A DNA stretch of 64,000 bases from Aquila chrysaetos chrysaetos (lineage: Eukaryota; Chordata; Aves; Accipitriformes; Accipitridae). The translations under genes were made by a program, and so were the position numbers. The notes under the pieces are model-generated. The model had not been told where the DNA came from and did no database searches. It saw only the letters and a program-made list of their open reading frames with translations. Location of the stretch: the NCBI RefSeq assembly GCF_900496995.4, contig NW_024470387.1:62001-126000 (forward strand), given 5' to 3'. Positions 1 through 64,000 of this stretch are shown here, piece after piece. Positions within the stretch are counted from its first letter, which is position 1; the number at the start of each line of letters is the position of its first letter.

Positions 1-885
1 ATTGCTTCAAAACGAAGGATATTGATATGTCCTAGTTCTAGTTGATAGCTGTACTGGGTAGCCTGAAGCTTCCCCTTGTCGCACCAACAAAGCAAGAGAA
101 GTAGTTATCATCATTGTTATAATCTGTGTCGCATTTAGCTGTCTTAAACAAGCTGTGACTCAACCTATGTTCAAGTGAGACTACTAAAAGAATTAGTAGC
201 CTCAAACAGAAAGGGGGGAATTGATAGCATATTTCCATACATTCTGCATGGTATGTCTAAATATTTGGGTGGTTTTAATATTTTGTACCAGCCGTGGAAA
301 CTGGTTTGCTGCTAGGTGACTGTAGAAGTGAGATCTGGTAAATAATTATTAGAAATCTTACACTAACGCTATGACTGAAACAATAGACAAGAGTATAGCC
401 GAGCAATTAACTGGTAGAGGTAGTTACTCCTAAGTTTTGCAGTTCTTTGCTCTTAGGACTACATGTTCCTGTACGCTAGATGAGAGCAATGCTGAAACAG
501 ACCACATGTGATTGAAGCTGCGGTAAGCTTCCAGGTCAAGGAACAAGGACAGGAATAGGACTTCAAGGACAGCCGACAAGAACTTCCCATGGGTCGGTGG
601 TCGCAAAAGCAGCCCTTCGACTCAAAGGGATCCTTCATTGCGCGTGATCGGATGTAGGCAGTACAGTACTGCGATAATCGGTTCCAATCATTTTTATGTA
701 TATGTATCCTAATCGGACTAATAGGCAATTAGTTATTCTATATAACCTGTTTGTGCTAAAGCTGTGGCGTGCACGCTAGGTGGAACTATCCCCCGCGCAC
801 CCAGCGCTGCAATAAAGAATGCCTGCTTTCTAAAACTCCAAAACGAGTCCCGGAGGGTTTCTTCTACCGGCTTTTCGGTATCACA
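1..885 (+). mobile_element. 3' end of an endogenous retrovirus: end of internal region plus 3' LTR
   Basis: A purine run at about 210-220 reads as a polypurine tract and is followed by TG at 222, the expected LTR start. The LTR runs to about 885 and ends in CA after a TTCGGTATCACA-type terminus. A poly(A) signal (AATAAA at about 811) and the phrase CACCCAGCGCTG mark the R region. The stretch 1-221 would be the last part of the internal region; the element continues off the left edge, so its full extent is unknown. A second 3' end with the same layout and the same R-region phrase lies at about 2,905-3,940. It is a fossil; no intact gene of it is seen here. Confidence 0.75.
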
Positions 886-1189
886 GCAAGTGGCCTGCGG
901 AGATGGGGGAGACAGCGGGGTGAGACGGACCCACTGAGCCTCCCTGCCCGGCCAAGCCCCCCCTCCAGCCAGGCAGCCCCCGCCGGTGACACGGCCATCA
1001 CCGCACGCAGCGCCGGGGTGGCGTGGGCAGGATGGGACTGCGAGAGGGACACCTCCGGGGTCCACAGCTGTCCCCGCTGCCAGGGGACACGCGGTGCCGG
1101 GGGGCACAACGTTGGGGACGCAGCGTCCGCCGGCGCCGGGGACAGCGCCACAGCCAGCGGGTGTCCGCAGGGGCTGGTGCGGCGAGATC

Positions 1190-1610
1190 CCAGGCACGGC
1201 CAGCCCTTGGGTTGTCCCCAAACACGGCCATCCCCTGGGATGTCCCCTCATGTCCCCAGCCTGGCCAGGGCCTGGGTGTCCCCTTGTGTCCCCAACGTGT
1301 CCATCCCTTGGGATGTCCCCAACCTCTCCATCCCTCGGCGTGTCTCCACCATGTCCCCAACCTGTCCAGCCTCTGCATGTCCCCAGCTTGGTCATCCCTT
1401 GGGGCGTCCCCTTGTGTCCCCAGACTGTCCACCCCTGGGGTGTCCCCGTTTCCCCAGCCTGTCTGTCCCCTGGGGTGTCCCCTTGTGTCCCCAACCTGTC
1501 CACCCCTGGGGTGTCCCCGTTTCCCCCAACATGTCCACCCTCGGGGTGCCCCCCCCCGTCCCCAGCCTGTCCACCCTCAGGCTGCCCCCGCCGTGTCCCC
1601 AGGGTGGCCG
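1190..1610. repeat. GC-rich minisatellite
   Basis: Degenerate tandem units built on GGGGTGTCCCC and TGTCCCCAGCCTGTCC alternate through this stretch, with a period of roughly 30-65 bp. Because the units lack stops, long open frames on both strands here are repeat artefacts. It lies inside or just beyond the first intron of the minus-strand gene starting at 1,817. Confidence 0.75.
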
Positions 1611-1647
1611 CCCCCCCCTCTCCCCCCAGTCCCGCCGCAGCCCTCAC

Positions 1648-1817
1648 CCAGGCAGTAGGCGCCCCGTAGGGCGGGGGGGCCGGAGCAGGGGGGGGTCCCC
1701 GCGGCGGGGCCGCAGCAGGTCGCCGAGGGCCGCCGCGTCCCAGCGGTACAGCAGGTCCAGCAGCGCCAGCCCCGGCACCCGCAGCGCCACGTTGGCCACC
1801 GCCTCCAGCCGCGCCAT
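1648..1817 (-). CDS. First coding exon of an unrecognised minus-strand gene
   Basis: On the minus strand an ATG at 1,815-1,817 in a GCCATGGC context opens a peptide starting MARLEAVANVALRVPGLALL and continuing DLLYRWDAAALGDLLRPRRG, an amphipathic, leucine-rich N-terminus. A GTGAGGG splice donor follows at 1,647. The exon sits in a GC-rich island with YY1-like motifs just upstream (2,165-2,376), as expected for a housekeeping promoter. I do not recognise the protein. The rest of the gene would run left into the minisatellite and the ERV, and no second exon is visible before position 1. The final codons of the exon are C/G homopolymer rich, so the last few residues are uncertain. Confidence 0.5.
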
Positions 1818-2164
1818 GGCCGGGGGGGGGTCGGGGAAGGGGGTCCGGGGTTGGGGGGGGGTCCCCGCGTCCCGCAGCCCCGCCCGGGGGGACAGGGGGG
1901 ACCCCCGACGCCGCCCCGGCCGGCTCCTCCGGCCCGGCAGGGGGCACGCGTCCCGCGCCCAGCAAGGGCCCGTCTGCCTCTCGCCGGGGCCCGGCCGCCT
2001 CCTGCCGGGAGCTCCCTCTCCCGCTTCTCCCCTCTCCCGCTTCTCCCGCTCCCGCCGCCGCGGCCGACCCGGTCCCTCCGCCACTTTCGCTTTCTCCCGC
2101 CCCGCCCCTACGCCCAGCCTGCAGCGGTGAGGCCTGGTGCCGGGGCGGTGCGCTGACGCTGCGC

Positions 2165-2376
2165 CCGCCATCTTAGGAGAGGGCGCGGCGCCATTTCCTC
2201 CACTAGGCCTTCCGCCACCTTGGCTAAGGGCAACGCACCAGCGGCGGGGAGTGCGCACGGCCATCTTGGGGAGGGGGGGGCGGTGCTCTGCGGTGACATC
2301 GCTCCCGTGCAGCCCCGCGTCAGCCATCTTGGGTGAGGGCAGGCGGTGAGGGCAGGCTCTGGCCGCCATTTTGGTA
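2165..2376. promoter_or_regulatory. GC-rich promoter with six YY1-like motifs
   Basis: Six variants of the YY1 core (GCCATCTTAGG, GCGCCATTTCC, GCCACCTTGGC, GGCCATCTTGG, CAGCCATCTTGG, CCGCCATTTTGG) begin near 2,167, 2,189, 2,214, 2,260, 2,321 and 2,364, all in the same orientation. They lie in a GC-rich island (about 1,640-2,420). The island lies immediately upstream of the minus-strand exon at 1,648-1,817. YY1 sites of this kind are typical of TATA-less housekeeping promoters. Confidence 0.6.
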
Positions 2377-2419
2377 GGGGAATCGGGGAGGGGGGGCCTG
2401 GGGTCCCCTGCCCCCAGAG

Positions 2420-2900
2420 AGGTCAAATGGGGGCCTCAAGGATTGTCCGGGAACCTCAGGGGGTCGCCTGAGATCCCTTGGGATCAGCTGGGGTCCTCCG
2501 GGACCAGATGGGGCCCTCTGGGGTTGGCTGGGGTAATGTGGGCTCAAGCGGGGGTCCTCTGGGAATGGGGGGGACCCCATGGGAATATCTGGAGTTCTGG
2601 GGGTCGGCTGGGGCTGGGGCTGGGGGGGACCCCCCAGCATCGGCTGGGATCAGTGGAGACCTCGAGGATGGGGTCCCTGTGAGCCCCATCCCTCCGGGGT
2701 CTCAGGGGCCGGCCGGCGCCGCTGTGGGGGGACGAACTGGGGGGTCCCATGGCAGGTCCCATCTGCACAGAGAGGTTGTGGCTGGTTTGGCACAGCCCCC
2801 TCCTGCCCCTCCCCGGGGCAGTGTGGGGCCAGGGCTGCCAAATTGTGGGGGACGGATGCTCCTCTGGCCTTGGGGTGCACTGGAGAGGTCAGGGATGGTG
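2420..2900. other. Intergenic, G-rich degenerate repeats
   Basis: The sequence is made of G-rich phrases such as GGGGTCCTCTGGG and GATCCCTTGGGATCAG, with no credible exon, RNA gene or transposon. It separates the promoter from the second ERV fragment. Confidence 0.5.
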
Positions 2901-2904
2901 TGAA

Positions 2905-3940
2905 ATATATTCACCTGATTCGTGTCAATATAAAACAATGATAGGGCCGCATGGTGAAATGTGACCCTCTCTGCATATGTAATTTTAAACCGTTTTGCTT
3001 GATCTTGTATAACCATAGGCCTAAGGGAAGTAGGAGAGTATGTACATAGTTCTTGCTTCCTGCAAAAGCCATATAACAGTAGGAAATTACGAAAGTTGGA
3101 AACGAAATAAAATCAGACATCAAGTAGAAATCGAAAAATACTTTACACGGTCTCTCGGAAGCAGTGGAATCCTATAGTTGCAAAAGAATTTGCAAAGGTT
3201 TAAAGAAAAAAAGGGGGGGGGATTGATATAGAGAACAAACTGCTTATTGCTTAATGATTGTCTCTCTGTAACTTTACATACCAAGGACTGGTGTTTGTCA
3301 AGGATTAAGCCTGTCAGAGACTGGTACTTGGGAATGATGAGCAAGAAGGAACCAAGAGCGATGACAAGACTTAATTAAGTGTTCGATGAATTTATGATCT
3401 TGTTAAGAAGGCACAAGTAGAGGCCTTGCTTGAATAGATAAGGCCGGAAAAGATAAGAACTCCTGCCTTTGTTCCCATCCTTGTAGGTAATTTAGCTTAA
3501 ACTAACCATATGGTTCTATACCACTAATGAGAACTTAGATAATAAGAACACAAACAAGCACTAGGGTATCAAAACATGTAAAGGACCGTACTGCGCAGAA
3601 TCACCTGAGGAGGGTCAAATAGCGGACAAGTGAGGAAGACTATGGAGGACCACCAGAGGACTCCTGAAGACCACCAGAGACCTTCAATGCGCCTGCATAA
3701 AGGACACTTGCATATGCTAATAGTTTCCCGGAAAAGTAATGAATATGTATAACATTTCTCAGGAATCTAGTGAACATGTATGTAGAACCTGTACTTAACC
3801 TGCACAATTAGACCTGACGGGGTGTGCCTTGGTAGAGCAGAGGCTCCGGGTGCACCCAGCGCTGTTTGCTTACCTCTATTCGTGTAATAAACCGTAAACT
3901 TTAATTAGAATCCTGGTTTTGGACATGATCATTTTTCACA
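2905..3940 (+). mobile_element. 3' end of a second endogenous retrovirus, with LTR
   Basis: The base composition changes abruptly near 2,905 from GC-rich to AT-rich. An A/G run at about 3,203-3,222 is a polypurine tract; the LTR starts with TG at about 3,224 and ends TTTTTCACA at 3,940. It has an AATAAA signal (about 3,887) and the phrase CACCCAGCGCTG shared with the LTR at 222-885, so the two probably belong to related families. Only about 300 bp of internal sequence precedes the LTR, so this is a truncated fossil in the same orientation as the first. Confidence 0.72.
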
Positions 3941-6900
3941 GATGGCAAAGCCCCCCCTGCTGGGGGGGGGAAAGGTTCCCCCAGGCCCCGGCTTGAGCAG
4001 CAGGGTGCAGCTGGGAAGGGGTGGGCAGGCTGTCCTTGGCTGTCCCCGTGCACAGGGGACCCCAGAGACCCCAGACTGCCACAGGGAGACCCCAGACTGC
4101 TTTTGCATGTGGGTGCCCATGGCTGGGTACTGTGAGTGCTTTGAAAACTCGGAGCTGATCTTTAATCCTAAATTTAGGAAGCAGGGCTGGAGCTGAAGGC
4201 GCACAGGGTCCCGGCGTGGAGCTGCTGCCATGGCACGGGGACGTACCAGGCATGAGCCAGGCCGGTCCTGCCATCGTCCTCTCCTGGCTTCCCCTCGCCA
4301 GTGCTGCTGCGGGCGTCTGGTATCCCAGGGAGGACACCCTCCAAACCCTGCAGCCCGTCCCCCCCAAACCCTTTTATCGGTACAACCTCCTACGGGTGAA
4401 GCTGATTTTTCCCCCTGCTACACCGGGAAGCAGAGCTGCAGGCACAGCCCGTGCTGCCGGAGGGGGTGTGTGCCCCGTCACGGGGCTCTTCTCCTCCCGG
4501 TTCAGTGCAGGATGGTTTGAGGTGCAACACCCAGTTTGGCACTTCCCTGCTGGGTCAGGCTGGGCCTTTTCTGGCTTGAATTTTGCCCTTAGAGGCAGCA
4601 ACAGGGCACCCCCCCCCCCGCCCCCCCGCTTCGGCTTCATCTCTTCCCCCTCCTTCCTTTTCTCCCTGGGGAAAAGGATGGGACTGGGACAGACCTTCCC
4701 AGCAGCAGCACCCCAAGTCCCGCTTCCTGCTGGGTTTCCACCTCAAGCCTGTCCCGTTTCTCCTGGGTTTGCTTTACCCCGGCCTGGGGCGAAGGGAGCC
4801 GCTCGCTCGGCAGGCATGCAGCCTGGGCTTCTCTGTGCACCGTGTGTCCCCAGGGGACCTGAGCGAGAAGTCAGACCTCGGAGTTAATAAATCAGCTCGA
4901 GGAATAATCACAAGGCCGTTTCCTAAATTCCTTCTTCCCCTGCATATGCGTCTGTACAGCTCCTCGGGGACAGTCGGCGGAGCCCGCTTGTCTCTGGGAA
5001 TTGCCTGTCAGCCGCGTGGTGACATCCTGAGCGGCGCTAATTGCTCGTTTAATGGGGCTGGTGGCTCCGGAGGAGAGGGACTTCTCCCCTGGTTTGACTT
5101 GGGGCTGTGGACGGATCCCGCAGGCGGTGCTCATGAGGCAGCCCGGTCCCCCCGGGAGCTGGTCGGAAAGCAGCCTCCGGTGGGATGCTCCGCTCCGCCA
5201 GCATCAGGGGGGCCGAGGTTCCCGGTCCTGCTGAAAAAGAGGGCCCAGGCACCCCAAAACTGGGCACTGGGCTGGGGACGGGGACGGGGACGGGGACGGG
5301 ACGGGACGGGCTCTCAGCTCCCCAGCCCTGCGTCTGTGGAGCCGGGCTGGCAGCACCCCCGGCTGGGGGGCAAGAGGAGGGAGCTGGATGCAGCCGGAGG
5401 GCTGCAGATGTGCCGGTCCTGCCGTAGCCCGGGGGGGGCCTTTGCAGAGGGACCCCCAAGAGCCCCCACGGCTCCATAGGGGTCCCGGCCATCCTGCTGG
5501 GGTGCCAGGGGACAGCCCCATTTTGCCCTCCCCCTGGTTGGGTGGCACAGGGCGGCTGGAAGACCAGTTCCCCCCCTGCCGTAGGCATCCATCTGCTCGG
5601 CATCCAGCTCCTGCCTGCTCCCTCTGCCCCCCGCTCTGCCTGCAGGCAGCGCGTCCGCGGGGTCTGCACGTCCTCGGCGTGGGACGTGCCGCGGTGCATT
5701 GGCAGGAGCAGAGCGAGGAACCCAGGAGACTCCGGGAGAGGGTCCAGCCAAATCCCTCGCTGGAGAGATGCCACAGCGAGAGGGGGACACGCAGCTGGCA
5801 CAGCTGCAAAGCCCCAGTACCAACGGTGGGGATATCCCCCCCTCCCAGCCCCAAACCTGCTGCCGCTGGCGTGGCCGGCGGCACTCGCTCTCCTCCGAGG
5901 TGCCGAGAGGAGAGGCTGGTGCCGAATTCCCGAGCATCGTTACCGCCCGCCCGTGCATCTGGGAGCGTTTAAACGTGCCGACCAGGAGCATCTTCGTGCT
6001 CCTGTCGCGGCACCCACGGCCAAAACAGCCGGGATGGTCTGCAAAGCCTCGTCCTGTGTCGGTTCATCGCTGAGGACGGTTCCTGACTGAGCCCCGGGCT
6101 GAGCACCGATTCCTGCCGCCAGTCAGGGCAGGGGACGGGGGGGGTCCCGGGGATGTGGGCAGCCAGGCTGGGGACACCCCGCTGCTGTACTGGGACACAC
6201 CTCATCAGCGGGGGGGGACACAAACGCACGGGGACAGCAGCATCGCCATCGCCGGACCCCGTGCAGCACAGACCCTGGGACAGCACACGTGGTCCCGGGC
6301 TTTCCCCCCGGGCACCCGTGACCCCACAGGGATGGGGAGAAAGGCCCCAGAAAGGGTGGGCAGAGAGGTTTAGTGGGAAACCTCCTGGGGACCAGAGCGG
6401 TGGGTGACAGAGGGGACCAGCAAGAGCTGCCCTCAGTCCCTGTCGCTCTCGTACCCTCCCTTGGTGATCCGCAGATACTCGGCCCGTGCCTCAGTTTCCC
6501 CATGGGGCAGCAGGGAGCGCACGGCTCCTGCATCCCGCAGGCGGGAAGGACCGGCTTTTGGTGCCGGGGCTCCAGGGAGGAGCTGGGGCTGTCGGCACCG
6601 GTGGAGTGACCTCGCGTCCGTGGGACCCCCCCGGGGACCCCCCGAGCTGTCCCGGGTCCACCTGTGGCAGGCTGGGAGGGGGCACGTAGCCTGCTCTTGA
6701 GGCATTTCCTCGGTGCCTGCGCTCAGCGTGCAGACGGGACCCCCTGTGCCGAGCCGGGGCGATGGGGTGCTCATGGGGGGGGGGCAGCCGGCCGAGAGAG
6801 GGTGAGGGAGGAGGAGCAGCACCAGGCAGCCCCGTGCCAGCCCCGGGCACCAGGCGGGAGCATCCCTGCTCCGAGCGGCATGAAATCGCCTCCCCAGCCC

Positions 6901-7930
6901 CAAACCAGCCCCGCCTCACAACAGCCGGGGTGGCACGGAGGCACCCCCAGGCGACGGCACCCTGCATTGGGGTGCAGGGTCCCCTGGGCAAGGAGGTGCT
7001 GCTGCTTGGCTTTGGCCTTGGGGAGCAGGGTGAGACACCTGCCCGAGGCTGGGCTGGGTTAGATTAGATGGGACGAGGTTGGATGAGATCAGATTGGAAC
7101 TGGAAACGTACCCGGTGGAAGGAAGGAAAGGACGGACAGGTGGGTGGGTGGACAGACAGACGGATGGATGGCTGAGTGCAGGGGTGCAGTGGGGTGCGGG
7201 TGATCTTCCCGGCAGAGCCCCAGAACCAGGTTTTCCCCTCCAGCTCCTCGTCAGAAAGCGGGCCGAGTCAGGCTGGACTGGCTGGGCCAGAGGTGGGTGC
7301 AGGGGAGGTTTAGGCAAAGCCCGCATGCAGAGAGAAGCACGGGGTGACGGGTGTCCCTGGAGCATCCTCTCATGCGGCACCACCCGGTTTTGAAGGAATT
7401 GTCCACTCTTTCGCCATCATTTGTTCTCTGTTTTGTGCCCTGGTTTGGGTCTGGAGCCTGGAGCGAGAGCTCCCGCCTGGAGCCTGGGCTCCTGCCTGCC
7501 GCTGCAAAGCTGATCTTGAATGCCTTGGGGGTTTTCTGCTCCCCGACGGGCAGAGGGACACTGCCTGAACAGGAGCTGTGCCCAGTCTGGGAAAAGCCCT
7601 GGGGATCTCCTGCTGACAGGAGCCGTCTCTGGCCGTAACTCCCACATCTGCCGGCAGAGCCGGAGTGTTTGGCGGGGATGCGCATGCAGGTCCTCGTGCC
7701 GGCCTCATCCTCTTCCTGAAATGCCGTGAAATGCCGTGACTCTGCCAGGGACCTCGGAGGGAGAGGCTGCCCCTCGGTTATCCACCCGGGGCTTCTCCCT
7801 GCCTTCAAGCCTGCCTGGAGCTGCCTGCTGCCGTCACCGATGGATAAGGGATGGGGACAGACTCCAGCGCGACAGTCCCCGCTCCCTGATGTTATCATAT
7901 AACGTCACGATATCATGACGACACCTCTTG
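3941..7930. other. Intergenic, no gene recognised
   Basis: No exon chain with convincing splice sites is visible on either strand; the open frames here are by-products of GC richness. Recognisable pieces are a short GGGGAC simple repeat (about 5,276-5,302) and GGTGG/GGATGG repeats (about 7,138-7,172). The stretch 4,870-5,060 is less GC-rich and holds homeodomain-type AT cores (TTAATAAATC, GCTAATTGC, TTTAATGG), so it could be a conserved regulatory element. That last point is a guess. Confidence 0.4.
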
Positions 7931-7934
7931 GTGT

Positions 7935-8354
7935 TATTGCAGGACCTCTCTCCCATTATTTTTCAACAGTCTTGGGAGCCTGGAGAGGTCCTGGCTGGCT
8001 GGAAGCTGGCCAATGTTGTCCCGATTTTCCAGAAGAGTAAGAAGGAAGACCCTGCTAATTACAGCCTGTCGGTCTCACTTCAGTGCCCGGTAAAACGATG
8101 GAGAAAGTTATTCTGGGAGTGCTTGAAAACCACTTGAGAGACAATGCAGTCGCTGGTCAGAGCCAGCACTGCTTCACACGAGGCAAGTCCCGCTTAACCA
8201 ACTTAGTTTCCTGTTACGACAAGGTCACCTATCGAGTTGACCAAAGGAGGGCAGTAGATGTGGGGTTTTGGGATTTTAGCAAAGCTTTTGATACGTCTCT
8301 CACAGTATCCTTCTGGACAGAACGTCCAGCACCCAGCTAGACAAGTCCGTAACA
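7935..8354 (+). mobile_element. CR1 LINE fragment (reverse transcriptase region)
   Basis: Translation on the plus strand gives reverse-transcriptase phrases typical of CR1: GWKLANVVPIFQKSKKEDPA followed in other frames by QHCFTRGKSRLTNLVSCYDK and a DFSKAFDT motif. The reading frame changes several times, so the copy is dead. It is cut at its right side by the LTR that begins at 8,355. CR1 is the main LINE of bird genomes, which supports an avian source. Confidence 0.85.
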
Positions 8355-8860
8355 TGTTGGTGTGGCAGTACATCCCGCCCCCCCCTCCTGCCAGCAGGAA
8401 ACGAAACTTCTCCAGGAAGGGAGAAGGGGAAGGAAACCCCGGAGGCCGCGGGCTGAAATTGGAACTGGCCAGTGGAGATGCGCCAGGTACACCGAGGTGA
8501 CCCTCCTAGCCGATAGGATTAAATGACCACCGGTCAGATTCGACAGGGGTATAAACGGGGTCCCGCCGGAGGACACGTTGGAACCAGCCTTCCTGGGAGC
8601 AGCGGGTCTGCAGTCGGGGACTCCCCCTCCATCGCCCGAGGTAACTCCTCGAGGGAGAGAGCCCTCAGCTTTTAGGGGAGCGATACGCGCGTTTTGAGCC
8701 ATCGCTTTCAATCTTGGGGATTCTTAAGTCGGCCGTGTAGTATTAATTCTCTTTACATCATTGAGCCGGTGGCTTTACAACATGTTACCGGACTTCTAAC
8801 TAACTTTTGCTGAAGAATAAATCTGAGTTTTAACACCTGTTGGATTTGGTTAGTCGTGCA
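8355..8860 (+). mobile_element. Solo LTR of an endogenous retrovirus, inserted in a CR1
   Basis: The segment starts TGTTGGTGTGG and ends TTAGTCGTGCA. It has a TATAAA box at about 8,550, a CCTCGAGGGAG-type transcribed region and an AATAAA signal at about 8,816. The flanks TCCGTAACA (8,346-8,354) and TCCGTAGCA (8,861-8,869) match at 8 of 9 positions and probably mark the insertion, although retroviral target duplications are usually 4-6 bp. No internal region is present. The family is not named. Confidence 0.6.
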
Positions 8861-8879
8861 TCCGTAGCAGGGTGTACCT

Positions 8880-9000
8880 GCAACATGGCTGGGACATGGA
8901 GATGGGCTGGGACATGGAGGTGGCCTGGGGACGTGGAGATGGACTGGGACGTGGAGATGGACTGGGAACGTGGAGATGGGCTGGGACATGCAGACAGGGG
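8880..9000. repeat. Short minisatellite
   Basis: About five units of roughly 20 bp based on CTGGGACATGGAGATGGG and its ACGTGG variant follow one another. It lies between the solo LTR and the 3' end of the protamine-like gene. Confidence 0.7.
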
Positions 9001-9210
9001 TCAGACCCAGCACAGGAGCCGGCAGGCTGGGGCATCTCCAGCCCTGGAGACACGTGCTGGTCCTGCACAGGCGCACCCACGGGACACCCCCCCCCCCCCC
9101 TCCCATCAGACGCGGACGCCCAGCCACGGGACACGACGGCGGGGGACACGCAGCCGGCGCACAGGGAGACACACAGCCAGAACACACACAGCTCATGCCA
9201 GCATTCCAGC

Positions 9211-9216
9211 TTTATT
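9211..9216 (-). terminator. Poly(A) signal of the protamine-like gene
   Basis: AATAAA on the minus strand lies 217 bases beyond the TGA at 9,433-9,435. The flanking phrase AATAAAGCTGGAA recurs on the plus strand at 13,134, together with neighbouring 3' UTR sequence. Confidence 0.65.
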
Positions 9217-9432
9217 GGTGGAGCCAGGGCCTCCGTAGTCCGGCAGCATGGAGTCAGGGGTGGCCGGGCTCAGCGGAGCTGCCCCCCATCCCGCCCCACA
9301 CGTTGGGGGCAAGGAGGGTACGGGGGGGGGCCCGGCTGTGCGAGGGGACAGCCCTGCAGCCGACCCAGCATCAAGCCGGGCTCAGCATGGGACCCTCCAC
9401 CCCGCAGCCCCCCGCCCAGTGCTGGGGTCTGC

Positions 9433-9612
9433 TCAGCAGCACCCGCTGCGTTTCGCATCCCACCACCGCACCCTGTGCCGGCGGCGGCGTGCCGCGGGCT
9501 TGCGTCGCCTCATCCCGTACCGGCGGCGAGGGCGGCGCAGGATGCCACGCATGGGGCGGCGGTGGCGGCGCCGGCTCCTGCCGTGACCCCCGCTGTATCT
9601 GGGCCGGGCCAT
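9433..9612 (-). CDS. Protamine-like sperm nuclear basic protein, 59 aa
   Basis: The ORF starts MARPRYSGGHGRSRRRH, continues RRPMRGILRRPRRRYGMRRR and ends WWDAKRSGCC. Of 59 residues 24 are arginine (41%), in clusters of two to four, with no acidic residue except one Asp. Bird protamines (galline) are about 60 aa, start MARYRRS and replace histones in condensing sperm chromatin, so length, start and arginine clusters fit. A TATA-like box (9,681-9,689) lies 70 bp upstream and AATAAA 217 bp downstream, so it looks like a compact single-exon gene. A decayed tandem copy lies at 11,940-12,079. Unlike chicken galline it ends in Gly-Cys-Cys, which could allow disulfide crosslinks as in mammalian protamines. 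The main alternative is a chance open frame in CGC-rich DNA; the paired promoter, poly(A) signal and paralogue argue against it. Confidence 0.7.
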   Translation of the reverse strand: MARPRYSGGHGRSRRRHRRPMRGILRRPRRRYGMRRRKPAARRRRHRVRWWDAKRSGCC

Positions 9613-9680
9613 GCTGGCTGACTGGGTTCGATGGCCGCCTGGCCCCGCCGGAGTGACATGGGTGCACGCCCACCGCCCCG

Positions 9681-9780
9681 CTTTAGATAGGGGTGCCGGG
9701 TCACCGCCCCGGCGCAGGAGACGCAGGAGGAGTCCCCGGGCCGGCCGGCGGCGCAGCACAGCGCGGCGCGGCGCAGCGGG
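9681..9780 (-). promoter_or_regulatory. Promoter of the protamine-like gene
   Basis: A TATA-like TATCTAAAG lies on the minus strand at 9,681-9,689. Upstream, 9,695-9,765 is nearly identical to 12,420-12,485 (shared phrase GGAGACGCAGGAGGAGTCCC), which lies upstream of the decayed copy. The shared block shows that the promoters were duplicated with the genes. Confidence 0.55.
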
Positions 9781-9799
9781 AGAAGGCGGCGCTGGGGCA

Positions 9800-9878
9800 G
9801 AGGTGCTCCTTTTGCAGCGCTGGCGGCATGTCCCATGCCACCGCCAGCTCCTTCCCTACTGGCGGCTGCCAGTCCCAT
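9800..9878. repeat. Detached end of the 42-bp minisatellite
   Basis: Phrases GGCGGCATGTCCCATGCC and CCGCCAGCTCCTTCC match the units of the array at 10,501-11,945. The solo LTR at 9,879-10,500 separates this piece from the rest, so the array predates that insertion. Confidence 0.7.
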
Positions 9879-10500
9879 TGTCCTAGTTTCAGCTGGGATA
9901 GAGTTAACTGTCTTCCTAGTAGCTGGTACGGTGCTGTGTTTTGAGTTCCGTACGTGAAGAACGTTGATAACACTGATGTTTTCAGTTGTTCCTAAGTAGC
10001 GTTTAGACTAAGTCAAGGATTTTTCAGCTCCTCATGCCCAGCCAGCGAGAAAGCTGGAGGGGCACAAGAAGTGGGCACAGGACACAGCCAGGGCAGCTGA
10101 CCCAAACTGGCCAACGGGGTATTCCATACCATGGGACGTCGCATTTAGCATAGGAACTGGGGAGTGGGGGCGGGGAATCGCCACTCGGGGACTAGCTGGG
10201 TGCCGGTCGGCGGGTAGTGATAAATTGCACTGCGCATCATTTGTACATTCCAATCCTTTTATTGTTGCTGTTGTCATTTTATCAGTGTTATCATTTATTG
10301 TTGCTGTTGTCATTTTATCAGTGTTATCATTATCATTATCAGTTTCTTCCTTTCTGTTCTATTAAACCGTTTAAACCGTTCTTATCTCAACCCGTGGGTT
10401 TTGCTTCTTTTCCCGATTTTCTCCCCCATCCCACTGGGTGGGGGGGAGTGAGTGAGCAGCCGTGTGCTGCTTAGTTGCTGGCTGGGGTTAAACAACGACC
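9879..10500 (+). mobile_element. Solo LTR with 5-bp target duplication, inside the minisatellite
   Basis: The start TGTCCTAGTTTCAGCTGGGA and the end GGCTGGGGTTAAACAACGAC are those of a widespread avian ERV LTR. CCCAT flanks it on both sides (9,874-9,878 and 10,501-10,505). A 36-bp unit with TTATTGTTGCTGTTGTC is duplicated in tandem at about 10,257-10,330, just before the polyadenylation region. No internal region remains, so it formed by LTR-LTR recombination. It looks complete. Confidence 0.88.
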
Positions 10501-11945
10501 CCCATGCTGCCGCCGGCTCCCTGCATACCGGCGGCTTCTTATCCACACTGCCGCTGGCTCCATCAGTACCGCTGACAGTGTGTCCCATGCCATCGCCACC
10601 TCCTTTGCTACAGGCGCCTGCCTGTCCCACGCCAGCACTGGCTCCTTCAGTACTGTCGGCTTCGTGTCCACGGCGCCGCCGGCTCCTTCGTTACCGGCGG
10701 GTGCAGGTCCCACGCCGCCGCTGGCTCCTTCGGTCCCACTGGGTGCAGGTCCCACGCCGCCGCTGGCTCCTTCGGTCCCACTGGGTGCAGATCCCACGCC
10801 GCCGCTGGCTCCTTCGGTCCCACTGGGTGCAGATCCCACGCCGCCGCTGGCTCCTTCGGTACCGGTAGCAGAAGGTCCCACGCCGCTGCCGGTCCTTCGG
10901 TACCGGTGGGTGCAGGTCCCACGCCGCCGCCGGCTCCTTCAATACTGGCAGCAGCAGGTCCCACGCCACCACCGGCTCCTTCGGTACCGGTGGGTGCAGG
11001 TCCCACATCGCCACCGGCTCCTTCGATACCGGCGGCAGCAGGTCCCACGCCGCCACCGGCTCCTTCGGTTAGCAGCGGCAGCAGGTCCCACGCCGCCACC
11101 GGCTCCTTCGATACCGGCGGCAGCAGGTCCCACGCCGCCACCGGCTCCTTCGGTAGCGGCGGCAGCAGGTCCCACGCCGCCACCGGCTCCTTCGGTAGCG
11201 GCGGCAGCAGGTCCCACGCCGCCACCGGCTCCTTCGGTAGCGGCGGCAGCAGGTCCCACGCCGCCACCGGCTCCTTCGGTAGCGGCGGCAGCAGGTCCCA
11301 CGCCACCACCGGCTCCTTCGGTAGCGGCGGCAGCAGGTCCCACGCCACCACCGGCTCCTTCAATACTGGCCCAGGCAGCAGGTCCCACGCCACCACCGGG
11401 CTTCCTTCGGTAGCGGCGCAGCATGGTACCCCACGCCACCCACCGGGCTCCTTCAATACTGGCAGCAGGCATGTCCACGCCACCCACCCGCTTCCTTCCA
11501 TACTGGCGGCAGCAGGTCCACGCCAACCACCGGCTCCTTCGATACCGGCGGCAGCAGGTCCCACGCCGCCACCGGGCTTCCTTCGGTAGGCGGCGGCAGC
11601 ATGTCCACGCCACCAGCCGGCTCCTTCAGGCGGTAGCCGGGCGGCAGCATGTCCCACGCCACCACCGGCTCCTTCAATACTGGCGGCAGCAGGTCCCACG
11701 CCACCTAACCGGCTCCTTCGGTAGCGGCGTCAAGCAGGTCCCACGCCACCACCGGCTCCTTCGGTTAGCGGCGGGCAAGCAGGTCCCAACCACCACGCCA
11801 ACCAACCGGCTCCTTCGGTAGCCGGCGCAGCAGGTCCCACTCCACGCACCGGCTCCTTCAATACTGGCGGCAGGCAGGTCCCACGCCAGCCAACCGCTCC
11901 TTCGATACTGGCAGCAGCGGGTCCCACGACCGCCACCCCAGGCTC
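10501..11945. repeat. 42-bp minisatellite, about 30 units
   Basis: Units follow the pattern CCGGCTCCTTCGGTAGCGG-CGGCAGCAGGTCCCACGCCGCCA, 42 bp long, with the middle most uniform (11,090-11,340) and the ends diverged by small indels. Because 42 is a multiple of three, all frames stay open for hundreds of codons. In one minus-strand frame the unit reads RRGTCCRRYRRSRW, rich in Arg and Cys. The right end merges into the C-terminal codons of the decayed protamine copy, so the array probably grew out of that gene. Confidence 0.85.
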
Positions 11946-12079
11946 CTCAGGTGCCAGCGGCTGCGTGCCGCGGGTCTGCATCACCTCTTCCCGTACCAGC
12001 GGTGAGGGCGGCTGTGGATGCGACGCGTGGTGCAGCGTCAGCTCCTGCTTCGGCTCCTGCTATGCCTGGACCGGGCCAT
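11940..12079 (-). pseudogene. Decayed tandem copy of the protamine-like gene
   Basis: ATG at 12,077-12,079 opens MARSRHSRSRSRS, the classic protamine start, then meets TGA at 12,038. Reading on in the same frame gives RPHRWYGKR-stop-CRPAARSRWH, which aligns with RPRRRYGMRRRKPAARRRRH of the intact copy at 9,433-9,612. Both stops are TGA where the relative has or would fit CGA, the usual CpG decay of an arginine codon. The promoter is well preserved (TATATAAAG at 12,148-12,156). Beyond about 11,940 the sequence passes into the 42-bp minisatellite. A 13-residue basic peptide could still be made, but a dead gene is more likely. Confidence 0.65.
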
Positions 12080-12147
12080 GCTGGCTCCCTGGCTTCGGTG
12101 GCCGCCCTGCCCTGCCGGAGGGCAATGGCTCTGCGCCCACCACCCCG

Positions 12148-12156
12148 CTTTATATA
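12148..12156 (-). promoter_or_regulatory. TATA box of the decayed protamine copy
   Basis: A perfect TATATAAAG on the minus strand lies 69 bp upstream of the ATG at 12,079, at the same relative place as the TATA-like box of the intact copy, within the shared phrase CCCTATNTAAAGCGGGG. Confidence 0.6.
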
Positions 12157-12190
12157 GGGGTGCCGGGGTGAGGCCCTTTGTGACACGGGC

Positions 12191-12338
12191 GCATTGCGAG
12201 GCCAACCTCACCGGTGGCATCACAATGTCCCCACGGCGACGCCTGACCGTGTGTGGCCGCGTTGCGAGGCCGCGTTGCGAGGCCAACCTCACCGGTGGCA
12301 TCACAATGTCCCCACGGCGACGCCCGACCGTGCGTGGC
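12191..12338. repeat. 81-bp-period duplication in the protamine-copy promoter
   Basis: A block of about 68 bp containing GAGGCCAACCTCACCGGTGG and CACAATGTCCCCACGGCGAC occurs twice, starting at 12,191 and 12,272. It lies 35-190 bp upstream of the TATA box and is absent from the intact copy, so it is an insertion or local expansion in this promoter. Confidence 0.8.
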
Positions 12339-12499
12339 CTCCGTGGCTGCCGGCCAGCCCCAGCCCGCAGGAGGAGGGCGGCCGCCCCGCGTCAGCACCG
12401 CCTTGTGCCGGCAGGTCCGCCGGTCACCGCCCCGGCACAGGAGACGCAGGAGGAGTCCCCGGGCCGGCCGGCGGCACAGGGGCAGGAGTGCCAGCTGTG

Positions 12500-13015
12500 G
12501 TGCTGGTAGATGTTGCGGGTGACTTGCAGCGGCTTTAACGACAGACGTCCTCAGGAGCCTGGGCGACCACAGCAGAGGCAGGTGACCACAGTGCCCATGG
12601 TTGTCCCTCTGGTCCGGCTGTGGCGAGGCTCACAGGACCCTCCTCTTCCTCCTGCGGTAGTAGACAGTCCTGGCTTTGACACCTGAGGGAGAAGTGGTGC
12701 TGCGCAGCTCTGCCTGTCACTGCTCCCACCCCCAGCCACGGGGAGCGAGAGCTGGGACCCCTCGGCCATGGGGCCAGCTGGCATTATTGCCGCCAGCCTT
12801 CCTGGCACCGCCAACCCCTGCCCACTCGCCCCCCCAGCTCTGCCTGGGGTGACCACCGCGCCCAGCCCTGCCCCGGCCCCTGGTGCCTGACCCCGGCACG
12901 GGAGAGGGCTCCCCACCAGCCCCGGTGGTGAGCTATTGGTTGCCCCACGAGCTGTGGAGCTGACACTGCCGGCATGGCAGCAGCCAATGCCAGCATGAGA
13001 CACACAGCCACCGCC
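12500..13015. other. Region between protamine remnants, no gene assigned
   Basis: No clear gene is visible. One short minus-strand piece (12,630-12,682) after a good splice acceptor would encode VKARTVYYRRRKRRVL and a stop; its basic character next to protamine sequence is suggestive, but no first exon was found. Confidence 0.3.
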
Positions 13016-13019
13016 GCTG

Positions 13020-13150
13020 AGCTGACCCCAGCACTGGGCGTCTGCAGAGCCAGCATCCCCAAGACCCCCAGCCACCACTGCCTCCACACTGCCGCACCAC
13101 CACGTCCCTGGCTTCTCCGCCAGCAACACCATCAATAAAGCTGGAAGCAT
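13020..13150 (+). pseudogene. Third protamine-locus piece: copied 3' UTR in inverted orientation
   Basis: The plus-strand sequence GACCCCAGCACTGGGCG, then AATAAAGCTGGAA (13,134) and GTGTGTC...CCTGTGCGC...GCGTGTCC matches, in the same order, the minus-strand 3' UTR and downstream flank of the gene at 9,433-9,612. No arginine-rich frame precedes it on the plus strand, so only the 3' part of an inverted copy seems to remain. Confidence 0.5.
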
Positions 13151-14620
13151 CGCACGACAGGCGTGTGTGTCCCTGGTGTCCCTGTGCGCTGGCCGTGCGT
13201 GTCCCCTAGTGTTTGTCCATGTCCCAGGGCTGCGAGCGTCCCACGGGTGTGCACGTCCATGTCCACCAGCTGCAGGTGACGGAGCGGGGGGCGTGTTTGG
13301 GGCCACCAAGTGTGTTTCCAACACTTGTTCAGGACAGGGTGTGCACAACCCTGTTCACCCAGTGTGCACATCCAACAGCTGTGGGGATGTGCATGTCTGG
13401 GGCGTGCATGTCCAGGGGGGCCCGTGTCCAGGATGGGGTGTGCGTATGTATGCACAGACCACACGTATGTATGCACAGACCACAGTGACCCCCCCACCAG
13501 CCACCACCTCCATGCCTGCCAGCGCAGGGCACGCAGGAGGGCTCTGTTCCACGCCGTCTGCCACAGAGCCCATGTCCCCCCACTGTGGGATGGGATGCTC
13601 ACAGGACAGGGACAAGGAGACATGGGGCCAGGCTGGCCTGGGGACCCCTCGCCCAGCTCTGGGACCCCTCACCCGGCCCATGCACCCAAGCACTTAGCCA
13701 CTGGGCACTGCTGGGTGGATGTGGCATTGCCGGGTGGTTTGGGCACAAGTCCTGTGGCTGACCTGGCTGCTGCCAAAGCGTTTGCCTTGGCTGACAGCCC
13801 TGACCTCGGCGGCAGCCTGCGGTCCCCATGCCGGGGCAGCTCGGGGCAGCAAGCCAGGCAGGCAGCAGTACCAGCACCGGGTGCCGGGCACTGGCATCCC
13901 CAGGGGCAGGGTGCTGCAGGACCCAGCATGGGAACATGGGGCTCAGCCATTCCACGCCGAGAGAGAACCCCCCCCGTTTTGGGACACCCCGTCACTAGGG
14001 ATCCTGGGGGGGCTTCTCCACACCTATGGAGATCAGCAGACTTTCGCAGGAGCACCAGCACTAGTGGTGCCACCAGCTCCAATGCCGAGTCGGTGGGTTT
14101 GGCCCTGCTGCCGCCCCCGCTCCGGCTGCAGGGTGCCGGGGGGGGGGGCTGCGGCAGCCGTCTGGCAATATCTCTGCCGGGACAGGCTATGGCGCCTTTA
14201 AGGCCTCTCCCGCAGCGGGAGCTGGCAGCAGTCGGCAGTGCGGACGCAGCCGGCTTGACTCCGAGCCAAGCTGCATGGGGAAATTCATAACATCCCTGGA
14301 AGTGCTGAGCGGGGCTAAATTGGAGCGCTGGAGCCTGCCGAGCTGTGTGCCTTGGCCCCCAGGGCAGCCGGGAGCAGGGCCAGCCTAGCTGGCCTCTCCT
14401 GCCTCAAAGCCAGGCGCTGCGCCCAGCACCCCGGCCAGGAGGGTGCGGAGAGGTGCCAGGTCTTCAGCAAACCTAGAAAGTCCCATCACGTGGAGGCTGA
14501 GTCACGCCAGCGAGGGCGGCCACCCCTCCTGGGCCCTTTCCAGAGCCCTCGGCAGGATGCGGGAGATGCCTCAGCTCATAGCAAAACCCTTCCCACCATT
14601 CAGCCCCCAGAGACCGGCAT
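13151..14620. other. Intergenic, no gene recognised
   Basis: Only short local repeats are visible, such as a doubled TATGCACAGACCACA at about 13,446-13,488. The block 14,190-14,330 has AT-containing phrases (TTCATAACATCCC, GCTAAATTGGAG) in otherwise GC-rich DNA and could be a conserved element; that is a guess. Confidence 0.35.
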
Positions 14621-14621
14621 A

Positions 14622-14705
14622 AATCATAGAATCATTTAGGTTGGAAAAGACCTTCAAGATCATCGAGTCCAACCATCGTCCATGCCCATTAAACCATGTT
14701 CTGGA
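14622..14705 (-). mobile_element. CR1 LINE 3' end, short remnant
   Basis: AATCATAGAATCATTTAGG followed by TTGGAAAAGACCTTCAAGA and GAGTCCAACC is the reverse complement of the CR1 3' terminus, which ends in an 8-bp repeat. Only about 85 bp remain. Confidence 0.85.
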
Positions 14706-15108
14706 GTGAAACAAAGCATCATCCTGCGCTCCAGACGCCTGGGCCCCGCGCCAGCGCCAGCCCGCTCCCAGCCGTCCCCTGCTTTTGGCCAGTGATGGGG
14801 AAGGAGCATCCCCAGGCGCTGCTGGGACGGAGGACCCGGTCCCGCAGGAGCATCCCTGGGTGATACAGGGCTGGAGGAACCCGTCCCACTCCCCGCCCTC
14901 AGCCAAGCACAGCACCCCTCCTGCTTGGTGCTGGCCCGTCCCGGGAGGGCTGCAGCCGGGTGGCCACAGAGCCCCCCCCGCACCGCCCCGAGTCCTGCCG
15001 CTGCCTCCGTGGCCCCTGGGGGTCCGGGGACCGTGGGCTGGCTGCAAGTGCCACGGGCTGCGGCGGGCTGTGGGACAGCCCCGCAGGGACCTGGCGGGGG
15101 GGGGGGGA
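14706..15108. other. Intergenic, no gene recognised
   Basis: GC-rich sequence between the CR1 remnant and the solo LTR, ending in a G run. I see no exon, RNA gene or repeat family in it. Confidence 0.4.
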
Positions 15109-15113
15109 CAGGG

Positions 15114-15982
15114 TGTGAGAGGCTGAAAGAGTTAATGTCTCAAACGTCGTGGTGGGGCGAGTTATGCTTAAAGATGGACTCTGCATAACAACGAACCCTG
15201 TAGGCAGGGAACCCCAGGTGAAAAGAAAAGCCCATCAGCGCAGACATCAGCGACAGGAGGGGGAGGGCGTGCTGGAGGGTGCGCAGCTCCCTGTTCTGAT
15301 AAGCTGTTCTGATACAAAGATCAAACAATGGCCACGTCTCCAGGGAAGGGAAAGTTACTCGCCAAACGACCCCCAAGCCCAAAGGCTCACAAACTGCTCA
15401 TTAGCCTAATGAGTTGGAGTGCCCGCCCGAAGGAGGGACAAGGATGATAAAAGCACACAAACTGAAGCCCCGGGTGCGCAAGCCCAGTGGGACTGGACCC
15501 CTCGGCTGACTGGACCAACGCTGGACCCAGGACCGGTGAAACCTCTCTCTTTCTTTTTCTCTGTCTGTCTTGTTCTCTCTTTCCTTTTCCACAATCCCTA
15601 CACCTCATCCCTTTAAGACATAAAACCGTTGACCAAGTCCGGGACTAGGAGTGGATCCAGCTGCCCCTGGGCCCTTCTCTGAGGAGGGGTCTATAAAGCA
15701 AGGGGGTCTGCTCTTAACCTCCTGACTCAACGGGAGGGATCTCCTTATTCCCCGAATTCATATATATGGTTACCCCGGGGTTACACAGTTTACAGAAGTA
15801 GTCTTATGCCAATTCCTGTTGTGAGAAACCCCCCCACCTACTATCATGCCTCCCCAGTTCAGTTTGCTTCTGTCATGAATAAAATCTTTAACTGATCGTT
15901 TGGTGTCCTTTCACCTTAATTTAGCCCGAGGGAATTTCGAATTCAACAGGACTCCCTGGTCTGTCCAGTCCGGGTCGTGACA
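15114..15982 (+). mobile_element. Solo LTR with 5-bp target duplication
   Basis: The segment starts TGTGAGAGGCTGAAAG and ends GGGTCGTGACA, and is flanked by CAGGG on both sides (15,109-15,113 and 15,983-15,987). It contains GATAAAAGC (about 15,446) as a possible TATA box, a pyrimidine-rich tract near 15,540-15,590 and AATAAA at about 15,879. It is 869 bp long with no internal region, so it is a recombined solo LTR. It looks complete. The family is not named. Confidence 0.82.
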
Positions 15983-15987
15983 CAGGG

Positions 15988-17645
15988 ATGGGGATGGGGA
16001 TGGGACCAGCTCCACTCCCCTGCCCGCTCCAGCCAGGCACGAGCTGGGTGAACGCAGAGCTGCCACCAAAGGGTGCCAGTGGCCCGAGCCCAGCCCGCTC
16101 CCTCCCACCCCCTCGGCCCAGCCCTGTGCTGGAGGCTGTAGAAAATCCCAATAAAAGAAGTAAAAGTCAGGCCGCAAAAGTCCTTTTGGGGTGGAAAATG
16201 AGCTCATGGGAGGCTGGCGGCAGTGCCAGCAGCAGCGTCGTGGCTTTTTAGAGGATCCTGCTCAGGGTGGGGGGAGAGGCAGGACCCAGAGTCCTTCCCC
16301 CTCGGTGGGACAGAGGCCCCTGGGCACCCTGACCCGGACCCCCACCTCCCACCCTGGGCACCCCACCGACCTGCCGATCCCTGCCCACACCTCTGTCCTT
16401 GTGGTGCTTCGCTCTTTCCCCATGGCGGCAGCCCGGGCAGTGCCGAGGCTAGCACTGCCTGCATGGGGAAGCGAGTCCAGCACTGCCCAGCCAGCGGCTC
16501 CGGCATGGCACACACCTCAAACCTCACCGCGGGCTTCAGCTGGGGGGCAGGCAGGGCAAGGAGGTGACCTGGGGCACGGCAGGGCCTGCTCACGCCTGCC
16601 GCGGTGCTGGCACGGCGTTTTGGCACTGCCCGTGCCCCCCGATGCCCCGCTCCCACAGTCCCACCGGGGATGCCCTGGGGCTCTGGGCACTGCGGGCACC
16701 ACCTTCCCCGGGGGTCCCTCCCGGGCAGAGCACCGGGCAGGGTATCCCCGTCGCCTGGCAGGGCTGGAGGCCACGGCTGGATCTCTCTGCTCGGCGCCTG
16801 CTCTATGCCGGGACTTGGCTGCGAAGGCCGGACAGACTCTGCTGCGTGCAGGCGGCTCACGGGGCCTCCCGGGTCCCCGGGCTCGGCCGGCGGCATTGAC
16901 GGCTGCGGCGAGGCAGGGGATGGCGGAGCCCCTCACAGCCCTCCCTGCAGTCGCTGTGGGAAAGGGCTGACCCTCTCCAGCTGCCTCCGGCCGCCTTGGC
17001 TGTGAGCGTGGCCGCATTGGGCTGGGAAGCGCTCGGGGTCTCCTGGCAGTGGGGAGCCGGGGCCGGGAGCAGGCGGGGGCCAGGGGAGCACGGCACAGGG
17101 CCAACGGTGTGCCCACCCTGGCACAGGGTGCAGCCTCGGCCACCCAGGATGGCCCGGGGGGAGCGGGAGCGAGCTGGGGGGGAACATGCCAAGCAGCTGA
17201 TCCCAGCCAGGGAGGGTTTTGCTCCCAGAACTGCTGTGTAATCAGCTCAGGCATTCCGGCAAGGGTGATGGCGAAACCCCATGGGCAGGCACCGCTGTGG
17301 GAACAGCCCTGCAGAGCTGGGGCACATTCCCTGCCAGAGACACCGGCAGCGCCAGGGGATGGTGGGCACCCGCCAGCCCTGTGCCCTGTCACCCCGCAGC
17401 CCCCTGGCCGCAGCCTGGCACCCCGGCACATTGCTGCACGTATGGAGGAAGGGACCGTGGGTTTCCCGTGGGACCTGGGCCAGTGAGTGGCCACGACCCG
17501 GCAGGATCCGTCCCCTGGGGCCTCAACCTGCCTGTGCCCAGCAGCCCCCTCCCCTGCACAGCGGTGCTGGGGGCTGCCGGCACAATCAGTCCCGGGGTGC
17601 TGGGTGGCTGCTCCCCTTCAGCCCTGGGAGCAGGGTCAGACGCTG
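15988..17645. other. Intergenic, no gene recognised
   Basis: GC-rich sequence with long open frames on both strands (for example 16,191-16,970 plus and 16,517-17,494 minus) that have proline, alanine and arginine composition and no recognisable domain or exon pattern. I treat them as chance frames. Confidence 0.35.
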
Positions 17646-17654
17646 GCTGTGGTG

Positions 17655-18030
17655 GGACAGCGGGGACATTGGGGGGTGCTGGGGACAGTGGGAACACAGT
17701 GCAAGGGTGGTGGGAACGCTGCAGGGTGTAAGGACAGCAGGGACACTGTACAGTGCTGGGGACAGCCAGGACATGGTGGGGACACAGTGCAAGGACAGCA
17801 GGGACATGGTGGGGACACAGTAGGGTGCTGGGGACAGCAGGGACATGGTGGGGACATGGTGCAAGGACAGTGGGGACACTGCAGGGTCCTAGGGACAGCA
17901 GGGACATGGTGGGGACATGGTGCAAGGACAGTGGGGACATGGTGGGGACAGTGCAAGGACAGTGGGGACGCTGCAGGGTCCTGGGGACAGCAGGGACATA
18001 GTGGGGACACGGTGCAAGGACCGCAGGGTG
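17655..18030. repeat. GGGGACA minisatellite upstream of CPXM1
   Basis: Units built from GGGGACATGGTGGGGACA, GTGCAAGGACAGTGGGG and CTGCAGGGTCCTGGGGACA repeat about ten times with a mixed period of roughly 20-60 bp. It ends some 430 bp before the CPXM1 start codon. Confidence 0.8.
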
Positions 18031-18460
18031 AGCAGGCTGGACGCGGTGTCCCCTGTTCGAGGGGGCTTTCGGAGCAGCTGGTCACACGGGGGGGGGGGTG
18101 GACAGTGTTACCCAACACCTCCGCAGACCCCCGGGCAGCCCGGCGGGACCCCTGCCCGGCCCGGCAGAGCGGGCAGAGGCACTCTGCCTGTTGGGGGGCA
18201 GCGGCGGGCTCAGCGCGGGGGGTGGGAGCCCACCGGGGGGCCCCGGGGGTGGGAGCGTGCGTGACCGGCCCGGCTCCGCCACGGCCCCGAGCGCCCGGTG
18301 TGTGTCGTCCCCCCCCCCCGGCCCCGGGGGTCCCGGCCAGGCGGGAGCGGGCGGGGGGACGGGGGCGGAGAGGGGCGGCGAGAACGGCGGGGGAGGGCCG
18401 GTGCAGGCAGGGCCGGTGCAGGCAGGGCCGGGGGCCGCTCCGCTCCGCTCCGCCGCGGCC

Positions 18461-26182
<7,722 letters not shown>

Positions 26183-26394
26183 CCGGGGGGCTGCCCCGGG
26201 GCCGCGGGCTCGGCGCGGGGGCCGGGGGCTGGAGCCCATGCTGTCGGCGGGGCCGGGAAGGTGCGGGGGCCCGCGGGGGGCCGGATCCGGAGCAGGTGCT
26301 CCCGGCGTCGCCGCTGTGCGGGACGCCTTCCAGTAAAGTTGGCTGTGCTGCCTCCGCGTCTGCTGCTGGGCCTCTGTCAAGGGGACGGATCCTG

Positions 26395-26675
26395 CCCCGG
26401 CCCGGGGGTCAGTGGGGATGGGGATGGATCCTGTCTCACCCCGGGGGTCGGTGGGGATGGGATGGGGATGGATCCTGCCCCACGTCCCAGCCTGGCCCAA
26501 GGTGTTGGTGGGGATGGGACGGGGACAGATCCTGCCCCAGCCCTGGGGGTCGGTGGGGATGAGATGGGGACGGATCCTGTCCCAACCTAGAGGTCGGTGG
26601 CGATGGAATGGGAACAGATCCTGCCCCAGCCCCGGGGATCGGTGGGGATGGGATGGGGACGGATCCTGTCCCGGC
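26395..26675. repeat. Minisatellite downstream of CPXM1
   Basis: About six units of 45-60 bp based on GGTCGGTGGGGATGGGATGG and GGATCCTGCCCCAGCC follow the CPXM1 poly(A) region. Confidence 0.85.
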
Positions 26676-26684
26676 CCGCGGCTT

Positions 26685-27060
26685 CCAGCAAGCTCCGCCC
26701 CTCGTGAGGCCCCGCCCACCCTGTGCCACGCCCTTGCCCTGAAGGTCTATGGCGCCTCCGCAGCGGAGGCTCCGCCTCCACGCCCTGGCCCCGCCCCTTT
26801 GCTCCGCCCCGACAGCGCGCCCAGCCTGCCCCCCCCCAACCAGGTCCAATCCACGTGACCAGCTGTCCCGCCCGCCGGCGTCACCCCGTCTCCTCCGCGG
26901 GTCAGCCCCCGCCGCCCCTCTCTGGGCGCCTATTGGTTCGTGGCGGCGGGAGGGGCGTGCCCCCGGAAGGGGCAGCGGCCAATGGGCCGCGAGTCCCGTA
27001 AGCGTCAGGCGGGCGCTGGTGGCGGCGCGGGTGCGGGCGGGGGGTGCAGGAGGAGCGGGG
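26685..27060 (+). promoter_or_regulatory. Likely GC-rich promoter of the first NAT8-like gene
   Basis: The stretch is GC-rich and holds an inverted CCAAT box (CTATTGGTT at about 26,930) and a direct one (GCCAATGGGC at about 26,988). A possible splice donor (CCCGTAAGCG) lies at about 26,998. The NAT8-like start codon at 27,792 sits just after a splice acceptor, so an untranslated first exon in this island is expected. This is an inference; no transcript is available. Confidence 0.5.
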
Positions 27061-27064
27061 GGGG

Positions 27065-27480
27065 CACTGGGGGGGGGTCCGGGGTGTTGCTGGGAGCATG
27101 GGGGTTTTGGGGGGTGCTGGGGCTTCTGGGGGGTGCTGGGGGCATGGGGGCACTGGGGGGTGTCCGGGGGTGCTAGGGGAATGGGGGCACTGGGGCGGTC
27201 CGGGGGATGCTGAGAGCACTGGGGGGGTTCTGGGGGGTGCTGGGCGCATGGGGGCCCTGGGGGGGGGTTCTGGGGGGTGCTGGGAGCATGGGGGCACTGG
27301 GGGGGGGGGTCCGGGGGGTGATGGGGTCATGGGGGTGCCGGGAGCATGCGGGCACTGGGGGGGGTCCGGGGGTGCTGGGGGCATAGGGGCACTGGGGGTT
27401 TGGGGGATGCTCGGGGCATGGGGGCACTGGGGGGGTCTGGGGGTGCTGGGAGGGTCCCGGGGGGGCTGAGGGGGCCCACG
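27065..27480. repeat. G-rich minisatellite
   Basis: About ten units of 35-45 bp based on GGGGGTGCTGGGGGCATGGG and GGCACTGGGGGGGTCCGG. The runs of four to nine G on one strand are strong G-quadruplex candidates. It lies in the presumed 5' intron of the NAT8-like gene. Confidence 0.88.
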
Positions 27481-27791
27481 GGGTGCAAGGGGGGTGGACT
27501 CATGGGGAGGTGTGCGGCGTCACTCCTGGGTGTGCTGGGGAAGGGTCCTTTGGGGGACAGGGGGGGTTAGGACAAGCCCGTGGGGTGCAAGGGGGAGTCT
27601 GGGGGGGGATGTCTGTGGGCTGGGGGGGGGTCTGTGAGGCTGGGGGCAGCCGGTTCCCTGCCCACACTGGCCCGGCCCCACAGGCAGCGGGGCCTCACCG
27701 GCTCCACGGGACCCCCGAGCCTGCCCCAGCGACGGGGGTCACCTGCCAGGGCTGAGCATCCCTCCCCACCATTCCCACCCCAGCGCTCACC

Positions 27792-28460
27792 ATGGTGGAG
27801 TACCGGATCCGGCCGTACCGCGAGGAAGACTACGAGGCGGTGCGGGAGGTCTTCGCCACCGGCATGAGCGAGTACGCGCCGGCGCTGTGCCTGCACGTGC
27901 TGCGGCAGCCCTGGGCGCTGCTGGCGCTGGGCTGCACCTTCTGCCTGCTGCTAGCCAGTGCCCGCTCCCTGCTGCTGCCCGTCCTGGCCCTCACCCTGCT
28001 GCTGGCCCTGGCCCGGCACCTCCTGGGCTGCGCCTGGAGCACCTACATCGACCGCTGCCTCGGGGACGACCTGCGGGACATCGGGGCCGCCTACGCCGAA
28101 AGCGCCGGCGCCCGGTTCTGGGTGGCCGAGGCGGACGAGAGGGTGGTGGGCACGGTGGGCGTGCGACCGGCCGACGACGGTGCCGACGGGGAGCTGGCAT
28201 TGAAAAGGATGTCGGTGCGGAAGGATTACCGGGGCCTGGGCATCGCCACGGCGCTGGGTCGCACCGCGCTGGCCTTCGCGCGGCAGCGCGGCTGCAGGGC
28301 CGTGGTGCTCAACACGCTGATGCTGCAGCACGAGGCTCGCGCCCTTTACGAGCGCCTGGGCTTCCGCCGGCACCGCCGCTATGTCCTGCCCACCGCCTAC
28401 GGCCGCCTGGTTAACTGCACCATCACCACCTACCGCTACGACCTGTCCGGCACGCCCTGA
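27792..28460 (+). CDS. NAT8/camello-type N-acetyltransferase, copy 1 (222 aa)
   Basis: Coding region in one exon, starting MVEYRIRPYREEDYEAVREV. Residues about 36-78 are hydrophobic (ALLALGCTFCLLLASARSLL and following), the membrane anchor typical of this ER/Golgi family; the acetyl-CoA binding GNAT core follows, with KRMSVRKDYRGLGIATAL carrying the RGxGxA loop and LYERLGFRRHRRY near the end. NAT8 enzymes acetylate cysteine S-conjugates or, in relatives, lysines of ER cargo; which reaction applies here cannot be told. The ATG lies 9 bases after a splice acceptor (CACCCCAG), so a 5' untranslated exon upstream is likely. AATAAA lies at 29,003. A paralogue follows at 31,213. Confidence 0.88.
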   Translation: MVEYRIRPYREEDYEAVREVFATGMSEYAPALCLHVLRQPWALLALGCTFCLLLASARSLLLPVLALTLLLALARHLLGCAWSTYIDRCLGDDLRDIGAAYAESAGARFWVAEADERVVGTVGVRPADDGADGELALKRMSVRKDYRGLGIATALGRTALAFARQRGCRAVVLNTLMLQHEARALYERLGFRRHRRYVLPTAYGRLVNCTITTYRYDLSGTP

Positions 28461-30600
28461 GCCTCGCCGCAGCCCCGGGGACGGTGGGCATCGTGCCCCG
28501 GCACCATCACGGCCAAGCGTGCTGCCCACGTGGGGCCGAGGGGCACGGGGGGAGCCCGTGCCCGGAGCCCCACTGCGCTGGCTGCGCCGTGGGCCACTGC
28601 TCTTGACCATGTCTGCCGGACACGGCGCTGCCGTGGGGCGCTGGGTCCCCCCCCGGCTCCGGCTCGTGCCTTGCCATGGAGCCGCACGGGCATTGCTTCT
28701 CAGGGAGTGTGCTGCACGCCGGCACAGGGGTGGCATGGGGGGGTAGGGACCCTTGTGCCATGCGCGGTGGGGGGTCTGCGGGGCGTAGAGGAGGGGCTGG
28801 GACAGCTGCCCCCACCCTGCCAGGGGGTGCCTTGCTGCTCCCCACCGAGCCCTTCCCGGCTGTGCCTTGCCTGGCCCCGATACCTCCGTGTCCCCTGGGG
28901 GGCATGTGGCTGCCCAAGGGAGACCCCCTGGCCATGTGCCCCCTCATCCTGGCTGCTGCACGGTGCCTGCGGGTCAGGCGCCGCCCCTGTACAGGCTGGA
29001 GAAATAAAGGACTGTCCACAGCGCTGGGCTGGGTCATTCTTCCTGCACTGGCAGAGGGTCCTGGGGTGGCTGCCCCGGTGGGATGATGGGGGTCCCCAGC
29101 ACTGCAAGTGTGCCCGTGGCATCCCCATGGGAAGGGTCCAGCACGGAGCTGGGGCGGACAGCAGCAAACTGGACCCACGGGGCATCACCATAAGCCCACG
29201 GGGACAGCCCAGACCCACTCTGCCAGCGGGGCTCCCTGGGCAGGGGACGGTGGTCAGCCGGTCGCTGGCCAGTCTTCCAGGGTGAGGACACCCACTCCTG
29301 GGGTCTGTCTGTCCTCGAGGGCTGCTTGTACCCCCACCTTGGACCCCAATGACCTTCACTCGAGGGATGAAAGGTGACTTAGCCATAAAACGAGCCCCAG
29401 CCCCGCTGGCAGGGAGCCTGGCAGCACCGGGCACTGCTCCTGCCTGCGGTTTTGTCCGAGCAAAGTTCCCGGTGGGTCTGAGCTGGGTGAGTTCTGTAGG
29501 GCTCAGCCCCCTTGCTAAAAGGGGAGTTTGCGGCTGGGGGCTACAGCAGCCCTCGGGGGCTGGTAAAGGGGTTAAATGTGCCTGGACCCCCCCCCCCTCC
29601 CAGCCTCCAGCGAGGCTTCCCTCACCATGGGGGTCCAGTGCCAAAGCATCTCTCCATTTGGCAGGGATGGGGGTCGCGGGCGGTGGCGGGGGATGGGCTC
29701 TGCCCGTCCCCCGCCACCGCCCGTGACCCCCATCCCCGCACAGAAGCGCCCCCCCCCTCATTCACCCAGCCAAGGCTGAGCGTAACCCAATAACCTTCTC
29801 AAGAATCGGTTTATGGCAGCATCCCGGCATTAGCGGGCGCAGCGCTTCCCCTTCGGCGCCTGCGCTTGCCACGTCCCCAGAGCCGCCGTCAGTCCGGGTA
29901 AGGGCCGAGCTGGGGGTACAGCCCGGTGCTGTCACCGGACCCCCCCCTGAAGCTGGCTGAGACACTCCCCCCCCGCCCCTTCCCCAAGGGTTGCAGAACG
30001 ATGGGCTGGAAGCAGCCGGCATCTTTCTGCAGCAGCGGCAGAAGCCGCCAGCACAGGCCAGTGTCAGGGCTGCAGGAAGCAAAGGCCCCCACCCCGTGCA
30101 AGGGTGGTTGCCGGACCCCCAGGTTCTGGCGAGGGACCCCCCCCCCCGTTTGCCTGGGGGACCTGCACAGCTGCGGTCCCCGGTTTAAGGAGCGACAGAG
30201 CCAGTAACAGCAGGCGGTGGGGGACTGGGAGTCTGCCAAGGGGGGGGGGGATGTGGCGTGCCGGGACCTTGAAGTGGGGGGGCTGAGGTCACACTCCCCC
30301 TTAGCTCCCAATAACGGGGCCAGTGCAGACCCCCACGGGGTTTTCGGCTGCTAGGGGCCCCCAACCCCTTCCCTGGGACAGGGGATGCTGTCCCTGCTGG
30401 GGGTCCCCATGCCCAGGGTGGCTCAGCCCCCCCAATCCGAGCAGGGCCACAAGCCCACGGCATATCCCGAGCAACCCCTGGGGGTTTCTGTGCCTGTCCC
30501 CCCCCCCCCCCGCCGTGTTCCTTTGCCCTCGTCCTGCCACAGCACCATGGGGCAAAGGACAGGCATGCAGGCAGCTGCCCGCCTCTGCCCAGGTTTCGTC
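28461..30600. other. Between the two NAT8-like genes
   Basis: The stretch to 29,003 is the 3' UTR of copy 1 (AATAAA at 29,003-29,008). The rest holds no recognisable gene; its one notable structure is the inverted repeat at 29,664-29,736. A GCAGGTGAGT donor at about 30,636 probably ends an untranslated first exon of copy 2. Confidence 0.45.
29664..29736. repeat. Near-perfect inverted repeat, 30-bp arms
   Basis: The left arm (29,664-29,693) begins GGGATGGGGGTCGCGGG and the right arm (29,707-29,736) is its reverse complement at 29 of 30 positions. A 13-base loop separates them. The GC-rich arms would make a very stable hairpin in RNA or a cruciform in DNA. Confidence 0.95.
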
Positions 30601-31212
30601 CTGCTGCGGCTCCTGGGCGGCTGGCACCGCTGCAGGTGAGTGCCGGGGTCCCGGGGCTGCTCGGGAAACAGGAGGGGCAGGCACCCCCAGATCCTCCTGG
30701 TCTTCCCTTCGTGTGTCCCCCCCCAGGTCCTGCTGCCCCCTCCCGCATGTCCCAGCCTGAACCCGCTCCCTGCAGCCTGGGGTGGGTGGGATGAATCTCT
30801 GAGGCCCCATCAAGGGGGAGACGGGACCCCCCCCCCAGCCCACTTCACCCCTGCCTTCACAGAGACCCCCTTCCCCGTGCGGGACCGGCCCCCGGCACGG
30901 CCTCGGGAAACAGGGAAATCTGGGATGAGACGGGTGATGCTTGGAGGGGGTTCATGGGATCCCCAAGGGGGAAGAGGAGTGGGGCAGGGAGGGTGGGCAG
31001 GGACCCCACAAGGGGCCAGGGTGCCCAGACGCCCGCCCCAGGCAAGGCTGGTGATGGTGATTTTTAGTGAGAAGGGGGTAATTATGCCAGCGGGGCGATG
31101 CAGACTGCAGGCTGGTGTCCCGGCGATGGGGTCTGGGGATACTCTGGGGGTCCCCGTCCGAGGCGGGCACTGCCCTGACACCCCCGTGCCATGCCACAGG
31201 TGCTGGCAGCCC

Positions 31213-31899
31213 ATGGCGTCCTACCGCATCCGACAGTACCGGGACCAGGACTACGATGCCGTGCGGACCCTCTTCGCCCGCGGCATCTTGGAGCACGCGC
31301 CGGCCGGCTACCGCCATTTCCTGCGCTCGGCGTGGGCGCAATTGGGGCTGCTGGTCTTCTTCGTGGCGGTGCGGGCAGCTGCCGGCTACTGGGTGCTGGG
31401 GCTGGGGGCCATGGCGCTGGTGCTGGCGGCCACCTGGCTCCTGGTCCGCTCCTTCAGCACCTCTTATGTGCGCCAGGCGCTGAGCACCGACCTCTGCGAC
31501 ATCACCGCCAGCTACCTGTGGGCACCCGACTCCTGCTTCTGGGTGGCGGAGGCCGGGGGGTCCGTGGTGGGCATGGTGGCCGTGGCACCGCCGCAGGATC
31601 CGGCTGAGAGAGGGGTGGCCCTGGAACTGAAGCGAATGTCGGTCAGCAAGGACTACCGGGGTCGGGGCGTCTCCAAAGCGCTCTGTGGCGAGGTGCTGCG
31701 CTTTGCCCGGGCACGGGGGTACGGGGCGGTGGTCCTCTCCACCTCCATGGTGCAGGTGGCGGCCCAGCGGCTCTATGAGGGCCAGGGCTTCAAGAAGGTG
31801 GGTGCTTTCAGCCCCTCGCTGCTCGGCAGCCTGCTCTGCTTCCAGATCTTCCACTACCGCTGCGACCTGCCCGGCCGCACCGCAGCCCCGCCACGTTAG
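31213..31899 (+). CDS. NAT8/camello-type N-acetyltransferase, copy 2 (228 aa)
   Basis: One coding exon starting MASYRIRQYRDQDYDAVRTL, clearly parallel to copy 1. A long hydrophobic stretch (about residues 40-78, including LGLLVFFVAVRAAAGYWVLG) anchors it in the membrane. The GNAT core has LKRMSVSKDYRGRGVSKAL with the RGxGxS/A acetyl-CoA loop and RLYEGQGFKKV. The ATG lies 13 bases after a splice acceptor (CCACAG at about 31,199), so the 5' UTR is spliced, probably from a donor near 30,636. AATAAA lies at 32,250. Together with copy 1 it is a tandem pair; divergence in the linker and tail shows that the duplication is not recent. Confidence 0.87.
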   Translation: MASYRIRQYRDQDYDAVRTLFARGILEHAPAGYRHFLRSAWAQLGLLVFFVAVRAAAGYWVLGLGAMALVLAATWLLVRSFSTSYVRQALSTDLCDITASYLWAPDSCFWVAEAGGSVVGMVAVAPPQDPAERGVALELKRMSVSKDYRGRGVSKALCGEVLRFARARGYGAVVLSTSMVQVAAQRLYEGQGFKKVGAFSPSLLGSLLCFQIFHYRCDLPGRTAAPPR

Positions 31900-31904
31900 G
31901 CACT

Positions 31905-32165
31905 GCCGCAGTACCCCGACCCCAGCATGTGAGCCACCGCCACGGCACACCCGACCCCAGCCCCGGCACGTGAGGTACTGCCGCGGCACTCCTGACAGTG
32001 GTCCTGGCACACTAGGCACCACTGGAGCATCCCCACCCCCGGCACGCAAGGCACCACTGCAGCATCCCCAGCCCCGGCACGCAAGGCACCATTGCAGCAT
32101 CCCCGGCCCCGGCATGCGAGGCACCGCCACGGCACACCTGACCCCGGCACGCTAGGCACGGCTGC
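31905..32165. repeat. 34-bp minisatellite in the 3' UTR of NAT8 copy 2
   Basis: About seven units based on CCCCGGCACGCAAGGCACCA and CTGCAGCATCCC begin just after the stop codon and end before the poly(A) signal at 32,250, so they should be transcribed. Confidence 0.82.
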
Positions 32166-32680
32166 GGCACCTGCATGGGGTGGGCAATGGGGGACGGAGG
32201 CTGTGCCTGGCCAGGCTGCCAGAGCCTTTCCTAGTTTTCTAGCAGTGAGAAATAAAGAGACACCTGTGGGAAAGCCGTGTGGGGTGCGTACGTGGGTACG
32301 CGTGTTGCGTGCATGTGTGTGCAAGTCTGCGTGTTGCCTGTGCGGCGCGCATGTGGCCGCCGGCAGGGCTGTGCGCACGTGGCCGTGCATGCAAATTTGC
32401 ATACATGCATGTGTCTGCGTGTCTGCACACCCACGTGCGTGCATGTGTGCCTGTGTGTGCCTGTGCCTCCGTGCATGCCTGCACACGACTGCTGGCCTCC
32501 CGGTCCCCTTGCCTGGCCGCGGGGCTGTGAATAACCCGGGCAGGGATTCGGGGGCAATGCCTGCCGGATCGGCAGTGCCTGCTCTGCCAGTGGGAAGGGC
32601 CCAGGGCCGTCCCGGCGCTGTCCCAGAGGCATCCTGGGGGACACCTCTGTTGTCCCACGAGCGGGGTTCCATATTCGGTG

Positions 32681-33212
32681 TGCAATAAGCCAATCTTACA
32701 CACAGAGCCGAGATATTTCTTTTATTTCATGTTTGCACAGAGGTGGGTGCCAGGTGGTGACTCCGCAGAGCTAGCACACCACACCGAAGAACACAACATC
32801 TTTATCCTGTTACACCATTAGTAAAAACCCGCCTAAATTTATGCTCCTTGGTTAGTAATCACCACCCCCTCTGTTATTGGTTAGTTACATTTAAGTTAGT
32901 CTTGCTTGCTGTGTAAATTGGCATGCACGCTCCTTATGGGGGGGATGGCAGGGGGGAAGTCTTCTTGGTCTGGATTTGAGTTGGTGGTCGCAATCTCCCC
33001 TGCCACCTTTACCTCTCCCCCCCCAGTTCATGTTTCTATGGCAATCGCTCGGCTTTCGGTGCTTTTTGGGGCAGGATGTTCCCTTTTCATCAGTCTTTAG
33101 CTCCTTCTCCGAGGGTATAGTCCTTGGCAAAGCATGCCTTGTTTGCACAAAGTAACCCAGCCAACACGATGAAGCTAGTGTTTAATGTGACACCCTAAAT
33201 CGAGCCGTGTCA
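32681..33212 (-). mobile_element. Probable solo LTR, minus strand
   Basis: An AT-richer block lies in GC-rich surroundings. On the minus strand it begins near TGACACGGCTCGATTTAGGG, has AATAAA at about 32,718-32,723 and ends near TAAGATTGGCTTATTGCACA. The TG/CA ends and the late poly(A) signal fit an ERV LTR. I found no convincing target duplication, so the borders are approximate. No internal region is seen. Confidence 0.55.
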
Positions 33213-33475
33213 CTACGACCGAGGCGTTAACCAACACGTGGCTTTAACTATTCTGCACCTCGGGGGGGCAGGGGACATCTTGGGGGGGCAAGGGGACACC
33301 ATGGGGGACAGGGACATCCCGGCTGCCCAAGGGCAGGAGGACCCCCGTGCTGGGGACAGGAGGGACCAGGGACCCCCGGGGTGCTGGGGGGGGTGTGGGT
33401 GTCACCCAGGGATGGCGGCAGGGGACACCCCGGGGACAAGGGGGGACCTCGGGGCTCGGCAGCAGGCGAACGGCC

Positions 33476-33590
33476 GTGCCCTCACTCAAGATGGCGGCGG
33501 CGCCGACCCGCCGTGCCCTCACTCAAGATGGCGGCGGTTCCCCGCCCTCTCCGCCGCCTTTCCCCGTGCCCTCACTCAAGATGGCGGCGG
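33476..33590 (+). promoter_or_regulatory. VPS16 promoter: three tandem YY1 cassettes
   Basis: The phrase GTGCCCTCACTCAAGATGGC followed by GGCGG occurs three times, at 33,476, 33,513 and 33,566. Each contains AAGATGGCGGC, the YY1 consensus. The cassettes lie 105-220 bp upstream of the VPS16 ATG in a GC-rich island and probably set the start site of this TATA-less gene. Confidence 0.72.
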
Positions 33591-33694
33591 CCGAGACGGC
33601 GTCGTGGCAGGGTGGGGCGGGCGGGCGGAAGCGCAGGTAGGGGCCGCGCCGCCGGTAGCGCCTGTCCCGGCCCGGCCCCGCACGGCCCGACACC

Positions 33695-36600
33695 ATGGAC
33701 TGTTACACGGCCAACTGGAACCCGCTGGGCGAGGAGGCCTTCTACCGGTGAGGGGGGGCCTGGGCCCGGTACCGGTATCGGTGAGAGGCGGCCCCTCCCC
33801 GTCCCTGGGGCCGGCCAGGGGGCTGCTCGGGGAGGTCTCAGGGCTGGTCATGGGTCTTGGGGCTGGCCGAGGGGGTCCCGGGGCGGCCATGGGTTTTGGG
33901 GCTGGCTGGGGGGGGTCCCGGGGCCGGCTGGGGGGTGGGCGCTGTCCCTAGTCCCCTATCCCTCGGTCTGCTGCCTGTCTATCCATCCGTCTGTCCATCT
34001 GTCTGTCGTCTGCAGTAAGTTCGAGCTGTACACCATGGAGTGGAGCCTGAAGGAGGACCTGCGGGACTGCCTGGTGGCGGCCGCCCCGTACGGGGGGCCC
34101 ATAGGTAAGGGCTGGGACCCCCGGGGACCCCACGCTGGGGCAGGAGCGCCCCAGGCACACGGGACAGGGGCTGTCCTGCACCCCCAGCAGTGATGGCAGA
34201 GGGGCCGCAGCTTGGACAGACTGTCCCATCCCTCCCACAGCTCTGCTGAAGAACAACGCCCGGAAGGAGAAATCCCCCGGCATCCGCCCGCTGCTGGAGA
34301 TCTACTCGGCCTCGGGGCTTCTCCTGGCCAGCATCCCGGTGAGCTGGCCTGGGGTCGGCCACCTCCTCCTTTAAGCTGTGTTCCGGGTGCTCCTTGGAGG
34401 TCTGTGATGTGCCAGGGAGCTTAGGATAGTCCTAGCTGCCCCTTGGGGAACGCCAGAGGCTGTAGCTCTCTGCCCCTCGCAGTGATAAGCCCACGGGCAG
34501 AAGGACCGTGGAAGGGCTCACCGGTGGCACCAAAGGCTGGGTTACCAGCTGGGTGTTGTAGGTGAATCACTGGGCTGCGAGACCGGCAGTCACCTCTGCC
34601 TGTGCCGCTCGCTTGTGTGCCCTTGGGCAGCTCCTCTGGTCTCTCCGTGGGGAAACTGGATGCTACCACGTGTCCTCAACACCTTAAGCTCTCGGAACAA
34701 GGGCTCTGTGCAGCTCCCGCACCCCGTGAAAGCTTTGGAGAAGCTGCTCAGAAGTGATGGTGTGTGTAGAGGGTGGAGCAGGGGAGCTGTAGGGAGAAGG
34801 AGGCTGCCCAGCCCTGGCAGAAGAGGTCAGGGTGGGGACAGGAGCCGCAGGGTTGGTGCCACAGGAGCATCCTCCCTTCCCCGCGATTTGGGTCTGGGGC
34901 GGACGCAGGGCAGTGAGGACATGGAGGGACGGGGAAAGCTGCCACAACCACAGGGCCCTGCAGAACCAGGGGTGTCAGACCTCCGGATGCCCAACCGTGG
35001 CCGTTGGCTTCATGTATGTCTCCTGGAGGGACATCTCTGGGGCTGGGCTGGCCGGGAGGCAGGCAGCCCCGTGGTACACACACATATCTCCTGCCCACAG
35101 TGGAAGAGCGGCCAGCTGGTGCAGCTGGGCTGGACAGCCAGTGAGGACCTCCTGTGCATCCAGGAGGATGGCACTGTTCTCGTCTACAACCTCTTCTGCG
35201 AGTTCAAGCGCCACTTCAGCATGGGCAACGTGAGTGAGGCAGGATGGGGAGCTCAAGAGATGCCCAGGGTTGGGTTTGTGCAACAAAGAAGTGAAATGTT
35301 GCAAGGCTTCCCTGAGTGCTTCCCCAGCCCCATGAGGCACAGCGAGGCTCCTGGGGCCGGAATGATCCCCTCTTCACTGCAGGAGCAAGGCTTGTCTGAG
35401 CTGGAACATGTACCAGCAGTGCAGTACAGGGCTGGGCTCACTCCTCCCCGGGGTGGTTTTGTTCCCAGAGCAGCAGCAGCGTGGTGCTGAGCCCCGGCTG
35501 CTCCGGCCCGGGCCCAGCTCTCTCTCCGGTGCAGGAGGTGCTGCAGAACCATGTGCTGGAGGCGAAGGTCTTCCACACAGAGTACGGCACCGGCGTGGCC
35601 ATCCTCACTGGTGCGCACCGTTTCTCCCTGACCACCAACATTGACGACCTGAAGCTGCGCAGGATGCCTGAGGTTCCTGGTGCGTCCCCTCCCTGCTGCC
35701 CCCGCTCCGGCCAGGTGCTGGGGCCTGACGCTGGTTCCTGGCAGGTCTGCAGAAGCCGCCCTCCTGCTGGGCCGTGCTGTCCCAGGACAGAGTCACCATC
35801 ATCCTGCTGGCAGTCGGACAGGACCTCTACCTCCTGGACAACACCTCCTGCTCTGTGGTGGTGAGTGAGCCGTGGCGGGTGTCCGTGGGGAGCAGGGTGG
35901 TCTGCAGCCCCCTGCACTTGCTGGCAGGTCCTTCCTCCTGCTGTCCCACGGGTGGATGTGTACAGCAGGGACATCTGGCTGCATCCTGGCCAGGGGCAAA
36001 GGGGTGAGGGTTGGGCGGGTGCAGGGAAGGGACACCCCCGCTCTGACCAGTCCTCAGCACCTTACGCAGCATCGGTGCTGGCGTGTGGCACATCCCATGT
36101 CCCCAGGTGTGACCCTCATCCTTTCCCTGTCCCAGACCCCTCCTGGCATGAGCCCCTCTGCCGGTGCCTATCTGCAGATGGCCGTGTCCTTCAACTACCG
36201 CTGCCTGGCACTCTTCACCGATACTGGCTACGTCTGGATGGGGTTGGCCACGCTGAAGGTGAGCATCTCCCTTCCCTCCTCGTAGTGGGGCATTAGGGTG
36301 TCAGCCCACCCCTCCTCTCCCAGTCTGGCAGACAGATCCAGCAGTGTGGGGTGTCCATTTCCTCGGGGTCCCCATGGACTTGGGGCTGCAGGATGGGCTC
36401 GCTGCTATCCGCAGGCATCTGCACTCCTGGCATCGGGAGATCCACCCTCTTTTGTTCTTCACCTGATTTTATCCCTTACTCCCACTTTTTCTATTTCTGC
36501 ACCCATCTTTTTGCTGGCCTTGCACCTCCCTTTCTCTGTCCAAACTCCCCCCAGATCAACAGCCCACCACTAATTACTTTTTCCCCACTGGTCACAGTTC

Positions 36601-39600
36601 TGCTACATCCATACCCAAACTTGCTGGTCCTAGTACCATTTCCTGGGCAGTCTCATCCTTATCACCACTGCAGGTGTGGTCACTTCAGCATAGGGCCCTT
36701 GCTTGAGAGTCATGATTCCGCCTTGCAAATTCCCCCACGCTGTGGGGCTCATGCTGGTGAGGTGCTGTTTTCCTTCCATGCCCTCTGAGACCAATCCTTC
36801 TCCTTTCATCATTGTTTGCTTACCAGACGTCGGTTGAGCATGAGCAGTTTTTTGCATTATGTGCAGGCAGGCTGCGTGCTGCAGCAATTGAGGAATGTTT
36901 TTCACACTCGGTTTAAGTGCTCATGCAGCACCCTCGCCCCTTCGGCTGTGTCAGCTGCAGCCCTGGCTGCCTCCAGAGCTAAAGACAGGGCCGGGTGCTC
37001 CGGCAGGACCTGCTCGCAGTGCAGCACCCATGCTCCCGGTGCCCACTGCAGCCTGGGCTGTGCTGTTTGCCCCCCCCAGCAGCTCCCCTCAGCACATGGC
37101 CCTGGTGCACGCGTGATGCCACCCGTCCCTGCGCTGCCGTCCCCCTGACCCAGCTCTCTCCCGCCGCAGGAGAAGCTCTGCGAGTTCAACAGCAGCATCC
37201 GATCTCCACCCAAGCAGATGGTTTGGTGAGTGGTCTCCCCGCCGGCCCGCTCTGCCTCTGGCTGTGCCCACCCATGCTCCTCCGGTACCCCAAGCCTTTG
37301 CAGGGGTCCACTTGGCTCTGCGGCCACCCTCTGCCTCCCTGGGGCAAGTAAGACCCTCTCACGTCCCCGCTCCAGGCATGGGGGGCTGCAGCAGCGCTGG
37401 GGTTAAGCCAGGGCTCCCTGGCAGGTGCATGCGTCCCCGGAGCCGGCAGCGTGCCGTGGTGGTGGCCTGGGACCGGCAGCTGATGGTGGTGGGGAACTCC
37501 ACGGAGTGCATCCAGTATCCTTTGGGGAAGAGGGACCTGCATCGTTTCCGAAGGCCAGCCCAAACTGCGGGCCTCCGCGAGCCCTCCTTGGGTCACTGCC
37601 TTCTCTGTCACAGACACTGGTGTCCCTGGAGGCCCCCTTGGTGTCAGCAGCCTCCCAGGATGGTCAGAGGAGATTGACCTTGTTCTCTCCTCTGCAGTTC
37701 TGCCACGATCTCCCCTGCCCCACCACAGCCAGTCTGGTTCTGTACAGCAGCGAAAGCCCCTCCTGTCTTCCCCCCCTGGCCTCTGTTGCCTTTCTCCAAG
37801 CCTCCCTGCTGAGCGGAATCTGCTCCCCCTCGGCTCCGAGAGCAGAGCTGGAGCTGGGAGCCACCAAATCCCCCGTGGCTGGGAGCGTTGGTCCTGCCGA
37901 GGTCCAGTCCCGATTCCCCGAGGGCAAAGGCTGTCATGGGTGCGGGGATTCCTGTCCTTCCAAAGTGCTGATCCCATGCCCCGCTGCCTCTCCATGGAAA
38001 GGGGGTTCATGAGCCACAGCCCCATGGGGACGGGGGCTCTGGGGGGTCATTCCATGGCATTGCTGGGGCTGGACTGGCCCTCGGCAGGGTTGGGCTGCAC
38101 CCAGAGCCGCTTTCCTCCTGCGAGGCCTTAGCGGGGAGCGCAGATTTGTCCTGGATGAGGACTCCTACCTAGTGCCCGAGCTGGATGGGGTCCGGATCTT
38201 GTCTCGCACCTCCCATGAGTTCCTGCACGAGATCCCAGGTGAGATGGCACCGAGCAGCGAGGCTGAGTGGGACCCCCCCGCGACTGGGCAGGCAGGTCTC
38301 TCCTGCACTGCTTGGCGGCCAGGATGCGGCCGGTGACTGTGGCCAGCTCTGAGTGCGGGGGTCCAGCCTGCCCAGCCCTTTCTGGAGGCTCAGGAGGTGC
38401 TGAAAGCCCCACGGCAGAGTAGAGCCATGCCCTGAGCCCCACCAGCCATCCATTGCAGGGCTCTGAACCCAGTCCCTCGCCTGGCCCTAGGTTCCTTCCT
38501 TTCCCAGCACCGTGCCAGTTCTGGTCCCCTCCTTTGCCAGCTCTGTCGAGCCCCTGTGTCCTGAGCAGGGCCCTGCAGGCTGCCACCTCCCCCTCCTGCT
38601 GCTAGAAGCCCTGGGCTTTGAGCTGAGGCCAGGCACAACTCAGCACTCTGTTGCTCACCTCCCGCACTGCTGCCACCCTTGTGCTTCCAGAGCGGAGGTG
38701 CCCGGGAACTGCTGTGGCTCTGGGGGGGATAGTAGCTCCTCAGGATCCTGTGTGTCCTGGCAGCTGCCCCTGCCTCTGTCTTTTGGACCCTTGGGTTGGT
38801 GTTTACTGAGGGCTGGAAGAGCAGTCCCGAGCTGTCCATCGCTGCGGCTCTGCCCAGCTCCTCGGGCCGGCAGTGGCCATGCTACCATCCCAATGAAGGA
38901 TGGTGCCGGCATGGGCCCTCCTGGGGTCCTGAGCTGCAGGCAGAGGTGGTGGGGGAGCAGGGTGCAGTGGGTGCAGGTGACGCTCCTGGGCTGAGGCATC
39001 CTCTCACATGTTTTTTTTTCCCCCCGATCCCATCTCTGCAGAGGCCAGCCAGGAGATCTTCAAGATCGCCTCCATGGCCCCAGGGGCACTTCTGCTGGAG
39101 GCACAGAAGGAGTACGAGGTACGGCCCGCTGCCCCGCTCCGGGTCCTGCCTGCCCCAAGGAGGTTGGGGTGGCTCCAGTGCAAACCGCTGCCAGTGTTAT
39201 CCCATGGTGATGGGAAGGGGGAGATCCTGGAGGTCCCTGCCAGGGCCAAGGTGCCAGGGCAAGGGCTCCCTTGGCCCCCGGTCCCAGGGGTGCTGGGGCT
39301 CCCAGAGCTCACCCTGACAAGTGAACAGCCTGAAACTCACCCCATGGGCCATGCTCCCCTGCAGAAGGAGAGCCAGAAAGCAGACGAATACCTGCGGGAG
39401 ATCAAGGACCAGAAGCTGCTCCCGGAGGCGGTGAGCCAGTGCATTGAGGCAGCCGGCTACGAGCACGAGCCAGACACCCAGAAGTCGCTGCTGAGGGTGA
39501 GTGAGGCAAAGGGAGGCTTTTGGCTGCGGCTGAAGATGTCTCTCTCCCGGGTTGCGGTCACGCTGTGGCCGACAGCCCCAGCACTGGATGCCTCTTGCAG

Positions 39601-42600
39601 GCAGCCTCCTTCGGGAAGTGCTTCATCGACAAGTTCCCCGCGGAGAGCTTCGTGCGCATGTGCCAGGACCTGCGGGTGCTCAATGCCATCCGGGACTACC
39701 AGATTGGCATCCCCCTCACCTTCACCCAGTATCCTCTGTGGGATGGTGCATGAGTGATGACCCTGGGGCGGGTGCAGGATCTGGCCCAAGCAGGGTCAGT
39801 GCTGTTTGGGGCTCCAGGCTCTGCTGGGGTGGCCACCTCATAAGTGGAGCGAGACACGGTGGAGAAAGCTGCAGAGCTGCTTAGCTGCCATCCCTGCAGT
39901 GTTCAGGCACCAGCTGTGCCCTGGGCCCCATGGCAGGGGTCTCTAGCTGAGACCTCTGTGCTCATGACACCCTGCAGAGCTGTCCTGTGGTGCTTGCACA
40001 GCCGAGCTGGCCTTACAGCCATATGTGCCGGGTCTGGCCCAGGGGTGCCAGGCAGGGATGCTGCCAGGAGAGGGGCAGGTGCCCAGCACACATTGCCTAC
40101 TCTGTGGGGTTTTGCGGTCCAAGATGTCCCTTGACTGTCTCCACAGATACAAGCGGCTCACCATCGAGGTCCTGCTGGACAGGTAAGGGTCCCTGCGAGT
40201 TGGGCACAACTCCGGGCAGCCTGGGCCGAGGCAGCGTCTGGCCACGCTGCAGTCCCCATCCCCACGGTCCCCGTCCCCCTGCCTGGGTGCTGAGCAGGCT
40301 CCGAGTGCTCGGGACCTCCTGCGAGGCTGGCCGAGCTACTCGACTCCTCAGACCCGTGTGGGGTCGTGCCGCTGACCCCCCGTATGCCACACCAGGCTGG
40401 TCCTGCGGCGGCTCTACCCGCTGGCCATCAGGATCTGCGAGTACCTGCGCCTGTCGGAGATCCAGGGCGTCAGCCGCATCCTGGCCCACTGGGCCTGCTA
40501 CAAGGTAAGGAGGCAGCTCGGAGGGCTCTGCCTGTCTGGAGCTGTGCGCAGACCTCTCTGCTCATGCCCTTCCAGGTGCAGCAGAAGGACAAGTCTGACG
40601 AGGAGGTGGCCCACGCCATCAACCAGAAGCTGGGCGACACGCCAGGCATCTCCTACTCCGAGATCGCTGCCCGGGCTTATGACTGTGGCAGGACGGAGCT
40701 GGCCATCAAGGTCTCTTGGCTGGGGCCGTGGCGGGTCCGGCTGGGCAGTCGTGGCGGTGGTGGCCGTGCACTGACAACCCCTCTGCCGCTTGCAGCTGCT
40801 GGAGTATGAGCCGCGCTCTGGGGAGCAGGTCCCGCTGCTGCTCAAGATGAAGCGGAGCAAGCTGGCCCTCAGCAAAGCCATCGAGAGCGGGGACACCGAC
40901 CTGGGTAAGGGTCAGGGCTGGGCGGAGGAGGGGAGGGATTTGGGGTCCGGGGGAGCCCGTTCATAGCTTTGTGCTTTGTGGGATGAGGGCGGCAGGAGCT
41001 GCTTGAGCCCTGCAGGGCAGTGCTCGCCCTCGGCACGGGGCTCTGCCCTACGCCTGGACATACCCTCACTCCCCTCCCAGTGCTGCTCCCTGGGGCCGGC
41101 CGTGTTGGGGGGCAGGAATCCATCCTCCCCCGCCTGAACCGTGCTGTCTGCCCCAGTCTACACTGTCGTGCTCCACCTGAAGAATGAGCTGAATCGTGGC
41201 ACCTTCTTCATGACGCTGCAGAACCAGCCAGTGGCCCTGAGCCTGTACCGCCAGGTAGGGGCTGCCACCGCACGCCTGGACCCCGGGAGCCACCGTGGTG
41301 CGATGGGTGCTGCTCCCCATCCCCATGTGCCCTGACCTTCCCGCCCCATCGCTCCCCAGTTCTGCAAGCACCAGGAGCGGGAGACGCTGAAGGACCTGTA
41401 TAACCAGGACGACAATCACCAGGAGCTCGGCAATTTCCACGTCCACTCCAGCTACTCGGAGAAGGTCTGTGCCCGGCGGTGGCAGGAGGAGTGGGGAGGA
41501 AGGGCTGGTGGGCTCCGGGCTGGCTTCTCCTCACCCAGGGAGCCACTTGGCCATCATCCCCTTGGGGCTCTGTGCTAGCAGACACCCAGCCCATCTTGTG
41601 TGCCAGGAGGTCAAGATCTCACCCAGGGCTAGGCAGGGCCCAGACCTCTGCCCGTCTCTGGGGATCAAAGCAAAGCAGCGCAGAGCCAGAGCTTCATCTT
41701 GGCTGTGTCTCGGCACCAGACGCCCCTCCTGCCCCACCTGGGGGGGGCTCTGAGGGTGCTGCCCCATCCCCACAGCGTGGCATCTGTGCTGGCAGGAGGT
41801 GAAGTGCCTGTGCTCTCTATCCTCAGCGCATCGAAGGGCGAGTAGGAGCTCTGCAGAATGCCCTGGATGAGTACTACAAAGCCAAGAACGAGTTTGCTGC
41901 CAAGGTGAGCGTAGCCGGGGCCGGGGGGGTGCTGCAGGGGGGGGGCCTGCTCTCCTGGGGCTGGGCAGGAGCAGAGCTGGGTATCGCTGGCCAGCACGGG
42001 GCTTCGGCTGGGCCACCGTCGCTCGACGTGGCACCGCAGGTCCCCCCACCTTGCTCTGCAGCCAAGGTGGGGTGGGCTGCTGCCATCGCTTACTGGGGCA
42101 GGGACCCACTGGGCCCCATGAGCAGAGCTGGGACAGGGACCCTTTAGGCTGGTGCTTTGCTCCCCAGGCCACAGAGGATCAGATCAAGCTCCTGCGGCTC
42201 CAGCGACACCTCCAGGAGGACTTTGACAAGCCCTATCTCGACCTCTCGCTGCACGACACCGTCTCCAACCTCATCCTGGACGGCCACCACAAGCGAGCCG
42301 AGCAGCTCTACCGGGAGTTCAAGATCCCTGACAAGAGGTCGGTCCCGGGGCGGGGGGGCTCCTCTGTGCAGCCCTGGGGGCTCACGCCGGGCAGGAGCTG
42401 TGCTGTGGGGCTGGGATCAGGAGGCTGTGGGGTGCTAGCAGCTAGAGGTGCTGGCTTGACCTGTGTCCCCAGGTACTGGTGGCTGAAGATCAATGCCCTG
42501 GCCAACCGCGGTGACTGGGAGGAGATGGAGAAGTTCTCCAAGAGCAAGAAGTCGCCCATTGGATACCTGGTAAGAGATTTCCCTGCTCGGGGGGGCCAGT

Positions 42601-43323
42601 CCTGCCCCGTGGGTGGCTGTGGGGCAGCAGGAGGGCACTGCATGGAGCAGCCTGAGAAGGCTGGTGTGGGGCAAGGGGAGCCGGGAGGGCCCAGCAGCCA
42701 GCTCCCCCCACCCTCCCACCCCATTCCTCTCTGCTCCAGCCCTTCGTGGAGATCTCGGTGAAGCACCACAACCGCTATGAGGCCAAGAAGTACGCGCCCC
42801 GCGTGACCCCCGAGCAGCGCGTCAAGGCCTTCGTCCTGGTTGGGTGCGTCCGCTTGCCCCCAACCCGGGGCGGGGGGGGAGAAGTGGGGGTGGCTGGGAG
42901 GGCAGTTTGGGGTTGCTTGGGGCAGGGTCAGAGCCTGCAGGAGCAGCTGGTTCCTCATGTAGCATCGCTGAGGTCTTGGGGGGCCTCAGGGGCAATGAGA
43001 CCCCCAGGAGCATATGGGGGGGGGGGCACCCCAAGCCTCGTTCTCTTAGCTGCTGAGGGCTGCGTGGGTTGCCTGCCCTTGCTGGGGCTGGTGTCTCCAA
43101 GAGGTGGGGGAATGGTGGCTGGGGCTGCTGCCCCTCTCCGGTCCCCACACCGCCCCCAGCTCCCCGGCTCTGCCACAGGGACCTGGACCAGGCGGCCGAT
43201 GCCGCCATCGAGCACAAGAATGAGACGGAGATGAACTTTGTCCTGTCCAAGTGCACCGCCAGCACCGACACTGCGGTGGCGGAGAAGCTGAACCGAGCCC
43301 GAGCCCAGCTCCTGAAGAAGTGA
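33695..43323 (+). CDS. VPS16: VPS16, core subunit of HOPS and CORVET, 24 exons, 838 aa
   Basis: VPS16 binds VPS33A and joins the HOPS and CORVET complexes that tether endosomes and lysosomes. Exons: 33695-33747, 34016-34104, 34241-34338, 35101-35229, 35535-35679, 35745-35860, 36136-36258, 37170-37225, 37425-37514, 38144-38238, 39042-39118, 39365-39496, 39601-39728, 40147-40182, 40396-40504, 40576-40710, 40796-40904, 41157-41254, 41360-41464, 41827-41904, 42168-42337, 42473-42569, 42740-42843, 43179-43323. They sum to 839 codons with consistent phases. The start [20 protein letters not shown] and [24 protein letters not shown] match the N-terminal beta-propeller; [32 protein letters not shown] and [12 protein letters not shown] match the C-terminal helical solenoid that contacts VPS33. 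Human VPS16 has 839 aa. Introns 9 and 13 look U12-type. AGTAAA at 43,649 is the likely poly(A) signal, about 350 bp before IDH3B. Confidence 0.97.
36300..37150. other. VPS16 intron 7, lower-GC block
   Basis: This 0.9 kb intron is much less GC-rich and more pyrimidine-rich than its neighbours between about 36,440 and 36,900. I could not assign it to a repeat family and see no exon in it. Confidence 0.35.
37515..38143 (+). other. U12-type (minor spliceosome) intron 9 of VPS16
   Basis: The donor reads GTATCCTTT, the U12 5' splice-site consensus. Near the acceptor GCCTTAGC resembles the U12 branch-point motif (TTCCTTAAC), with its A about 13 bases before the AG. It splits a Gln codon (CA|A). Confidence 0.8.
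39729..40146 (+). other. U12-type (minor spliceosome) intron 13 of VPS16
   Basis: The donor reads GTATCCTCT and the 3' end contains TCCCTTGAC about 12 bases before CAG, close to the U12 branch-point consensus. It also splits a Gln codon (CA|A), as intron 9 does. Confidence 0.72.
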
Positions 43324-43997
43324 GCCCCAGCGGTGGGGGGCCCTGCCCTGGCCCCTTTCCCACCACATGCTCCGGGGCAGGGGTGGCTCCAGCCCCCCTG
43401 TCCTGCCACTGGAGCCGCTGTCCTGTCCCCCCACGCCTCCCCCTTGCTGCGGGGGGTCCGTGGACAAGGGCAGGGTGACAGAAGGGTGTCCATGTCCTGC
43501 GCCAGGGCTGGGGTTACCCTGGCAGTGTCCCCCTCGCAGTGGCTACGAGGCTGGGGTCTTCCTCACTGACTGCAAAATACAGTGGGATGCCCCCCCCCCA
43601 GTGCCTGCACAGCCCCCTCTTGCCGTGTAGCCCCCTCCCTTCTTGTTCAGTAAAGAGAAGAGTTCGCTGTCCTGTCTCCTGCTGTAAAATGCTCAGCCCC
43701 CCCGCCCCGCAGCCTGCTCAGCACCCATGATGAGGGGGCTCCCGGGGGACACCAGTTATGGGGGGGCTGGGGGACATTCATGGTGGGCATTGGGGTGCGG
43801 GGAGGGGTGCCAGGGGCCCTGGGGGGGTCTGGAAGGGGATCGCTGGGTGCCCCCAAGGTGCGCGGCGGGTCCTGGCGGGGGGGGGGGGGGGGGGTGGTGT
43901 CTCCTCCGTGCTCCGCCCGCCCGCCAGGGGGCGCCGCAGCGCGCGGCCCGGCCCACTCCGCCTCACGTGGTCCCGCGGTGCATTGTGGGGCGGTGAG

Positions 43998-46900
43998 ATG
44001 GCGGCGCTCAGCGCGGGCCGGGCGGCGGCCGGGGTGAGGGGGGTTGGGGGTCGGTCTGGGGGGGGTTGGTGGGGTGGGGAGGGGGTCAGTCCGGGCTGTG
44101 GGGGTCAGGCTGGGTGGGAGGATTTGGGCTGGGGGTGAGGGTTTGGTCTGGATGGCGGGGGTCGGTCTGAGATGGGGGGTAAGGTCTGGGCTCCGGGGGG
44201 AGGGGTCTGTCTGGATCGGGGCGGGTCAGACTGGATGGGGGGTCTGGCTTGGGGGGTGAGGGGCCGAGCTGGGGGTGGTCGATGCAGATCGGGGGGGGGG
44301 GGGTCAGTCTGGGACAGGGTGTAAGGGCTGGACTGGGGGTGTTCAGGGTGGGGGCTGTGGGGCCAGGCGGGGCCAGGGGGTTTAGTGTGGGGTGGCAGGA
44401 ACGTGCAGGGGGTGCTCTGGGTTTGGGGGGGGGGGGCACCTCCAGGCTGGGGTGTCTCACCTTCCCACCGTCTCCGTCCCAGTGTCTCCTGCGTGCCCGC
44501 AGCTTCGGGGCCTGGAGGGGCCTGCGTGCCTCCGCTGCGCTCCAGCAGATCCCGCGGGCCAAGGTGAGAGCGGGGGTCCCAGTGCCCACCCTGAGCACAG
44601 TCAGCCCCCGGCTGCCGTGGGGAGCAGGGGAATGGGGGAGAGTGAGGGGTGGGCAGCAGCAGTTCCTGGGCGGTGGAAATGCTCCCGGGCTGCTTTTTGG
44701 AAGCAGCTTTTCTCACTCTCGGAGCAGCGTGTTCTCCCAGCAGTTCCGCTCTGTCTCCCAGCTCAGCCTCGCCTGCATGGGGGGGGCTGCTGGCAGGGTG
44801 GCGATGGCGAGTGTTTTTCTGCTGGTACAACTAAAACCACTAGTGCAGCCAGAGTACAGCATTGATTGCAGTAGTGAAAATAATTTTGATCCGATCCTTG
44901 CTATTTAGTGCTAAATTTACTGTAGCTACCTGTAGTAGTTGACATAAAATAACACAAGAAATAATGCGATAATTATTAGAGCGCGAATAAGGTAAGAGCA
45001 AGTGGTAGCTTAGCATGTTATTCAGGCTCTGTTGTCAGGAAATAAGAGCTGTGATGGAGAGGTGAGTTGTTTTCTGTGGAACTAAGGTTGGAAGAAACAA
45101 TCCAAGTGCTGGCTGGCGAATTAACATTGTGTTTGTCATGTTCAGACCAACAAGATGGTGGGTTCCCATTTATAAGCGAAGATGTCTGATGTTATTAGTT
45201 AAGACACTAAAGGACAGGGCTCAGCAGTGAGGCCGTTCTTTTGGCCTTGAGCCGGGGGGGGCCCATGCCGCAGTTCCCTCTGCAGGTGCTTTGCTGTTTC
45301 TTGAAATTTAGGTAGGTGAGGTTTTCTGCCCTGGAACTTGATTCCAAGATACTAAAAATCAAAAGTAAAGACTATCTCGTATTTCTTTTCCTACTTGCTC
45401 TTTCATTTTGCCTTTCCGTGATCACTGTTTCCGTGATCACCTACGCTTTGTGTCACTGAGGCACGGGCATTTCTCAAGTCACGTTGGTGTTGCTACTTGT
45501 TTACTCCTTTTGTTGTCCGATTAAATTGTTGGGTGAAATTCTTGTCTCTGTGACTGTCTAGTCCCTGAGGCTGGTTCTGTGAAATCTCATGCCTGGAGGT
45601 CAGCTCTGTACAGGGAATTACTGGCTAAAGAAGGTGGGGATTAGTAAAAGGACTGTGTAAAAATAGGAGGCAGCTATGGTTGGGGAGCAGGCAGCATTGA
45701 TTTGGAGGTGGATCGCCTGTGGAATGTCTCAAGAATTATCTTGGAGACTGATTTTGTGTTCAGGACCAAAAAAAAAGCATGCTCAACAAAAAGCTGTGAG
45801 ATGATGTGAATGCAACAGGAAGATGAGTTTCAGGCTTAGGAGATGCTGAGGATATGAAGTAGGAATGAGGGAAGTTTAATAACACAAGATTGCGCTATTA
45901 GCTCCCAGTAAGAAAGATTTCTGCTGTACAGAGGGAGAAATCATACCTGGAAACGCTGTATGAGGAAAAGGTCTTTAGGTTGCCAGTGGATCACAGGATA
46001 GCGAGTGTCTCTGCTGCACGGTGTGTTCATAACAACACAGGAGCAGAAGCTCTTTAAGTTAAAACTCACTGTTAGTGCTGCAGTAAATTTTTGTTAATAG
46101 AAACTGTGCTGTGGGTGTGGGTATTCTTCACGTTGTAAGTAACCTTCCTCTAGTTTGCTGCTTGCAGGTTAGGGCTCCTGTTTGGGTCAGGTTCTGGGGT
46201 GCAGCAGAAGGTCTGACTCTTCTTTGCTTTCTGTGCAGTCAGAAAATGCGAAGTCTGAGGGTACGTTCCAGGTCACCATGCTGCCCGGAGACGGGGTGGG
46301 CCCGGAGCTCATGCACGCTGTCAAGGAGGTGTTCAAGGTAACGGCTCCGGCCCCTTGGTGGGATGGGGTGGACGGAAAAGGGAGGAGCAGCAGCTGGAGA
46401 GTTGGTTAAAGATGCTGCTGATCCAGAGGCCCTCCAGGACCAACCTGTCTGTCTCCTCTGGTGCAGAAGAAAGCCGGTTGTGAAAACCCTGGGATCTCAC
46501 CCCTTCCATAAATAGGTTCAGCTTGAGCAGCAATCTTGCAAGCTGTCTCATTCATCAGTGTGAAAATATTCCCAGCCTGGGACCGTGTCCTGGAGCCAGC
46601 AGAGTCTGGGTCCATCCCCTGCTCGGTCCTTCTCCCTCTGCTGAGCAGCAGCAAGCACTGGCACAGTCCGGGCTGGTGACGGGGAGGACACAGGCCATCC
46701 TCACTGCTCCTGTCAGGAACGTGGCCGCAGGGCTGTCATTGTCCACCTGTCCAGAACCCTTTCTGTCCTTCTGACCTTCCTGACATGCAATGAGCTCTGT
46801 CAGAACTCAGGGAGGAAGTCAGTAGTTAATAGTTGTGTCTTATAACAGACAAGTTCTGTCACATCAAAGGCAGCAAACATGGGGTTGTCTGCCATGGTAT

Positions 46901-49900
46901 AGGTTATGCAGCTGAAACTATAATTACAGTAAGAAAGGGGAGTCCTGGTGTTAATGGTGACAGAAAACATCATTGTTCAGTTGGAACCAAAGTGACCCAG
47001 AGGTCCAGGTTCAGCATTTCATGAGCCCAGTTCCCTTTTTCTCACCGAGCTGGCAGTCTGGCTGGTTTAAGGCTTCATGTCCCGGTTCTCCAAGCTCCCC
47101 GCCAGCAGCCCACTGTAACATGTAGCGTAACTTCCCTGCTGAGTCTCTGATCTGACGGGGTGGCAGCTCTGTCTCTGCATCTCTTGCACAGGCTGCCAGC
47201 GTGCCTGTGGTCTTTGATGAGCATCACCTGAGTGAGGTGCAGAACATGGCATCAGAAGAAAAACTGGATCAGGTGGTTGACTCTATGAAGGAAAGTAAAG
47301 TCGCCCTTATAGGTAAGGACTTGTGGCAGCGGTCTGTCCAGCACAGAGGGGATGTCCGCTCTGCCTGCAGGAAATGTTGCCTTATCTCGAATGCCATTAG
47401 GTGCTTTCAGAGGGCAGGAATTTCTGCGCTTAGGTCCTGGAGAAGGAAGGATGCTGTCTTTAAGCTAAGCAGCAAATTTTGACTGAAGTACTTACTGAAC
47501 TTACCAAAGGGGAGGTTATATCTGGCTTCTGCTTTTGAAACAAGATCTCCTAGTATGGCCCAGAGAAGCAAAGAGCCTTGTCAGGGTCCCATATAGCGAG
47601 AGATCAGTCTCCACGCTTGGCTGAGGTTCTGCTGAAGCTCCCCCCCTCCCAACCCTTGCTGCTCTGTCGCCTGGGCTCAGGCGATGTCCTTAGCGTCTGT
47701 CAGCTCTGTGTTCTTACTCCTGCTCAATGTTGTCTGCAGGCAAGATCCACACCCCCATGGAGTACAAGGGAGAGCTGGCTTCTTACGACATGAGGCTCAG
47801 GTGAGCTCGGTCCCCTGCTTAGCTGCCAGGGCTGGGCACCGACACATCAGTCGCTGGGAAAACTCTATTGCGTTTGGTCATGGTGTTCTGCCACTAAACT
47901 GGGGGCCAAAGGAAGTGAGTCTAGGCCAGATGGGAAATTAACGTGTAATCGGGAAGCAAAATATCCTGAAGGACTGTCTGTGGCCAGGAGCTACCTCTGT
48001 TGAGTGTGGTCCTGCTGCCTGCTTTCTTGGGGGTCCTGGCGAGGAGGGGATGGGTGGCTGGAAGGCGAACAGTGGTGGCCTGCCTCAACAGAGGGTCATC
48101 GAAACTGTGCTGTGACGAGGTGTGGCTGGCTCATGATCTGTGAGGGAAAGGGTGGATGGATGGACAGATAGATGGATAGATAGGTGGATAGGTAGCTATG
48201 GGAAGGTGTCAGGAGGTGGGGAGCTGTTGGCACCATCACCAGCTGTTGCCCCCAGTACTTGTAGGGAACAGTCACTGCCCCAGAAATAGCTTATGTTGAA
48301 ATGCTGATTCTGCTGCTGCTTCGCTCGCAGGCGCAAATTAGACTTGTTTGCAAACGTTGTTCATGTGAAGAGCTTACCCGGCTATAAAACACGCCACAAC
48401 AACTTGGACCTCGTGATCATCCGTGAGCAGACGGAGGGGGAGTACAGCTCTCTGGAACATGAGGTGCGGGAGCCTCCCTCCAGTATGCGGGTCCTCTGCT
48501 TGGGGGTTATGGCTGGCCTTGCTGAGGGACAGGGAAACCTGCCCCGGGATGTGTGGCCTTCCTTGTTGCTGGGGCCATGTTTCTGTTTTCTGTACAAGAC
48601 CTGTTCAGCACCACTAAGAAATTGGCTGGAGCAGCAGTGATGTACTAAGTGACAGTGATGGAATTAGGACAGTAGTGATAGGAATACATGCAGACCCAAT
48701 AAGGATGGTGGTGGGCTGCAGGAGGGATAATGCCAGAAAAAAGGGACATGGGTGTTAAGGACCCTCTTGGTGGGGGGTGATCCAGCGTCAGGCAAAGACA
48801 GCTCATCCGTCTCGAAGTGCCGGGACTGTCGGCATAGTGTGGGTTGGTGAGGCAGGGTGCTGGGCTGCGTGGCATGTGCGACGGCTGCTCACGCTCCCTT
48901 TCCTGTCCAGAGTGCAAAGGGAGTCATTGAGTGCCTGAAGATCATCACCCGGGCCAAGTCGCAGCGCATTGCCAAGTTCGCCTTTGACTACGCCACCAAA
49001 AAAGGGCGCTCTAAGGTCACGGCTGTGCACAAAGCCAACATTATGTGAGTGCCACAGGAGCAGGTTTGGAGTGCTGTCTTGATTGTTGGACACGCAACCG
49101 CTGTCACGGCTGGGACATTTTTGCTCTCAGCTTTTGATCCCAAGAGTGCAGTGCCAGGCTGGTTCCAGAGAGGCTGGGCTTTCCCTGGGGATCGTGTTTT
49201 TTCCTCTCTGTACGGTCTCATTTCCAGCATGAGGCCTGACAGCTGCATCCCAGAGGCTGTCAGCTGAGAAGGGGAAGAGCTCTGGCATGGAAAGCTGATC
49301 CCTCATTGCTCCCCCTGGGCCCCAATTTCACCACCTGTGGGGGTGTGGTGGTGTGGGGTACTCTAGGGTTGCCTGCCTTCCCCTGCCCTGCTGCGATGGG
49401 ACACCAGTTGCTATTGGATTACCAGCTGCTGTAATGATTTCACTGCTGAAATGAGTTCACTGTCCTGCAAACCCTTTGATGTGTTTCTCATCTCACAGGA
49501 AATTAGGCGATGGGCTCTTCCTGCAGTGCTGTGAAGAAGTGGCAGAACTGTACCCCAAGATCAAATTTGACACCATGATCATTGACAACTGCTGCATGCA
49601 GGTGAGGATCCCGTTTCCCTGCCCCAGAGCTGTTCTGCACCGCCTGCTGCTGCTGGGCCTGCTGAGCCAAGCCATAAAGATCTGAAACCTGAAAAGCTGC
49701 TGCTGCCGACACCTTTGCTCCTTGCACAAGGCAGGAGCCTTCTCCCTGCTCTGCTCCAGCTGAGGGCAGGAGCTGCAGGGATTGAAGGTGGCAGGGGCAT
49801 TTAGAATCATAGAATCACAGAATTATTTAGGTTGGAAAAGACCTTTAAGATCACCGAGTCCACCACTCAGTCCATGTCCTTAAGTGCCACATCTACATGT

Positions 49901-51276
49901 CTTTTAAATACCTCCAGGGATGGTGACTCCACCACTTCCCTGGGCAGCCTGTTCCGGTGCCTGACAACCCTTTCAGTGAAGAAATTTTTCCTAATAGCCA
50001 ATCTAAACCTGCCCTGAGGCAACTATGTCTCATCTGGGCTTGCAAAACTCTACCAGGTGATGTAGGTCTGTGGCTCCTGAGCCATTTCAGCAGGGCTCCC
50101 CATGTTCCCAGCTGTCACGAGCACAGTTTGGGGATGTTTTCAGACACGGTGGGTTCTGATGCTCTACCAGATTCGTGCGCACTGCCCTGTCCCGAGGGCT
50201 GTTGAGCTGCCTGCAGCCCGTCTTGGGTGTGCAGGGCCTCACGTCCTCCTGTTCCCTCTGTGCAGCTGGTGCAGAACCCCTACCAGTTCGACGTCCTGGT
50301 CATGCCAAACCTCTATGGGAACATCATCGATAACCTGGCAGCTGGGTTGGTGGGCGGTGCTGGTGTGGTTCCCGGAGAGAGCTACAGCGCGGAGTATGCC
50401 GTGTTCGAGATGGTGAGGAATTTCGGCTCCCCGGACGCTGCTGTGCCGTAGCAGCACCCCGGGTTATTGGGGCGGCGGACTGCTGGGGACAGGGATGTGG
50501 AAGATGGTCCATCACCGTGGCTTCTCCTCCTGCAGGGCGCCCGCCACCCCTTTGCCCAGGCCGTGGGCAGGAACATCGCCAATCCCACTGCCATGCTGCT
50601 CTCAGCCGCCAACATGCTGCGGCATCTCAAGTAGGTGCCTTTCAGGTGGGGGTGCGGTGGGGTGGGCAGTGCGGGCTGACGGAGGGACTGACCCGCGGCT
50701 CCTTTCCTCTCACCAGCTTGGAATTTCACTCCAATTTGATCGCAGATGCGGTGAAGAAGGTGATCAAAGTCGGGAAAGTGAGTATTGGGCAGCCAGCCTT
50801 GCCGCCTGTCTGTAGCTGTGTGAGTGTTCGTGGTAGCGAGCTGCTCTGCGTTCTCTCTGACGGTCAAGGGCGAGTCTCCGACCTCCTCACCCATTTTTGG
50901 CTCAGAAACCTGTGTGCGTGCAGCTGTGGCTGTAGTCGGCTGCAGTCAGCCCCTCTGCGCTTGTCCTGGGGTTGCTCCTGCTGCCTGTAGCGGTGCTTGC
51001 TGGCTAGGGAAGGTCTGGCAGGGCTGGGGGACGTCAGACGGCCTCTCTCTCGCGTGCTGCCCCGCTGGGGTCTCTGGCCGGGTGCATAGAGGGAAGCTGC
51101 TCTCCTCTCCCTTCTCGCAATCATTTCACTCAGTTCACGATCACGTTTCTTCCTTGTTTCTCCCCTTCCCTGTGTTGGATTTTTAGGTTCGGACACGGGA
51201 CTTGGGCGGTTACTCCACCACTTCTGACTTCGTGAAGTCTGTGATTGACAACCTGCACCCCCACTATGGTGCCTAG
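43998..51276 (+). CDS. IDH3B: Mitochondrial NAD isocitrate dehydrogenase, beta subunit (386 aa isoform)
   Basis: Beta subunit of the alpha2-beta-gamma enzyme that converts isocitrate to 2-oxoglutarate in the TCA cycle; beta is structural and regulatory. Exons: 43998-44033, 44483-44563, 46239-46337, 47192-47312, 47740-47800, 48331-48463, 48911-49044, 49499-49601, 50266-50412, 50536-50630, 50717-50777, 51187-51276; 387 codons in phase (human 385 aa). Exons 1-2 give a basic, acid-free mitochondrial presequence ([20 protein letters not shown]). Family motifs: [72 protein letters not shown] and [20 protein letters not shown]. The last exon ends [26 protein letters not shown] lies at 51,718 and 52,260. 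The start codon overlaps a YY1-like GAGATGGCGGC. An alternative last exon lies at 52,914. Confidence 0.96.
44800..46230. other. IDH3B intron 2, AT-richer, nothing recognised
   Basis: The GC content falls sharply after about 44,830. No exon, snoRNA boxes or repeat family is evident in this 1.4 kb; short A runs occur (about 45,770). Confidence 0.4.
48155..48200. repeat. GATA/GGAT microsatellite in IDH3B intron 5
   Basis: A run of GGATGGATGGACAGATAGAT followed by GGATAGATAGGTGGATAGGT. Confidence 0.8.
49803..50033 (-). mobile_element. CR1 LINE 3' end in IDH3B intron 8
   Basis: AGAATCATAGAATCACAGAA, then TTAGGTTGGAAAAGACC and GGGCAGCCTGTTCCGGTGCC is the reverse complement of the CR1 3' UTR, with the terminal 8-bp repeat at the left. 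About 230 bp remain. Confidence 0.92.
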
Positions 51277-52913
51277 GAACCCCGCTCGCCCCGGGGAGTC
51301 GGGGACTTCACCCTGCAGCCGCTTCCCATAGCTTACAGCCCGGCAGCGCGTCCTTCCCCCTCCCTGCAGCTCGCCCTGGCCAAGGTTCCCTGCTGCCCTG
51401 GGGGAGGAGGAGGATGAGGATGGCTCTCCTCCTGCCCAGCCCAGAGCCGAGTAACTACCCCCAGTCACCGCCAGCGGGGATTGCTGGAGGCACCGAGGGC
51501 AGGGTCCTGTTCGGAGCAAGGATCCGCGGGGTCCCTCTGGTTCGAGTAGGCAGCGTCTTCCCCCCTGTGCCGTCCCTGCAAGGAGGGCGGTGCTGATCTC
51601 GGGGCCGGCTGGGGCGACTCAGGGAGGAACGGGCAGCGGAGGCTCGGCAGGCAGCTCCCAGGGACAGCGGGACCACTGTGACTGTGGGAGCCTTCCCCTG
51701 CCCACAGAGGCTTTAGCAATAAATGGGACCATGGGGCTGAGTTCCTGCAGCTGTGACCGCACGAGGGCAAGCTGCTCGTGCAGAGTGAGGGTCCCCTTTC
51801 CGGCAATCCCATGGGTAGGGAGAGGTGGCTGTGAGGCTTTGTTGCCTCCTGCCTGCTGGGAACTGGTGCAGGGTTGGGGAGAGGGTGGCTGCTCTCTTTG
51901 CCCCCCCCCACTGTGAGTTTGTGGCTGGTCTCTGAGAGCCAGGGCAGCGCCTGGGGAGCAGAGGGCTCCAAGCTGAGACCCCAGGTAGGTCAGCACCTCT
52001 GTGCGCAGCCAGTGCTTGTCCCTCAGCAGGCAGCACCCTGAGCTCTTTGCCCAGCAGTGTGAACCCCTGGAGCCCTTGTGGCTCGCTGCGGGGGGGGGGG
52101 GTGCTGGCGGCCAGCAGCAGTGTGGGGCTGGGCTGTGAAAGCACATGGTGGGACCATAGAAGCACTGCCCTGGCTGGTGGCTGCCGGGGCAGGGGACTGT
52201 GTGTGTGAGAGAGCGACTGGGACATGTATTTAATGCTGTGCTGTGTACTCATGTTTGCAAATAAAGGGTCCAACGCTTTCCCCCCACCCTTGCCCACACA
52301 GGTGCCGTTTCCCCCCCACCCCAGCTCTGCCCCTGCCCCACACCACACCAGTGCAGCTCAGGGTTGGCCCAAGGCCTGAGGGGAACCAGGGCAGGTTGTG
52401 GAGCAGCTGCCAAGGGGACTTGGCCAGGTCCAGAAGCCGGGCTGGCAGTGCCCACAGGACCCTACCTGCCGTGGTGTGAGCAGGGCTTTGGCCAGGGCTG
52501 AGCCCCAGTCCCACACCACCGCTGCCAGCCCCTCACCGTCCCCTCCAGCCTGCTGGGACAGGTGAGCCCAGGGAACAGCTCTGCCTGGAGAGGGGCTGCC
52601 GTGACTCCTCTGCTGCTTCAATTCCACCCCCCCGACTGCAGCGGGGGCTTGGTGTGCTGGAACCAGAGGCAAGAGGCCCAGTATTTGTGCACACCCAGAC
52701 ACGCACCAAACGGGGTGCACCGAAGCTCAGGGTGGCCATGGCCCCTCTCGGCTGGCACGGGGCAGGCAGTCTGGACGCTCCCAGCAAGGGCTGCGAAGTT
52801 GCCTCAGGGGTGGGCCTCCTGCAGCAACAGCACCCAGCACAAGGCCCGGGGGGAGTCCCTGCTGTGCTGTAGGGACCCCCTCCCTCCTCGCTAACGCTCC
52901 CCTCTCCTTGCAG

Positions 52914-52991
52914 GTGCGCACGGCGGACATGGGGGGCTACGCCACATCCTTGGATTTCACCCAAGCCGTGATAGCCGCCCTGGATGTCTAG
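52914..52991 (+). CDS. IDH3B: Alternative last exon of IDH3B (382 aa isoform)
   Basis: After a good acceptor (CTCTCCTTGCAG) this exon reads VRTADMGGYATSLDFTQAVI AALDV and a stop. It parallels exon 12 ([20 protein letters not shown]) and starts at the same phase, so either can follow exon 11. Two alternative IDH3B C-termini are known in mammals, and the pair is seen here too. AATAAA at 53,054 ends this form. The choice of 3' end would decide the isoform, because the first form polyadenylates upstream. Confidence 0.85.
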   Translation: MRTADMGGYATSLDFTQAVIAALDV

Positions 52992-53625
52992 GGCCCTTCG
53001 CCTCGTCCTCCCTGCTCCTGCCGTGCCCACCCGGTAATTTATTGCTTCCCTCTAATAAAAACAGCTTCTGCAGCATGACGGGGGTCTGCCCGGAGTGCTC
53101 CGAACACACGCGGCCCCATCACTTCCCTCCTCACCCGGGGTGGCCCCCGTGGTCACCTCCCACCCAGGTGAGGGGAGCCACAGCCCCTCCCAGGCTCCTG
53201 CTCCTTCAGCGGCAGCAGCTGCAGCAAAACAAGACCAAAGGGGATCGACAACAACCTCAGCCCTTTATTGAGGGTCACTCACGCCAAGGAGGTTTCCTGC
53301 CCCCTGCACCAGGCAGGCAGTGGGTGCAGTCCAAGCCCCCCCCAGGGGAACGGGCTGCAGGGGGGCTCAAGGAGGCAGCGCTGCCTCAGGCTCCCATGCC
53401 ACCCAGGGGGCTGCGGGCGCCTTGGCCCTGCCAAAGGGACTCACCCAAACCACCAGGTGCCAAAAGGCCTTTAATGCGGCCGCCCCGCCGCGCTACACTG
53501 CCGGGGGGGGGCAGCTGCCGCAGAACGCTGGCAGCTGGGCAAGGGGCTGCACCGAGATGAGCTCCTGTCAGTCTGCAAGTCCATACGGCTGGAGCACAGC
53601 CCGGCTCCAGCTCTGCCCTGCTCCC

Positions 53626-56600
53626 CTAGTGCTCTGCATCCCTGGCCTTCTCCTTCTTCTTCTTCTTTTTCTTCTTCTTCTCCTCCTCATCCGCCTCTAC
53701 CATTAGCTTCCTCTTCTTCTTGGGCAAGACTTCTTCTTCCAGCCCATTCTCCTCCGGTTCAGAGTCCGTCTCCGGCTCCTGCTGCTGCTTCTTCTTCTTT
53801 TTCTTCTTTTTGGGCTCGATGTCGTTCTCCTGAGGGGAACGCCCGGGTCAGCAGGAGCCGTGCCCAACCCAGGGAGCCCCATGTCCCAACTGCCTCACCC
53901 CCATGGGGCTGGGGCCCATCCCAGCCCCCTCCCACCCCACAGCCCCCTACCTCCACCTCCTCTGCGGCAGCAGCCAGAGCCTCTAGGCGTTGCTTCTCCC
54001 TCTTCTTCTTCTTCTTCTCCTTCTTCTCCTGCTTCCTCTTGACCTCGGCCACCACCTCGCTCGCCTGACGGAGGAGAGGGGGAGCTCAGCACCGTGGGAG
54101 AGGTTCCCAGCCCAGGACCCATCCCCACCCAGCGCCGCTGGTCGGATCAGCCTCATTAAATCAGTCTTTTGCCTCCATGGCGGGTCAGGACGGTGGTTTG
54201 ACATCACATCCGACAGCAAGGCCCTGCCCGTCCCCACGCAGCCTCACCTCCACCACGGCCTCCTTCATCACCTCCAGGTTCTTGCGGGGCGGCTCCCCCG
54301 TCTCATAGAAGGCCAAGCGCTCCTCCACCTGCTCCCGCAGCTTGTCCCCGAAGACACTGGTGGGGACTTCTGTGGGGAGAGGAGAGGGGCTCAGCACCCC
54401 CTGCCCCACCCCACCCCACCCCACCCCGCTCCACGCTCTGCTCAGACCACAGGAGTCACCATTCACACAGTGAGATGCTGTTGACGAAAAATATTCCCAT
54501 CATCGCAGAGGCAGCCCGGGACCCCGTCCCCCCCTCCCCTGGCACCTGAGAAGCAGTCGATGCGGGAGGCGATGGTGCACTTGTTGGCCAGGTAGCGGGA
54601 GATGCGCCCCTTGTTCTTAGCAGCCGCTCGCCCGATGAAGGTGGAGTGGAAGATGAGCCCGTACTTGGGAGTGTTCCCTCGCGTCTTCAGCGCCCTGGAA
54701 CCGGCCAGCAGAGCGGTCAGGGAGGGGACGCGGGAGCGCCCGTGGCCGAGGGCACCCCCACATGGAAGCCGCCACTGGCTGTCGCTCCTCCCCCAGCAGC
54801 CCCAGCTCTCACCCGCAAGCAGCCCAGCGCGACCCACTGGGACAGACGCCTTCCCCCACGGCCCCGCTAACCTCCGGGGGTGCCGGGGGGCACGGCCCCA
54901 CCGGGAGAGACACAAAGCCACGGTGGTCGCTCAGACACTGGCCTGGCTGATCACATGCGGCCAAGGCCATGGGGGCCCAGTGCATCGCAGCCGGCGGCCC
55001 AGAGGCCTGCCATCACCGCAACCACCCTGCAGCGGTACCTGAAAAGGGCTTTCTCGGCCCCCAGGATCTGCACCGTCGAGGCCGGGTACTTAGCCAAGTT
55101 TGTCAGGCTGCCAGCGTGGGAGATGAGACGGGCGCCCACCTGGGAAGGAGGAGGATGGGGGTTATGGCTGCCCACCACCACCGTGAGCCCGGCTCTGGGC
55201 CGCACACAGTCCCCCAGGCCAGGGATCAGCAATAAGAGATGTCAGCAGAACAGCTCAGTGGATTGACAGATTTGCTCAGACATCATCTCCGCAGCCTGGG
55301 GCGACCCGGGGCGCACACACGCTCACACTCACCACCTCCCCGATGAGGGCTGAGAGGCTAGGAGCCACCTGGCTCATCTTGGAGCGGAGATATTCCTGCA
55401 GGCCCTTGCGGTACTCGGAGAGCGAGATGACACGGCTAGAGAAGCTCTCGATGTTGATGAGATCAAGGGGAGAGATGTCCATCCCTGGCAAAACGGGTGT
55501 CGGGGGCTGAGCGGCACCTCCCCGGGCAGGCGTGACCCTTCCCGCCGCAGCCCACCCACCCTGGGAAGTGCAGCACTCCGGCAGAGCCACCGCCGACGCC
55601 TGTCCCCACTCACCCATGGAGGAGCGGGAGGCTTCCAGGATGGCCTGCGCCTTGGCACTGTCCATGACGATCTCCTCCAGCCCCTCCAGGCTCTCCTCGC
55701 TCAGCTCCTTGCGGTTCCCGATGAACTTGGCCAGCCGGCAGTAGGTGTAGTTCTCGGACACGATCTTGATCAGCTCGGGAAAGTGGTATCCGTACCACTC
55801 CCTGGGGAAGGACAGGGGACAACAGCGTCAGTGCTGCAGCCCGACCCCTCGCCCCGTGTGTCCCTCCAGGCATGCTCCGGCCGGGACGCCGTCACCCCAG
55901 CCGGGTCGCGCCTTTGAGGTGCTGCTCTCCCTCCCCGTTCTGTACAGGCAGCCAGAGGGGCGGCTGCCTGCGGTAAGCGTGGGGAGACGGGCCCGTGCCG
56001 CCCTCCCGCCCCGGGGACCCCTGCTCACCGCACGCGCATGGAGAAGGTGTTGATGTCCTTGTCCAGCTGGTCCAGGAGACTGATGGACTGGATGATCATG
56101 TTGTCCACGCGGTTCACGTTGAACTTCACTTTGGCCCGGGAGTAGCTGTGGCCGAGGCCCAGCTGGGCCTTGGAGGCCGACTGGGCGGTGAGGCCCTTCA
56201 CCAGCGCGTGGAAGTGCAGGCGGATCCCTGGCCAGGGAGCCAGCCGTCACCACGTCGTCAAGGGCGGCGGGTGTCCCCTCTGCACGGCCGGGGCGTCCCC
56301 CTCCACATCCCCTCCACGGCCAGACTCACCCCGCAGGATCTCGGCCACGACCCCCCCGGTCTGGCATTGGTAACCCAGCTCCTCCAGGATGGCGGCCCCG
56401 ATCTTGGCGTCGGCGACTCCCAGCAGTGCCTTCTTCTTCTTGGCCGGCATGGAGGTCTCCAGCAGGAGCCGCAGGTCCTCGTGGAGGATCCCTGCGAGAC
56501 GGGGGAGGGTGGAGGGGTCAGCGGGACCACGCAATTTCCCGTGGGGGGGGGTTACCCCGGTGCCCCCAGCCCCACCGCAGCCCGCTCACCCTCGGAGACG

Positions 56601-57144
56601 GCATTGATGTTCTCCAGGGCGCTCTGGGCCGACTTGAAGGGGGCGAAGGCCACCAGCTTCACCACGTTGTGGAACTTGCCGACGGTGAGGACGCTCTCCT
56701 CCACCTGCGGGGGGTGGGTGTCAGGCCCCCAGGGCACACGGTGGCCACCAGAACGCGCGGCCCGCGGGAATGGCGGCAGCACCAGGGTACGAGACCCTCG
56801 CCCCAGCCCCCCCCGGTTGCCCGTCCGCGGCCCATACCTGCGGCAGCAGCAGGCTGATCTCCTCCACCTCCCGCACGGCGAAGAGCGCGTACCCGGCGGC
56901 ATGCTCGAACAGCACGTGGAGCAGCACCTGCACCGGTACCGGTCACCGGGGGCTCGGGGCGGCCGCAGGCCCAGCTCCCGGCCCGCCCCGCGCTCCCACC
57001 CCACCCCCCGCCCCGGCGCGGCACAGGAGCCCCCGGCCCGGGCTCCGCGGCGCCCCGAGCCCACGCACGCCCATCCCCGGCGCCCACGGGCACCAGCCCG
57101 GCCCGATGCGGGCAGATGCTCCCGGCCCGGCAGACACTCACCAT
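53626..57144 (-). CDS. NOP56: NOP56, core box C/D snoRNP protein, 12 exons, 532 aa
   Basis: NOP56 pairs with NOP58, fibrillarin and 15.5K in nucleolar box C/D snoRNPs that 2'-O-methylate rRNA. Exons from the 5' end: 57142-57144, 56838-56927, 56590-56704, 56330-56491, 56029-56227, 55614-55801, 55333-55484, 55039-55139, 54546-54694, 54248-54369, 53951-54064, 53626-53829; they sum to 533 codons. Exon 1 holds only the ATG. The N-terminal domain starts [40 protein letters not shown] lies in the coiled coil; the NOP domain contains GAQ-like [20 protein letters not shown] and [20 protein letters not shown]. Exons 11-12 carry the KKE/KKK tail, shorter than in human (594 aa). Four introns host box C/D snoRNAs, so splicing couples the protein to its own RNA partners. 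AATAAA at 53,264-53,269 (minus) faces the IDH3B 3' end about 200 bp away. Confidence 0.97.
54141..54214 (-). ncRNA. SNORD57: Box C/D snoRNA SNORD57 (NOP56 intron 10)
   Basis: A terminal stem GTCGGA/TCCGAC encloses a C box (GTGATGT) and a D box (CTGA). The guide before the D box, ACTGATTTAATGAG, is complementary to 18S rRNA CUCAUUAAAUCAGU and places the methylated base, by the N+5 rule, on the A known as A99 in human, the SNORD57 target. The middle also matches my memory of human SNORD57. Confidence 0.9.
54436..54510 (-). ncRNA. SNORD56: Box C/D snoRNA, SNORD56 type (NOP56 intron 9)
   Basis: A stem CTCTGC/GCAGAG encloses ATGATGG (C box) and CTGA (D box). An internal guide TATTTTTCGTC is complementary to 18S GACGAAAAAUA. 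If the degenerate CAGC that follows is the D' box, the fifth position falls on the C of GACG, which is C517 in human 18S, the known SNORD56 target. Confidence 0.78.
54923..55025 (-). ncRNA. Probable box C/D snoRNA (NOP56 intron 8)
   Basis: A strong terminal stem (GTGGTTGC/GCGACCAC with one G-U pair) encloses GTGATGG near the 5' end and CTGA near the 3' end. At about 103 nt it is long for the class. I found no convincing rRNA complement. Its place between the SNORD110 and SNORD56 homologues is that of SNORD86 in human NOP56, an RNA implicated in NOP56 autoregulation; the identity is inferred only from position. Confidence 0.6.
55222..55290 (-). ncRNA. SNORD110: Box C/D snoRNA, SNORD110 type (NOP56 intron 7)
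   Basis: C box ATGATGT, D' box CTGA and D box CTGA are in order with a short GGA/TCC closing stem. The guide before D', ATCTGTCAATCC, is complementary to 18S GGAUUGACAGAU, and the fifth base points to the U known as U1288 in human, the SNORD110 target. Confidence 0.82.
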
Positions 57145-57159
57145 CCTACCGCTGCCGCC

Positions 57160-57470
57160 GCTGCCGCCCGGAACTGGCAGCGCCCCGCCGGAAGCCTGCC
57201 CCACCAGTCCACGGCCAATCAACGCATGCTGTCCCCGACGGATCCGCCCCCCAGCCAATCAGCTAGAGGAGCGGGCGGTCCCGCGTCTCTTTGCCGCCTG
57301 TACCAATCAGGCCTAGAAAGTGCCGCGGCCTCCCGCCCCTTCCTCCCCTCCGACCAATGGCGACCGCTGGCGTTCCTGCCGCCCCTTCCCGCGCTCCGCT
57401 CCTTACCCCGCGCCGCCGCCTGCCCCGCCCCCCACCGCGACCGCACGTGGCGGGACCCAACCCCCCCCCC
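57160..57470 (-). promoter_or_regulatory. NOP56 promoter with four CCAAT boxes
   Basis: CCAAT occurs on the plus strand at 57,215, 57,255, 57,303 and 57,354, about 40-51 bp apart, in the GC-rich DNA just upstream of the NOP56 start codon. Regularly spaced CCAAT boxes are a hallmark of NF-Y promoters. The DCTN1 poly(A) signal lies at 57,520, immediately beyond. Confidence 0.7.
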
Positions 57471-57519
57471 CCGGTGCCGGTGCAGGAAGGCGCGGGGCCG
57501 CGGGCAGGTTCAGAACAGC

Positions 57520-57525
57520 TTTATT
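57520..57525 (-). terminator. DCTN1 poly(A) signal
   Basis: AATAAAGCTGTTC on the minus strand, about 420 bases beyond the DCTN1 stop codon. The intervening 3' UTR (57,545-57,940) is very GC-rich, with long G and C runs. Confidence 0.7.
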
Positions 57526-57942
57526 CGAGAACGAGAGCGCCGGGGGGGACCGTAGGGCGGGAGTTGGGGGGGGCGGGAGTTGGGGGGGGGGGTTGCTCCC
57601 GCCGCCCTCCCGCCGCCGTCCCGCCGCCCTCCCGGTACAGCCCAGACCGCCCGCGGGGGGGGTTCCCGGGGGGGGCGGCGGCGGTTCGTAGTGTCTGACA
57701 GCGCTGGCAGCGGCGGCGGGAGGGTTGGGAGCCCCCGGCAGGGAAGGGGGGGGGGGGGGCAAGCGGCTCCGGCTCCCGCCCCACGCGTGGGGGGGGGAGG
57801 GAGGAAAAGCGGCCGGTCCCCCCGGGCGGAGGGCAGAGCCGGTACCGGGGTAGCACCGGGCTCTGGCAGGGGACGCTCAGCAGGGGGGTGGGGAAGGGGG
57901 GGTGCAATGAACCTCAGTCTGTGCGGGGGGGGGGCTCCCGGC

Positions 57943-60900
57943 TTAGAACATGAAGTGGCGCTGGAGCTGGTGGAGCAGCTCGGGGGTGAGGCGCACCCTG
58001 TGCACTTGGCCCTGCCCCGGCTGGCAGGGGAAGGTCACTTTGCCGAACAACACCAGGCCCTCCTCCTTCTCCCGCTTGGCCTGCAAGAGCCGAACAGCCG
58101 GGGTCGGGATCGGGGTCCGGGGGGGGGCAGCCGGTCCCTGCGCCAGCCAGGGCTGCGGGGACCAGGCTGTCCCCTCTCCCCACCCTCCTGCGGTGGGGAC
58201 GGGATGAGTGCCACGGGTCCTGGGGCCCCAAGCAGCACAGCGGAGCGAAGGGGATGGAGCACGGAGGTTCCTGACCCCCCGGCCCCATCCTTCGGCTGCT
58301 GCCCCAGGAAGAAGGGTCTCACCTTCAGGAAGGAGGAGGAGGGGAAGGTGCCGAAGTCGGTGGGGACGCTGGCACCTGGGCGCTGCTGAACGATCTCTCT
58401 CATTACCTCATCCTGGGGGGGGGGGGGGGGAAGGGGCAGAGAGCACAAGGTCACCTCCAGAACTGCACCGCTGCCCCACGGCTGCTCCTGCTGCTGCACG
58501 TGGGCTCACCGGCCCCCCCCCAAGCCCCTCACCACCCCCAGAGCCCTTCACCACCCCAAATCCCTGGGGACAAGGCAGAGGGGTCAAACCTGACTTTGTT
58601 TTGGAAGGGGAAAGGGGCAGCACCTCATTCCCCACTGCCACAGTCAGACGTGCCGCAGGGCGCACCGAAGTGCCGGCAGCACCAACGGGACGGCAACACC
58701 AGCTACAGTGCTCACACGGAGTCGTGCCCGTTCATTTCCCCCTCCCCAGCCCAGGGGAACAGGAGGGCTGGGCCTGGGGTGCTGCTGGGACACCCACCCT
58801 CCCGCGCCAGCACCTCGCCACAGCAGCAGCCGGAAAGCTGCCTGCAGCCCGGGCGGGTGAGGGCGGCACGGGGCGGGGGGGAAGCCTGCCTTACCTTTAG
58901 GGCGTCGACACTGTTTTTGAGGGACAACAGGCGGGACTTATACTCCACCAGCCACGCTGATGAGCTCCTTGCTACGGAAGACAGGTGAGAGACACAGGCT
59001 GGCAAAGCGTGGACAGGGCACTCATCCAGCGCTCCTTTCCCCAAAACACTCCAACACACAACACCGGGGCCTGCCTCGCCCAGCCCTGATGGACGGCGAG
59101 CCCTGCGGCTGGGCACAGACCAGCACCACAGCACGACGCTGTGCCGGCTTGTCCGAATGCCGATGCAGGGGAGATGGAGGTTTGCAGGAGGGAGGAGGAG
59201 GAAGGTGCCGTCCTCCCCGCGGCTCGGGGTCCATTCAGCCACAGGCACACAGCACATGCAGAGTGCCGGCTCAGCCAGCTCAGCTTCTTCGTTACCGGGG
59301 TAGGTTTTAAGGGGGGTCAAGAGGCTCCCGGCTCAGCCAGCAGCACCGCAGGGAAGATGCTGAGCCACGCTGACTCCAGGGAGCAGCTTCAGCCCCTGCG
59401 TGCCGAACCGGTGCCACGCTGTCCCCAGACACGAATGCCCGCAGCCAGGGGGACAGGGACGGCCACCTCTCGGGGGCACAAGGCCATTCCCTGCTGCACA
59501 GGGAAGCCCCATCAGCATGAGCAAGCCGGGATTGCTGCCACCAGAGCAGACCCCTGGCAGGTAGGTCTGAAGGGGTAGGCTGGAGCTCTGCTCTGGAGCA
59601 AACCCTGCTCCAGGTGCTGGCTGGATGGGAAGGAGGTGCCGGTCCCTCCCCGGGGCAGAGGGAAGATGCGGAGGTTGCTCACAGAGCGTGGGCCAAGCTC
59701 CCTCCGACTCACAGCTGCCCGTGACCCCCCTGCTCCCCAGGTGCTTCAGCCAAGGAATGTTCATGTAGGACCTACCCGACTTGATCTGCTTCATGTCCAA
59801 AACCTTGGTGGTGGCGCTCATGTGATAGATGGCTTGCAGGAGCTGGTTGGCCTTGCGATACAGCGCCTGTGCGCCCAGACCTTCTCCCTGCCTGTTGTTG
59901 AGGAGGGAGATCTTGGGTACCTGCAGAGGCGGCAGGCTGGCCAGCGTCATCCTCATCTGGGCTCCCTGGGACCGACGGGGAGAAGGTCATTAGGGGCAGG
60001 GTGTTTACTTGGGAGGAATTGAGCAGAGAAAATGTGGTGTAAAGGCAGCAAAAAGGAGAGCCCAAATGAAAAAAAGGGACTTAAAACTATAGTGAAAACA
60101 ACCAGAGGGTGGATCTTCCAAGGGTGGGAGCACAGAAGCCCACGGACAGCAGTGATGTCCCGAACGCACTAGGACACCAGAGGGAAGCCCTTGGACAACC
60201 AGCTGAGCACGTGTAAGACTTGGGGAGTGGGAAACAGGTCGGCACCTCAGTACTTACAGAACCGTAACTTGCCAGTGGCCACGTATGTGACTCATTAGAT
60301 TTAAGAACTATCATTAACAGCTTCATAGTTGTGCATAGTCATCTGCATAATTATATGTCTGAATTAATATTAGTGGAATGTTATTCAGTTAATTAGATTA
60401 CTTGCTGCTTTGCCAATTTCCTCACAGTGCGTTCATTAATCAATCAATGCCTTAATCAGTCTGCATCAGCTGGTATTTGGAGGCCCCAGTCTGAAGCAAG
60501 GGACCAAGGCTGGGCAGCGATGCCACCAGCACCCCCGGCTCTGCCGGCCACTCTGGCTCCCAGTCGTTGACACTGCACTCGGACCAAGCCCATGGCTCGG
60601 CCCCTTCCCCAAAGGAGCCAAAGCCCCTTCCCCAAAGGAGCCAAAGCTCATCACTAGCGGAGAGCTCGCTGCAAGCCCCGCAGCAGAGCTGTGCTCCTGA
60701 CCACCACCAGATGTGGTGGACTAAGCACCCTTCCTCCAGCTCATCCCACGCAGACTGCATCCCACGCAGACCTCCCTGGCCTCTTGGGACACGACTTTGT
60801 CCAAGACCACCAGCCGAAGGCAGGCACCAAGCCAGCACAAGCCCCCAGCCCAGAGCCTGTTGCTGGAGGAAGGCGAATGCCCCTGAGCAGTGCCGCAGTG

Positions 60901-63900
60901 CTGCAGGATGGCCCTTCCCTCGGGCTGCCGTGCTCCCAGGACAGAGCCCAAGCCTCCCACCGCAGGAACAGGAACAGGCACAGCCGTGCCCCGACTGGGC
61001 TCTTCGCAGAGCCCCTCTCTGTAAAGCAGAGTCCGACATGCCTTGCCATTCCTGTTTCTTTTCCTGAGGAAACCCACAGTGTGGAGGACAGAGCTGTTCT
61101 GCGGTGTTGGAGGGAGCACATCACCGCCGGCAGTGCTGGCAGCAGCCGGACCCTCAGGCTGCTCTGCCCGGCCCTGTGCTGTGGCATCCAGCTTCCCCCA
61201 GCCCTCCCTCCTCTCCTGCTCAACCTCCCAAGATACGGCATGTCCAAGCTGCGGGGTCTGGTGTGCCGGGACCCACTGGGACCTGCTCAGCACTGCGGGC
61301 ACCCAGGGACCCGCTGCAGGGCAAGGCACCTCCCCACACCTCACCTTGAGCCGGCTGTTCTCATTCTTGAGGTGCCTGATGCAATGCTGCAGGACTTCAA
61401 TTTGCTCGAGAAGAAGAGGTGAGTCCTTCACCTGGACAGGTCCTGAACCGCCTCCCGTCACCTGGCCAGCACCGACATCTGCAGACGGGCACCAACAGCA
61501 GCAGCATCAGCAACTGTCACACGCGAACGCGGGGCAGGACTGCTACAGCAGCACTGGACACGCAGACAGGCTCAGCAAAGGGACAAGTGTCTGCAGCGTG
61601 GGGGCAAGCAGCATCTGCTTGTGTGCACCCAGGCACCGATGGAGCCATCACAAGCATGTGGCACCTCCCGTCCCGCTCCCACGGAGAAGGCCAAGACACC
61701 AGCTGGCCAGGGCAGCACCTCACCCCCCCATGCCTCCTCAGCAGCCCGGCACCAGGCACTCCCAGTGCCCGCTTCCCGAAGGCTCGGGGCTGTGCCACGC
61801 TCTGGGCACTCCAGGGACCCGTCTCTCCGCTGCAGGAGTCACACCACTCTGCACCCATAGCAGTTTCATGCTCACCACTCCCTTCCCAGACTCCTGGTAC
61901 TGTCCAGGAGTGCACCAGCCACGAGCTCCCCTGCAGCACAGGCTGCTCGGGACCTGAGCCGAGCGCTGCCCTTGAGCAGGATCTGCATCCTTCCCCCTGC
62001 TCCCAAACCAAGCCTTGTCCCAGGGCCATGCTTGGGTGTCTTGGGACGCTAGTCCCCCCCGGCATGCACTTCTGGGGGCCGGAGGAGGCGGGGAGCACTG
62101 GCATGCTGGGGTGCAGTACCATACCTCTCTGCTGTTCCTCTGCAGTACGAGAAGAGGAGCCAGAGGAAAGACAAGAAGAAGCAGAATTAAAGCCAAGGAT
62201 CAAGTCTGAGAGGAGCCATGGCCAGAGGAGCTCTGGTCACCCATGGCTGTGTCCTGTGCTGAGCCCCATCCCCTGACTCCGGGAGCAGTGACCATCCCAG
62301 CCGCCCCGCCGGGGCAGTGGGACTCCACGTGCTGCTGCTGCAGGATCCGGCCAGGGCTGGCGAGCCCTGACCGCGTGCGCGGCTGTGAGCAACCCAAGCA
62401 GGACACGTGTGCACCCATGGCACGGCTCCTCCAGAGCTGCCCCACAACAGCCGCCTGTTGCTGTGGGTCCGAAGGCACGGTGATCCATGCTGACCTGCTC
62501 CGAGGTGCTCCATCCAAGCCCCCCCTATGCAGTGGTGGAGGAGCAGCTCCCGCCGACTGCCCCGCTGCACCCAGTGTGCACTACACCCCTGAGAGCTGGG
62601 GTCCCCTCAGGCTGCGCTCCCTGTGCCCCCAGCTTCCCCCTCTGAAACGCAGCGCTCGTGAGCAGGCTGGTGCTGGCACAGTGCTCACAGCGCTGCACAC
62701 ACTGTTCGGGACCGAGAACACGCTGTCAGCGTCCCTGAGAGCCAGAGCTCGTGGCCACAGTGACTCCGGGAGAGGCTGCAGCTCCACGAGGGCCAGGAGC
62801 TGCTGCATCCAGGAGCCAGGCTGCATCCAGGTGTCACGCAACACAGATCAGGTCAAAAGGATCAGGAACCTGGACCCAATGGATCGCTGCTGCGCTGGGG
62901 CCAGAGGGCCAGGCTGCTCCACAGCCACCCTGGTCACAGTCCTAAAGACACCAGGGCTCTCAGTTTGGAAGGCCACACAATGTCCTACAGCCAGAGCTCC
63001 TGACAAAGATGCCAAAGACCCGGTCCTGCCACCAGGCATTTTTTGTAGGACATTTCCTCCAGAGTGACAAGGAAGGTACTAACATCCCTGCTAGCCAGCA
63101 CAAGGACCTGCAACCTCAGCAAGCACCCATCCTGCACCATCACCCACCCCTTGCTGCTGAGGTTCACGAGAGCCCAGGAGGCACAGAGAAATCAGGTCTC
63201 ATTCTCTGAGCCAGCCAGGTCAGAGCAGCACAGCCCGAACAGCCTATCCGTGCCCTGGAGAGGCACGGCAGCGGAGGCAGGAGCTGCCTGCAGCAGCAAG
63301 AATGCGCCAGCGGGCAGGCACCGACTGCTGACTCTCCATGGGAGCATCCCTGTGGGAGGACTGGCCCACAGGCTGGGCCGGGCAGTACCAGCATTCGCCT
63401 GCCCACAGCTGCCAGAGCAGGGTGCCCTGCCACCAAGGGCCCCCCCAGCCCCAGCCAGCTGCAGGGACACCCCAGGCTGGCTCCTCAAGAGGTGCCACCA
63501 TTGCCCTGTCCGCCCAAGCACGGAGCTGCCGGACACTGCGGGGGAGCTGCAGGCTCTCCGCACTCCCTGGTCATCATTACAGCCTGAACACCTCCTGTCT
63601 TCTCCCCTGCCAGCCGCACCAGAGGCTCTGGCTTGCTGCGGGAGGGCCAGGCGGGCAGAGCAGTGAACTGTTGGAGCACCGTTCCCAGTCCGAGCTCCCG
63701 CGCTGCCTCCCAGGCAGGCATCACACAGACACTGCAGGGAATCCTCTGCACCGCTCCTGGACTCTGTGTCAGGAGGACATCCCAGGCTCCCTTTCCAGCC
63801 TGCAAATACCTCACACCAGCTGCAGCAGTGTTCCAGTGCTCTGGGGACGCTGGTTACGCACCTCCGGCAATGCCAGACACGATGGAGGCAACTCCAGAGG

Positions 63901-64000
63901 CAGGGGTGCCGCGCAGGCCCTCGATGGTTCGCTTTGACTGGTTGTTCAAGCGCTGCTTCAGCTCCACCTTCTCTGATTCCAGCTGGTCGATATCTGCCTG
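57943..64000 (-). CDS. DCTN1: Dynactin subunit 1 (p150Glued), last six coding exons; partial
   Basis: p150Glued links dynein to cargo and microtubules; the window holds only the C-terminal part that contacts the dynactin shoulder and cargo. Exons from the 5' end: 63862-64000 (left open at the window edge), 61345-61478, 59776-59965, 58895-58971, 58323-58412, 57943-58080, with consistent phases. The first reads [20 protein letters not shown] and TIEGLRG; the next [20 protein letters not shown] and LKNENSRLK; then [12 protein letters not shown] with [20 protein letters not shown]; then [40 protein letters not shown]; and the end [20 protein letters not shown] and [10 protein letters not shown]. 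These follow human DCTN1 in order. The long introns (up to 2.4 kb) hold no recognised gene; 60,290-60,470 is strikingly AT-rich. Confidence 0.95.

What the first reader, a model, noticed from the sequence alone, without database searches (positions are those of the whole stretch)
9200..9690. Compact arginine-rich gene that looks like an avian protamine
A 59-codon ORF with 41% Arg, a protamine-like start (MARPRYS), a TATA-like box 70 bp upstream and AATAAA 217 bp downstream. Protamines evolve so fast that gene finders usually miss them, so this may be unannotated. The C-terminal Gly-Cys-Cys is unlike the cysteine-free chicken protamine and suggests disulfide crosslinking in sperm chromatin.
Basis: partly seen in the sequence, partly recalled or inferred. 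Interest (0 to 1): 0.85.

Follow-up and report, generated by a model that had tools for sequence, protein, structure and literature searches.

The report
Worn protamine copy in bird array
The short arginine-rich gene is a real relative of this bird's sperm DNA-packing protein (protamine), but it looks like a drifting, promoter-damaged copy in a repeated block, while intact copies elsewhere in the same genome look like the working genes.

Summary
In detail: window 9433-9612 (minus) is an open 59-codon frame with 24 Arg (41%), a TATA-like box and AATAAA where described. The protamine reading holds at the level of descent. The same genome carries 7 relatives (6 on contig C5, 1 on C2), 7 of 7 open, encoding MKRSRRSR...RSRRC with 46-49% Arg. 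They are probably the bird's working protamines. The window gene is one of 10 'W-type' copies found in repeat arrays (C1 start, C95, C93, C131). 10 of 10 share a promoter deletion and lack the proximal block kept by 7 of 7 canonical copies. 4 of 10 are frameshifted, perhaps partly by assembly error. dN/dS against canonical copies is about 1. A neighbouring 'P-type' copy (window 12167, minus) is dead by a shared early stop, and a 42-bp minisatellite that seems to come from the protamine's own last codons has expanded inside it. Most likely the window gene is protamine-derived but relaxed or silent. Expression is untested, so a working variant is not excluded. The cysteine end is not special to this copy: 7 of 7 canonical proteins end in Cys. 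One result does not fit simple decay: the coding part diverged faster than its flanks.

The parts
9433..9612 (-). 59-codon Arg-rich ORF (W-type protamine-like coding sequence)
9682..9689 (-). TATA-like box TATCTAAA (TATATAAA in canonical copies)
9690..9710 (-). junction of the promoter deletion, identical in 10 of 10 W-type copies
   Evidence: absence of the proximal block
9510..9659 (-). out-of-frame upstream ATG and 49-codon frame overlapping the main start; no ATG at this place in the canonical copies
9271..9412 (-). 142-bp insert in the 3' UTR, absent from canonical copies and from 2 of 10 W-type copies
9200..9271 (-). 3' block with AATAAA (9216..9211), 93-94% identical to canonical copies over 70 bases
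11951..12167 (-). P-type protamine copy: TATA to coding part, ATG at 12079, stop at codon 14 (MARSRHSRSRSRS)
12172..12339 (-). proximal promoter block of the P-type copy, tandemly repeated (81-bp period)
10624..11937 (-). 42-bp minisatellite, about 30 units, similar to the canonical C-terminal codons, running on from the P-type coding part

Best explanation
The window ORF is a copy of this bird's intronless-looking protamine gene, amplified in a repeat array together with a dead sister copy and a minisatellite. It lost the proximal promoter block before amplification (10 of 10 copies share the junction) and is drifting. Shown: homology, array membership, shared deletion, near-neutral substitution pattern, open canonical copies elsewhere. 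Inferred: the C5/C2 genes make the sperm protamine, which would bind and compact sperm DNA through its arginine clusters; the window copy makes little or no protein, and its frame is still open mainly because duplication is recent and few substitutions in it create stops.
For: 0 of 10 W-type copies have the proximal block within 1 kb upstream, 7 of 7 canonical copies have it, and 7 of 7 P-type copies have at least part of it; shared junction 10 of 10. Window against three canonical genes: dN/dS 1.03-1.12; all W-type/canonical pairs computed 0.93-1.40; W-type pairs 0.59-1.77. Differences by codon position 24/17/16, no third-position excess. Frames: 6 of 10 W-type open, 7 of 7 canonical open with lengths differing by whole codons. 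Arg 20-24 and one Asp in open W-type proteins against Arg 27-30 and no Asp or Glu in the canonical translations. TATA changed in 6 of 10.
Against: The window frame itself is open and Arg-rich. Three of the four broken W-type copies are on C131/C93, which look error-prone, so breakage may be overcounted. Coding divergence from canonical copies (57/177 to 58/174) exceeds that of the 3' UTR end plus flank (15/145 to 17/145; Fisher p 1e-6 to 2e-5, also at non-CpG sites), which simple neutral decay does not predict. dN/dS near 1 is also seen between the canonical C5 and C2 genes (0.77-1.10), so the ratio alone does not mark decay. Protamines are known to evolve fast (recalled).
Confidence: 0.7

Rival explanations
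1. W-type copies are working, testis-expressed protamine variants: a second, MAR-starting, Cys-bearing protamine that evolves fast and packages sperm DNA beside the canonical one, from a shortened promoter.
For: 6 of 10 frames open, including an in-frame one-codon deletion in two copies; TATA intact in 4 of 10; coding part diverged faster than flanks, as under diversifying selection; conserved 3' end with AATAAA.
Against: Shared loss of the proximal promoter block; synonymous sites diverged as much as nonsynonymous ones (dS about 0.39, dN about 0.43); an out-of-frame upstream ATG; an open frame after 57 substitutions has probability about 0.26 without selection under the mutation weights I assumed, so openness is weak evidence.
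Confidence: 0.2
2. Array-borne protamine copies act selfishly or as dominant-negative or dosage-modifying chromatin proteins, as reported for multicopy protamine-like genes of Drosophila.
For: Multicopy, partly degenerate protamine relatives next to intact genes; the Drosophila parallel (abstracts and outlines of PMC10120018 and PMC9917458).
Against: No sign of expression was available; the C1 copies are not on the contig with the clustered DM domains that I take as Z (C37); C93, C95 and C131 are unplaced.
Confidence: 0.06
3. A chance Arg-rich frame in GC-rich repeat DNA, with no relation to protamine.
For: GC 69% around it; no Pfam match.
Against: Alignment from TATA box to 3' end with open canonical genes, and protein similarity beyond 2000 of 2000 shuffles. 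The canonical proteins have no Pfam match either.
Confidence: 0.02

Closest known systems
Chicken galline, the bird protamine (sequence recalled from memory)
   Same: Small, Arg-rich, MAR start as in W- and P-type; the C2 canonical protein scores above all but 1 of 2000 shuffles against it, C5 above all but 8; chicken protamine genes are intronless and in two copies (recalled).
   Different: The window protein is much weaker (85 of 2000 shuffles reach its score), 41% Arg against 58%, has Asp, Trp and Cys; galline as recalled has none of these three.
Multicopy protamine-like genes of Drosophila, such as Mst77Y (PMC10120018, PMC9917458; abstracts and outlines seen)
   Same: Amplified relatives beside working genes for sperm nuclear basic proteins.
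   Different: I compared no sequences; those amplifications lie preferentially on sex chromosomes (abstract of PMC9917458), whereas C1 here does not carry the DM-domain cluster taken as Z; no expression shown here.
Mammalian protamines P1/P2 (recalled)
   Same: Arg-rich with cysteines.
   Different: No Pfam match of any of the three proteins tested; mammalian genes have one intron (recalled).

Membership tests
Protamine gene family of this genome (by descent) | Alignable TATA region, coding frame and 3' end with the canonical copies | tested here: met
Protamine gene family of this genome (by descent) | Short protein with a large share of Arg | tested here: met
   59 aa, 24 Arg
Working bird (galline-type) protamine | Very Arg-rich and free of acidic residues (typical, recalled) | tested here: not met
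   41% Arg and one Asp in the window protein; 46-49% and no Asp/Glu in the canonical ones
Working bird (galline-type) protamine | Promoter like that of the canonical copies | tested here: not met
   proximal block absent in 10 of 10 W-type, present in 7 of 7 canonical
Working bird (galline-type) protamine | Coding sequence kept by selection | tested here: inconclusive
   dN/dS about 1, no third-position excess, but coding part faster than flanks, and C5 against C2 gives 0.77-1.10 too
Working bird (galline-type) protamine | Similarity to chicken galline | tested here: inconclusive
Working bird (galline-type) protamine | Expression in spermatids and presence in sperm chromatin | not testable with these tools
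   no RNA or proteome data on hand

The most novel reading that the evidence does not exclude
This bird has two protamine lineages: the promoter-complete MKR type and an array-borne MAR type whose coding sequence was driven apart while its flanks stayed alike. Some array copies are still translated and alter sperm chromatin, and the dead P-type copies record an in-frame 14-codon expansion of a formerly longer Cys/Arg-rich protamine.
Probability: 0.12. Interest if true: 0.8.

Novelty: new member of a known kind. Interest (0 to 1): 0.42.

Why it matters
My searches of the held paper library found little on bird protamines beyond galline. This genome shows a multi-locus bird protamine family in which 7 of 7 canonical proteins end in cysteine, so disulfide linking in bird sperm chromatin becomes testable there. 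It also shows protamine genes seeding degenerate arrays and, very probably, a minisatellite made from their own exon. Annotators should not take the array copies for the working gene.

Full report
What is there. The ORF at 9612..9433 (minus) is as described: 59 codons, 24 Arg, TATCTAAA at 9689..9682 and AATAAA at 9216..9211. The window is bases 62001-126000 of contig C95 (246 kb) of an unnamed assembly of 1.23 Gb in 144 contigs. It is of bird type: 146 beta-keratin matches.

A family, not a lone gene. The DNA search of the same genome gave 47 matches, a lower bound by the tool's own statement. I sort them into three types. W-type: 10 copies (C1:4421, 41457, 43234, 54287; C131:20941, 42715; C93:4804; C95:28536, 47869 and the window copy at 71700), plus two fragments on C1 near 121-123 kb. 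P-type: 7 copies (C1:1703, 14429; C131:9059, 30885; C95:50677; the window copy at 12167; C8 at its very end), plus a TATA block fused to the minisatellite on C95. Canonical: 7 copies (six on C5 near 2.63 and 3.69-3.71 Mb, in divergent pairs, and one on C2 at 53.03 Mb). C131 and C93 overlap at 91-97% over long stretches, so some copies there could be alternative assemblies of one locus. W- and P-type copies lie at contig ends or on small contigs; no run of three or more TTAGGG was found in C1:1-130000, C131, C93:1-20000 or the window, so 'subtelomeric' is not shown.

The canonical genes. 7 of 7 are open, with 59, 59, 61, 63, 61, 59 and 61 residues, start MKRSRRSR, end RSRRC, 27-30 Arg, and no Asp or Glu in the translations. 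They have TATATAAA, a proximal promoter block that includes GTGTCACAAAGGGCC, and AATAAA. Against galline as I recall it, 1 of 2000 shuffles reaches the score of the C2 protein, 8 for C5 and 85 for the window protein. They are the best candidates for this bird's protamine; that is inference, since no expression was seen.

The window copy and its sisters. 10 of 10 W-type copies share one junction that joins distal upstream sequence to the TATA block; the proximal block is absent within 1 kb upstream in 10 of 10, present in 7 of 7 canonical copies and at least partly present in 7 of 7 P-type copies. The TATA box is TATATAAA in 4 of 10 W-type copies, TATCTAAA in 5 and shortened in 1. W-type copies have an out-of-frame ATG near the place where transcription would be expected to start (the 25-30 bp rule is recalled), so it may or may not lie in the mRNA. 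Frames: 59 codons in four, 58 in two, shifted in four; three of the four are on C131/C93. Window against three canonical genes: dN/dS 1.03-1.12, dS 0.39-0.41; differences by codon position 24/17/16 against the C5 gene. The open frame carries little weight: under the mutation weights I assumed, a substitution makes a stop with probability about 0.023.

What does not fit simple decay. Coding divergence from canonical copies is 57/177 to 58/174 in the four pairs tested, against 15/145 to 17/145 in the 3' UTR end plus flank (Fisher p 1e-6 to 2e-5, also at non-CpG sites). P-type (C1:1703) against C2: 3/67 upstream, 15/81 from TATA to ATG, 37/131 in the coding part. Synonymous sites are fast too. 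Either the coding parts are an older split whose flanks were later made alike by gene conversion, or the proteins changed fast before decay. Without other species I cannot separate the two. C5 against C2 also shows dN/dS 0.77-1.10, so the ratio alone does not tell decay from a fast-evolving protamine; the promoter loss weighs more.

The P-type and the minisatellite. 6 of 7 P-type copies read MARSRHSRSRSRS and then TGA; the seventh is frameshifted. Where canonical genes encode their last codons, P-type copies run on into 42-bp repeats (about 30 units at window 10624-11937). The unit aligns with the canonical C-terminal codons with scores of 26 (C5) and 28 (C2), reached by 0 of 1000 dinucleotide-preserving shuffles each (maxima 24 and 25). 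In 3 of 7 P-type copies (two on C131, one on C1) the array is followed by the protamine C-terminal codons and 3' end again; in the window copy it is not. So the minisatellite very probably arose inside a protamine exon. The unit is a whole number of codons, which chance gives one time in three. Matches to it were found on C95, C1, C131 and the end of C8 only, with 13 candidates scored.

Verdict. Protamine family by descent: yes. The working protamine of this bird: probably not; that role fits the C5/C2 copies. The Gly-Cys-Cys end is a small change of a Cys end common to the family: C1:54287, 41457 and 43234 still end in Arg-Cys.

Noticed in passing
G000 C5:2630270-2631299, C5:3695071-3709571, C2:53029776-53030182 (L046-L049): Seven open protamine genes, the six on C5 in divergent pairs, with an N-terminal stretch that varies in length by whole codons between copies.
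   Followed up: partly
window 12172-12339 and C1:1318-1698: The proximal promoter block of the P-type copies is tandemly repeated (81-bp period; two units in the window, about five on C1).
   Followed up: no
C8:46934300-46934974 (L050) and C1:1-5000 (L026): C8 ends and C1 begins inside the same kind of P-type/minisatellite array in the same orientation, so they may be neighbours broken at the repeat.
   Followed up: no
window 53762-54499, minus: ORF pieces that resemble NOP56 exons (recalled resemblance); Pfam gave nothing at E <= 0.01.
   Followed up: partly
window about 9880-10400: AT-richer stretch between the minisatellite and the W-type gene that looks like a bird LTR-type repeat (recalled, not tested).
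   Followed up: no
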